A stretch of 42,769 nt of DNA, taken from NCBI GenBank assembly GCA_005805375.1, contig SYMT01000340.1, forward strand, positions 1 to 42,769, written 5' to 3'. Below are positions 1 to 42,769 of this stretch, in pieces. Numbering within the stretch: position 1 is the stretch's first letter; each line of letters starts with the position of its first letter. The translations under genes and the position numbers were made by a program. The notes beneath the pieces are model-generated. The model ran no database searches, was not told where the DNA came from, and worked only from the letters and a program-made list of their open reading frames with translations. The stretch is from Actinomycetota bacterium (GTDB lineage Bacteria; Armatimonadota; SYMT01).

Positions 1-61
1 CGGTGCGGGTGGACGCATCGAAGCGGCCGCTGACAGCTTCCTGAATCATTGCTTCGGGCAT
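1..61 (-). CDS. N-terminus of an unidentified protein (MPEAMIQEAVSGRFDASTRT...), runs off the left edge
   Basis: ATG on minus strand at 61 with purine-rich sequence just upstream (cagggag); open to the window edge; only 20 aa visible. Confidence 0.35.
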   Translation of the reverse strand, partial: MPEAMIQEAVSGRFDASTRT

Positions 62-236
62 ATTGGCTCCCTGAGAGGTCACCTGAGTCGTGCCTCCAGT
101 TCCAAGAATGTGCATGGACTGTTGCTCCCTGATCCGGCGGAGGGCACCGACGTGTTCACGGCCACTGCGCCGCAAGGAGCCGTACCCACCGACGATTACG
201 GAGACACCACTTCCGTTGTGGGGGACTCTCGTTTCC

Positions 237-3152
237 TCATTCGGCGGGCACACCGGGAGCCCCAAGGGCGTCCAGTGGTGAAATAGTGAGGCCCAGATCC
301 GCCACCCGCGCCTTGTAGCTCCGGCCCTGCGGGTAGTGCGCCCGGAGGACCTCACCCAGCGCGTCTGCATCCGCCGCGGAGTGGGCGATGAACAGCGCGA
401 ACCCGCCGCCGCCTGCGCCGGCGAGCTTCCCACCCACACAATACGGGGCCGCCCGGGCAAAGAGTGTCTCGATTTCGGGATTCGTCGCGGTCGGCTCGAG
501 CGCCTGATTGAGAGCCCAGGATTCCGACAGCGCCGCGCCCAGTTGTTCCAGATCGCCCTGCTCGACGGCCAATGCCGCTTCGCCCGCCAGTGTCCGGATC
601 CGCGCCAGGGTGGACAGCGCCCGAGGCTCCCGGGCCAGGTAGCGGCTCACCACGCGCTGGAGTACGTTTCTTGCCAGACGCGGCAGGCCGGTGTAGAAGA
701 CCACCGACCGCGCATGGAGTGCCTCGACGAACCCCTCGGGGGGCGTTAGCGTGCGGACGTGCGGCTCCTGCTCCCAGCCCGGAGCCGTTTGGGTCCACTT
801 GAATCCCGGCAGCATTCCCCCGACCTGATCCTGCCAGCCGCCGCCGGTCGTCATCCGCTGCTCGAGCCGCAGCACGGCCCCAAACAGCGTCTGCCAGTCG
901 TCTGCTCGACCCGCCAGGCGGAAGAGCGATGCCAGCACCACCGCTCCCAGGATGCTGCTCGTACCTAAGCCGCTCCCCTTGGGAACCTGGGAGTCGGTTT
1001 CCAACTCCAGGCCCCCTCCCAGGGAGTGCAGGAGGGAGCTGAGCGACCGCGCCCGCACCCGATCCAGCCCGGCCTCGAGTAGCGCGGCCTTGTGCAGGGC
1101 GAAAGGATCGGCCGGATCCTGACAGCCGCGGAGTTCCTCCAATGAGGCGCAGACGTGGTCCTGTCCTTGCTCCCGCGCCACGAACCGCAAGAGGGGCTCC
1201 GACAGTACGCGCGCGCGCGCTACCAGCGGCATTCGATCTTCCAGCAGCAGGGCGACGTTCAGGACCGATCCCCCCTCCGCACAGGCTTGCGGAGGAGTAT
1301 CGCTCCAGGCACCCGCGATGTCAATGCGCACCGGCGCTCGGGCCTCAAACCCGTTTCCCGGCGCGACTTGCCAGCGCAGCGGGCCAGTTGTCCCCGCGCC
1401 TCGCGCGATAGCAGTCGCGAGGCCGGTCCGGATGCATCCGAATGCACGACGATGATCGAGCGAAGTCAGATCCTCCGCTCCGCGTAACTCGGCACAGCCC
1501 CGGTACAGCGATGCGGCCGTGAGCAGGTGCGGGTTGTGCCGTGCCAGCCGTGCTAATTCGCCGGCCACGCGCGGAGCCACTGAGGCAGGCACTTCTGCGG
1601 TGGCCAGGGCGATGGAAAGGCCCGGCTCAGCCGCCAGTCGCTCCGCGATCCGCTGCGCGGCCAGGCGTGCGCGCAGACTGGATTCGTGGCGCCACCATTG
1701 GTGGGCATCGAATGCGGCATGGATCGCGTCCATTGAGAGGCGTTGAGGCGCCCAGGATGGCCCCGTGGCGCGGGGCAGTTCTCCCTGCAGCCAGTCGAGG
1801 CCCCGCGAGAGATCGTCCGGGGTGACTACCGGGAACAGGGCTGCATTCCAGAAAGTGCGGGTCTCGCGCGGGCGATCTCCCCAGAGTGCTTCCTCGGAGA
1901 GGCCCCGGGCTCCGGCCCACTCCGTGAGTGGGGTTCCCATCAGCGTTGCGCCGGCTCCCTGCTTGGGGTCATCCTGAAAGCCGAGAGCGACCAGCGCCTC
2001 CCGCGAGTTGCCGGTCCCCTGAATCGGCAATTGGTACGCCAGGCGGTTCGTATCGAGCGCCACGCCGTCGCCCCGGAGCCCCATGACGAACGAACCGGCG
2101 CCGATGGAGACCGCGCCCGTGAGCAGGCAGTTATGGAGCACGACGCCCTCGGCCAGATGTGGCTCACCCGATTCAACCACCGAGTTGAAGAGCATCGGCG
2201 CCCCATTCCGTCCGCGCAGCAGCGCCAGCAGTTCCGGGGTAGTCCCGAAGTGGAGGAACCGGCTGCGCGTCGGGCACAGCGCCGCCATACGGAAGCGCGT
2301 CAGACGAGCCAGCAGCGGCCGGGCCGCCGCGCGCGCCGGTCGCTGCCGGCCTGCCGGAGTAAGGGCGGGGAGCCACTCACCGTACAGGTCGAGCCCGCGC
2401 CATGCAGTGTCATTACGCAGCGCCTGGCGGACTGCCGTTCCGCCCTTCCGGTCGGCCAGGCCGGCCAACAGCGACGCCACCACCGCTGGGCGGAAGAAGA
2501 CTACGCCCGTATCCAGGGGTGCGGTGGTCTCGCAGCCGTGCCGGCGCAGCACCTCGGGCGGCTGCTTCTGCAGCGCATCCGTGACCAGCCCGGTGGGGGG
2601 GTCGAAAAGAAACACTCCGTGGCGGGACGCCTGTTCCAGCCCGGCCGACCAGGCCCACACAACGGCATCGGCATCCGTGGGGAGCGCGCTTGCCGGCGGC
2701 GTCTCGTACAGAATGTCTCCGCAGGCCACCAGCACGCCGGGGGGAAAGTCCTCGACCAGTCGGTGGAGACCCTCTACCACCTTTTGGAACAGCGGCTCGT
2801 CCGCACCAGTCCCCGGGCTGGGCGCGAACGCCTTGCCCAGTGAGGCGAACTGCGGCACACGTTGTGATAGCCCTCCACAGTGGACCACCAGGATCCGCCG
2901 TCCGGCGAGAGCCCGTTGCAGCGCCGCCTCCCTCTCCACGCCGGGCTGCAGCGGTATCTCGAGGCAATCGAGTGCCGCGCACAGAGTGTAGAGAGTGGAC
3001 CCGCCGCTCCCGGCCTGCGCACCGGGCGGATCGGCCACGACGCGGACCTGGCGTGCGATCCGTTCCAGCGGGAGTGTCGCGAGCCGCTGGGCAAAGAGCC
3101 AGCGCTGCCCCGCATCGCGGGCGGTGATCAGGAGAAGGTCGAACGGCTGCAT
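237..3152 (-). CDS. fkp: Bifunctional L-fucokinase / L-fucose-1-phosphate guanylyltransferase (FKP-like)
   Basis: N-terminal fucose pyrophosphorylase-like region followed by GHMP-kinase motifs (PKGSGLGTSSILGAVVLASL; GGKLAGAGGGGFALF). Start placed at MQPFDLLL (3152) rather than the longest ORF start 3323. Confidence 0.85.
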   Translation of the reverse strand: MQPFDLLLITARDAGQRWLFAQRLATLPLERIARQVRVVADPPGAQAGSGGSTLYTLCAALDCLEIPLQPGVEREAALQRALAGRRILVVHCGGLSQRVPQFASLGKAFAPSPGTGADEPLFQKVVEGLHRLVEDFPPGVLVACGDILYETPPASALPTDADAVVWAWSAGLEQASRHGVFLFDPPTGLVTDALQKQPPEVLRRHGCETTAPLDTGVVFFRPAVVASLLAGLADRKGGTAVRQALRNDTAWRGLDLYGEWLPALTPAGRQRPARAAARPLLARLTRFRMAALCPTRSRFLHFGTTPELLALLRGRNGAPMLFNSVVESGEPHLAEGVVLHNCLLTGAVSIGAGSFVMGLRGDGVALDTNRLAYQLPIQGTGNSREALVALGFQDDPKQGAGATLMGTPLTEWAGARGLSEEALWGDRPRETRTFWNAALFPVVTPDDLSRGLDWLQGELPRATGPSWAPQRLSMDAIHAAFDAHQWWRHESSLRARLAAQRIAERLAAEPGLSIALATAEVPASVAPRVAGELARLARHNPHLLTAASLYRGCAELRGAEDLTSLDHRRAFGCIRTGLATAIARGAGTTGPLRWQVAPGNGFEARAPVRIDIAGAWSDTPPQACAEGGSVLNVALLLEDRMPLVARARVLSEPLLRFVAREQGQDHVCASLEELRGCQDPADPFALHKAALLEAGLDRVRARSLSSLLHSLGGGLELETDSQVPKGSGLGTSSILGAVVLASLFRLAGRADDWQTLFGAVLRLEQRMTTGGGWQDQVGGMLPGFKWTQTAPGWEQEPHVRTLTPPEGFVEALHARSVVFYTGLPRLARNVLQRVVSRYLAREPRALSTLARIRTLAGEAALAVEQGDLEQLGAALSESWALNQALEPTATNPEIETLFARAAPYCVGGKLAGAGGGGFALFIAHSAADADALGEVLRAHYPQGRSYKARVADLGLTISPLDALGAPGVPAE

Positions 3153-3380
3153 ACGTTGAGTTTCCGGTTTCCAGTGTCGTGCTTTGAGGCAAAGACTTCG
3201 ACCAGGAGTTCCCGGCAAGGAGCAAGAGCCGACTTCGGCATCATTGCCGGGACTTCCCGCATCGAATCCAGGAATCCGTCGGACCACCCCGCGAATGCCC
3301 CGGCGCGGAGTGCCGACCTGCACAGCTACTCCATGTCATAATGCCGTCGAAGCGGGGTTTTTGCAGCCCGGTTACTCGAC

Positions 3381-4754
3381 CTACCGCATCTCCACCGCGC
3401 GGGCGACCCGTAGAATCGTGGCCTCATCCCAGGGTCGCCCCGCGATTTGCAGTCCCACCGGCAGTCCGGCCGCGAGCCCGCAGGGCACGCTCAGCGCCGG
3501 TGCCCCGGTGATGTTGAAGAGCCCGTTGTTCCGCACCAGGAAGTACTGCGGAGGGGCGACGAGCCCATCCACGTTCACGCGCTGCTGGTCAATCCGGGGG
3601 GCGGGAATTGGGCAGGCGGGAGTGAGTAGTGCATCCACCTCACGGAAAGTCTCGAGGAGGGCGGCCCGGACCACCCGGCGGGCCCGCTGGGCGTCCAGGT
3701 AGTCGGCGGCCGTGACGAACAACCCCTGGACGAAGCGGCATCGGACGGAGGGCCCGTACTCGGCCGAACGGGTCTCGAGCAGGCGCCGGTGTGCTGTGCC
3801 CGCTTCGGAGAAGATGGTGATCGCCTGGGCAGCCCGGGCGGCGTCGAGGTGTTGGAGCGAAACCTCGCGGATTTCGGCGCCGGCGTTTCCCAGTGCTTCG
3901 ATCGCTGCAAGCACCTGGTTGCGCACCTCACGATGCACGGGATGCCAGAAGAACTCGCGCGGCACGCCCAGCCGCAGCCCGCGCACGCCCTGATCCAGCC
4001 CGCGAGAGAAGACCGGTACCGGCTGCTTCGCCGATGTGCCGTCCTCGGGGTCGTGGCCGGCCATCGCTTCCAGCATCAGCGCGGCATCTGTCACCGTCCG
4101 TGTCATCGGCCCCACGTGATCCAGTGACCAGGCCAGCGGCAGCACACCAGCCCGGGACACCCGCCCGTACGTCGGTTTCAGTCCGACGAGCCCGCAGAGC
4201 GCCGCGGGGCACCGGATCGAGCCGCCCGTATCGGACCCGAGCGCCGCATAGCAGAGCTTGCCCGCGACCGCTGCGCCCGAGCCACCGCTGGACCCCCCCG
4301 TCATGCGGGTCGTATCGTGCGGATTCCGCGTCGCGCCGTAGTGCGGGTTGATCGAGGTGGCGCCGAACGCAAACTCGTGCATGTTCAGTTTGCCGAGCGA
4401 AATGGCCCCGGCGGCGCGGAGTCGCCGCACTACCGCGGCATCCCGATCCGGGACCCAGTCGCGCAGGATCGCGGAGCCGGAGGTGGTGCGCACCCCCCGG
4501 GTGAGGATCAAGTCCTTCAGTGCGATGGGCACGCCGTGGAGGGGCCCCCGCAAGCGTCCGGCAGCCAGTTCCTCGGTGCGTTCCTTCGCCTCCGCAAGGG
4601 CGGCGTCCGCCGTGACGGTAAGGAAGCTGTTCAGTTCCGGGTCCCGCGCTTCGATCCGGCTCAGGCAGGCTTCTACTGCTTCAATGGGGGAGATCCGTTT
4701 CGCGCGGATCTCCTCGCTCAGCGCTTGTAGGGAGAGGTCCAGGATCGCGCTCAT
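3381..4754 (-). CDS. Amidase-signature family protein (GatA/AtzE-like)
   Basis: Amidase signature with Ser-cisSer-Lys motifs: [37 protein letters not shown]-terminal NITGAPALSVPCG. Confidence 0.9.
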   Translation of the reverse strand: MSAILDLSLQALSEEIRAKRISPIEAVEACLSRIEARDPELNSFLTVTADAALAEAKERTEELAAGRLRGPLHGVPIALKDLILTRGVRTTSGSAILRDWVPDRDAAVVRRLRAAGAISLGKLNMHEFAFGATSINPHYGATRNPHDTTRMTGGSSGGSGAAVAGKLCYAALGSDTGGSIRCPAALCGLVGLKPTYGRVSRAGVLPLAWSLDHVGPMTRTVTDAALMLEAMAGHDPEDGTSAKQPVPVFSRGLDQGVRGLRLGVPREFFWHPVHREVRNQVLAAIEALGNAGAEIREVSLQHLDAARAAQAITIFSEAGTAHRRLLETRSAEYGPSVRCRFVQGLFVTAADYLDAQRARRVVRAALLETFREVDALLTPACPIPAPRIDQQRVNVDGLVAPPQYFLVRNNGLFNITGAPALSVPCGLAAGLPVGLQIAGRPWDEATILRVARAVEMR

Positions 4755-4933
4755 TGCGGCTCCTCCAGTGAAAGGGGCAACGCGGGCTCAAGACTGTCCA
4801 GGTCCAGGCCACGAATCTGGCGTGCGAGTTCTTCGAGATAGCGGACGCCGTCCACCACCTCGGCCAACTCATCCGGCGGGAGCGGAGCCGCGAGTTCCTG
4901 CTGGAGGCGACGCTCGATTTCTTCCTGTTGCAT
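4751..4933 (-). CDS. Small GatC/AtzG-like (DUF4089-type) putative amidase partner subunit
   Basis: 60-aa ORF overlapping the amidase start (ATGA-type overlap); LEELARQIRGLDLDSLEPALPLSLEEPQ resembles the GatC/AtzG C-terminal motif. Confidence 0.6.
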   Translation of the reverse strand: MQQEEIERRLQQELAAPLPPDELAEVVDGVRYLEELARQIRGLDLDSLEPALPLSLEEPQ

Positions 4934-4999
4934 GGTGCTGCTTCCGATCATGGCGGGAGCGGGGAGGCGATGCGCCCACTCTGCCGTGGAGTGCCGGGC

Positions 5000-5617
5000 T
5001 CATTCATTGTCGGTGAACGTAGGAGGACGCAGGGGTGCGTGAGCAGGGAGCAGCACGTCCCGATACAGTCCTTCCAGGGGAAGAGTGGCGGACACGGAGG
5101 CGAGTTCCACGGTGGCTTCCGGGACACAATACAGGCGACTGGTCCAGGTCCCCTCTTCCGAAGTTCGGGAAAACACTTCGACGGCGCGGCGCTGCGTCGA
5201 GACCAGCACGTACTCTCGGAGTGCCGGGATCTGGCGGTAGTGCTCGAACCTGGTGCCGCGGTCGTACGCTTCGGTGCTGTCCGATAGCACCTCGAAGAGG
5301 GCGACAGGATTCAGGAGCGTGGTTCGCATTGCATCCTCGTAGTGTCCCGGTCCACACACCACACCGACGTCGGGATAGGTATAGAGTCCGGTGACCTCGA
5401 CCTTCACGCGCAGGTCGCTGCCGCGGACCCGACAGCCTGTGGACCAGAGCTGCGGTCCCAGCAGCATGATGATATTCGCGGCGATCCCACTGTGAGTGTC
5501 GGTACCGCCGGACATCAAGTACATCCGGCCGTCGTAGTACTCGCTCTTGCGGTCAGCGGGTTCTTCCATCGCCAGGTATTCTTCCGGCGTGATCCGCAGT
5601 TCCGCGCGTTCCAGCAT
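5000..5617 (-). CDS. Uma2-family (DUF820) putative restriction-endonuclease-like protein
   Basis: EYLAMEEPADRKSEYYDGRMYLMSGGTDTHSGIAANI...YPDVGVVCG...LFEVLSDSTEAYDRGTRFEHYRQIPALREYVLVS is typical of Uma2. Confidence 0.9.
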   Translation of the reverse strand: MLERAELRITPEEYLAMEEPADRKSEYYDGRMYLMSGGTDTHSGIAANIIMLLGPQLWSTGCRVRGSDLRVKVEVTGLYTYPDVGVVCGPGHYEDAMRTTLLNPVALFEVLSDSTEAYDRGTRFEHYRQIPALREYVLVSTQRRAVEVFSRTSEEGTWTSRLYCVPEATVELASVSATLPLEGLYRDVLLPAHAPLRPPTFTDNE

Positions 5618-5636
5618 CGCTCGGTTCCTCCCCGGG

Positions 5637-7334
5637 TCAGGGTTGTGGCAATGAGACGACGGCGCGGGCCACTCCGGCTCGGTCGTGGCGGGCGATGAGG
5701 CTGACTGCTCCTCCCTGTGGGGCCTGCACCACCCACTCGAACTTCGCGCGATCTTCCGTGGGGTCGGAGACCCAGCCGAACACGCCGGAGGGCTTGTAGG
5801 CGCGGCCCTCCAATTGGGGGCCCGTGTGCCGCGGCAGGCTCCCCACGAGTTCGGCCCCCGCGGGCAGCGTGATCTCCGCGATCACGCCGCGAGTCACCTT
5901 GCGCTCCACTGCTTTCTTAGTCACGTAGGTGGGAAGCCACCCTTCGTTCTGCACGACGAGGCGCACGCGGTAGCAACCCTCGCCTACAGCCACCGCAGAG
6001 GCCTCCAGCACGGAAAGGCGCGGGGAGATGAGCAGGTGCCAGATCAGCCAGTCGGCGTGGGGGGCGACCTCTGCTTCGAGATACTCCGGCGGGGGGTTGC
6101 GGAACGAGTAGATCGAATCCCAACCGCCGATCTCGACCGTCCCGAGCTGCGGGTGCTCGAACGGATGCCACTCCACAAAACCCTTGCCCCCGAGCTTCTC
6201 GTCATTCCAGCGGAGCATCGCCAGATCGTCTTCTACCGGGTGTTCGCGGTGCCAGTCAATCGGCTTCGGTACGGTCAGCCCCGCCTGACGCTGCGGCGAC
6301 CAGAGTTCGGTGGTCCAGCCGAAAATTCCGAGGTGGTCGTAGAGCCAGTCGTCGAAGACTCCGGTAATCACCTCCTGCGGGTGGTACTTGAAGTCGGCGT
6401 AGACGTTCAGGACCGGGTAGCCGGTCAGTTCGGTCCCCTTCTCCCCGATCTTCTGGTAGGTCCAGAGGTCTTCGGCGATCATCTTGTCGTCGGCCTGGGT
6501 GCCGTAGGGGCGAAGCAGCACGCCCGAGTAGGTGTGAAAGGTGACCCCGCCAGTGATGTTCGGATGCCGCGCGATGAAGTCTACGATGGCCCGGACTTCC
6601 GGCTCAGAGGTAGGATACGGCCCGGCTCCCTTCTGCTCATGCTCCTGGCGCCAGTGGGCCGGGAAGTTCCGGTTCAGATCGAGCCCTTCTTTGATGCGCT
6701 GGAGCGAGACGGTCACGCCATCGTAGTTCTCGATCACGCCTTCGGGCAGCAGGCGGTAGTAGGAGCCGCCGGCCTCGGTGGGCTCGCGACGGACGAGGAG
6801 TCGGGGATCGTCCGGGTGAGCCTTCCAGGCGCCGTGGGGGTCCGGCAGACGCATCAGCAGCACCCGACCGTCTCCATCCACATCCTCGCGCCGCAGTCCC
6901 TCGAGCGGGTCCTCGTCGTAGGGGTAGGGTCGGGTCGAACTGCGCAGATAGCGGGGGCGGTCCGACAGGAAGAGTTCTGCACCGTCCGGGTTCACCCGCG
7001 GACAGATGTAGAACACCCGGGTGTCCAGCACCCGCGTTACCTCTTCCTCTTCGCCGTCGCGTGACAGGAGTTTGTGGATCAGGCAGAGCGATGCCGTGGT
7101 GGGGGAGACCTCCGTGGCATGGATGTTCGCATCTACCCAGAGGGCCGGTTTCTCAGAGTCCGTGCCGGTCGCAAAGCGGGTCACGGTGGCGAGCAGAATC
7201 TCCCGCCCCTCGTGGCTCGTGCCGATTTGCTCCACTCGCAGCAGGTCGGGACGAGCCGCTGCCCAGGTCCGCAGCAGACTTCGGATTTCGTCGTAGGTCA
7301 GGTAATGGTCGTAGGGAACCGGGTTCACGCTCAT
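5637..7334 (-). CDS. M14-family zinc carboxypeptidase
   Basis: YLTYDEIRSLLRTWAAARPDLLRVEQIGTSHEGREI; WVDANIHATEVSPT (HxxE); NPDGAELF; GLDLNRNFPAHW; start placed at MSVNPVPYDHY (7334). Confidence 0.88.
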   Translation of the reverse strand: MSVNPVPYDHYLTYDEIRSLLRTWAAARPDLLRVEQIGTSHEGREILLATVTRFATGTDSEKPALWVDANIHATEVSPTTASLCLIHKLLSRDGEEEEVTRVLDTRVFYICPRVNPDGAELFLSDRPRYLRSSTRPYPYDEDPLEGLRREDVDGDGRVLLMRLPDPHGAWKAHPDDPRLLVRREPTEAGGSYYRLLPEGVIENYDGVTVSLQRIKEGLDLNRNFPAHWRQEHEQKGAGPYPTSEPEVRAIVDFIARHPNITGGVTFHTYSGVLLRPYGTQADDKMIAEDLWTYQKIGEKGTELTGYPVLNVYADFKYHPQEVITGVFDDWLYDHLGIFGWTTELWSPQRQAGLTVPKPIDWHREHPVEDDLAMLRWNDEKLGGKGFVEWHPFEHPQLGTVEIGGWDSIYSFRNPPPEYLEAEVAPHADWLIWHLLISPRLSVLEASAVAVGEGCYRVRLVVQNEGWLPTYVTKKAVERKVTRGVIAEITLPAGAELVGSLPRHTGPQLEGRAYKPSGVFGWVSDPTEDRAKFEWVVQAPQGGAVSLIARHDRAGVARAVVSLPQP

Positions 7335-7350
7335 CGTTCGTCCTTTTTCC

Positions 7351-7872
7351 TCACAGCCGCAGTTCCAGCCAGGAGACGCGATGTTCGCGCACTGCCTCGC
7401 GCACCTGACGCTGGCGGGTGGAGACGGAACTGCTGCCGGTCTTGATCTCGACCAGCACGACCCCGCGCACCCGCCCCTCGTCCAGGCCATCAAAGATTAT
7501 CAGGTCCACCGGGCTGCCGATGAAACGGACGTCCTTTGGATTGTAGGGGAAGTCGCCCAGGTACGGCGCCAGGTGCTCGCTCACCTTTCCGGTTACTACA
7601 GCCTGGCTCCGGCTGATCGCATCCTGCCGGATCGCCCCTTCGGAGGATTGCCGCCACGAGGCCAGTTGCGTCTGCGCCTCTCGGTGCGCAACCTGCCGTT
7701 CCTGCTCGCGAACACCCCCCAGTTCCGCCTGCCGCCACTGGTCGAACTGCTCCCGCGCGAGTTCCAGCATGCGGCTGCGCAGCTTCAGCCCCTGCCACTT
7801 CTCCCAGAGCCAGAGGAGGAGCAGCACGCAGCAGAGGGCGATGGCGAGTTCGACGGGGATGGGCATGGTCAT
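7351..7872 (-). CDS. Membrane-anchored endonuclease related to archaeal Holliday-junction resolvase
   Basis: N-terminal TM helix, then RxxAxxRSQAVVTGKVSEHLAPYLGDFPYNPKDVRFIGSPVDLIIFDGL...VVLVEIKTGSS (PD-(D/E)XK-like core). Confidence 0.8.
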   Translation of the reverse strand: MTMPIPVELAIALCCVLLLLWLWEKWQGLKLRSRMLELAREQFDQWRQAELGGVREQERQVAHREAQTQLASWRQSSEGAIRQDAISRSQAVVTGKVSEHLAPYLGDFPYNPKDVRFIGSPVDLIIFDGLDEGRVRGVVLVEIKTGSSSVSTRQRQVREAVREHRVSWLELRL

Positions 7873-8294
7873 CGTTCTCTGGTCGGCGGACCGCTGGCAC
7901 TACAGGCTCTGTGCGTACCGGCCGCCCGGCCTATCGCCACTCGAGTCCGGCGCCAGGGAAGGTCTTCCGGAAAAGGCTATCGCATTGCGCTGCTCTGCGA
8001 GCGGCAGGGGAAGTCTTAATGCCACTCTTACCCCTACCTCTCACCCCTAACTCCCACCGACTGACCCCTGCTTACTCCCCCTACATCCTCTCCCTACCCT
8101 TACTCTTGCCTGGCCTCTCTGAGGCAGAACCCCGGCTCACGCACGCGCGTTTCGGGTGGGCGACAGCAAGCCCGCGAGGACACCACTCTGTCCGAAGGCG
8201 CTTGTGGATCCGTGCGGGGTATCGTTCAGGAGAGCAGCGAAACGCGGGGTTGCTGGACATAGGCCGGCGCCTGACCATGACGGGGGGCGCCGGT

Positions 8295-8832
8295 CTACTC
8301 CGCAGATCTGTGGGCCAGTTGCGCCCGCCACCGGAGAATCAGAGCGATAACAACGATTCCTCCGGTGAAACCCACATTGTAGCTGGCGTTGTGCGCGCAG
8401 TAGTCAGCGAGGAAGAAGGGCCACTTTTTGGGGCGAGGCAACCGCCGCCCAGTCTCGGCGGTCCAGGCCCAGCACGATCTGATCCGGATGATGCAGTCCC
8501 GTGAAATAGCCCCAGATCCCCGCGATCGCGGCGCACAGGGCCATTGCCAGGAGGAGGCAGCCTATCGGGCGGAGCAGGTCCCGCGGGGCGAGCGGCGGCC
8601 AACTGCCGGATCGGGCGGCCAGCGCCAACGGGACCCCCAGGAGCAATCCAACCCACCACGTGGCGATGACACCCCAGACGAGCCCCTGTAGTACCGGGGA
8701 ATCGGAGGCAACAACCCGTTCATGAAACACGGTGAAGTACTCAATGCGGAGATGCGCCGTGATCTGGTCGTGAAGGATTCCATAGAGCACCGACGCCAGG
8801 ATGGACATCCCCACAATCCGTACACCCTGCAC
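8295..8832 (-). pseudogene. Small multi-pass membrane protein, interrupted by an apparent +1 frameshift near 8425-8435 (annotated ORF ends at 8404)
   Basis: ORF 8404..8832 (142 aa) ends ...ASPQKVALLPR*, but the +1 frame continues KKWPFFLADYCAHNASYNVGFTGGIVVIALILRWRAQLAHRSAE* to 8295, matching the expected C-terminus of this membrane-protein family. Confidence 0.65.
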
Positions 8833-8837
8833 TTGAG

Positions 8838-9716
8838 TTACTCCGGACCAAAGATGGCGTCGGCAAACTCTTTGGCGTTGAATGCCTGGATATCGGTGGG
8901 CTTTTCCCCGGTGCCCATGAATTTGATCGGGATGCCCAGTTCGTTCCGGATCGAGAGGACCACTCCTCCCCGCGCCGTCCCGTCTAGTTTCGTCAGGATA
9001 ATGCCGGTGATGGGTAGGGTGTCGGTGAAGGCGCGCGCCTGCTGCACCGCGTTCTGCCCGATGGTGGCGTCCAGCACCAGGAGCACCTCGTCGGCGGACC
9101 GGCCGAGGGCTCGTTCGGACACCCGATTCACCTTACGCAGCTCGTCCATCAGATTCGTCTTCGTGTGCAGACGACCCGCTGTGTCGGCGATCACCAGATC
9201 AGCGCCGCGGGCACGGGCTGCGGTCACGGCATCAAAGACCACCGCGGCCGGATCGGCGCCCTCGCGGTGGCGGATCATGTCCGTTTTCAGGCGGTCGGCC
9301 CATACCTGAAGCTGTTCGATTGCCCCGGCACGAAACGTGTCGGCCGCCGCCAGAATCACCCGGTTGCCGCGGGACTGGAAGTAGTGGGTGAGCTTGGCGA
9401 TGGACGTGGTTTTGCCCGTGCCGTTGACCCCCACCACCATAATGAGAGTGGGAGGGTTCGGCGCCCACTGGATGACGCCGCTGCCTGCGGAGAGATTCCG
9501 TTCAATGTCGGCCTTCAACCAGTTCTGAGCTTCTTCTCCAGTGGCGAGGCGTTCCTTGCGCACCGCCTCCCGCAGGCGAGTCACCAGCGACAGCGCCGTC
9601 TCATAGCCCACGTCCGCCTCGATCAGCGACTCTTCCAATTCTTCAAAGAGCGCGTCATCAATCTTCGTGCGCCGCTGGAAGATCTGAGTGACCTTCCGGA
9701 ACAGTCCGCGAAACAT
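8838..9716 (-). CDS. ftsY: Signal recognition particle receptor FtsY
   Basis: SRP GTPase motifs: VVGVNGTGKTTSIAKL, LAAADTFRAGAIEQL, LVIADTAGRLHTKTNLMDEL, ILTKLDGTARGG, GTGEKPTDIQAF. Confidence 0.97.
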   Translation of the reverse strand: MFRGLFRKVTQIFQRRTKIDDALFEELEESLIEADVGYETALSLVTRLREAVRKERLATGEEAQNWLKADIERNLSAGSGVIQWAPNPPTLIMVVGVNGTGKTTSIAKLTHYFQSRGNRVILAAADTFRAGAIEQLQVWADRLKTDMIRHREGADPAAVVFDAVTAARARGADLVIADTAGRLHTKTNLMDELRKVNRVSERALGRSADEVLLVLDATIGQNAVQQARAFTDTLPITGIILTKLDGTARGGVVLSIRNELGIPIKFMGTGEKPTDIQAFNAKEFADAIFGPE

Positions 9717-9794
9717 ACCCCCTCCGGAACGCAGGCAGAACGTCGGTCCTATGTTATACCAGCTTCGAGTTTCCGGTCCCCTTCACCCTTTGCC

Positions 9795-10604
9795 ATGCCC
9801 AACCGAGCCAACGACCTCAACGGCGTAGACTGGACGCGGTTCTCGATCAGCGTTTGGAACGACCTGCGGAAAACCCCCGAGGAAGTGGCTCTGGGTCACC
9901 CGGCGCTCTTCCCATCGGCGCTGATCGAGCGCGTGATCCGGTGTTTCACACAAGAAGATGCGCGCGTGGTGCTCGATCCCTTCTGCGGATCCGGTTCCAC
10001 ACTCGTCGCTGCCTGCCGGCTCGGTGGGCGCGGGATCGGATTCGAGGTGTCGGAGCCATATCGGGCGCTCTGCCTGCGCCGGCTGGAGGCGATCGCACCG
10101 CCGGCGCCCGGCGCGTATGAACTGCACGCCGAGGGGGCCGCGGGCGTGAAGGAGCGCCTCGCGCCCGAAAGTGTGGACCTCTGCGTGACCTCGCCCCCCT
10201 ACTGGAACATCCTCTCGCGTCCGCGGACCGCCGATGGGCGTGAGACGCGGGACTACGCCGGCGCTGCCGACGACCTGTCTCGCATTGAGGAGTACCCGAC
10301 ATTCCTCGAAACGCTGGCGCAGGTGCTGGACGGTGTCTGGGATGTGCTAAAGCCGGGCGCCTACTGTGTTGTCAACGTGATGGACCTGCGGAAGAAATCC
10401 CGGTTCTACCCGTTCCACAGTGATCTCGCCTCCCGCCTGTCCGACCCGGAACGAGGCGGACGCTACATCTATGACGACCTCATCATCTGGGACCGGCGCG
10501 CTGACTACAACTCACTCCGGCCCCTCGGCTACCCGGCAGTGTTTCGGGTGAACAAAGTCCACGAGTTTCTGATCCTGCTGCGGAAACCGCCACGCGCCGT
10601 CTGA
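9795..10604 (+). CDS. DNA methyltransferase (N4-cytosine/N6-adenine type, TSPPYW motif)
   Basis: VVLDPFCGSGSTLVAA (SAM-binding FxGxG) and CVTSPPYWNILS (catalytic motif IV); start at ATG 9795. Confidence 0.88.
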   Translation: MPNRANDLNGVDWTRFSISVWNDLRKTPEEVALGHPALFPSALIERVIRCFTQEDARVVLDPFCGSGSTLVAACRLGGRGIGFEVSEPYRALCLRRLEAIAPPAPGAYELHAEGAAGVKERLAPESVDLCVTSPPYWNILSRPRTADGRETRDYAGAADDLSRIEEYPTFLETLAQVLDGVWDVLKPGAYCVVNVMDLRKKSRFYPFHSDLASRLSDPERGGRYIYDDLIIWDRRADYNSLRPLGYPAVFRVNKVHEFLILLRKPPRAV

Positions 10605-10774
10605 GGAGACTGGAGTGCAGTGAGCCTCGGATTCGCTGCCCAGCGGCAGGAATTCATCGCTCGCACCGAGAAGTGCATTGCACCCAGAGCTTGCTCCGTA
10701 ACCGATCCCCGCCTGAATCCGTTCCAGCAACCATCCATTCTACAGCAAGAACCATCCCCGCTCGAGGACGACAC

Positions 10775-11392
10775 GTGCCATCCCAGACCCAATCCCTCAA
10801 CTGTCCGAACTGCGGCGGCCCCGTCCGCGTCGAGCACCGGTCTGTGCGGATGGTGGCGTGTGGCTACTGTGCGGGTCTGCTGGAGGTCGTTCCCGACGGC
10901 GTGCGGATGGCCGGCACGGCGGCGCGCCTGGTCCCGCTGCCCACACAGTTCCGGGTGGGACAGACCGGCACGATCCGCGGACGCCCGTTCCACGTACTGG
11001 GGCGGGTCCGCTATGCCTATGACGAGGGTGTGTGGGACGAGTGGTATCTCGCGCTGGATGATGGCCAGGCGGCGTGGCTGGAAGAAGACGACGGTGAGTA
11101 CATCCTCGCGCGGCCGGAGGAACTGCAAGGTGTAGTTCCCGGATTCGACCAACTCCGAATCGGTGTGCGGCTCACGGTGAACGGGTACTCGTTGATGGTC
11201 ACGGAGCGCTGCCGGGCCCGGGTGGCGGGAGCGGAGGGACAGCTTTTCTCGCGTGCGCTCTTGAATCGGCCGGTGAACTTTGTCGAAGGGAACGCCGGGG
11301 GCCGGATCGCCTACCTGGAGTTCTCGGACGATGGTGTGGAGTTCGGCATCGGCGAACCGCTGGATCGCTCCGATGTGCGCGTGGAGGCCTAG
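10775..11392 (+). CDS. DUF4178-domain protein with N-terminal zinc ribbon
   Basis: CPNCGG...CGYC zinc ribbon, FRVGQTGTIRGRPFHVLGRVRYAYDEGVWDEWYLALDDG is DUF4178-like; GTG start at 10775 likely (longest ORF 10673). Confidence 0.75.
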   Translation: MPSQTQSLNCPNCGGPVRVEHRSVRMVACGYCAGLLEVVPDGVRMAGTAARLVPLPTQFRVGQTGTIRGRPFHVLGRVRYAYDEGVWDEWYLALDDGQAAWLEEDDGEYILARPEELQGVVPGFDQLRIGVRLTVNGYSLMVTERCRARVAGAEGQLFSRALLNRPVNFVEGNAGGRIAYLEFSDDGVEFGIGEPLDRSDVRVEA

Positions 11393-11395
11393 CCG

Positions 11396-12652
11396 GTGCT
11401 GCTGCGCTCTCTGAACTGCCCGAACTGTGGAGGCCGAGCCCGTCTTCTGCGAGGAGAACAGACCGCCGCCTGCCTGCACTGCGGCTCGGAAGTGAAGCTC
11501 TCGCAGGCGTATCTGGAAGAACAGGCGCGGGCTCGGCGCTTTCCCACCCGCACATTTGTGCGCCTGGGGATGAAGGCGGACTGGCAGGGCGCCCAGTACG
11601 AGGTAGTCGGCCGTCAGGTGTTTCAGGACCCTGAGGACGCGACTTCGACCTGGGAGGAGTGGGTCCTCGTTTCCGAAACAGGCGAGGTGCTGTTCCTGGA
11701 GTTCGATGAAGGTAAGTGGAAGCTCAGCAAGAGCTTCACCCCGCAGCAGACGCCGAGTCCCGACCAACTGCGAAACGCACCTCCGGGCCGCGTGGTGAAC
11801 TTCGGCGACACACACGCAATGGTGACCGAGAGCGGAGCAGCCCTGATTGTCCATGTGGAAGGGGAACTCCCCTGGCTGGTGCGGCCCGGGCAAGCGACCG
11901 GGTACGTGGATGCCCTCCGAGCAGGCGAGTTCTTCTGCGTGGAGTGGACCGAGGATGCCATTGAATGCTACCGGGGCCATTTTGTGGACCAGCGGCAGCT
12001 CTGCACGCTCTTCGGGCAGAAGGAAGCCCTCATCGCGCTGGATCGGCAGCAACTGAGCCACCAGAGTCGTCGGCGGTTCGGAGCGGTATGTATCGCGGCC
12101 GGTGTCCTGGCTCTCTGCTGCTGGATCTATTCCTTTGGCGGCGGACAGGTGGTTGAGGGCGGGATGGGGAACACACCATTAGCCGGAGTCACCGACGAGG
12201 GAGTACGCTTCGGGCCGGTGGAGTTGAGAGCGCGGGATCGGGTACATCGCCTGGAGATTCAGGGGAAGATGAGCGACGACTCCAACTGGGTCGCCGCCGT
12301 GCTAGAGGATGCCGAGGAGCAGGAACTGGTGTCGGCAGACCGAGACATGTGGGATGAACACGGGGTCGACTCGGACGGCGCCTGGCACGAATCCGATCTG
12401 AGCGCCAGCCACGATTTCGTGCTGCGGAAGCCGGGCCAGTACTACGTCCGGTTGTATGCCGAGCCGGAGCCGGGCCGCACCCCTTCACTCGGCACGTCCG
12501 GGTCGTTCGTACTTCGGGAAGGAGTGTTGAACGGCACCTGGCTTGGCATCTACGGGTTCCTGGCCCTCGTCATCGGCACCTGCTTTTTGCTCTCTGGATC
12601 GCCCCAGACGGTGCAGAAGTTCCAGGAATCCATGGCCTCGTCCGACGATTGA
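11396..12652 (+). CDS. DUF4178-domain protein with zinc ribbon and C-terminal TM helices
   Basis: CPNCGG...CLHCGSEV; MKADWQGAQYEVVGRQVFQDPEDATSTWEEWVLVSETGEVLFLEFDEGKW; two C-terminal hydrophobic helices; GTG start. Confidence 0.75.
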   Translation: MLLRSLNCPNCGGRARLLRGEQTAACLHCGSEVKLSQAYLEEQARARRFPTRTFVRLGMKADWQGAQYEVVGRQVFQDPEDATSTWEEWVLVSETGEVLFLEFDEGKWKLSKSFTPQQTPSPDQLRNAPPGRVVNFGDTHAMVTESGAALIVHVEGELPWLVRPGQATGYVDALRAGEFFCVEWTEDAIECYRGHFVDQRQLCTLFGQKEALIALDRQQLSHQSRRRFGAVCIAAGVLALCCWIYSFGGGQVVEGGMGNTPLAGVTDEGVRFGPVELRARDRVHRLEIQGKMSDDSNWVAAVLEDAEEQELVSADRDMWDEHGVDSDGAWHESDLSASHDFVLRKPGQYYVRLYAEPEPGRTPSLGTSGSFVLREGVLNGTWLGIYGFLALVIGTCFLLSGSPQTVQKFQESMASSDD

Positions 12653-12697
12653 CACACCGGCAAGCAGGGACAATTGCCGGACAGGGGGAAGGATGAA

Positions 12698-12877
12698 ATG
12701 CTGCCGGGATATCGGATCGCAAGTGCGATCATCGTGGTCCTGCTGGGGCTCGCCTGGATGGCGGGATACTACGGCTGGGGACTGGACTCGGACGCTACGG
12801 CGCGGGCCCGCAACTTGCGGCAAGGCAGTATCCACGGGCGGCGCATGATGGGCGGCGGCCCCGGGTTCGGCAAGTAG
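12698..12877 (+). CDS. Small single-TM protein in the DUF4178/DUF350 cluster
   Basis: MLPGYRIASAIIVVLLGLAWMAGYYGWGLDSDATARARNLRQGSIHGRRMMGGGPGFGK; co-directional, short spacing. Confidence 0.6.
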   Translation: MLPGYRIASAIIVVLLGLAWMAGYYGWGLDSDATARARNLRQGSIHGRRMMGGGPGFGK

Positions 12878-12898
12878 GAGCAGGGGAGGAGACCGGGG

Positions 12899-13228
12899 AT
12901 GCGATCCTGGAAGCAAGGGACGGTGTGGGCGGCGGGTTTCCTGGCGTTGGGGCTCGCGGCGGCTGCGCGCGCGCAGAGTGGGCCCCTGGCGGTAGGCGGG
13001 GGCACCCCGGTGGGCGGGGCAGATCTCTGGTCGCAGGTGCTCACCACGCTGCTCTTCAGCGTGCTCGGCATGGTCCTGGTGATCGCCGGCTTCAAGCTGT
13101 TCGACGTGGTGATCCGCTTCGACCTGGAGCGGGAGATCTGCGAGAAGAACAATATCGCTGCGTCTATCCTGGCGGGTGCGGTCATCCTGGGTCTCTGCCT
13201 CATCGTCGCCGCGGTCATCCTGACGTGA
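12899..13228 (+). CDS. DUF350 (YjfL-like) membrane protein
   Basis: LFSVLGMVLVIAGFKLFDVVIRFDLEREICEKNNIAASILAGAVILGLCLIVAAVI is characteristic of DUF350. Confidence 0.9.
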   Translation: MRSWKQGTVWAAGFLALGLAAAARAQSGPLAVGGGTPVGGADLWSQVLTTLLFSVLGMVLVIAGFKLFDVVIRFDLEREICEKNNIAASILAGAVILGLCLIVAAVILT

Positions 13229-13361
13229 AATACCCGACCACGGAGGGACGCACGGGCAAGCGGAGCGGAGCCGTCTGCGTGGTACGACCTGTCCACTGAA
13301 GGATGAGGGCTAAGGGGGCGATACGTTCCGTGACTCCGAGCGGTCCGCTGCAGTGTGACGG

Positions 13362-14972
13362 ATGAGGCTGGACGACGGCGTGGCTGCACCACCGGCGGAC
13401 TCTGCGTCCGCCGCTCCAGATCCTGCAGCGCCCTCTTCGGCGCCTGCTCCGGTGGGGCCGCAGGACGAATCGCGGTCGGAGGCGTTTGCGCTCCTGGCGG
13501 CCATCTTCCTGGTTGCCGCCTGCGGATTGGTGTATGAGCTGCTCATCGCCACCGTTTCGTCCTACCTGCTGGGCAGCAGCGTCACCCAGTTTTCGCTCTC
13601 CGTCGGGCTCTTCGTCGGCTCCATGGGGCTGGGATCGTGGATCTCCCAGCGGGTGCAGCGGAAGCTCCTCCCCACGTTCTTTTTTCTCGAACTGGCCCTC
13701 GGAGCCGTCGGAGGCGTGTCCGCCACACTGCTGTTTGCCGCCTACCAGTATGGGGCGGTCTACTGGGTGCTGCTGCTCGGTCTCCTGGTGCTCATCGGCA
13801 CGCTGGTCGGCATCGAACTTCCGCTGCTGGTGCGTCTGCTGGATCAATACGGCCAGCTCCGGACGATTGTGGCGCAGGCTCTTTCCTTCGATTATCTCGG
13901 GTCGCTAGTGGGCTCCGTGCTCTTCCCGCTGGTGCTCCTCCCAGTGCTGGGCATCGTACGCACGGGGTTTGCGGTCGGACTGCTCAACGTGGGAGTGGCG
14001 CTGTACACGCTCCAGACATTCCGACATCGGTTTCGGGGTTCCGGGCCGCTGGTGCTGTGCTGGTTGACGGCGGCTGTACTCGCGGCCGGGTTTGCCTTCT
14101 CCCTCCAGCTCACATCGTTTCTGGAAGGCCGCCTCTACGACGATCAGGTGGTCTTTTCCCGCCAGACTCCGTATCAGCGGATCGTCTTCACTCGCTGGCG
14201 CGATGACTTTCGGCTCTTCCTCGACGGCAACATACAGTTCTCGTCGGTGGACGAGTATCGTTACCACGAAACGCTGATCCATCTTCCGCTGGGCCTCGCT
14301 GCCAATCGCGAGGAGGTCCTCATCCTTGGCGGGGGTGACGGGATGGCGGTGCGCGAGGTGCTGACATATCCCGACGTGCGACGGGTTACTGTGGTGGATC
14401 TGGACCCGGAGATGACGCGGCTGGCGCGGACCTATCCCACGCTGCGCGCCCTGAACCGGGACTCCCTGCACGACCCGCGCGTACGCCTGATTCATAAGGA
14501 CGCCTACACATTCCTGGAGAAGGGTGTCGAGCGTTTCGGTGTAATTGTCACGGACCTCCCCGACCCGAACAACGACGCGCTGGCCAAGCTCTACTCGCGG
14601 GAGTTTTACCGGTTGGTGCAACATCGGTTGGGCCAGGGGGGCGTGTTCATTACGCAGGCAGGTTCGCCGTTCTTTGGGCGCGAGGCGTTCTGGTGCATCG
14701 TCCGCACCATGCGCGCCGCCGGCTTTCGGACGGCGCCGGTGCATACCTACGTACCGAGTTTCGGAGACTGGGGGTGGGTTCTGGGCTCCCAGCGAACCCT
14801 CCACCTGCCTCGGGCTCGTCTCCCGAGAACTCTCCGCTTCCTCTCCCCCGCGGTACTTCCTACCCTGTCCGTCTTCGATGCCGATGCGGCCGAGATCCCG
14901 GTGGAGATCTCCACGCTGGATCACCCCCGCATTCAGAGGTACTACCTGGAAGGCGCCCGGCGCTGGGACTGA
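13362..14972 (+). CDS. Membrane-embedded polyamine aminopropyltransferase (spermidine synthase-like)
   Basis: About 7 N-terminal TM helices, then SpeE-like domain: LILGGGDGMAVREVLTYPDVRRVTVVDLDPEMTRLAR, VIVTDLPDPNNDALAKLYSREFYRL. Confidence 0.92.
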   Translation: MRLDDGVAAPPADSASAAPDPAAPSSAPAPVGPQDESRSEAFALLAAIFLVAACGLVYELLIATVSSYLLGSSVTQFSLSVGLFVGSMGLGSWISQRVQRKLLPTFFFLELALGAVGGVSATLLFAAYQYGAVYWVLLLGLLVLIGTLVGIELPLLVRLLDQYGQLRTIVAQALSFDYLGSLVGSVLFPLVLLPVLGIVRTGFAVGLLNVGVALYTLQTFRHRFRGSGPLVLCWLTAAVLAAGFAFSLQLTSFLEGRLYDDQVVFSRQTPYQRIVFTRWRDDFRLFLDGNIQFSSVDEYRYHETLIHLPLGLAANREEVLILGGGDGMAVREVLTYPDVRRVTVVDLDPEMTRLARTYPTLRALNRDSLHDPRVRLIHKDAYTFLEKGVERFGVIVTDLPDPNNDALAKLYSREFYRLVQHRLGQGGVFITQAGSPFFGREAFWCIVRTMRAAGFRTAPVHTYVPSFGDWGWVLGSQRTLHLPRARLPRTLRFLSPAVLPTLSVFDADAAEIPVEISTLDHPRIQRYYLEGARRWD

Positions 14973-15315
14973 GGCGTTTCGCGCACTCCCGGTGCGTCCG
15001 CCGCCAGTGCGTCGTCGGGGCGCAACTCGTGCGGCCGGCGTGGCACTGCGGGGGTGTCGCGACGCGGCACTGGGAGTGCGCCCGGGAGGCTGCCGCGGGC
15101 GATCGGCTCCGGCTGTGCGGTGGTGGGGAGAGCCCTTCCATCATTCGGGAGAAGTCCATCTCACGGCGACCGGGATCGCTGCTACTGCCTCCATCGTAGC
15201 ACGCGTCCGGCCGAGAGGTTCCTGGCCACCCGCGAGAATGATTGCCGATCCTGCGGCGCAGGGTCGCCTAACGACTTGCGCGCAGAGACGGATGTAACGA
15301 GGAGAGGACGCCCCA

Positions 15316-15582
15316 ATGCGGAGAACGATCACAGGAGAGCCGGACCCTCAGAGACCGATCTCCGAGGAGAGGGACACGGTGCGACTGACCTTCCTGGGCG
15401 ACTGGGAGGAAGGAACCGGCCGGCCCGTCGAAGAACACGCGCGGCGGCATCCTCGCCACGCCGGTGCGCTGCTGGAATGTGCGGTGGGAGCGCTTGAACT
15501 CTCCGGGCCGCCGGGGGCAGGGTCGCCCATTGAGGAAACAGAGGCGCCGCTGGACCCTGCGGCGGCCGAACGGATGCGTTAA
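15316..15582 (+). CDS. Small hypothetical protein resembling the N-terminal module of the 16413 protein
   Basis: DTVRLTFLGDWEEGTGRPVEEHARRHPRHAGALLECAVGALE aligns with DSIRLEYLEAWEENRAPSLESLVARHPQYAAELSDLVFSLLE. Confidence 0.5.
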   Translation: MRRTITGEPDPQRPISEERDTVRLTFLGDWEEGTGRPVEEHARRHPRHAGALLECAVGALELSGPPGAGSPIEETEAPLDPAAAERMR

Positions 15583-15704
15583 GAAAACGGCTGGAAAAAT
15601 CCGTTGCCGACTTTGCATGGGAGCCGGCGCATGGACTACCGGCCGGTTCGGGGAAACGGCGGCGTCCGCTCGGCGCAGGCGCCCGCAACCGGAGAGGGAT
15701 TGGG

Positions 15705-16400
15705 ATGCTGTCGAACGCCTATCAGGACGGGATCTTCGCGGCGGGAGAGGCGGAGCAGCGGGTGAAGTCGCTGCGCGCTCACCTCCGGCAGGCGGCGGAG
15801 CTGGAGGCAGCGGGGAATCGGGACGAGGCACGGCTGGAAGTGCGGAAGAGCGATCGGATCATCGAAGAGTTGATCCGTCGTCTCGCCGGGCGCTTCCGCC
15901 GCTATGCTCGCCGCCGCCTGCCGGACCCGGATCTGGAGGAGGACGCGGTGGTGGAGATGGGTATCGAGCTCACTCGCCGCGTCCGCCGGATTGACGGCAG
16001 CTACCTGTTCCTGGAGCAGTGCTTCAACCGGGGGGTTTTTACCATGCACCTGGACGTTCTGGAACGGGTTCGGCGCGAGAACGACTTGCGCCCGGGGCAG
16101 GCTGCGGTTCTCAGCCTGGATGCCCGCGTTGCCGACGCAGAGGACGCGCCGCTTCTCGCCGACGTGGTGGAAGATCCTGCGGCACGTGAGAAGCTCGAGG
16201 CTGTGCTGGGTCGCAGCTACATGGATCGCGTGATGCGCGAACTCCCACCGCGCCATTTACAGATCCTGATGGATCGGCTGAACGGTCTGGAGTGGGAACA
16301 GATCGCGGCTCGCTCTGGGGTCAGCCTGCGGACTGCGCGCAACCACTATGACCAGGGTCTGGCCCGAGTGCGGGTCATGCTGGTCTCCGGGGCAGAGTGA
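15705..16400 (+). CDS. Sigma-70-family-like (ECF-type) factor / HTH regulator
   Basis: Helical region 2-like segment plus C-terminal region-4-like HTH: LPPRHLQILMDRLNGLEWEQIAARSGVSLRTARNHYDQGLARVRVML; upstream ggagaggg ribosome-binding site. Confidence 0.75.
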   Translation: MLSNAYQDGIFAAGEAEQRVKSLRAHLRQAAELEAAGNRDEARLEVRKSDRIIEELIRRLAGRFRRYARRRLPDPDLEEDAVVEMGIELTRRVRRIDGSYLFLEQCFNRGVFTMHLDVLERVRRENDLRPGQAAVLSLDARVADAEDAPLLADVVEDPAAREKLEAVLGRSYMDRVMRELPPRHLQILMDRLNGLEWEQIAARSGVSLRTARNHYDQGLARVRVMLVSGAE

Positions 16401-16412
16401 GGGACGAACCCG

Positions 16413-17003
16413 ATGGACACCACATACGAACTGGACTCAATTCGACTGGAGTACCTGGAAGCGTGGGAAGAGAACCGGGCTCCCTCGCTGGAAAGCCTGG
16501 TGGCCCGGCATCCGCAGTACGCGGCGGAGTTGAGCGACCTGGTCTTTTCCCTATTGGAAGAGGATCCTGAGGCGGGGGTTCGCAGGGATGCGGCACCGGC
16601 GGAGGATCCGGCGCTGGCGCGAATCCTCGCCTTCGTCCACGGTAATGATGAGTCGCTGGCGCAGGCCCGCAAGGCGGTCGGATGGAGCCCGGGCGCGTTG
16701 GCCCAGCGGCTGAACCTTCCCGCCCGGATGGTGGCCTGGCTGGAACAGGGTACTCTCCGCGAGTTGCCCGAGCAACTGGAATTGCGGCTGGCGGAACTAT
16801 TCGCCCGATCCCGCGACCAGGTTCGGGAGATGCTTGCACCCCCAGTGCTGCGGCAGCCCGCGGGTGCGTTCTTTCGGGCTACCGGCGGCTCTCCGCGCAC
16901 TCCCGTGGCCCGCGAGCGCACCTTTGAAGAGGCGCTCGCCGAGTGCTCACGTCAGGAACCGTTGACCGAGAGCCAGCGGCAGGAGTGGTTGGGAACCGCC
17001 TGA
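16413..17003 (+). CDS. HTH-domain protein (XRE-like) with N-terminal RL.YL..WE...RHP..A.EL module
   Basis: LAQARKAVGWSPGALAQRLNLPARMVAWLEQGTLRELPEQLELRLAELFARSRDQVREML resembles an XRE HTH; starts 12 nt after the sigma-like gene and ends 1 nt before the helicase fusion. Confidence 0.65.
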   Translation: MDTTYELDSIRLEYLEAWEENRAPSLESLVARHPQYAAELSDLVFSLLEEDPEAGVRRDAAPAEDPALARILAFVHGNDESLAQARKAVGWSPGALAQRLNLPARMVAWLEQGTLRELPEQLELRLAELFARSRDQVREMLAPPVLRQPAGAFFRATGGSPRTPVARERTFEEALAECSRQEPLTESQRQEWLGTA

Positions 17004-17004
17004 G

Positions 17005-20000
17005 ATGGATCGCGCAGCGGTGGTCCGGGAACGGGCGCGGGCCCTGCTGATCGAGCAGGAGCGACGGACGGGGCGCGCGTACTCGCCCCGGGGTGACCCC
17101 AACCCGTTCCTGGAACTCGTCGCGCGCCGCTGTTTTCGTCTCACCGTATTTGAGGAGCCGGACCTGCCCGCGGAAGTCGAGGGCATGCTGGATCTGGATG
17201 CGGACCTGATCCTGATCCAGCCGGGGCTCTCTGCCCCACGCCGCGCCTTTGTCGTGGCGCACGAACTGGGGCACCGGGCGCTGGAACACCCTCCCCGCCA
17301 GCTTTTGGACACGGAAGCAGAGCTGGATGAAAACCTCCCCGCTGAGGATCTCGCGGACCGGGATGGAGTCTTCCGCGCCTATAGCGAAGCGGATCGCTGG
17401 GAACGCGAAGCCAATGCCTTCGCCGGTGAGTTGCTCGTGCCGCTGGAGATCCTCCGCAGCCAGGTGCGCGCGGACCTGCGCTGGTCGGTCGAAAGGCTGG
17501 CGGCGCGGTTCGGCGTCTCAAAGGCCCTTCTGCGCAACCGCCTTGCCGCTGCGTTCCTCGTAGGGCAGGAACTGAGCGGAGAGGCGCGCAGTGCGGTAAG
17601 GGGGACGCCGCACCACAGTGATGCGGGGCAGCCGGCACCCCTCCCCACGATCTACCGATCGCCGGCCTCGGACCTCGACCCGGCCCAGCAAGCGGCGGTG
17701 GAGGCGCCGACGCCTGCGCTGGTGATCGCGGGGCCGGGAGCAGGAAAGACCCGTGTCCTGGTGCGCCGCTTTGAGCGCCTGGTCGCGCAGGGGATGGATC
17801 CCCGGCGGATCCTGGCGCTTACGTTCAGCAACCGGGCAGCGGGGGAAATGCAGGACCGGCTCGCGGCGGCTCTGCCGGACCAGGCTCACGCGCTGCACGT
17901 CACCACCTTTCACGCGCTGGGGCTCCAGTTGCTCCGGGAGTTCGGGTTTGCCCTCGGTTACCCCGAAGGAGAGCTGCGACTCCTCCCTCCTATGGACGAG
18001 TTCGTCTTCCTGCGCCCCCACATCGCCGGGCTGCCGTTGGGAGAGTTTGAGGACCTCCACCGGCCCACGCGGGATCTGGGTCTCCTCCTCCGCGTCATTT
18101 CTCGCTTGAAGGATGAACAGATCGGCCCCCGGGAGTTTGCTGATCAGGTCGCACGCTGGCAGGCGGTACTGGCCGCGGACGAGTCGGGCCGCGAGGGGCT
18201 GGCAGAAGAACGCGCGGCAGCAGCACGTGCGGCGGATCTGGCGACGCTCTACCCGGCGATCTTCCACATCCTCCGCAGCGCGGGCGCGGTGGACTATGGC
18301 GACCTGGTGAGCGAGGCCGTGCGGCTCTGCGGCCTGCCCGAAATCGGCGATCTCATCCGGAACCGGTTCAGCCAGATCCTGGTGGATGAGTTTCAGGACA
18401 TCAACTATGCCGGCGGGAGGCTGGTGCGGGCACTGGATGGAGGGCGCGGAATCGTCTGGGCGGTAGGAGACCCACGCCAAAGCATCTATCGCTTCCGCGG
18501 CGCGTCTCCCGCCAACCTGCTCGAATTCTCTCGGGACTATCCGGGTGCGAAGGTGCATTTCCTCGACCGGAACTATCGCTCCGTGGCTTCGATCGTCGCC
18601 TGCGGAGAAGCGGCGCCGCGCCCAGATCTGCCGCCGGAGCTCACTGCCCCGCCTCTGCTGCCGGTCCGCCCCGACCGCGATGGCGGGCCCGTGATCGAGC
18701 TTACCACCGCTCCGGACGGCAACGCAGAAGTCGCCCATCTGGCATTTCAGATCGGTGACCTGTTGGAAGCAGGACGGGAACCGGGCGAGATGGCAGTGCT
18801 GTGTCGCACGCGCAGCCAGGCGCAGCGGGTAGCCGCGGCGCTGGGGGAGCGCGGGATCGCTACGACCTGGAACGGGGCCCTCGAAGACCAGCCGCTGTTT
18901 CAGGACCTCATGGGCGTGCTGCTTCTCGCCGCCGACGATCCACGCGGATTGCCCCGCATGGCTCGTTTCCCCGATCACGCCCTGACGGAGGAGGATCTCC
19001 GTGCGCTCCTGGAGACAGGTCGAGCCCCTGGACGGTCTGCGCGTGCGCTCCTCCGAGCAGGGGTGCAGGGAGAAGTGCCCACACTGTCCGCTCCCGGCCG
19101 TCGGGTGGCCACCCGCCTCCTCCAGTTGGCGGGGCGACTGGCACACGCCGGCGGGGCCTGGGAGACGCTCGCGACCTATCTTTTCGAAGAGGCCGGCTGG
19201 GTAAGGGATCTGCTGGCCGACGATTCTCCCTCGGCCCGCCAGGCGCGCAGTGTGGTGGGCCAGGTGGCCGGTCTGGCCCGAGAGTTCCCCGGACGTGCGA
19301 CCCTGCTGGGAGCCGATAGTGCCGCCACGTTCGTGGAGTTCCTGGAATTGGCGCTGGAAGCCGGGGAATTGCCGCACGGCGATGGGGGGGCGTCGAGCGA
19401 TGCGGTCGCGGTCCTCACTGCGCATCGGAGCAAGGGGCTCGAGTGGCCCATCGTCTTCGTGCCCTACCTCGCGGCGGGACATTTTCCGCCGAAGGAGCAG
19501 CCGCCTGAGTTTCGTTTTCCCCCAGATACCCTGCGCGGCGCCGACATGCAGACCGGAGACGAGGAACTCTGCCTGTTCTATGTGGCCGTAACCCGCGCCC
19601 GGGACCGGCTGTACCTTTCGTGCGCCGAGCGGTACGCCAATCGCGCCTGCCCTCCCTCCCCATACGTGCAGTCATTGCGCGCCGGTCTCCCCGCGGACGT
19701 ACTGGCAGAGCGGACCGCGCCCCCGGCGCCGCCGCCGCTGGACCCGCCTCCTCGTCCCCAGCATGCCGGCTGGAAACTGGGTCAGACGGCGCCCGCGTCC
19801 CTGCTCGCTCGCTACGAAGCGTGCCCCCGGCGTTTCCTCTATGAAACCGTCTATGGCCTGGAAGCGGCGGATCGGGGCTACCGCGACTTCCACCGCGTGG
19901 TGTACGGGATGATGAGCCGGACGGTGGAATGCGCTGCCGCGAAGGAACCGCTCACAGCGGAACAACTGACTACCGAATTGGAAGCCCGCTGGCAGGAAGA

Positions 20001-20472
20001 AGGGCCGCACGGTCACCTGCTCGAGCCGCTCTACCGCCGGCGGGCCGACACCGTCATCCGCGAGTTCCACACCCGGGTGGGTTCCGGCGCCCCGGTCAGT
20101 CTCCGTCCGAAGCTGCTGGTCCCGGTGGGCAATCGGCTCGTCGAGGTGACGCTGGACGAAGTGGAGTCCGGCCCCCGGCCCGTCTATCGCCGTCACCATC
20201 TGGGCCGGCCAGCCAAGGCGCATCTGGAAGAGCACGCGCTCATGCTGGCGGCATCCGTCACTGGAAACGCCGAACTCCGGCTCGCCTACCCTGCAGGCGC
20301 CGAGGAAGTGCCGGTGTTCCCCACGGCCCGCAAGGTGCAGAACCGCCTTACGAAGATGGCAGACCTGATCCGGGCCATTGAGGCGGGCGAGTTCACACCC
20401 AAGCCGAACCAGATGCAATGCGCCCGCTGCCGCTTCCGGCTGATTTGCCCTATGCAGGAGGGGAGAGGGTAG
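17005..20472 (+). CDS. ImmA/IrrE-family metalloprotease - UvrD/PcrA-type helicase - Cys-cluster PD-(D/E)XK-like fusion
   Basis: VVAHELGHRALEHP (HExxH) plus WEREANAFAGELLVP; Walker A AGPGAGKTRVLVRR; ILVDEFQDINYAGGRLVRAL; VGDPRQSIYRFRGA; LTAHRSKGLEWPIVFVPY; LFYVAVTRARDRLYLS; C-terminus YEACPRRFLYE ... CARCRFRLIC. Confidence 0.9.
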   Translation: MDRAAVVRERARALLIEQERRTGRAYSPRGDPNPFLELVARRCFRLTVFEEPDLPAEVEGMLDLDADLILIQPGLSAPRRAFVVAHELGHRALEHPPRQLLDTEAELDENLPAEDLADRDGVFRAYSEADRWEREANAFAGELLVPLEILRSQVRADLRWSVERLAARFGVSKALLRNRLAAAFLVGQELSGEARSAVRGTPHHSDAGQPAPLPTIYRSPASDLDPAQQAAVEAPTPALVIAGPGAGKTRVLVRRFERLVAQGMDPRRILALTFSNRAAGEMQDRLAAALPDQAHALHVTTFHALGLQLLREFGFALGYPEGELRLLPPMDEFVFLRPHIAGLPLGEFEDLHRPTRDLGLLLRVISRLKDEQIGPREFADQVARWQAVLAADESGREGLAEERAAAARAADLATLYPAIFHILRSAGAVDYGDLVSEAVRLCGLPEIGDLIRNRFSQILVDEFQDINYAGGRLVRALDGGRGIVWAVGDPRQSIYRFRGASPANLLEFSRDYPGAKVHFLDRNYRSVASIVACGEAAPRPDLPPELTAPPLLPVRPDRDGGPVIELTTAPDGNAEVAHLAFQIGDLLEAGREPGEMAVLCRTRSQAQRVAAALGERGIATTWNGALEDQPLFQDLMGVLLLAADDPRGLPRMARFPDHALTEEDLRALLETGRAPGRSARALLRAGVQGEVPTLSAPGRRVATRLLQLAGRLAHAGGAWETLATYLFEEAGWVRDLLADDSPSARQARSVVGQVAGLAREFPGRATLLGADSAATFVEFLELALEAGELPHGDGGASSDAVAVLTAHRSKGLEWPIVFVPYLAAGHFPPKEQPPEFRFPPDTLRGADMQTGDEELCLFYVAVTRARDRLYLSCAERYANRACPPSPYVQSLRAGLPADVLAERTAPPAPPPLDPPPRPQHAGWKLGQTAPASLLARYEACPRRFLYETVYGLEAADRGYRDFHRVVYGMMSRTVECAAAKEPLTAEQLTTELEARWQEEGPHGHLLEPLYRRRADTVIREFHTRVGSGAPVSLRPKLLVPVGNRLVEVTLDEVESGPRPVYRRHHLGRPAKAHLEEHALMLAASVTGNAELRLAYPAGAEEVPVFPTARKVQNRLTKMADLIRAIEAGEFTPKPNQMQCARCRFRLICPMQEGRG

Positions 20473-20608
20473 AGGGAAGAAGGGAGACGGAACCCGGCAT
20501 CCACCCCGTTGTACTCCCAGGCTGCCAGTTCCGTCGTTGCCCGGTTGATCCGGCTGGGTGTCGGGGTTACGGCGTTCGTCTGCCTGCGGGTGGCAATCCA
20601 ACGGCGGC

Positions 20609-20885
20609 TGAGGAACACGAAGGACGCAGGGACGCACTCCGCCGGATTCTCCACCGCAGAGGACGCAGAGGGACGCCGAGGGGAATCGAGAGACGGGCCG
20701 CTGCTGTGGAAATGGTGTCCACCGAAGTGGCGAGTAACCGACCGCTTGCCTGCACCGTCCTCTGCGTCCCACTGCGTCTTCTGCGGTGAGTTTCGGAGCC
20801 GGATTCGCCACAGCATGAGGAAGGCGGAGGCCGCAGGGACACGTTGCGCTTCGCCTTGCCTCGTTTCCGACTGCGTCCTTCGTAT
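20609..20885. repeat. Long imperfect inverted repeat (MITE-like) made of ACCGCAGAGGACGCAGAGGGACGC motifs
   Basis: caccgcagaggacgcagagggacgc at about 20652-20676 is mirrored by caccgtcctctgcgtcccactgcgtcttctgcggtg at about 20753-20788; the outer arms acgaaggacgcagg (about 20615) and ctgcgtccttcgt (about 20871) also pair. Confidence 0.6.
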
Positions 20886-20939
20886 CGCCGGCGTCACCTG
20901 TGGGTTCAGGCGGTGCTACCTCAGAGGAGGGGGATGGGG

Positions 20940-21184
20940 AAGGAGTCCGGCTCGAGGTCGGGGGCCGGTTCGCCTCCCAGAACCAGTCGGCGTAGCGCAC
21001 CAGCACCCAGCCGCCGCGCGTCGTCCAGTCGTAGCCAAGGGCCCCGAGCCCCTGGAGCACTTCGTGAGCCGAGCGACCGTCGGTCGCGGGCGACTTCCAC
21101 GGCTGTGCCTCGGTCCAGGGACCCTGCCGCTCCGCCTGTGCAATCGGGTAGCAGTCCGCCACGATCGGAACCGGGTAGACGGCG
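20940..21184 (-). pseudogene. C-terminal fragment of a secreted protein paralogous to the 37786..39117 protein
   Basis: AFAVYPVPIVADCYPIAQAERQGPWTEAQPWKSPATDGRSAHEVLQGLGALGYDWTTRGGWVLVRYADWFWEANRPP resembles IPILAHGDPGFDDYYR...RVWEALQQVGERWRVTWEWKRGWILVRS; no upstream coding, TAG immediately before. Confidence 0.5.
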
Positions 21185-21210
21185 AAGGCCTATCTCCTAT
21201 TTCCCAACTC

Positions 21211-23121
21211 CTATCTCTTCAACACATCAGGAAAGCCGTCGCGATCTCGATCCAGGCGCCGGGGGAGGTGCATCCCGTACGCTTCCCGCAAGTTCGTCAC
21301 GGCGTGGGAAGTGATCCACCGGCCGTCCGGGGCGCGGACCCGGCCCTCAATACGGCACGGAGTGTTGAAGAGCCACTCCGGGTTGAACCGCTCGCGGCCG
21401 GTGTCCTGACCCGCCACGCGATAGGACGGTGAGATCCGTCCGTCGTCGTTGAGGTCCGTGGGGAGGTCCTCGGTGGAGTAGAGCACCAGACTGCGGAGGA
21501 ATGCCGACACCGCTTCGCGGTCCGCCGCTGGAAGTGCCCGCCAGGCACGGCGAGAGGTGGCAGCTTCCCCGCCGTGCCGTCGGATGGCCTCCTCAAGGGT
21601 GAGTGCGCTCCCATCGTGAAGGTACGGGGCGGTGGAGCCGGCGCCCCAGAGGGGCGTCGTGCGGAAGTGCGTGATTGTGCTGCCGTCGTATTGGACCTGG
21701 TGTGTCTCCGGCCCCAGGTCGTGCTGGAGGAAATCGCTGTAGATGTCGGGGATGGAGACGGGGCCGAAGCGGCGCGTGATGGGCCCGTCCTTCCGGTCAT
21801 AGAGCCGTTTCAACCTTCCACGCAGCTCTCCGTCCGGTCCCGGTTCGGTTTCCAGATCGAAGAAGCGCCGGTCGCCTCGGGTGCGCCGGGTGTAGTCTGC
21901 GGCGCCGGGATTGGCAGCCGGGAGGCGCCAGTCCGGGACGTGGCACTTCGCGCAGCCGCTGCGCGCAAAGAGCGCTTCTCCCCGCTGTACCGAGGGGGTG
22001 CGCTCGGACCGGGCGGGGCGGGGGTGGTTCATCTGATACCACTCCACCAGGTCCAGATCGCCATCCGTGATTTCGTGCAGGTGCCCGTCCCGGTCCGGAT
22101 CGTCGAGGCTGATGCCTCCGGGTGTGCGGACGTTGCCGCGGTCACGCGGGACGGCGCTCATAAACTGCGGCGCTCCGGCCAGCGATACACGGGCCAGCCC
22201 GTCACCGCGGGGTTCTTCCGTCAGCGTCGGATCGCAGGCTTGAAGCCCCGCGTGTGTGTCGAGCGCCTGCGCGGTGAAGCCGCGGAGGGTGCTCGGTACC
22301 GGCAGCCGTCCCCGTTGCCCGAATCCGAACACCTGCACTTCAAACGTGTAGCCTGCCACGCCCGCCACGCTCAGGCTGCGCGCCCAGGGGATGCGCTTGC
22401 CGGCGGCGTCCACATAGATCATGTGGAGAATCGGATTCAGGTCGGGGATGCTGTCGCCGTTTCCATCGCCGAAGCGCCCGAATTCGAGCGGGCGCCGACC
22501 CGGCTCGCCCGGGGGCACGTTGTACACCACGGCGGGGACCCCACGGCTCTCGGTGCTCTCGATGAAGCCGTTCCGGTTCCGGTCTCCCACCGCCAGCAAG
22601 TCGAGCCGGAGCTGCCACCCGAGCATCTCCACCAGCCCGGCGCCGAACAGATGCGGCGTGTTCCGGCCCGTGCCCCCGTTCTTGGGAATGGTGATCCCCG
22701 CTCCCGCGTCGCGCCACGGGCTGTTATGGCAGAGCCCGCAGGCGCTCACGTGATCGCGAGACGCCAGCCGTGTCGAACCGTCGTCCAGCACCGGCCCCGC
22801 CGTGCGCCCACTCTCGCCGAACACCCCGTCGGCGGCTGCAAACTCCCGGTGGAACAACTCGCGCCCGTGCGCATAGCCGGCCCAGGGGTCGGCAAATAGG
22901 TAGTAGGCGGAAGTGCCCGGTGCGCTCGGATCCGTGGAATGTTCGAACCGCACCCGCGGGCACTTTACCGAGCGCCCCGTGAGGTCCCGATTGCGCAGGG
23001 CGGGATCATCCCCCGCCCCCCCGGGTCGCTCCGGCACGAAGTCCGGCCCCTGGGCCAGCGCCAGGGCGGCACTGCCGAAAACGAACGTGAGAAGGAGAGT
23101 CGCGGCCGCGGTTTGTCTCAT
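21211..23121 (-). CDS. Di-haem oxidoreductase (cytochrome c peroxidase/DHOR-like)
   Basis: Signal peptide MRQTAAATLLLTFVFGSAALALAQ; two CxxCH sites (CGLCH, CAKCH); TTPLWGAGSTAPYLHDGSALTLEEAIRRHGGEA typical C-terminus. Confidence 0.85.
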   Translation of the reverse strand: MRQTAAATLLLTFVFGSAALALAQGPDFVPERPGGAGDDPALRNRDLTGRSVKCPRVRFEHSTDPSAPGTSAYYLFADPWAGYAHGRELFHREFAAADGVFGESGRTAGPVLDDGSTRLASRDHVSACGLCHNSPWRDAGAGITIPKNGGTGRNTPHLFGAGLVEMLGWQLRLDLLAVGDRNRNGFIESTESRGVPAVVYNVPPGEPGRRPLEFGRFGDGNGDSIPDLNPILHMIYVDAAGKRIPWARSLSVAGVAGYTFEVQVFGFGQRGRLPVPSTLRGFTAQALDTHAGLQACDPTLTEEPRGDGLARVSLAGAPQFMSAVPRDRGNVRTPGGISLDDPDRDGHLHEITDGDLDLVEWYQMNHPRPARSERTPSVQRGEALFARSGCAKCHVPDWRLPAANPGAADYTRRTRGDRRFFDLETEPGPDGELRGRLKRLYDRKDGPITRRFGPVSIPDIYSDFLQHDLGPETHQVQYDGSTITHFRTTPLWGAGSTAPYLHDGSALTLEEAIRRHGGEAATSRRAWRALPAADREAVSAFLRSLVLYSTEDLPTDLNDDGRISPSYRVAGQDTGRERFNPEWLFNTPCRIEGRVRAPDGRWITSHAVTNLREAYGMHLPRRLDRDRDGFPDVLKR

Positions 23122-24305
23122 GGCGGGGAGGTGGGGAGAATGTACACGTACTCCATCTCGTCCGGCGTATCCCCGGCAACCCGGGCGCGGACGAACTCGA
23201 GGTCGGCGCTCATCTCGCTGTGGCGGAACGTGCGGCGGAACTTGGTGACCCACTGCCCCTGGCGGAGGAAGCCTCGGAGCTGCACCAGCTTCTTGATCGC
23301 GTTCGGGTCCGCCTGCCGGTCGTACTTCACCGTGCCGTCCAGCACGCCCAGGTCCTGCGCCGTCAGCTTGCGGGCCCACTCGAGGCGGCTCGGCTGCCAG
23401 CCGGGCGCCTGCTCGGAGCGGGACTGCGCGTAGCTGGTCAACTCGGGCAGACGCGTGTCCGCCACCTGCATCCACTTTTTCTCGGCGGACGTGACCTTCG
23501 CCGGCACCGCGAAACCCAGCGCCTGGCGGAACATCGGCATCCAGGAGTACTGGTAGGAAAACGGCCCGGGGAGGTCCACTTTGAAGGGTGCCTGCACGTA
23601 GAAGAGGGCCTCCGTTTGATCCGGCACGCTGATCTGGGTGATCCGCAGCGGATAGACCAGCGTGCGGCTGCTGAAGGTGAACCGGGTGGGGGTCACCTCA
23701 CCCAGGTACTTGCCGTCGCCGCCGCGTTTCATCTGCTTCGGGTCAATGCGCATCACCGTGAAGAACCACTTCTTCGTGATGTAGTGTTCGAGGGTGGCCT
23801 CATCCCCGGAGTAGGAATAGCGGTTCTCTTTCAGCCAGGCGTACAGGTCGGCGGCGCGCTCGGCAGTGACGATCTTGTAGTCGAGCGAGCCCACCACTCC
23901 CGCCTCCAGCACCCGCACTGCGGACTGCAGCAGGGATTGCCTACGACCGCCAGGTGCTCCGGCTGCCGCGCCGAACATCATCATCGGCTTGTACTTGTCC
24001 AGCGGCATCGGCTTGAGGATGGTATAGACCGCGAGTTCGGTGAAGAAGTCGCGCGGCGCTTCGTTCAGCCGGGGCCGGGACGGGGTCGGGATGACCATGC
24101 CGAAGTCCGCGGCATTGCCCGCAAACTTCGGCTGCACCACCCAGCTTTCGATGTCTTCCTGGGGGTCCCAGGAGATCCACGCCTTCTGCGCGGGCTGGGT
24201 CACGTCAGACCCCAGGGCGCTGAAATAGCAGCAGGCGGCATGAGCCTGCCAGGCCGCTCCCAGCGACGCGGCCACCAGACCCGTGAAAACCACTCGGCGC
24301 AGCAC
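23118..24305 (-). CDS. DUF2330-family secreted protein
   Basis: Signal peptide then ACCYFSALGSDVTQPAQKAWISWDPQEDIESWVVQPKFAGNAADFGMVIPTPSRPRLNEAPRDFFTEL; overlaps the DHOR start by 4 nt. Confidence 0.85.
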   Translation of the reverse strand: MLRRVVFTGLVAASLGAAWQAHAACCYFSALGSDVTQPAQKAWISWDPQEDIESWVVQPKFAGNAADFGMVIPTPSRPRLNEAPRDFFTELAVYTILKPMPLDKYKPMMMFGAAAGAPGGRRQSLLQSAVRVLEAGVVGSLDYKIVTAERAADLYAWLKENRYSYSGDEATLEHYITKKWFFTVMRIDPKQMKRGGDGKYLGEVTPTRFTFSSRTLVYPLRITQISVPDQTEALFYVQAPFKVDLPGPFSYQYSWMPMFRQALGFAVPAKVTSAEKKWMQVADTRLPELTSYAQSRSEQAPGWQPSRLEWARKLTAQDLGVLDGTVKYDRQADPNAIKKLVQLRGFLRQGQWVTKFRRTFRHSEMSADLEFVRARVAGDTPDEMEYVYILPTSPP

Positions 24306-24460
24306 GTTTGTTCTCTCTTCCTGAACCGTCGTGACTGGTGATTCGACGCACGGAAGGGCTGGCGGGTTACACGAAGCGCGCAGCAGCGAAAGTATGAAGA
24401 ACGAAGGCGGAAGTGCATCCTTGGGACTGCGTACCCCCGCTGCGCGTGTGCGGTGTGGCG

Positions 24461-24783
24461 CTACGGAGGGCCGGAGCGCGACTGCTTTCCGGGGGCGTGG
24501 CGGCGCCGTCTCAGGGGCGGAAGTCGCTGCTCATCGGAGCGGCCTCCGAAGGGGAGCACGCTGATCGAACCGTCCAGTTCGAGGATTGCCTGGCGCACAT
24601 GCGTTTCATCGTCCAGCCCATGCTCCCGGATCGCCGCGAGCACCTCGCCCCGCCGCACCCCCTCTCGCGCCATATTGGCCTCGAGATAGCGACCATCGCA
24701 AATCAGCAGTGCCGGCTCCCCTTCCAGACAGGCCGGGAACCGGAAAGGGACGTCCGATCCGCAGGCCGAACCTTGTCCGGGAT
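24461..24783 (-). pseudogene. DUF421 (YetF-like) C-terminal domain relic
   Basis: Minus-strand frame reads LEGEPALLICDGRYLEANMAREGVRRGEVLAAIREHGLDDETHVRQAILELDGSISVLPFG, the DUF421 C-terminal domain without its N-terminal TM part. Confidence 0.65.
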
Positions 24784-24810
24784 GGTGATGGCAGACTGGG
24801 GAGACGAGGA

Positions 24811-25950
24811 ATGCAGCACACGATAGTGAATCGGCGGGAATTGCTGGTAGGGGCCACAGCGGCAGCGACCCTGACGGCTCTGGGGCAGGTGGAGGCCGCC
24901 GTCACCGTGAAGCCGAAGGTCGAGGGCGGGGTGGCCTGGTACGATGTGCGGGATTGGGGGGTGGAAGGGCGTGGATGGGCGGATACCGCCCGCTATTTCG
25001 ACCGCTTCCCGGCACGTGCCCAGGCGATGATCCCTGCATCGGTCTGGAGTCTCAGTAGACATTCAGCGGGGATGCTCGTACGCTTCGAGACGGACGCCCG
25101 GGAAATCCAGGCGCGATATGCCCTGCTCTCGCCGAATCTGGCGCTCCCGCACATGCCTGCTACCGGCGTGAGCGGCCTCGACCTGTACGCCCGTGATTCC
25201 CGTGGGAGGGACCGGTGGCTCGCGGTGGTGCTTCCGGCGCGCCAGGAGATGCAGGCCCGGTTGACCACGGGGTTGGATGCTTCCGGACGGGAGGGCGGGC
25301 GACAGTTCACCGTCTATCTGCCGCTCTACAACGGGGTGGAGCGGCTGGAAATCGGCGTGGATCCGAAGGCGAACTTCCGGGGGGTCGAACCCCGCCGGGA
25401 GAAGCCGATGGTATTCTACGGCACGTCCATCATGCACGGGGCCTGCGCGTCGCGGACAGGAATGTCCATCACGGGCATTCTGGGTCGCCGCTTCCATCGG
25501 CCGGTGATCAACCTGGGCTTCTCCGGCAACGGGCGGATGGATGCGGGCGTGGTGAGCCTGCTGGCCGAACTGAATCCGAGCGTGTACGCCATTGACTGTC
25601 TGCCGAACATGACGGCGGAGTTGGTGGCGGAGCGCACCGAGTCGCTCGTGCGTACTCTGCGTGCCGCCCGCCCGGATACACCGATTCTGCTGGTCGAGGA
25701 TCGGACATTTACGAACGCGCCGTTCCTGGAGGGGATGCGCAAGGCTCACGAGGCGCGCCGCGCCGCTTTTCGACGGGCCTACGACGGGTTGGTGCGCACC
25801 GGCGTGTCGGGGCTCTCCTACCTCGAAGGGGGACGGATCCTGGGGGAGGATGGAGAGGGAGCCACGGACGGCTCTCACCCGAACGATCTGGGCATGGTCC
25901 GCTATGCTGACGCCTACGAGCGGGTTCTGCGCCGGGTGCTGGATTCGTAG
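24811..25950 (+). CDS. SGNH/GDSL-like hydrolase family protein with TAT-like signal
   Basis: NRRELLVGATAAATLTAL N-terminus; MVFYGTSIMHGACASRTGMSITGILGRR...VINLGFSGNGRMD; GATDGSHPNDLGMVRYAD catalytic Asp-His block. Confidence 0.85.
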   Translation: MQHTIVNRRELLVGATAAATLTALGQVEAAVTVKPKVEGGVAWYDVRDWGVEGRGWADTARYFDRFPARAQAMIPASVWSLSRHSAGMLVRFETDAREIQARYALLSPNLALPHMPATGVSGLDLYARDSRGRDRWLAVVLPARQEMQARLTTGLDASGREGGRQFTVYLPLYNGVERLEIGVDPKANFRGVEPRREKPMVFYGTSIMHGACASRTGMSITGILGRRFHRPVINLGFSGNGRMDAGVVSLLAELNPSVYAIDCLPNMTAELVAERTESLVRTLRAARPDTPILLVEDRTFTNAPFLEGMRKAHEARRAAFRRAYDGLVRTGVSGLSYLEGGRILGEDGEGATDGSHPNDLGMVRYADAYERVLRRVLDS

Positions 25951-25996
25951 AAAAAGCCCTTGAGGATCCGGGGGATTGGTCGAAACGAAAGGTAGC

Positions 25997-26812
25997 TCAC
26001 CAAGACTCTCCTTCCCCCGCGTGGCCAACCCGGATCCGGATGGCGCCGCGAACTTTGTGGAGGGGCAGGGCGTATTCGGGTTCCCGGACACGCCCTGCAC
26101 TTTTTTGTACGACCCGCTTCAGCACCAGGAAAAACTGACTCCCCAGGAAATCGTGCTCGGCAACGACCCTCCACCCGGCGGCTGCTGTTTCCGCGCGCAC
26201 GTCCGCTTCCCGAACGGAGTGATCGGAAGGAGGCGGAGGCTCTCCGTTTCTGTCTGGATCGAAGTCAATAACAGCCAACCGGCCTTCCCCCCGTACCGCC
26301 TGCCGCAGTCTGGTCAGAAACGCAACCGGTCGGCGGACCTCGTGATAAACCGTCAGCAGCACAATGCAATCCACCGTCGCGCCCGGCAAGCCGGAGTCGG
26401 CGGCGGTTCCCAGCACCACCTGGACGTTCCCGAGCGCGCGGGCTTGCCGGGCGAGGGCCGGGAGGAATTCTCGCTGGATCTCCTGTGCGATCACGAGTCC
26501 GGTGGGGCCGACGGCGCGGCTGAGATGCGGGAGCAGGTAGCCGCTGCCTGCCCCTACATCGGCAACAACCTGCCCGGGGTGGAGACCCAGGGCCTGTACA
26601 ACGCGCTCCGGCTGCTGCCACCGGTCTCGATCCGGGTCCTCCAACAGTTCCGAGGCACGCTCCGGGGCAAACAGCGGCGACGGGCAGCGCGGCGCTAGGA
26701 AAACGGGTGGCTGCCGAACTGGTGAAACGGACACGGCCAGTATCGCCAGTCCAAGGGCGCACGCCAGCCGGCACCCACGCCGACTGGCTGTTCCGTCATT
26801 CCGCCGGTTCAC
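25997..26812 (-). CDS. Class I SAM-dependent methyltransferase
   Basis: LGLHPGQVVADVGAGSGYLLPHLSRAVGPTGLVIAQEIQREFL...VLLTVYHEVRRPVAFLTRLRQAVRGEGRLAVIDFD. Confidence 0.88.
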   Translation of the reverse strand: MNRRNDGTASRRGCRLACALGLAILAVSVSPVRQPPVFLAPRCPSPLFAPERASELLEDPDRDRWQQPERVVQALGLHPGQVVADVGAGSGYLLPHLSRAVGPTGLVIAQEIQREFLPALARQARALGNVQVVLGTAADSGLPGATVDCIVLLTVYHEVRRPVAFLTRLRQAVRGEGRLAVIDFDPDRNGEPPPPSDHSVREADVRAETAAAGWRVVAEHDFLGSQFFLVLKRVVQKSAGRVREPEYALPLHKVRGAIRIRVGHAGEGESW

Positions 26813-26815
26813 CGA

Positions 26816-27490
26816 TCAGTCCCGGGGAAGCGACGGGACGTCGCCGCGGCGAACCCGGTGCCGGAATCGAGGCCCCTGGGGGCCGGGGCCGAGGGCCTGG
26901 GGGCTTTCCGTCTCGGACGCGCCGAGGAGTTGGACAAGCGGAGCGAGTCGTTTGCGGCGGGCGAGTTGCAGCGCGGTTTCGCCCCGCCGGTCGGGGAGGT
27001 GGGCATTTGCGCCTCGCTCCAGGAGCAGGCGGGCCATCGGGGTGTCGCCGCACACCACCGCCCACATGAGGGCGGAGTGTCCCGCCAGATCGCGAGCATT
27101 CACATCGGCGCCGGCATCCACCAGTACCCGCGCGTTCTCCAGGCGTCCGTGGGAAGCTGCTCCCATCAGCGCGGTGAAGCCGTCGCGGCGCCGGGCATCC
27201 ACATCCGCCCCCCGCGCGATGAGCGATTGCAGCAGGGCTGGGTCCTCGCCGGCGGCCACCACCATCAGGGCTGTGGTTCCGTCAGGGCCGCGCACGTGCA
27301 CACCGCGTCCTTCGCGGGCGAACTGCTCCACGGTCTGCTGGTCTCGCTGTGCCAGGGCACGCAGCAGTGGGAGCGTGCGGCGCTGCTGCCACGCTACCAC
27401 ACCGATCGCCACACCCGCCAGAAGAAACAGGACCCCCAATGACACGAGGAGCGTCAGCAGCGAACCCAGTGTGTGTTCCAGACTGCTCAA
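26816..27490 (-). CDS. Ankyrin-repeat protein with N-terminal TM helix
   Basis: N-terminal hydrophobic segment; ankyrin repeats DGTTALMVVAAGEDPALLQSLIARGADVDARRRDGFTALMGAASHGRLENARVLVDAGADVNARDLAGHSALMWAVVCGDTPMARLLLERGAN. Confidence 0.9.
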   Translation of the reverse strand: MSSLEHTLGSLLTLLVSLGVLFLLAGVAIGVVAWQQRRTLPLLRALAQRDQQTVEQFAREGRGVHVRGPDGTTALMVVAAGEDPALLQSLIARGADVDARRRDGFTALMGAASHGRLENARVLVDAGADVNARDLAGHSALMWAVVCGDTPMARLLLERGANAHLPDRRGETALQLARRKRLAPLVQLLGASETESPQALGPGPQGPRFRHRVRRGDVPSLPRD

Positions 27491-27535
27491 CGATCTCTTC
27501 GCTCCGGGGACATCTGCTTCATTTGATTCTACAGG

Positions 27536-28666
27536 CTACTGCGACGTAAGGTCCGGGTTCCCCTCCCGCGTGATCCAGAGAACTTCATGCGCCTCAGTCA
27601 TGTCCGGGGGCTCCCAGCGGTCAAGCAGATGCCCGAGGACGGGTTCCGGGACCGGCGCCGGGCGCGCTCGATTCTGCCGATACAGGCGTTTGCACGGGGT
27701 ATCCACAAAGATGATGGTGATTCGAGCTCCATACTCGACGCAGAGGTCCACCACCTTCCGTCGCAGATCCCGAGTCACGTTCGTTGCGTCCCACACGAAC
27801 GACTCTGCGCGCCGCAAGTACTCGCGGGCCAGTTCCCGCGCTCGCCCCGCAGCGAGGGACCCACTTTCGCCAGGTCCCAGGCGGAGTTCGACGCGTAATT
27901 CGTCGAGAGACACCACCGGCTCCGCACGATGCTTGCGAATCCAGGTGCTCTTGCCCGCTCCCGGCAGCCCGGACATCATGTAGACCTGAAACCGACTGCT
28001 GTCGTGCGCGTGATAGTACGGGTTCCGCTCGGGAGTCCGAAAGTACAGAAACCGGCTGTGGGACGACGGAAACGGCCAGGCCCGATCGGCACAGCCCAGT
28101 TCCCGGCAGTATTCTTCGTAGAGGGCAATCTGATCCAATATCCGGGCGCGGTCGGGTGAAGTACGCCCCAAAGCGTCGGCCCGGGCCAGCAGACCCAACC
28201 AATCACAGCGAGTTACCAGGCTGATGCGGGCAGCGCGCCGCAGCGGATCCGTTTCATCAATCAGAAAGAAGGGCGCCTGGTGATAGCGGATGAGGTTGGC
28301 GACTTGCTCCCGCATCTTTGGCGGGGCATCGGCTTCCCAGAGCAGTCGCCGGGCTCGGACCGCACCTCGCAGGGAGTGATTCGGATGCCGAATGTGCCCG
28401 CCATCCACACGAGTGCAGGTCGGCTTGGCGACATCGTGCAGGAGCGCCGCCGCGAACAGGATCTCGCGCGCGTTGTCGTCCAGTGCCTGCCACTCCGGCA
28501 GCGCCACGAGCGCGTCGCACACCATCTTCGTGTGGATCCAGACGTCGCCTTCAGGGTGATACACCGGGTCCTGCGCGCACGCAGCCATGTCTCGCACCCA
28601 CGGTGCGTCGAAGCCGGACCACTCGACGGTGTGGCCCGGTGCGGGGCACGGGAACGCCAGGTGCAT
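27536..28666 (-). CDS. HD-domain plus polynucleotide kinase fusion (HD-Pnk-like RNA/DNA end-healing enzyme)
   Basis: HD motifs HTKMVCDAL, AAALLHDVAKPTCTRVDGGHIRHPNHSLRGA; P-loop MMSGLPGAGKSTWIRKHRAEPVVSLDELRVEL; start at 28666 overlaps the ligase stop (TGATG arrangement). Confidence 0.8.
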   Translation of the reverse strand: MHLAFPCPAPGHTVEWSGFDAPWVRDMAACAQDPVYHPEGDVWIHTKMVCDALVALPEWQALDDNAREILFAAALLHDVAKPTCTRVDGGHIRHPNHSLRGAVRARRLLWEADAPPKMREQVANLIRYHQAPFFLIDETDPLRRAARISLVTRCDWLGLLARADALGRTSPDRARILDQIALYEEYCRELGCADRAWPFPSSHSRFLYFRTPERNPYYHAHDSSRFQVYMMSGLPGAGKSTWIRKHRAEPVVSLDELRVELRLGPGESGSLAAGRARELAREYLRRAESFVWDATNVTRDLRRKVVDLCVEYGARITIIFVDTPCKRLYRQNRARPAPVPEPVLGHLLDRWEPPDMTEAHEVLWITREGNPDLTSQ

Positions 28667-29445
28667 CAGTGGGCCCAGAGATCCACACCGGGAGCCAGCC
28701 GATTCTGAATCACCGGGCGGTCCGCCCAGTGGCTGCCCGAATCGAGGAGTGCGTTCAGGAATCCCGGGCGCACGTATTTGAGGCGCCGGACCACCCGATC
28801 GCCCTCTTCTACCTTCAGGTACAAGCCCTCCATCAGTTCCGTGCCGTCCGATTCGCCCAGTGCGCGCGCCGGGTCCACCCCCGCGTGGCGTGCTGCCTGT
28901 GCCAGCGATTCGCGCCAGTGTTCCGATTTGTACAGGGAGCGCCCAATTCGCTGCGTGAGCACCTCGCTTCGATCCGGACACCCTTCCCAGATGACCGGCG
29001 CCGAGCAAACCGGGAGACCCGCCAGCAGGCGCCGGCGGGCCGCCGTGGACAGGAACGATCCCGACACCTGATCGAGCACGTCAAACTCCAGGAAATAGTG
29101 CGGCAGGAGGTCGTAGAAGCACGTGTGCCGGGCATAGAGCCATTCCCCATAGAGCACGTACCGGGTTCCGAGAACCTCCTGAAATCCCGCCTGATGGACT
29201 CCGGCCCACTGCTTGAACAGTGCGAAGTGGCGCTCCCGTGGACCTCCCGTAAGAAAATGCCCCCGGCTTTGCAGTTGAAGCACGCCCCGAGCATCGAACG
29301 ATATCCCGGCGTTCGCCCCATCCAGCTTCTCTTCCGCCACCACGAAGAGCCCCCGGATCTGGGAAAAGGGCACCGCTTCCAGGTCCTGATCCCCGACTTG
29401 AAAGCGGGATCCCTCCAAATGTGGAGTGCGCGGGTACTTCTGCAT
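28666..29445 (-). CDS. RNA ligase (covalent nucleotidyltransferase superfamily)
   Basis: Motif I EEKLDGAN; motif III YGEWLYA; IIIa YFLEFDVLD; motif IV MEGLYLKVEEG; motif V VRRLKYVRPGF. Confidence 0.85.
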   Translation of the reverse strand: MQKYPRTPHLEGSRFQVGDQDLEAVPFSQIRGLFVVAEEKLDGANAGISFDARGVLQLQSRGHFLTGGPRERHFALFKQWAGVHQAGFQEVLGTRYVLYGEWLYARHTCFYDLLPHYFLEFDVLDQVSGSFLSTAARRRLLAGLPVCSAPVIWEGCPDRSEVLTQRIGRSLYKSEHWRESLAQAARHAGVDPARALGESDGTELMEGLYLKVEEGDRVVRRLKYVRPGFLNALLDSGSHWADRPVIQNRLAPGVDLWAH

Positions 29446-29697
29446 TGCGGATCAGGGAACGGCGACCGGCGCGGGCACGCGCGGGCACTGTGCTCGCACC
29501 GAGGCGGCTAAAATGCGGGCGGGACGCCCGCGCGTTTGGGACTGTGGGCAGGATACGTGCGGTCCCGGGTAGGTCCTCCTCGACGATGTGCCGCGAAACA
29601 TCTCGCCCTTGCCTGCGCCTGGAAGCGACAGCCCAGCCCGCGGGCCGGCTGTGTTCGCGCCCGCGGCATCATCGGCGGGCCGGTATGTTTGGGCCGA

Positions 29698-30801
29698 TCA
29701 GGTCCAGCGAAGTTCTGAGAGGCTGTTCACGCGAACCGCCTGCTCACCTACCTGGTGGCACCAGTCCGCTGTCGCCTCTTCCACTCTGGCCCGCAGCGCC
29801 TCCGACACCTCGCCGAACCTCGCGCCCAGGATGCGCAGCAAGAACGTCCGGGCTTCGTGCTCCATACCGCGCATTTCTCCGCGCGCTTCTCCGCGCGCTT
29901 CTCCTTCTTCGCGCAGGACTTCTGCGTAGGTTTTCTCTGCCAATACCATCTCCCCCCTGGCGACCCGCCGGAACTTCGAGCGCTCCGTGGCTTCCACTAC
30001 GCGCCGCTCCAGGTCCGGGCGCTCCCGGACGCCGCGACGGTGGTGCACCAACAGCCGTAGAAAGTGTACCAGCTCCAGCCACTGGTAGCGCATCGTTTCC
30101 GGCAACTCGTTTAGTTCGGCGAGTGCCTCGGTGAGCAGTTCCGGGAATGCCTCCCGGGACACGCCGATGTCCCGTTGGGCGCGGAGCACCGGCGCCAATG
30201 GCCCCGCCTGCGCCAGTTCCTGGTCCGTCTGGCGGCGCAGGGGCACGAAGAAGGTCTTCCAGGCGGGAATGCAGGGTTCCATTCCGCCCGGCGCCTCAAT
30301 GAGCGCGGCCAGATTCAGCGGTTCGGTCCATTCGTCCTCGCCGGTGTGGAACACGATCGGCATGATGAACGAGTACCGCCGCTCGTCCGCGGGCACGCCA
30401 TCCCGGTTGAATTCCGTCTTCTCCTGGACCCAGAGACACGCCATGTAGAACAGCAACCGCAGCGCGATTTCCACGTCGGGCCAGGTCTGGTGCTCAAGGA
30501 GAATGATGATCCAGATGCACCGGCCGGCGTCGGCGTCCCCGATCCGGTAGGGGATGCGCCACACTACGTCGCTTTCGGCCTGGCGCAAGTCGTCGGGGAG
30601 GAAGCTGCGCTCCAGCGGCTCGGCACGCGTGGGGTCCACCCGCGTAGCGGTGTCCGGATCAACGAGGTGCAGGAAGCAGTGCAGCAGGACGATGTCGCTG
30701 AAGATCCAGCGCCAGCCCCGATCCTGGAACTCCCGGATCACGCGCCGGGGCGGACGGGTTTGTGCGGTGCGAGTCGGGGTGATGCGGATGCGACGGGCCA
30801 C
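29698..30801 (-). CDS. Rpn/YhgA-like PD-(D/E)XK nuclease family protein with DUF4351-like C-terminus
   Basis: FLPDDLRQAESDVVWRIPYRIGDADAGRCIWIIILLEHQTWPDVEIALRLLFYM; GEARGEARGEMRG repeat; LRILGARFGEVSEALRARVEEA C-terminus; start likely GTG about 30801. Confidence 0.8.
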   Translation of the reverse strand: MARRIRITPTRTAQTRPPRRVIREFQDRGWRWIFSDIVLLHCFLHLVDPDTATRVDPTRAEPLERSFLPDDLRQAESDVVWRIPYRIGDADAGRCIWIIILLEHQTWPDVEIALRLLFYMACLWVQEKTEFNRDGVPADERRYSFIMPIVFHTGEDEWTEPLNLAALIEAPGGMEPCIPAWKTFFVPLRRQTDQELAQAGPLAPVLRAQRDIGVSREAFPELLTEALAELNELPETMRYQWLELVHFLRLLVHHRRGVRERPDLERRVVEATERSKFRRVARGEMVLAEKTYAEVLREEGEARGEARGEMRGMEHEARTFLLRILGARFGEVSEALRARVEEATADWCHQVGEQAVRVNSLSELRWT

Positions 30802-30946
30802 TGCGGGCTCTCTCTTCAAGCGGGTCCGGTGCGCCTGGCGGCGCCACCACAATCTGGTGGGTGTTCCGTCACTCAGTTTGTAGTTGGTCGCCGCTGTTCC
30901 TTCTGAGTGCGTGCGGTTGCCCCGGGTTTGCACCCAGAACTGCCGG

Positions 30947-30972
30947 CCTCTTGCACCCGCGGGTGCAAGAGG
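30947..30972. repeat. 26-bp perfect palindrome cctcttgcacccgcgggtgcaagagg
   Basis: Self reverse-complementary by direct reading. Confidence 0.9.
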
Positions 30973-31002
30973 GGTGCGATCCACGAATTGGGTAAACGCG
31001 TG
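30972..31002. repeat. Left arm of a 31-bp perfect inverted repeat (mate 31364-31394)
   Basis: gggtgcgatccacgaattgggtaaacgcgtg versus cacgcgtttacccaattcgtggatcgcaccc at 31364-31394; similarity continues outward (30942-30956 versus 31395-31409). Confidence 0.95.
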
Positions 31003-31363
31003 GACGAGGGGTCATGCGAGTTGCGCATCGGGTGAGAATCGGCTCCGGCAAAGGGAAGTGTCCCTGGCCGGCACACGCAGGACAAACGGCCCGAATGGCC
31101 GGCTCGTCCGGTTGGCGCTCGAGGATCCGTTGCTGCAGTTCACGCCCGATCCGCATCTTCACCCGCTCGACCAGTTCCTCAATCCGGTCCATCGTGACCG
31201 CCTCATCCGGGAACGCCGCCAGCTCCTGGTCCAGTTCCTCCCGGCACCGGGCGGTCAGCGCATCCGCGAACTCCTGCCGTCCAGTCATCCTCGTCCCTCC
31301 CTGGGAGGCAACGCGCTCCCCAGGGCATGGATTCACCACCCGCAACTCGCAGGACTCCGCGTT

Positions 31364-31394
31364 CACGCGTTTACCCAATTCGTGGATCGCACCC
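31364..31394. repeat. Right arm of the 31-bp perfect inverted repeat (mate 30972-31002)
   Basis: Exact reverse complement of 30972-31002. Confidence 0.95.
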
Positions 31395-31438
31395 GTGCAA
31401 GAGGCCGGCGGTTCTGGTTGCCGGGGAGCTTACCGGCC

Positions 31439-31483
31439 CCGGGCGATGGAGCCACACGCCATTGGGCCGGCTCCATCGCCCGG
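31439..31483. terminator. 15-bp perfect stem hairpin just downstream of gatA
   Basis: ccgggcgatggagcc (31439-31453) pairs with ggctccatcgcccgg (31469-31483), 15-nt loop; located after the gatA stop (31516, minus strand); no clear T-tract. Confidence 0.55.
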
Positions 31484-31515
31484 AGGCGGGGCTACATCCA
31501 CCCACTCTTCGGCGG

Positions 31516-32982
31516 TCACGGCGACAGGCTGGGAACCCGCGGTTGCCAATTTGCCGCCTGCTCGTAGGCGTGGGCGGCGCGCAGGACGGTGGCCTCGTCC
31601 AGGGACTTGCCGATGATCTGGAGACCGATGGGGAGACCGTCCTGGAAGCCGCAGGGGAGGCTGATGGCGCAGTTGCCGGCCATGTTTACCGGGATGGTGC
31701 AAATGTCGCTGAGCTTCATTGCGAGCGGATCACCGGCTTTCTCACCGATACGGAATGCGACTTCGGGCGAAGTGGGCGCCACCAGCACATCGTACCGCTC
31801 CCAACAGCGCTCGAAGTCCTGCTTCACCAGGGTGCGCACGCGGAGCGCCTTGTCATAGTAGGCGTCATAGTACCCGGCGCTCAGCGCGTACGTCCCGAGC
31901 ATGATCCGGTGCTTCACCTCGTCGCCGAAGCCGAGATCGCGGGTTTCCTCAAACATGCCGATCACATCGCGGGCGTTGTCCGCACGGATGCCGTAGCGGA
32001 CGCCGTCATATCGGGCGAGATTGGAACTGGCTTCGGCGGGCGCGATGATGTAGTAGCAGGCGAGCCCGTACTCGGCATGGGGAGTGGATGTTTCCTCCAC
32101 CGTTGCGCCGAGATCGCAGAACAGGTCCAGGGCTCGGCGCACTGCGGTGCGCACCGTCTCGTGAACGCCTTCGGCAAAATACTCGCGCGGTACGCCGATC
32201 CGCAGGCCCCGGACGTCCCCGGTGAGCGCCGCCCGGTAGTCGGGCGCTTCCACCGGCAGTGAGGTGCTGTCGAGCGGGTCCGGCACTGCGAGGGCCTGGA
32301 GCAGCAGGGCGGCATCCTCGACGCTGCGTGCAAAGGGGCCGATCTGGTCCAACGACGAGGCGAAGGCGACCAATCCGTAGCGACTCACCCGCCCATAGGT
32401 CGGCTTCATCCCTACCACCCCGCAGAGTGCCGCGGGCTGGCGAATGGACCCTCCCGTATCGCTTCCGGTGGCGAGTGGGGACATGCAGGCCGCTACCGCC
32501 GCCGCCGACCCCCCCGACGAGCCGCCGGGCACCCGGTCGAGATCCCACGGGTTCCGGGTGGTGAAGAGCCCGCTGTTTTCCGTAGAGGAGCCCATGGCGA
32601 ACTCGTCGAGATTTGTTTTTCCGAGCAGGACACAGCCTGCTTCCCGCACCAGCCGGGTAGCCGTGGCATCGTACGGCGGCTGCCAGTCTCCCAGGATCTT
32701 CGAACTACAGGTGGTCCGGATTCCTCGAGTACAGAAATTGTCTTTGAGGGCGATGGGAATCCCCGCCAGGGGAGGCAATGCTTCTCCACGGGCACGGGCT
32801 GCGTCCCAGTGATCCGCCTGAGCCAGGGCCGTGCCGGGGGTGAGCGTCACAAAGGCCCGAACACGCGGGTCCAGCGCCGCACAGCGGTCGAGATGCGCCT
32901 GTGCGACTTCGTGGCAGGAGACTTCGCCCCGACCAATGGCTGCTCGCAGCGCCGCAGCGCTCAGTTCCCAGAGTTCCGCCAT
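31516..32982 (-). CDS. gatA: Asp-tRNA(Asn)/Glu-tRNA(Gln) amidotransferase subunit A
   Basis: GatA signature: [82 protein letters not shown]; gatC immediately upstream. Confidence 0.97.
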
Positions 32983-32985
32983 CGC

Positions 32986-33282
32986 CTACTCCGTATCCAC
33001 GACGCGCGGTACCACGAAGAACTCGTCGCGTGCTTCCGGGGCCCCGTGCAGCAGTTCTGCACGGGGCAGGGAGGGGCGAGCCGTGTCGGCGCGGAAAACG
33101 TTGGTCAGAGTCATCGCGTGCGCGGTCGGCGGCACCTCACGGGTGTCCACCGCCTGCAGGCGGTCGAATTGCTGCAGAATCACGTTCAGGTCATCCGCGA
33201 GCTTCTGCTTTTCGGTCTCCGTCAGTCGGAGGCGGGACAGCAGGGCTACGTGTTCGACCTCAGCCAGGGTAAGACGGGGCAT
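32986..33282 (-). CDS. gatC: Asp-tRNA(Asn)/Glu-tRNA(Gln) amidotransferase subunit C
   Basis: LTLAEVEHVALLSRLRLTETEKQKLADDLNVILQQFDRLQAVDTREVPPTAHAMTLTNVFRADTARPSLPRAELLHGAPEARDEFFVVPRVV. Confidence 0.97.
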   Translation of the reverse strand: MPRLTLAEVEHVALLSRLRLTETEKQKLADDLNVILQQFDRLQAVDTREVPPTAHAMTLTNVFRADTARPSLPRAELLHGAPEARDEFFVVPRVVDTE

Positions 33283-33344
33283 TGAGCGGGTTCCGGGATA
33301 CTCTCGGGAAAATCGCCGTATTCTATCACGAGGGAAGAGGGGCC

Positions 33345-33560
33345 ATGAGCGACACGATCCGGTTTTCCTGTCCGCAGTGCGGGGCGAACGCCGAGTTGTC
33401 CCAGGTGCAGGGAGACCACTGCCCCGGGTGCAATTTTGAATTCAAGTGGTTCGGGCCCGGTGAGCAGCGCACTGCGGACGATTACCTGCACGCCCTGACC
33501 CGTACGAAACACCTCTTGATGCTCCCGGATGGCTCCGGGTTCGTCATCGCCCACGAGTGA
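33345..33560 (+). CDS. Small zinc-ribbon protein
   Basis: FSCPQCGANAELSQVQGDHCPGCNFEF (CxxC...CxxC); ATG at 33345. Confidence 0.6.
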   Translation: MSDTIRFSCPQCGANAELSQVQGDHCPGCNFEFKWFGPGEQRTADDYLHALTRTKHLLMLPDGSGFVIAHE

Positions 33561-33576
33561 ATGACCACGGATTTTA

Positions 33577-34347
33577 ATGATGGCGCTCATCCCCACTGAC
33601 TTCGACCGGTACTTTTCGATCGCTAATGCTGCGGATCGTTTCGCGGAAGCCCTGGAACTGGGCGCGCGCCTCACCGGCGCGGGAGTTGGCCTCACAGAAA
33701 CCCCCGATCACGCGGCGATCTTTGCCGACCCGCCGGCACTGGTGGCCGGCCCGCTCAAGGCCGTTGGTTACGTCAACGGTCGCGATTGCCGGTGCTATCC
33801 GTCGCCGGTAGATGGGCAGGACTACATCAATGTGGCGGCCTCACTGCCGGACGGGCATCCCGCCCGGGCTCGCGGCTGGTGGGACCATGTGGCGGTGGTG
33901 CATCCCGTGGATGACGCAGCGCGCGTTCAGATGCTGAGTCAGGGATACGGCAACCCGTTTGTGCATCACCTCACATTCGGCCTGGCGCCTCCGTCGCTGG
34001 CCGGCGATGAGTATGCTCGCGCGGAAACGTTGGTGCGCGCGATGCGTGACCATTGGGAGAGCATCGGAACTCTCTTTGCCTGCCAGCCTGGAGATCTGGT
34101 CATCGCGCTTCCGGACACAGTGGTCCGGCGCCCCGGCTTTCAGGCGGACTTCCACCGGTGGGTGGGGGGCTTGGCCCCGGAATACTGGCAGGTGGAGGCG
34201 ATGCAAGGGGGCGGGTTCCTCCTCCAGTTCTTCGTGCTCCAGGGGGGACGCATCGAGGTTGCCCTCCGGGTAGGGACCACCCAGGTGTTCAATCCGAAGA
34301 GCGTGCAGAAGATTTCCGCCGAGGAGATCAGCACCGTCCAGGGCTGA
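33577..34347 (+). CDS. Hypothetical protein
   Basis: Long ORF with coding-like composition; no recognised family. Confidence 0.6.
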   Translation: MMALIPTDFDRYFSIANAADRFAEALELGARLTGAGVGLTETPDHAAIFADPPALVAGPLKAVGYVNGRDCRCYPSPVDGQDYINVAASLPDGHPARARGWWDHVAVVHPVDDAARVQMLSQGYGNPFVHHLTFGLAPPSLAGDEYARAETLVRAMRDHWESIGTLFACQPGDLVIALPDTVVRRPGFQADFHRWVGGLAPEYWQVEAMQGGGFLLQFFVLQGGRIEVALRVGTTQVFNPKSVQKISAEEISTVQG

Positions 34348-34375
34348 CGCGAGCCGGCGCTGGGCGCTGCGAGGG

Positions 34376-35500
34376 ATGACGAGCTTGTACGTGCCGATGC
34401 TGGCGTTGGGGCGCGAGTACGCGGAGATCACGGCTGAAGTGCAGGCCGCCTGGAACGACACTCTGCGGGACATGCGGCTGCTCGGAGGCCGCCAGTTGCG
34501 TGCGTTCGAACAGGAAGTCGCGGCATTTGCTGCATCACCCCACGCGGTCGGGGTGGCTTCCGGCACGGATGCGCTGGTACTGGCGCTCCTTGCGGTGGGA
34601 GTCGGGGCAGGCGACGAGGTTCTGCTCCAGGCGAACGGTTTCATCGCCGGCGTGGAAGCAATCCGCCTCGCCGGCGGCCGGCCCGTGCTGGTGGACTGCG
34701 AGCCGCGCGGCTACGGTCCCGACGTCGAACAACTGGAGGCGGCGGTCACCCCCCGTACCCGAGCGCTCCTGGCTATGCATCTGTACGGAGAGCCGCTCCA
34801 CATGATGCCGTTGTTGGACTTCTGCCAGCGGCACGGCCTGCGTCTGGTCGAAGATGGTTCCCACGCCCACGGCGCCCTTCGCGACGGGCGCCACGTCGGC
34901 ACCTTCGGCGATGCCGGCGCGTTCAGTTGCGGCGTGATCAAGAATCTGGGAGCGTTCGGCGACGCCGGGCTGGTTCTCTGCGCCGATCCGCGATTGGCGC
35001 AGAGTATCCGGCTCCGCCAGTCCCATGGGCAGGCGGGGAAGAATCAGCATGTCTGCTATGGGTTCAACAGCCGGCTGGATGAACTCCAGGCGGCTGTTTT
35101 GCGCATCAAACTGCGTCGTCTGGAGGCACGCAACGAACGCCGCCGGCAAATCGCCCGCCGTTACTCGGCCGCGCTGGAAGACCTCGGGGTAGTGCGGCCG
35201 CACGAAGATCCCGGAGTTCACGCCGTGTTCCATCAGTACGTCGTCCAGGTCCGAAATCGGACCGCCCTGCGCGAAGCCCTGCTTCTCAGAGGAGTAGAGA
35301 CGGGGATTCACTACCCCACTGCGCTGCATCAGCAGCCCGCCTGGATCGCCGAGTATGGGAGCGGGTTCACCTTCCCTCGCGCGGAGTACCTGGCGAGCCA
35401 CGTACTCTCACTTCCGGTGGTGCCGGACCTGACCGACACGGAAGTGGAACACGTGGTGCGGGCATTTCGGGCGACAGCGGATCTGCACATCCGGAGATGA
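34376..35500 (+). CDS. DegT/DnrJ/EryC1/StrS-family PLP aminotransferase
   Basis: VASGTDALVLALLAVGVGAGDEV, HLYGEP, LRLVEDGSHAHGALRDGRHVGTFGDAGAFSCGVIKNLGAFGDAGLV. Confidence 0.93.
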   Translation: MTSLYVPMLALGREYAEITAEVQAAWNDTLRDMRLLGGRQLRAFEQEVAAFAASPHAVGVASGTDALVLALLAVGVGAGDEVLLQANGFIAGVEAIRLAGGRPVLVDCEPRGYGPDVEQLEAAVTPRTRALLAMHLYGEPLHMMPLLDFCQRHGLRLVEDGSHAHGALRDGRHVGTFGDAGAFSCGVIKNLGAFGDAGLVLCADPRLAQSIRLRQSHGQAGKNQHVCYGFNSRLDELQAAVLRIKLRRLEARNERRRQIARRYSAALEDLGVVRPHEDPGVHAVFHQYVVQVRNRTALREALLLRGVETGIHYPTALHQQPAWIAEYGSGFTFPRAEYLASHVLSLPVVPDLTDTEVEHVVRAFRATADLHIRR

Positions 35501-36456
35501 CCCGGCCAGGCGCCGACTCCACCTGCGATCCGGAGCCCCACGGCATCGCGCTCTCGGTCATTGTGCCCATCCATAACGAGGAGGGGACGGTTCCGCTCCT
35601 GTTCGCGGAAATCTGCGCTGCACTGGAACCCCTGTGCCGCCCCTTCGAAGTGCTCCTGGTGGATGACGGGAGCACGGATGCCGGTGGGCAGATGATGGAC
35701 GAGATGGCGGCGGGGGATGCGCGGCTCCGCCCGCTGCATCTGGACGACAACTTCGGCGAGGCTGCGGCCCTCTCGGCGGGGTTCGCCCACGCGCGCGGGA
35801 CGATCGTAATGACTCTGGATGGTGACCTCCAGAACGATCCGGCAGACCTACCGCGCCTCCTGGAACTGCTGGAAACCGGCGGCTACCGCAGCGTGAGCGG
35901 CTGGCGGCGCCGGCGGACCGGCGGCCTCATCCGGGTCCTGCCGTCCGGTCTGGCAAATTGGCTCATCGCTCGGGTTTCGGGGGTGCCGGCACGAGACACC
36001 GGGTGTGGTCTCAAGGCCCACCGCTCGGAAGTCGTGCGCGGTATCTGCCTTCCCGACGGCCTGCACCGGTTCATTCCGGCCGTATTCGGCGTGTGCGCAT
36101 CGGAGTTTGCGCAACTGGAGGTGGCCGACCGGCCCAGACGGAGCGGGCAGAGCCACTATGGCTTGTCGCGCTTCCGGGCGGTGCTCCGGGACCTGTTGGT
36201 GGTCCGTTATCTCCCGCACCACATCGCGCGTGGATTCCACGCCGCCGGCCGCCTGCGGGCAGGCGGCATCCTCGGCGGAGTGGTTGCGGTCCTGTGTCTG
36301 TGCGCCGGTCGCCCCGGGGGGGCGGCCGCTGCGGGGCTGCTCGCCGGCGCACTGGCGACGCTGGCCGCGAGCCTCGCCGCCAATCTGGACCGTTGGCGCT
36401 GCGCACAGCAGCGCAAGACGTATCGCGTGCGCCCGATATCCGCAGAACAGATGTAG
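35497..36456 (+). CDS. Family 2 glycosyltransferase (polyprenyl-phosphate glycosyltransferase-like)
   Basis: LSVIVPIHNEEGTVPLLFAEICAAL, VLLVDDGSTDAG, IVMTLDGDLQNDPADLPRLLELLE, C-terminal hydrophobic region; overlaps the aminotransferase stop by 4 nt. Confidence 0.92.
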   Translation: MTRPGADSTCDPEPHGIALSVIVPIHNEEGTVPLLFAEICAALEPLCRPFEVLLVDDGSTDAGGQMMDEMAAGDARLRPLHLDDNFGEAAALSAGFAHARGTIVMTLDGDLQNDPADLPRLLELLETGGYRSVSGWRRRRTGGLIRVLPSGLANWLIARVSGVPARDTGCGLKAHRSEVVRGICLPDGLHRFIPAVFGVCASEFAQLEVADRPRRSGQSHYGLSRFRAVLRDLLVVRYLPHHIARGFHAAGRLRAGGILGGVVAVLCLCAGRPGGAAAAGLLAGALATLAASLAANLDRWRCAQQRKTYRVRPISAEQM

Positions 36457-36483
36457 GGGGGCAACCCCCCGTGGTTGCCCCCC
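36456..36483 (+). terminator. GC-only hairpin at the glycosyltransferase stop codon
   Basis: ggggggcaacc (36456-36466) / ggttgcccccc (36473-36483), 11-bp perfect stem, 6-nt loop; no U-tract. Confidence 0.5.
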
Positions 36484-36675
36484 CCGCGAGGAACGCGCTG
36501 AGTAACGGGTTTCCAGGGTTACAGGTGTCGGCGCCCCGGCAATCGGGAAACCATGTAGCCCTGGAAACCTGGTTTTCACACTCACTCCTGACTTCGTTTG
36601 TCCTCACTCCTCCCTGGCTGGATGTGTCCTGCGTCTGCAGGCGCTGGGCCAGTCCGGGGCGAACCTGTCGTTGCC

Positions 36676-37587
36676 ATGGCCAACGTCTATGATCAGGGTG
36701 CGCGATACACCCTCCGGCTTGACATCCCGGGCTTGCTCCCGTGGTTGCTCCAACCTCCGCTCGCCGCGACACTCCTGTTTCGCGATTGGCTCGACACTCG
36801 CAGTGTTCCGTATCCCGGCGAACCCGACCGGGTCTGTGATACAGTAGCCGCGCTCGATAGCCTGGTGGATCCCCACTGGCTGGGCGCCCTCCTGATGGAC
36901 CCCCAAACTCGTCCGGACCCGCGTATCCGGTTGCGGACCGTCGAGTATGTCATCCGACTGGTGAGTAGCCTGGAGTGTGGTACGCGGCCGGGGGAGTGGT
37001 ACCAGATCGTTGCCGTGGTGCTCAACCTCACCGGGGAAGAGCAGGATGAGACCCTGGAGATGCGGCTTCCCGGCGCGCCCGAAGTGGGGCTTGAGTGGAC
37101 GGTCAAGATCCTCTGTCTCGCGCAGATGTCGGCCGCCGAGACACTGGCGGGGATCGAGCGCGGAGACTGGGGTCGCGCGGTGCTGCCGTTCGTGCCCCTA
37201 CTGCATTGAGGAGGCGAAGCGGATACGATAGAGAAGTGGAAAGAGTTGGCCGCCCAGGAGCCGGACGATCGGCGGCGCAGCGACTACGGCGGGTTGGCGC
37301 AAGTTTTCGCCAACCTGAAACTCTGGTCCAGGGTCTGGCAAGATGCTCTGAAGGAGTGGGATGTGCTCACCTCGCCTATCGTGGAACAGTGGAAGGCGGA
37401 AGCGGCTGCGCAGGCGAATCTGCGTGAGGCCCGCAAGATCGTGATGCTCGCCGGGCGGGCGAAGCTGGGCGAACCGCCGGCGCGCAAGGTGGCGGATCTG
37501 GACGCGGTCACCGACCTGAATGCGCTGGAACAAATGGTAGTGCGGCTGTTTACGGTAGATACCTGGGACGAATTGCTCAAGGTCTGA
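36676..37587 (+). pseudogene. Rpn-related / PD-(D/E)XK-like family protein interrupted by an in-frame TGA (37207-37209)
   Basis: MANVYDQGARYTLRLDIPGLLPWLL...DTRSVPYPGEPDRVCDTVAALDSL...GRAVLPFVPLLH*GGEADTIEKWKELAAQEPDDRRRSDYGGLAQVFANL...: same frame continues across the TGA. Confidence 0.75.
37225..37587 (+). repeat. Direct-repeat copy 1 of a 363/375-nt coding segment (mate 41112-41486)
   Basis: By-eye comparison: 6 substitutions and one 12-nt indel relative to 41112-41486. Confidence 0.95.
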
Positions 37588-37785
37588 CCGCAGGTCGCCC
37601 GGCGCGGGCAACCGTATTCGATGAGCTGGCGCAAAACCCGCAAGCGCCAGGCTGAATTGTCGCACCCCCAGGTGACCGTGGGGTCCGCCGCTTCTGCGCG
37701 GCTCCCCCAGATGCCGCCGCGTCTCCTCGCGGGTGGAGGACTAATTCGTCGAGCTTCCCTCAGTCCAGCGTGCGCGCCGCTGCGC

Positions 37786-39117
37786 CTACCTGGCCGGCGC
37801 CGGGGACGTCTCCCCTTTTGGCTTCGGCTGGTCCAGCCAGATCGGTGTCAGATCCAGCCCATCCCGTTCTCCCAGCACCACGTTAAGGCTGCGCACCAGG
37901 ATCCAGCCACGCTTCCATTCCCAGGTCACCCGCCACCGTTCGCCCACCTGCTGGAGCGCTTCCCAGACGCGGGCATTCTCGATCGGCTCGTGCAGCATTC
38001 GGCCTCCGCTCCGTCGGTAGTAGTCATCGAAGCCGGGATCCCCATGTGCGAGGATCGGAATGCCTGTCTGCTCGTGGATCTGCAGCAACGCGCCTCCCAG
38101 CGTGGTGGTGCGCTGCTTTCCATCGGAAGGCTCGACGAACTGCTGCTGGATAGTGACCCGCTGCTGCAGTACGGGATCAGTGGTGTTGGCGGGAGAGTGT
38201 GCCTTTCGCCAGGTCGTCTGTTCCGTCTCAATGGCGTCCTGCAGCCACTTCGGCAGGCTGGGGTGAACCCGACCCGGAAGTCCCAGAAAGTTCGGAGCAC
38301 CGCTGCCTCCGTCCAGAGTGTGGCGCATCATCACCCAGAGGGAGGGCCGCTGCGGTATTCCGGAGAGGCGGAACTCTACCTTCGTCAGGGGATAGTCGCG
38401 ATCGCCGTCAAAAGTGCCAGTCACCACCCTCGTGCCGTCCGAAGCCTTGGTGCTTGTGGTGCTGAACACTCCCCGCCACGTCTGCCGCACAATCGCCTGC
38501 TGCCGGAGGGTTAGCTGCGCGTAGGGGATCATCTGACGTTCGCCCCGCAGCACGGCATCCCACAGGCCGGGGGAGAACTCCGCCACAAGGCGGATCATTG
38601 TCGGCGAGGCGTGGGCCAGGCGAGGGTTGGTGGAGGATAGATTGCGGTGCTCCTCGTCGGAGAGCGACCCGGCGGCAACTGCCTGCGCGATCCTGCTCCG
38701 TAACTCGGTACTCCGCTCGCGTTGCAGACGTCGCTCGGTCTCCTGGCAGAGCAGGTCGGGACGCAGCGTGTAACTCCGGGGAGGGACACCTCCCGGCACC
38801 CAGCGGGTAGTACCGGGTCGGGTCATCGTGACATCCGCTAACGCCGCCATCACTTCGGAGATGGGACGGGCCTTGCACAACACATGGTGCCGCCGCCTCC
38901 GGAGGTGGTCCACCGTGTGCAGTGGAAGGCGCACCCGCTCGGATGTTTGCCCCAGGAGCTCCTCCACCGGAAGGTACAATTCCCGCAGACTGATCGGTAC
39001 CCGAAGGCGAGGATCTGCCAGCGAGGCATCGGGGGTCATTGCCCAACTCCGCTGCGCCATCCCACAGATGGTGACAAGCAAGCCAGCGGCGAGGACCTGC
39101 GAGGGTAACATGTCGCG
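37786..39117 (-). CDS. Hypothetical secreted protein
   Basis: Signal-peptide-like MLPSQVLAAGLLVTICGMAQRSWA; long coding ORF; C-terminal WEALQQVGERWRVTWEWKRGWILVRS block; exact start uncertain (ORF opens at 39207). Confidence 0.65.
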   Translation of the reverse strand, partial: RDMLPSQVLAAGLLVTICGMAQRSWAMTPDASLADPRLRVPISLRELYLPVEELLGQTSERVRLPLHTVDHLRRRRHHVLCKARPISEVMAALADVTMTRPGTTRWVPGGVPPRSYTLRPDLLCQETERRLQRERSTELRSRIAQAVAAGSLSDEEHRNLSSTNPRLAHASPTMIRLVAEFSPGLWDAVLRGERQMIPYAQLTLRQQAIVRQTWRGVFSTTSTKASDGTRVVTGTFDGDRDYPLTKVEFRLSGIPQRPSLWVMMRHTLDGGSGAPNFLGLPGRVHPSLPKWLQDAIETEQTTWRKAHSPANTTDPVLQQRVTIQQQFVEPSDGKQRTTTLGGALLQIHEQTGIPILAHGDPGFDDYYRRSGGRMLHEPIENARVWEALQQVGERWRVTWEWKRGWILVRSLNVVLGERDGLDLTPIWLDQPKPKGETSPAPAR

Positions 39118-39255
39118 CCGTCCTCCCTCCCAGCCAGGACGAGAGAGACGGGTGCTGCCTTTGGGTCGCATCCAGATCATCATACTCCTCGGGTAGTGGT
39201 GTATCACCTCGACGAGAGTTGGCTGTACTGGTCCCAGCCAGCCTGTTCGGTGTTG

Positions 39256-39858
39256 TTACAGCGGAGGAGTAACTGCTCGAGAGGTCCAGTTCTCCTCCAC
39301 CCCGGTCCATACACCGATCTCCAACCTCTGGACCCGATTTGCGGGCCCGATCGAGGGACTTCCCGGACTCCAGGTGGATTCAAAGGACTGATTGTCATAG
39401 TGGAGCGTGTGAAGCCCGCCAGGGGCTGAGTGTAGCTTCTGTTCGATCTGAAAGCCGTTCCCAATATCGGTATAGATGCGAATGTCGAAAAAGAACTCGA
39501 GTTCGAGACCGTCGGTTTCGGTTCCCGCGCCGCAGGTGCCGGAGAACTCGTACCCCACCTTATGGGGACCGTGTCCGGTGAACACCTGCTTGCAAGCTGC
39601 CGCAGTGTGATTGAGGTAGTCGATTCCGCGACCACCACCCTCATCGGTGGTGCTCCGCTTCACCACATGGGCAGCCACGAGCAGCGAAGCATCACCCATT
39701 GCGTTATTCTTCAGGTCGGTGACATTCGCCCACGTCCCATCACCGGGGGCATGGACCAGCACACCCTCTTGCGGGTCGTCCGCCAGAACGACGGAGGCGA
39801 TGACGACTACGAGACTGAACGGCCAGGCCAGGAACCGTTGAATTCTTCGACCATGCAT
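39256..39858 (-). CDS. Hypothetical secreted protein
   Basis: MHGRRIQRFLAWPFSLVVVIASVVLADDPQEG signal peptide; coding-like GTCGAGTETDGLELEFFFDIRIYTDIGNGFQIEQ. Confidence 0.6.
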   Translation of the reverse strand: MHGRRIQRFLAWPFSLVVVIASVVLADDPQEGVLVHAPGDGTWANVTDLKNNAMGDASLLVAAHVVKRSTTDEGGGRGIDYLNHTAAACKQVFTGHGPHKVGYEFSGTCGAGTETDGLELEFFFDIRIYTDIGNGFQIEQKLHSAPGGLHTLHYDNQSFESTWSPGSPSIGPANRVQRLEIGVWTGVEENWTSRAVTPPL

Positions 39859-40049
39859 CTGCGCGTCTCCTGTGAGTGCTGTGAGAAGTCCATGTTTCGA
39901 ACACTTTGTGTCCTGATGTCCAATTGGACTTCGTTCAGGAGAAGTGTACCCCCCGGGAGAATTTGTCAACATCTTGTGAGCGCGCCTTCTAGGCACCTCT
40001 TGCGATTGCTAGGTCGAGGACCATTGTATCGTTTGGATTTCCGCCATTC

Positions 40050-40735
40050 GTTGGACAGGCAGTTGGCTCCATCCTCAATGAATGCTTCGGCCAGCGTGCT
40101 CAGAAGTTGGCAGAGCCGGTGACGGAGTGGGTCGCGGATCCCCACCTCCCCGAGCGCCAGGCGGGCTGGGTCCCAGACGACGCGCCGGAATACATCCGGC
40201 AGGTCTTGCGGGGGCAGTGCGGTGTGCGCCGGCCGACGGCCCGTGGCGGGGGGTGCTGCTCTCAACGTTGACGCCCACGATGGTCCTGGAGTTGACCGGG
40301 CAACCTCTGGCCAGACGCGATGCCCCCGTGGCTGTGTGGCACGCCTCTGGGCGCTCCGATGGCCAGCGCGGCGGCGGGGTGGAGACGGCCAATACGGGAG
40401 ACAAACAGGGGTTCGGTCTGACCAAACGGAGCAAGCGGCGTTTTGAGGCGCAGCAGATGCAGGTGTACTTGCAACAGTGAGCGCATCACGTGCTCATCTG
40501 GGGCAAGCGCTGGCTGTTGCCGCGGGCGCCGGTCTTGCAACGGCAAGAGACCCTCCGGCTCGTGCGCGAAGCGTTTGGGATCGGCGGGATCGTGGTGTCA
40601 GAGACGGGAGAGGTGCGCCGGACTGCGCTCAATGGAGACCACCACCTGGCGCGGCAGTGGGTTGGCGCGCTCCAGGCGCTCAGCGACACGGAGCAGTTGG
40701 CGGTCAATTTGGACCAAACTTACGGAGTATGCTGA
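40050..40735 (+). pseudogene. Degenerate transposase (DDE-type, C-terminal part) with a frameshift and an in-frame TGA
   Basis: KLAEPVTEWVADPHLPERQAGWVPDDAPEYIRQVL (frame 0), then GVLLSTLTPTMVLELTGQP...DGQRGGGVETANTGDKQGFGLTKRSKRRFEAQQMQVYLQQ*AHHVLIWGKRWLLPRAPVLQRQETLRLVREAFGIGGIVV. Confidence 0.65.
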
Positions 40736-41111
40736 GGACGATCGGGAAGGGGCGGAGGCGCACATCCGGCGACCGCGCCAGGATGGGCGACCGGCCGTCG
40801 AGTATCTGCAGCCCACCCGGACCTCCGCCTGTTACCACTCCCCTTTGCCTGGCACTCGCATGCGGAGACTTAGCGGGGGCCGATCTTCCCGCGAAATGCC
40901 CTCTTCCGGGGCTGCCGATCTCCCATCACGGGGACTCGTCCCAGGCGCATTGTCGTCCGATCTCGCCCACCCGAAATTGGCGTCTCGGTCCGCTTCGAAA
41001 AGCCCGTTTTCGCAACGATCCCTGGACGACACGTCGAAACGGGGAGCGCAGCAGCGCAGATATTCTTGTGGTGGGTTCACCTGACCACACCTTTCCAGGT
41101 TGAAATTGGAG

Positions 41112-41486
41112 ACGATAGAGAAGTGGAAAGAGCTGGCCGCCCAGGAGCCGGACGATCGGCGGCGCAGCGACTACGGCGGGTTGGCGCAAGTTTTCGCCAA
41201 CCTGAAACCCTGGTCCAGGGTCTGGCAAGATGCTCTGAAGGAGTGGGATGTGCTCACCTCGCCTATCGTGGAACAGTGGAAGGCGGAAGCGGCTGCGACG
41301 GCTGCTGCGCAGGCGAATCTGAATGAGGCCCGCAAGATCGTGATGCTCGCCGGGCGGGCGAAGCTGGGCGAACCGCCGGCGCGCAAGGTGGCGGATCTGG
41401 ACGCGGTCACCGACCTGAACGCGCTGGAACAACTGGTAGTGCGGCTGTTTACGGTAGATACCTGGGACGAATTGCTCAAGGTCTGA
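41112..41486 (+). pseudogene. Duplicated C-terminal fragment of the 36676..37587 gene (direct-repeat copy 2)
   Basis: TIEKWKELAAQEPDDRRRSDYGGLAQVFANLKPWSRVWQDALKEWDVLTSPIVEQWKAEAAATAAAQANLNEARKIVMLAGRAKLGEPPARKVADLDAVTDLNALEQLVVRLFTVDTWDELLKV; N-terminal portion missing. Confidence 0.85.
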
Positions 41487-41665
41487 CCGCTGGGCGCCCG
41501 GGTCGGGCACTGGCTCCCGATGGCATGGTGCAAGGTTCGCCAGCGCCGGACGGAATGGTCGCACCCCCCAGGCGACCGTCGCGACCGGGGTGCATTGGGC
41601 AGACGGGCCGCGCAGCAGGATTGTCCCGTGCGCGGCTCGCGTGTCCGGTGCGGGACCGGATGACC

Positions 41666-42004
41666 CTAGATCGCGTCGTTTCCGCGTTCACCGGTTCGGA
41701 TGCGTACCGCATCCGAAAGCTTCCAGACGAAGATCTTGCCGTCCCCCACCTCACCGGTGAGGCACGCGCGTCGAATGGTTTCGATCACCTGTTCCGTCTG
41801 GTCATCGCCGGTGACCACTTCGACTTTCAGCTTGGGAAGCAAACGAACCCGGTACTCCAGCCCGCGATACCGCTCCACATAGCCTGCCTGCCGACCCGCG
41901 CCGCGCACCTCCGTCACGGTCATCCCCGTGATCCCCATCTCTTCGAGTTGGTGCTGTAACTCTTCCAACCGTTCCGGCCGGATGATGACTTCTATTTTTG
42001 TCAC
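41666..42004 (-). CDS. glnK: Nitrogen regulatory protein P-II
   Basis: MTKIEVIIRPERLEELQHQLEEMGITGMTVTEVRGAGRQAGYVERYRGLEYRVRLLPKLKVEVVTGDDQTEQVIETIRRACLTGEVGDGKIFVWKLSDAVRIRTGERG; T-loop YRG Tyr conserved. Confidence 0.95.
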   Translation of the reverse strand: MTKIEVIIRPERLEELQHQLEEMGITGMTVTEVRGAGRQAGYVERYRGLEYRVRLLPKLKVEVVTGDDQTEQVIETIRRACLTGEVGDGKIFVWKLSDAVRIRTGERGNDAI

Positions 42005-42061
42005 GTCTGGTCCTCGCTCTCCCTGGGGAGCAGACGGCTCACCGGGGCGAGCCGTCCGTCA

Positions 42062-42769
42062 CTACAGAATATATCCCTCTTCGCCGTGTTGGCTCACGTC
42101 CAGTCCCGATTGCTCTTCGCCCGGCGGAACTCTAAGGCCAATCATTTTATCAATGAGCTTCAGCAGGACGAAGCTCACCCCTCCGGCGAAGACCCAGGTT
42201 GCGGCGACTCCGATGATCTGGGTGACTAACTGCTGCGGGTTGCCTGCCAGCAAGCCATCTTGCCCTGCAGAGTTGACCACCTTGGTGGCGAAGACACCGG
42301 TCAGGATGGCGCCGATCGTTCCCCCCACTCCGTGGACTCCGAACGTATCCAGACTGTCGTCGTAGCCCAGCTTGCCCTTGGAGATGACCGCGAAGTAGCA
42401 GATGATCGAGGTGATCACGCCGATGAGGATAGCACCAACCGGGTTGACAAAACCCGCTGCCGGGGTGATTCCGACCAATCCCGCCACGGCGCCCGACGCA
42501 GCCCCCAATGCCGTCGGCTTGCCGGTCTTGGCCCACTCGACCGCCAGCCACGCCATCATCGCCGCCGCCGCTGCAATGTGAGTATTGACGAAAGCGGTCA
42601 CCGCCAGTCCGTTGGCTTCAAGTGCGCTCCCCCCGTTGAACCCGTACCAGCCGAACCAGAGCAACCCGGTGCCGAGGAGGGTCATCGTCAGATTGTGGGG
42701 CCGCATTTCGTCGTTCGGGTAGCCTCGCCGCTTGCCGATCACCATCACTGCGACGAGGGCGCTGACGCC
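42062..42769 (-). CDS. amt: Ammonium transporter, C-terminal part (truncated by the window end)
   Basis: NLTMTLLGTGLLWFGWYGFNGGSALEANGLAVTAFVNTHIAAAAAMMAWLAVEW...DDSLDTFGVHGVGGTIGAILTGVFA; paired with glnK. Confidence 0.96.
   Translation of the reverse strand, partial: GVSALVAVMVIGKRRGYPNDEMRPHNLTMTLLGTGLLWFGWYGFNGGSALEANGLAVTAFVNTHIAAAAAMMAWLAVEWAKTGKPTALGAASGAVAGLVGITPAAGFVNPVGAILIGVITSIICYFAVISKGKLGYDDSLDTFGVHGVGGTIGAILTGVFATKVVNSAGQDGLLAGNPQQLVTQIIGVAATWVFAGGVSFVLLKLIDKMIGLRVPPGEEQSGLDVSQHGEEGYIL

Follow-up and report, generated by a model that had tools for sequence, protein, structure and literature searches.

A protease joined to a DNA motor in a single polypeptide raises the question of what such a protein senses and what it cleaves. 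Proteases of the M78 family cleave helix-turn-helix (HTH) repressors, as in the pairs ImmA-ImmR, IrrE/PprI-DdrO, and CapP-CapH. The locus analyzed here lies in a stretch of 42,769 nucleotides, referred to as the window, and its fusion gene, G3, had been predicted to join an intact HExxH metallopeptidase of the ImmA/IrrE type to a UvrD-type helicase with all its motifs and to a Cys-cluster C-terminus, next to an HTH gene at position 16413.

Domain architecture of the fusion protein

The following features were assigned to G3:

17005..20472, + strand: G3, fusion of an M78 peptidase, a UvrD helicase, and an apparent pseudo-nuclease with a probable Fe-S site, 1155 aa
17143..17544, + strand: M78 (ImmA/IrrE-type) metallopeptidase domain, residues 47-180 (Pfam PF06114, E=1.6e-14)
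17260-17274, + strand: HExxH, residues 86-90; the third conserved acid is E133
17575..17664, + strand: flexible linker from protease to helicase, residues 191-220 (pLDDT < 50)
17677..19632, + strand: SF1A UvrD-type helicase, residues 225-876 (Pfam, Foldseek)
19786..20451, + strand: PD-(D/E)XK-derived domain with C940, C1139, C1142, and C1148 (PF12705, 6.1e-8; 119-member alignment)

G3 is a single ORF with an ATG start and without an internal stop. Domain searches returned significant M78 and UvrD matches, in agreement with the original prediction. The Peptidase_M78 match scored 54.2 bits (Pfam cut-off, 22) and is accompanied by the features of family membership, namely, HExxH, a downstream acidic ligand, and an EANxFA motif; the helicase is complete, with UvrD-helicase at residues 225-513 (5.4e-53) and UvrD_C at residues 776-875 (3.8e-23). 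The Cys cluster was found to belong to a nuclease-derived domain: the PDDEXK_1 match begins at residue 932 (33.3 bits; Pfam cut-off, 22), the arrangement C940 ... C1139xxCx5C1148 is the iron-sulfur pattern of the AddB/Cas4 type, and the cas4 model matches residues 1052-1149 (3.8e-5).

An AlphaFold2 model, generated from an input alignment of 44 relatives, has a mean pLDDT of 89.1 and a pTM of 0.89, with residues 191-220 as the one disordered linker. In Foldseek searches the helicase of this model resembled UvrD/PcrA (6e-33), and a longer stretch matched AdnB (TMq 0.48-0.49) and AddAB. The best solved match of the M78 family profile was CapP (7t5t, 1.3e-9), followed by IrrE (3dte, 9.6e-8). IrrE/PprI carries a GAF-like sensor domain after its M78 domain, whereas Pfam detected no GAF match at this place in G3, which is occupied by the helicase. 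Assignment of G3 to a known PADLOC system was rejected, as the only matches were to generic UvrD, GajB, and RTasHel helicases.

Conservation and distribution of the family

The state of the active sites was assessed in a family alignment of 119 sequences, corresponding to 68 clusters at 60% identity. The H, E, and H of HExxH are kept in 117, 115, and 117 of the 117 members covering the site, E133 in 117/117 of the members covering it, and the Walker A Lys and DExQ residues of the helicase in 118/119 members. The four Cys of the C-(n)-CxxCx5C pattern are present in 111-112 of 111-113 members, but the catalytic D and ExK of PD-(D/E)XK enzymes are not conserved in residues 930-1140, and an active nuclease at the C-terminus of G3 is unsupported, since the alignment keeps the Cys alone in this domain. 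On the basis of this family-wide conservation and loss of residues, the protease and the motor appear to be functional, the nuclease domain appears to be dead, and the Fe-S site has probably been retained. Two members depart from the protease pattern: in the Armatimonadota locus L054 the HExxH Glu is lost and the genome also lacks the HTH partner gene described below, which speaks for the explanation preferred here, and in L228 the catalytic Glu is missing, yet both upstream genes are kept, which counts against it. G3 resembles AdnAB, AddAB, and UvrD/PcrA in its helicase fold, its PD-(D/E)XK-derived C-terminus, and its AddB/Cas4 Cys pattern, but differs from them in the missing nuclease residues, in the added M78 domain, and in falling below every equivalog cut-off for UvrD, PcrA, and Rep (226.8 vs 911.2 bits for PcrA).

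The fusion is not an assembly chimera, because the same fusion is carried by more than 100 relatives; the two halves are thus not always separate genes, the domain order being identical in all full-length members. The family spans at least six phyla (Armatimonadota, to which the window belongs, Pseudomonadota, Acidobacteriota, Chloroflexota, Nitrospirota, and Verrucomicrobia). A search of 291 Armatimonadota genomes with the M78 part matched mostly ORFs of about 1000-1200 aa, and the Armatimonadota loci that were read encode a protein with these three domains at about 26-39% identity; the fusion of the window has few nearest relatives (L048, L148, L054, and L049). When each species was represented by one genome and scanned with a query alignment of 11 rows, 80 fusion loci were identified in alpha-, beta-, gamma-, and deltaproteobacteria, Acidobacteriota, Nitrospirota (Ca. 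Manganitrophus), Chloroflexota, Verrucomicrobia, and Armatimonadota. A tblastn search of plasmids gave 65 records with at least 80% query coverage, the best (41.5%) being an Abditibacteriota plasmid. In a separate scan of viral contigs, M78 matches of up to E=6e-10 were observed. No description of the fusion or of the gene trio was found in the open-access full-text literature, with the main Bub papers and the older surveys of ubiquitin-like operons beyond reach and a passing mention there possible; the family apparently has not been described so far.

A three-gene operon

The real unit is an operon of three genes, in which a sigma-like gene (G1) and an HTH gene (G2) precede the fusion:

15316..15582, + strand: G0, small ORF, 88 aa (G2 profile match at 15361-15594, E=1.7e-4)
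15705..16400, + strand: G1, sigma-70/ECF-like protein, 231 aa (TIGR02937, 1e-8; Sigma70_r4_2, 4.1e-6)
16413..17003, + strand: G2, XRE-HTH protein, 196 aa (HTH_25, 9.9e-7; conserved family)
16656..16829, + strand: HTH domain of G2, residues 82-139 (HTH_25 match, AlphaFold2 model, superposition)
16836..16991, + strand: linker and conserved C-terminal tail of G2, residues 142-193, candidate cleavage/recognition region

G1 ends 12 nt ahead of G2, and the stop of G2 lies 1 nt before the start of the fusion, so that the adjacency to the HTH gene at 16413 claimed originally holds. In G1 of the window the TIGR02937 match covers residues 53-225; across its family, Pfam recognized sigma region 4 in 33/39 members and region 2 in 2/39. 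The AlphaFold2 model of G2 (pLDDT 84.5) consists of an ordered HTH, a low-confidence linker (residues 142-168), and two C-terminal helices. Its HTH superposes on those of SinR, ImmR, DdrO, and CapH (7t5u), with Foldseek E-values all short of 0.001, and Pfam found an HTH in only a few members of the G2 family; the parts common to the family are a helical segment at the N-terminus, a region resembling an HTH, and a C-terminal tail with the pattern YRA..P......F..A......eQ..WL. G0 resembles solely the N-terminal helical part of G2 and is a possible fourth member of the operon.

Both G1 and G2 were detected by profile search at E<1e-5 in 81/118 fusion loci, 26 of which had supplied training sequences for the profiles; gene calls in unannotated loci relied on a simple ORF heuristic. 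Among the 291 Armatimonadota genomes, 39 carry G2 and the fusion, 4 the fusion alone, 1 G2 alone (G015, by profile match only), and 247 neither. Strong G2 profile matches were obtained in 40 genomes, for 39 of which the fusion was shown (32 by the M78 search, 7 by reading the locus), and G2 is present in 39/43 of the genomes shown to have the fusion. Eight Armatimonadota genomes had at first seemed to have G2 but no fusion, and seven of them carried the full trio on direct reading. The Fisher value for this co-occurrence, 5e-45, is only indicative, because it was computed at 40/40 and ignores phylogeny. In several Armatimonadota genomes (G010, G042, G043, G049, and G056) G1 and G2 form a pair at a distance from the fusion gene, and the co-occurrence is therefore not just a matter of linkage, although the existence of Armatimonadota fusions unlinked from G1-G2 was also counted against the preferred explanation.

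A different partner was found in the fusions of a Pseudomonas/Burkholderia clade, which is monophyletic (support 1.0) and lacks G1. The upstream protein there has a different N-terminus, with ribbon-helix-helix features (RHH_5 at 0.0041 in one member, below the cut-off), and a C-terminal half resembling that of G2 (3e-11 to 8e-5 in 14/19). These RHH-type partners have therefore retained the part that would be expected to contact the protease. G2 is most likely the partner of the M78-helicase fusion, and it is likely to be a repressor or an anti-sigma factor as well as the substrate of the protease. G2 could also be an activator. According to this alternative, G2 would activate transcription or serve as a sigma co-factor, its HTH could recruit the sigma factor to the promoter, and cleavage by M78 would turn the system off or reset it; we consider this improbable, given that the characterized M78 partners ImmR, DdrO, and CapH act as repressors, and their cleavage relieves the repression (PMC13373217, PMC10904395).

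A promoter-like element and the downstream operons

A conserved promoter-like element, CTTTCCGGgTT-N13/14-CGATYA, was found ahead of G1 and again just past the fusion; its consensus is GcCTTTCCGGGTT, with CGATCA at a spacing of 16-17 from TTCCGG. In the de novo dyad count it occurs before G1 in 26/84 loci (shuffled maximum, 8) and, in 26/49 Bub loci (shuffled maximum, 5), in the interval separating the stop of the fusion from the Bub-type operon, where the sites mostly begin 13-16 nt beyond the fusion stop. Both sites are present in 13/21 of the Bub-linked clusters at 60% identity. A search of 30 genomes with the exact pattern gave 34 matches, 31 of them at the trio locus and typically as a pair 5 kb apart, as opposed to 0 matches for the reversed-pattern control in the same genomes. 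The three off-locus matches, which are located within coding sequence or lack a plausible gene start, were attributed to chance. In Aquibium carbonis a third site is located about 55 nt before a gene of the caspase family (Peptidase_C14, 3e-41). Armatimonadota show the same -35 sequence with a GAGTA -10 (top dyad 13/40, shuffled 7), and the trio of the window has no copy of the element (PWM scores of -7.2 and -4.8 vs a 99% null of 6.1). The presence of the element at the trio and at effector operons is consistent with a sigma factor directing transcription of both its own operon and the effector operon, and G1 presumably reads it.

Many relatives have an operon for a UBL/multiubiquitin protein, JAB, and E1 (ThiF) after the fusion, an arrangement that corresponds to the Bub type of PMC13373217. 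Such an operon was found in 49 loci, all but one from other phyla than Armatimonadota (48), and in these phyla the trio usually precedes a multiubiquitin/E1/JAB operon. Examples are L153, with matches to PF14452 (9.7e-18) and PF00899 (3.4e-27), and L152, with a Prok-JAB match (3.7e-5) just below the cut-off. No recognizable effector or Bub operon was found downstream of the fusion in the window, where the next gene encodes a di-heme oxidoreductase on the opposite strand, and most Armatimonadota have no conserved effector operon after the fusion. The original prediction had missed these ubiquitin-like defense operons beside the relatives, as it had the breadth of the family, the sigma-70-like gene with its promoter-like element, and the pseudo-nuclease nature of the C-terminus.

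The situation in the window and in most Armatimonadota would be expected if the fusion itself were the effector, namely, an anti-invader or repair helicase similar to AdnB or GajB, with M78 serving only to derepress its own operon and G1-G2 acting as simple autoregulators. The complete helicase motifs and the overall AdnB/AddAB-like fold speak for such a role, but the nuclease residues are not conserved family-wide, a neighboring GajA-like or AddB-like partner is not conserved, and other effectors follow the fusion in the 49 Bub-linked loci, many with the shared promoter. We regard it as rather unlikely.

A proposed switch

The explanation that we favor, and consider reasonably probable as a whole, is that the three genes form a transcriptional switch in which the fusion acts as the sensor-protease. 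The sequences themselves show the fusion with its active sites conserved and its nuclease residues lost, the conservation of the trio, and the shared element at both operons. An inhibitory role of G2, its cleavage, and DNA as the trigger are inferred. Besides the points already named, the explanation is weakened by the scarcity of Pfam HTH matches in the G2 family and of region 2 matches in the G1 family, and by the lack of the element and of an effector operon in the window. At rest, G2 would hold the sigma factor G1 inactive or block the G1 promoters. Abnormal DNA (ssDNA, ends, or invading DNA) would be bound, or translocated on, by the UvrD/Fe-S part, and this engagement would activate the tethered M78 protease, which would cut G2 in or near its exposed linker or C-terminal tail. 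The freed G1 would then transcribe its own operon, in a positive feedback, and also, where present, the effector operon past the fusion, usually Bub and in one genome also the caspase-family gene.

Cleavage of a repressor in response to DNA is proposed here by analogy with CapP, PprI/IrrE, and ImmA. PprI is activated by ssDNA and cleaves an HTH repressor (PMC10904395), and the same holds for CapP, as reported in PMC13373217. A trigger other than DNA, with the helicase serving repair and M78 responding to metal or another stress, finds a precedent in the zinc shock considered for PprI (PMC10904395); however, the helicase motifs are invariant and the genes regularly linked to the fusion encode regulators and, in many cases, defense effectors, which makes this alternative very improbable. 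Replacement of LexA/SOS by the trio was rejected, because lexA is present in the genome of the window and in 267/291 Armatimonadota genomes.

If the proposed switch is correct, the fusion would be an M78 protease that carries its sensor for DNA in the same polypeptide, in the form of a helicase that translocates and bears a dead nuclease domain of the Fe-S type. How M78 proteases sense DNA damage has long been unclear, and the fusion, by joining the protease to a candidate sensor, would offer a one-protein test system.

Comparison with known systems

The trio would work like the CapH+CapP class, in which an HTH repressor and an M78 peptidase control CBASS, Bub, and other operons, but is without the defining features of that class. 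Both place an M78 protease beside an HTH gene, and many relatives have this arrangement ahead of a Bub-type operon. However, CapP has no motor, whereas the protease of the trio is fused to a helicase and a pseudo-nuclease; the trio also includes a gene for a sigma-like protein and has a conserved promoter; the tail of G2 differs; and the position directly before a defense operon is seen in 49 relatives but not in the window. The IrrE/PprI-DdrO module of Deinococcus and the ImmA-ImmR module of ICEBs1 likewise pair an HExxH M78 protease with an XRE-HTH regulator, but their proteases lack a motor and the modules lack a sigma factor. There is slightly better than an even chance that the trio represents an undescribed controller of adjacent pathways, in which a protease coupled to a motor acts together with a sigma factor and an inhibitory HTH protein. 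Movement along DNA, powered by ATP, would license proteolysis, and a dedicated promoter would drive both the switch and the linked immune operon. Such a controller would connect regulated proteolysis and a sigma factor with operons for anti-phage or stress functions over at least six phyla.

CapK+CapS, a kinase and a STAS-HTH repressor of Bub/CBASS operons, is a DNA-damage controller upstream of Bub operons (PMC13373217), as the trio may be, but it acts by phosphorylation rather than proteolysis and its proteins are unrelated. CapW or CapH+CapP was assigned to 219/544 Bub operons and CapK+CapS to 59 (PMC13373217), and the trio, with its specific promoter, is a candidate regulator for Bub operons without known controllers.

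Candidate targets in relatives

Genes next to relatives of the protease-helicase fusion include the following.

L222, 6531-7586, and L229, 6848-7882: divergent gene of the RHH-type clade (with equivalents at other listed loci)
L261 (Aquibium carbonis), 1584-3029: Peptidase_C14 (caspase-family) gene
L049 (Armatimonadota relative), 3082-3399: 106-aa gene

In the RHH-type clade of Pseudomonas and Burkholderia, a divergent gene encoding a protein of about 330 to 380 aa lies beside the protease-helicase pair at all 10 of the loci listed, and its likeness to TauD/TfdA was weak in the two members tested. This gene is a possible regulated target. In A. carbonis the sigma-type promoter occurs a third time, in front of the caspase-family gene. 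Downstream of the fusion in L049 lies a good match to the promoter (PWM score 9.8), and immediately after it comes the 106-aa gene, a candidate effector whose product had no Pfam match.

Variation within the module

15316-15582: small ORF, 88 aa, upstream of the sigma-70-like gene G1

The similarity of this ORF's product to the HTH protein G2 is confined to the helical part at the N-terminus of G2 (E = 1.7e-4). The ORF may belong to the operon as a fourth gene, or it may be a degenerate copy of G2. At L051 (11925-12626), the C-terminal tail of G2 is repeated, and genomes G051, G052 and G053 (loci L065, L055 and L061) carry either extra G2 copies in tandem or G2 variants lacking the N-terminal segment; together, these sequence forms suggest duplication inside the trio module. 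The glutamate of the HExxH active site is replaced in two relatives, by lysine in L228, which retains G1 and G2, and by alanine in L054, whose genome lacks G2.

Other genes in the window

9165-10604: ORF; residues 239-313 of its product weakly match a CcrM-like DNA methyltransferase (4.5e-11)
10673-14972, same strand: neighbouring cluster of two DUF4178 genes, a short ORF and a spermidine synthase gene (PRK03612, 2e-184)
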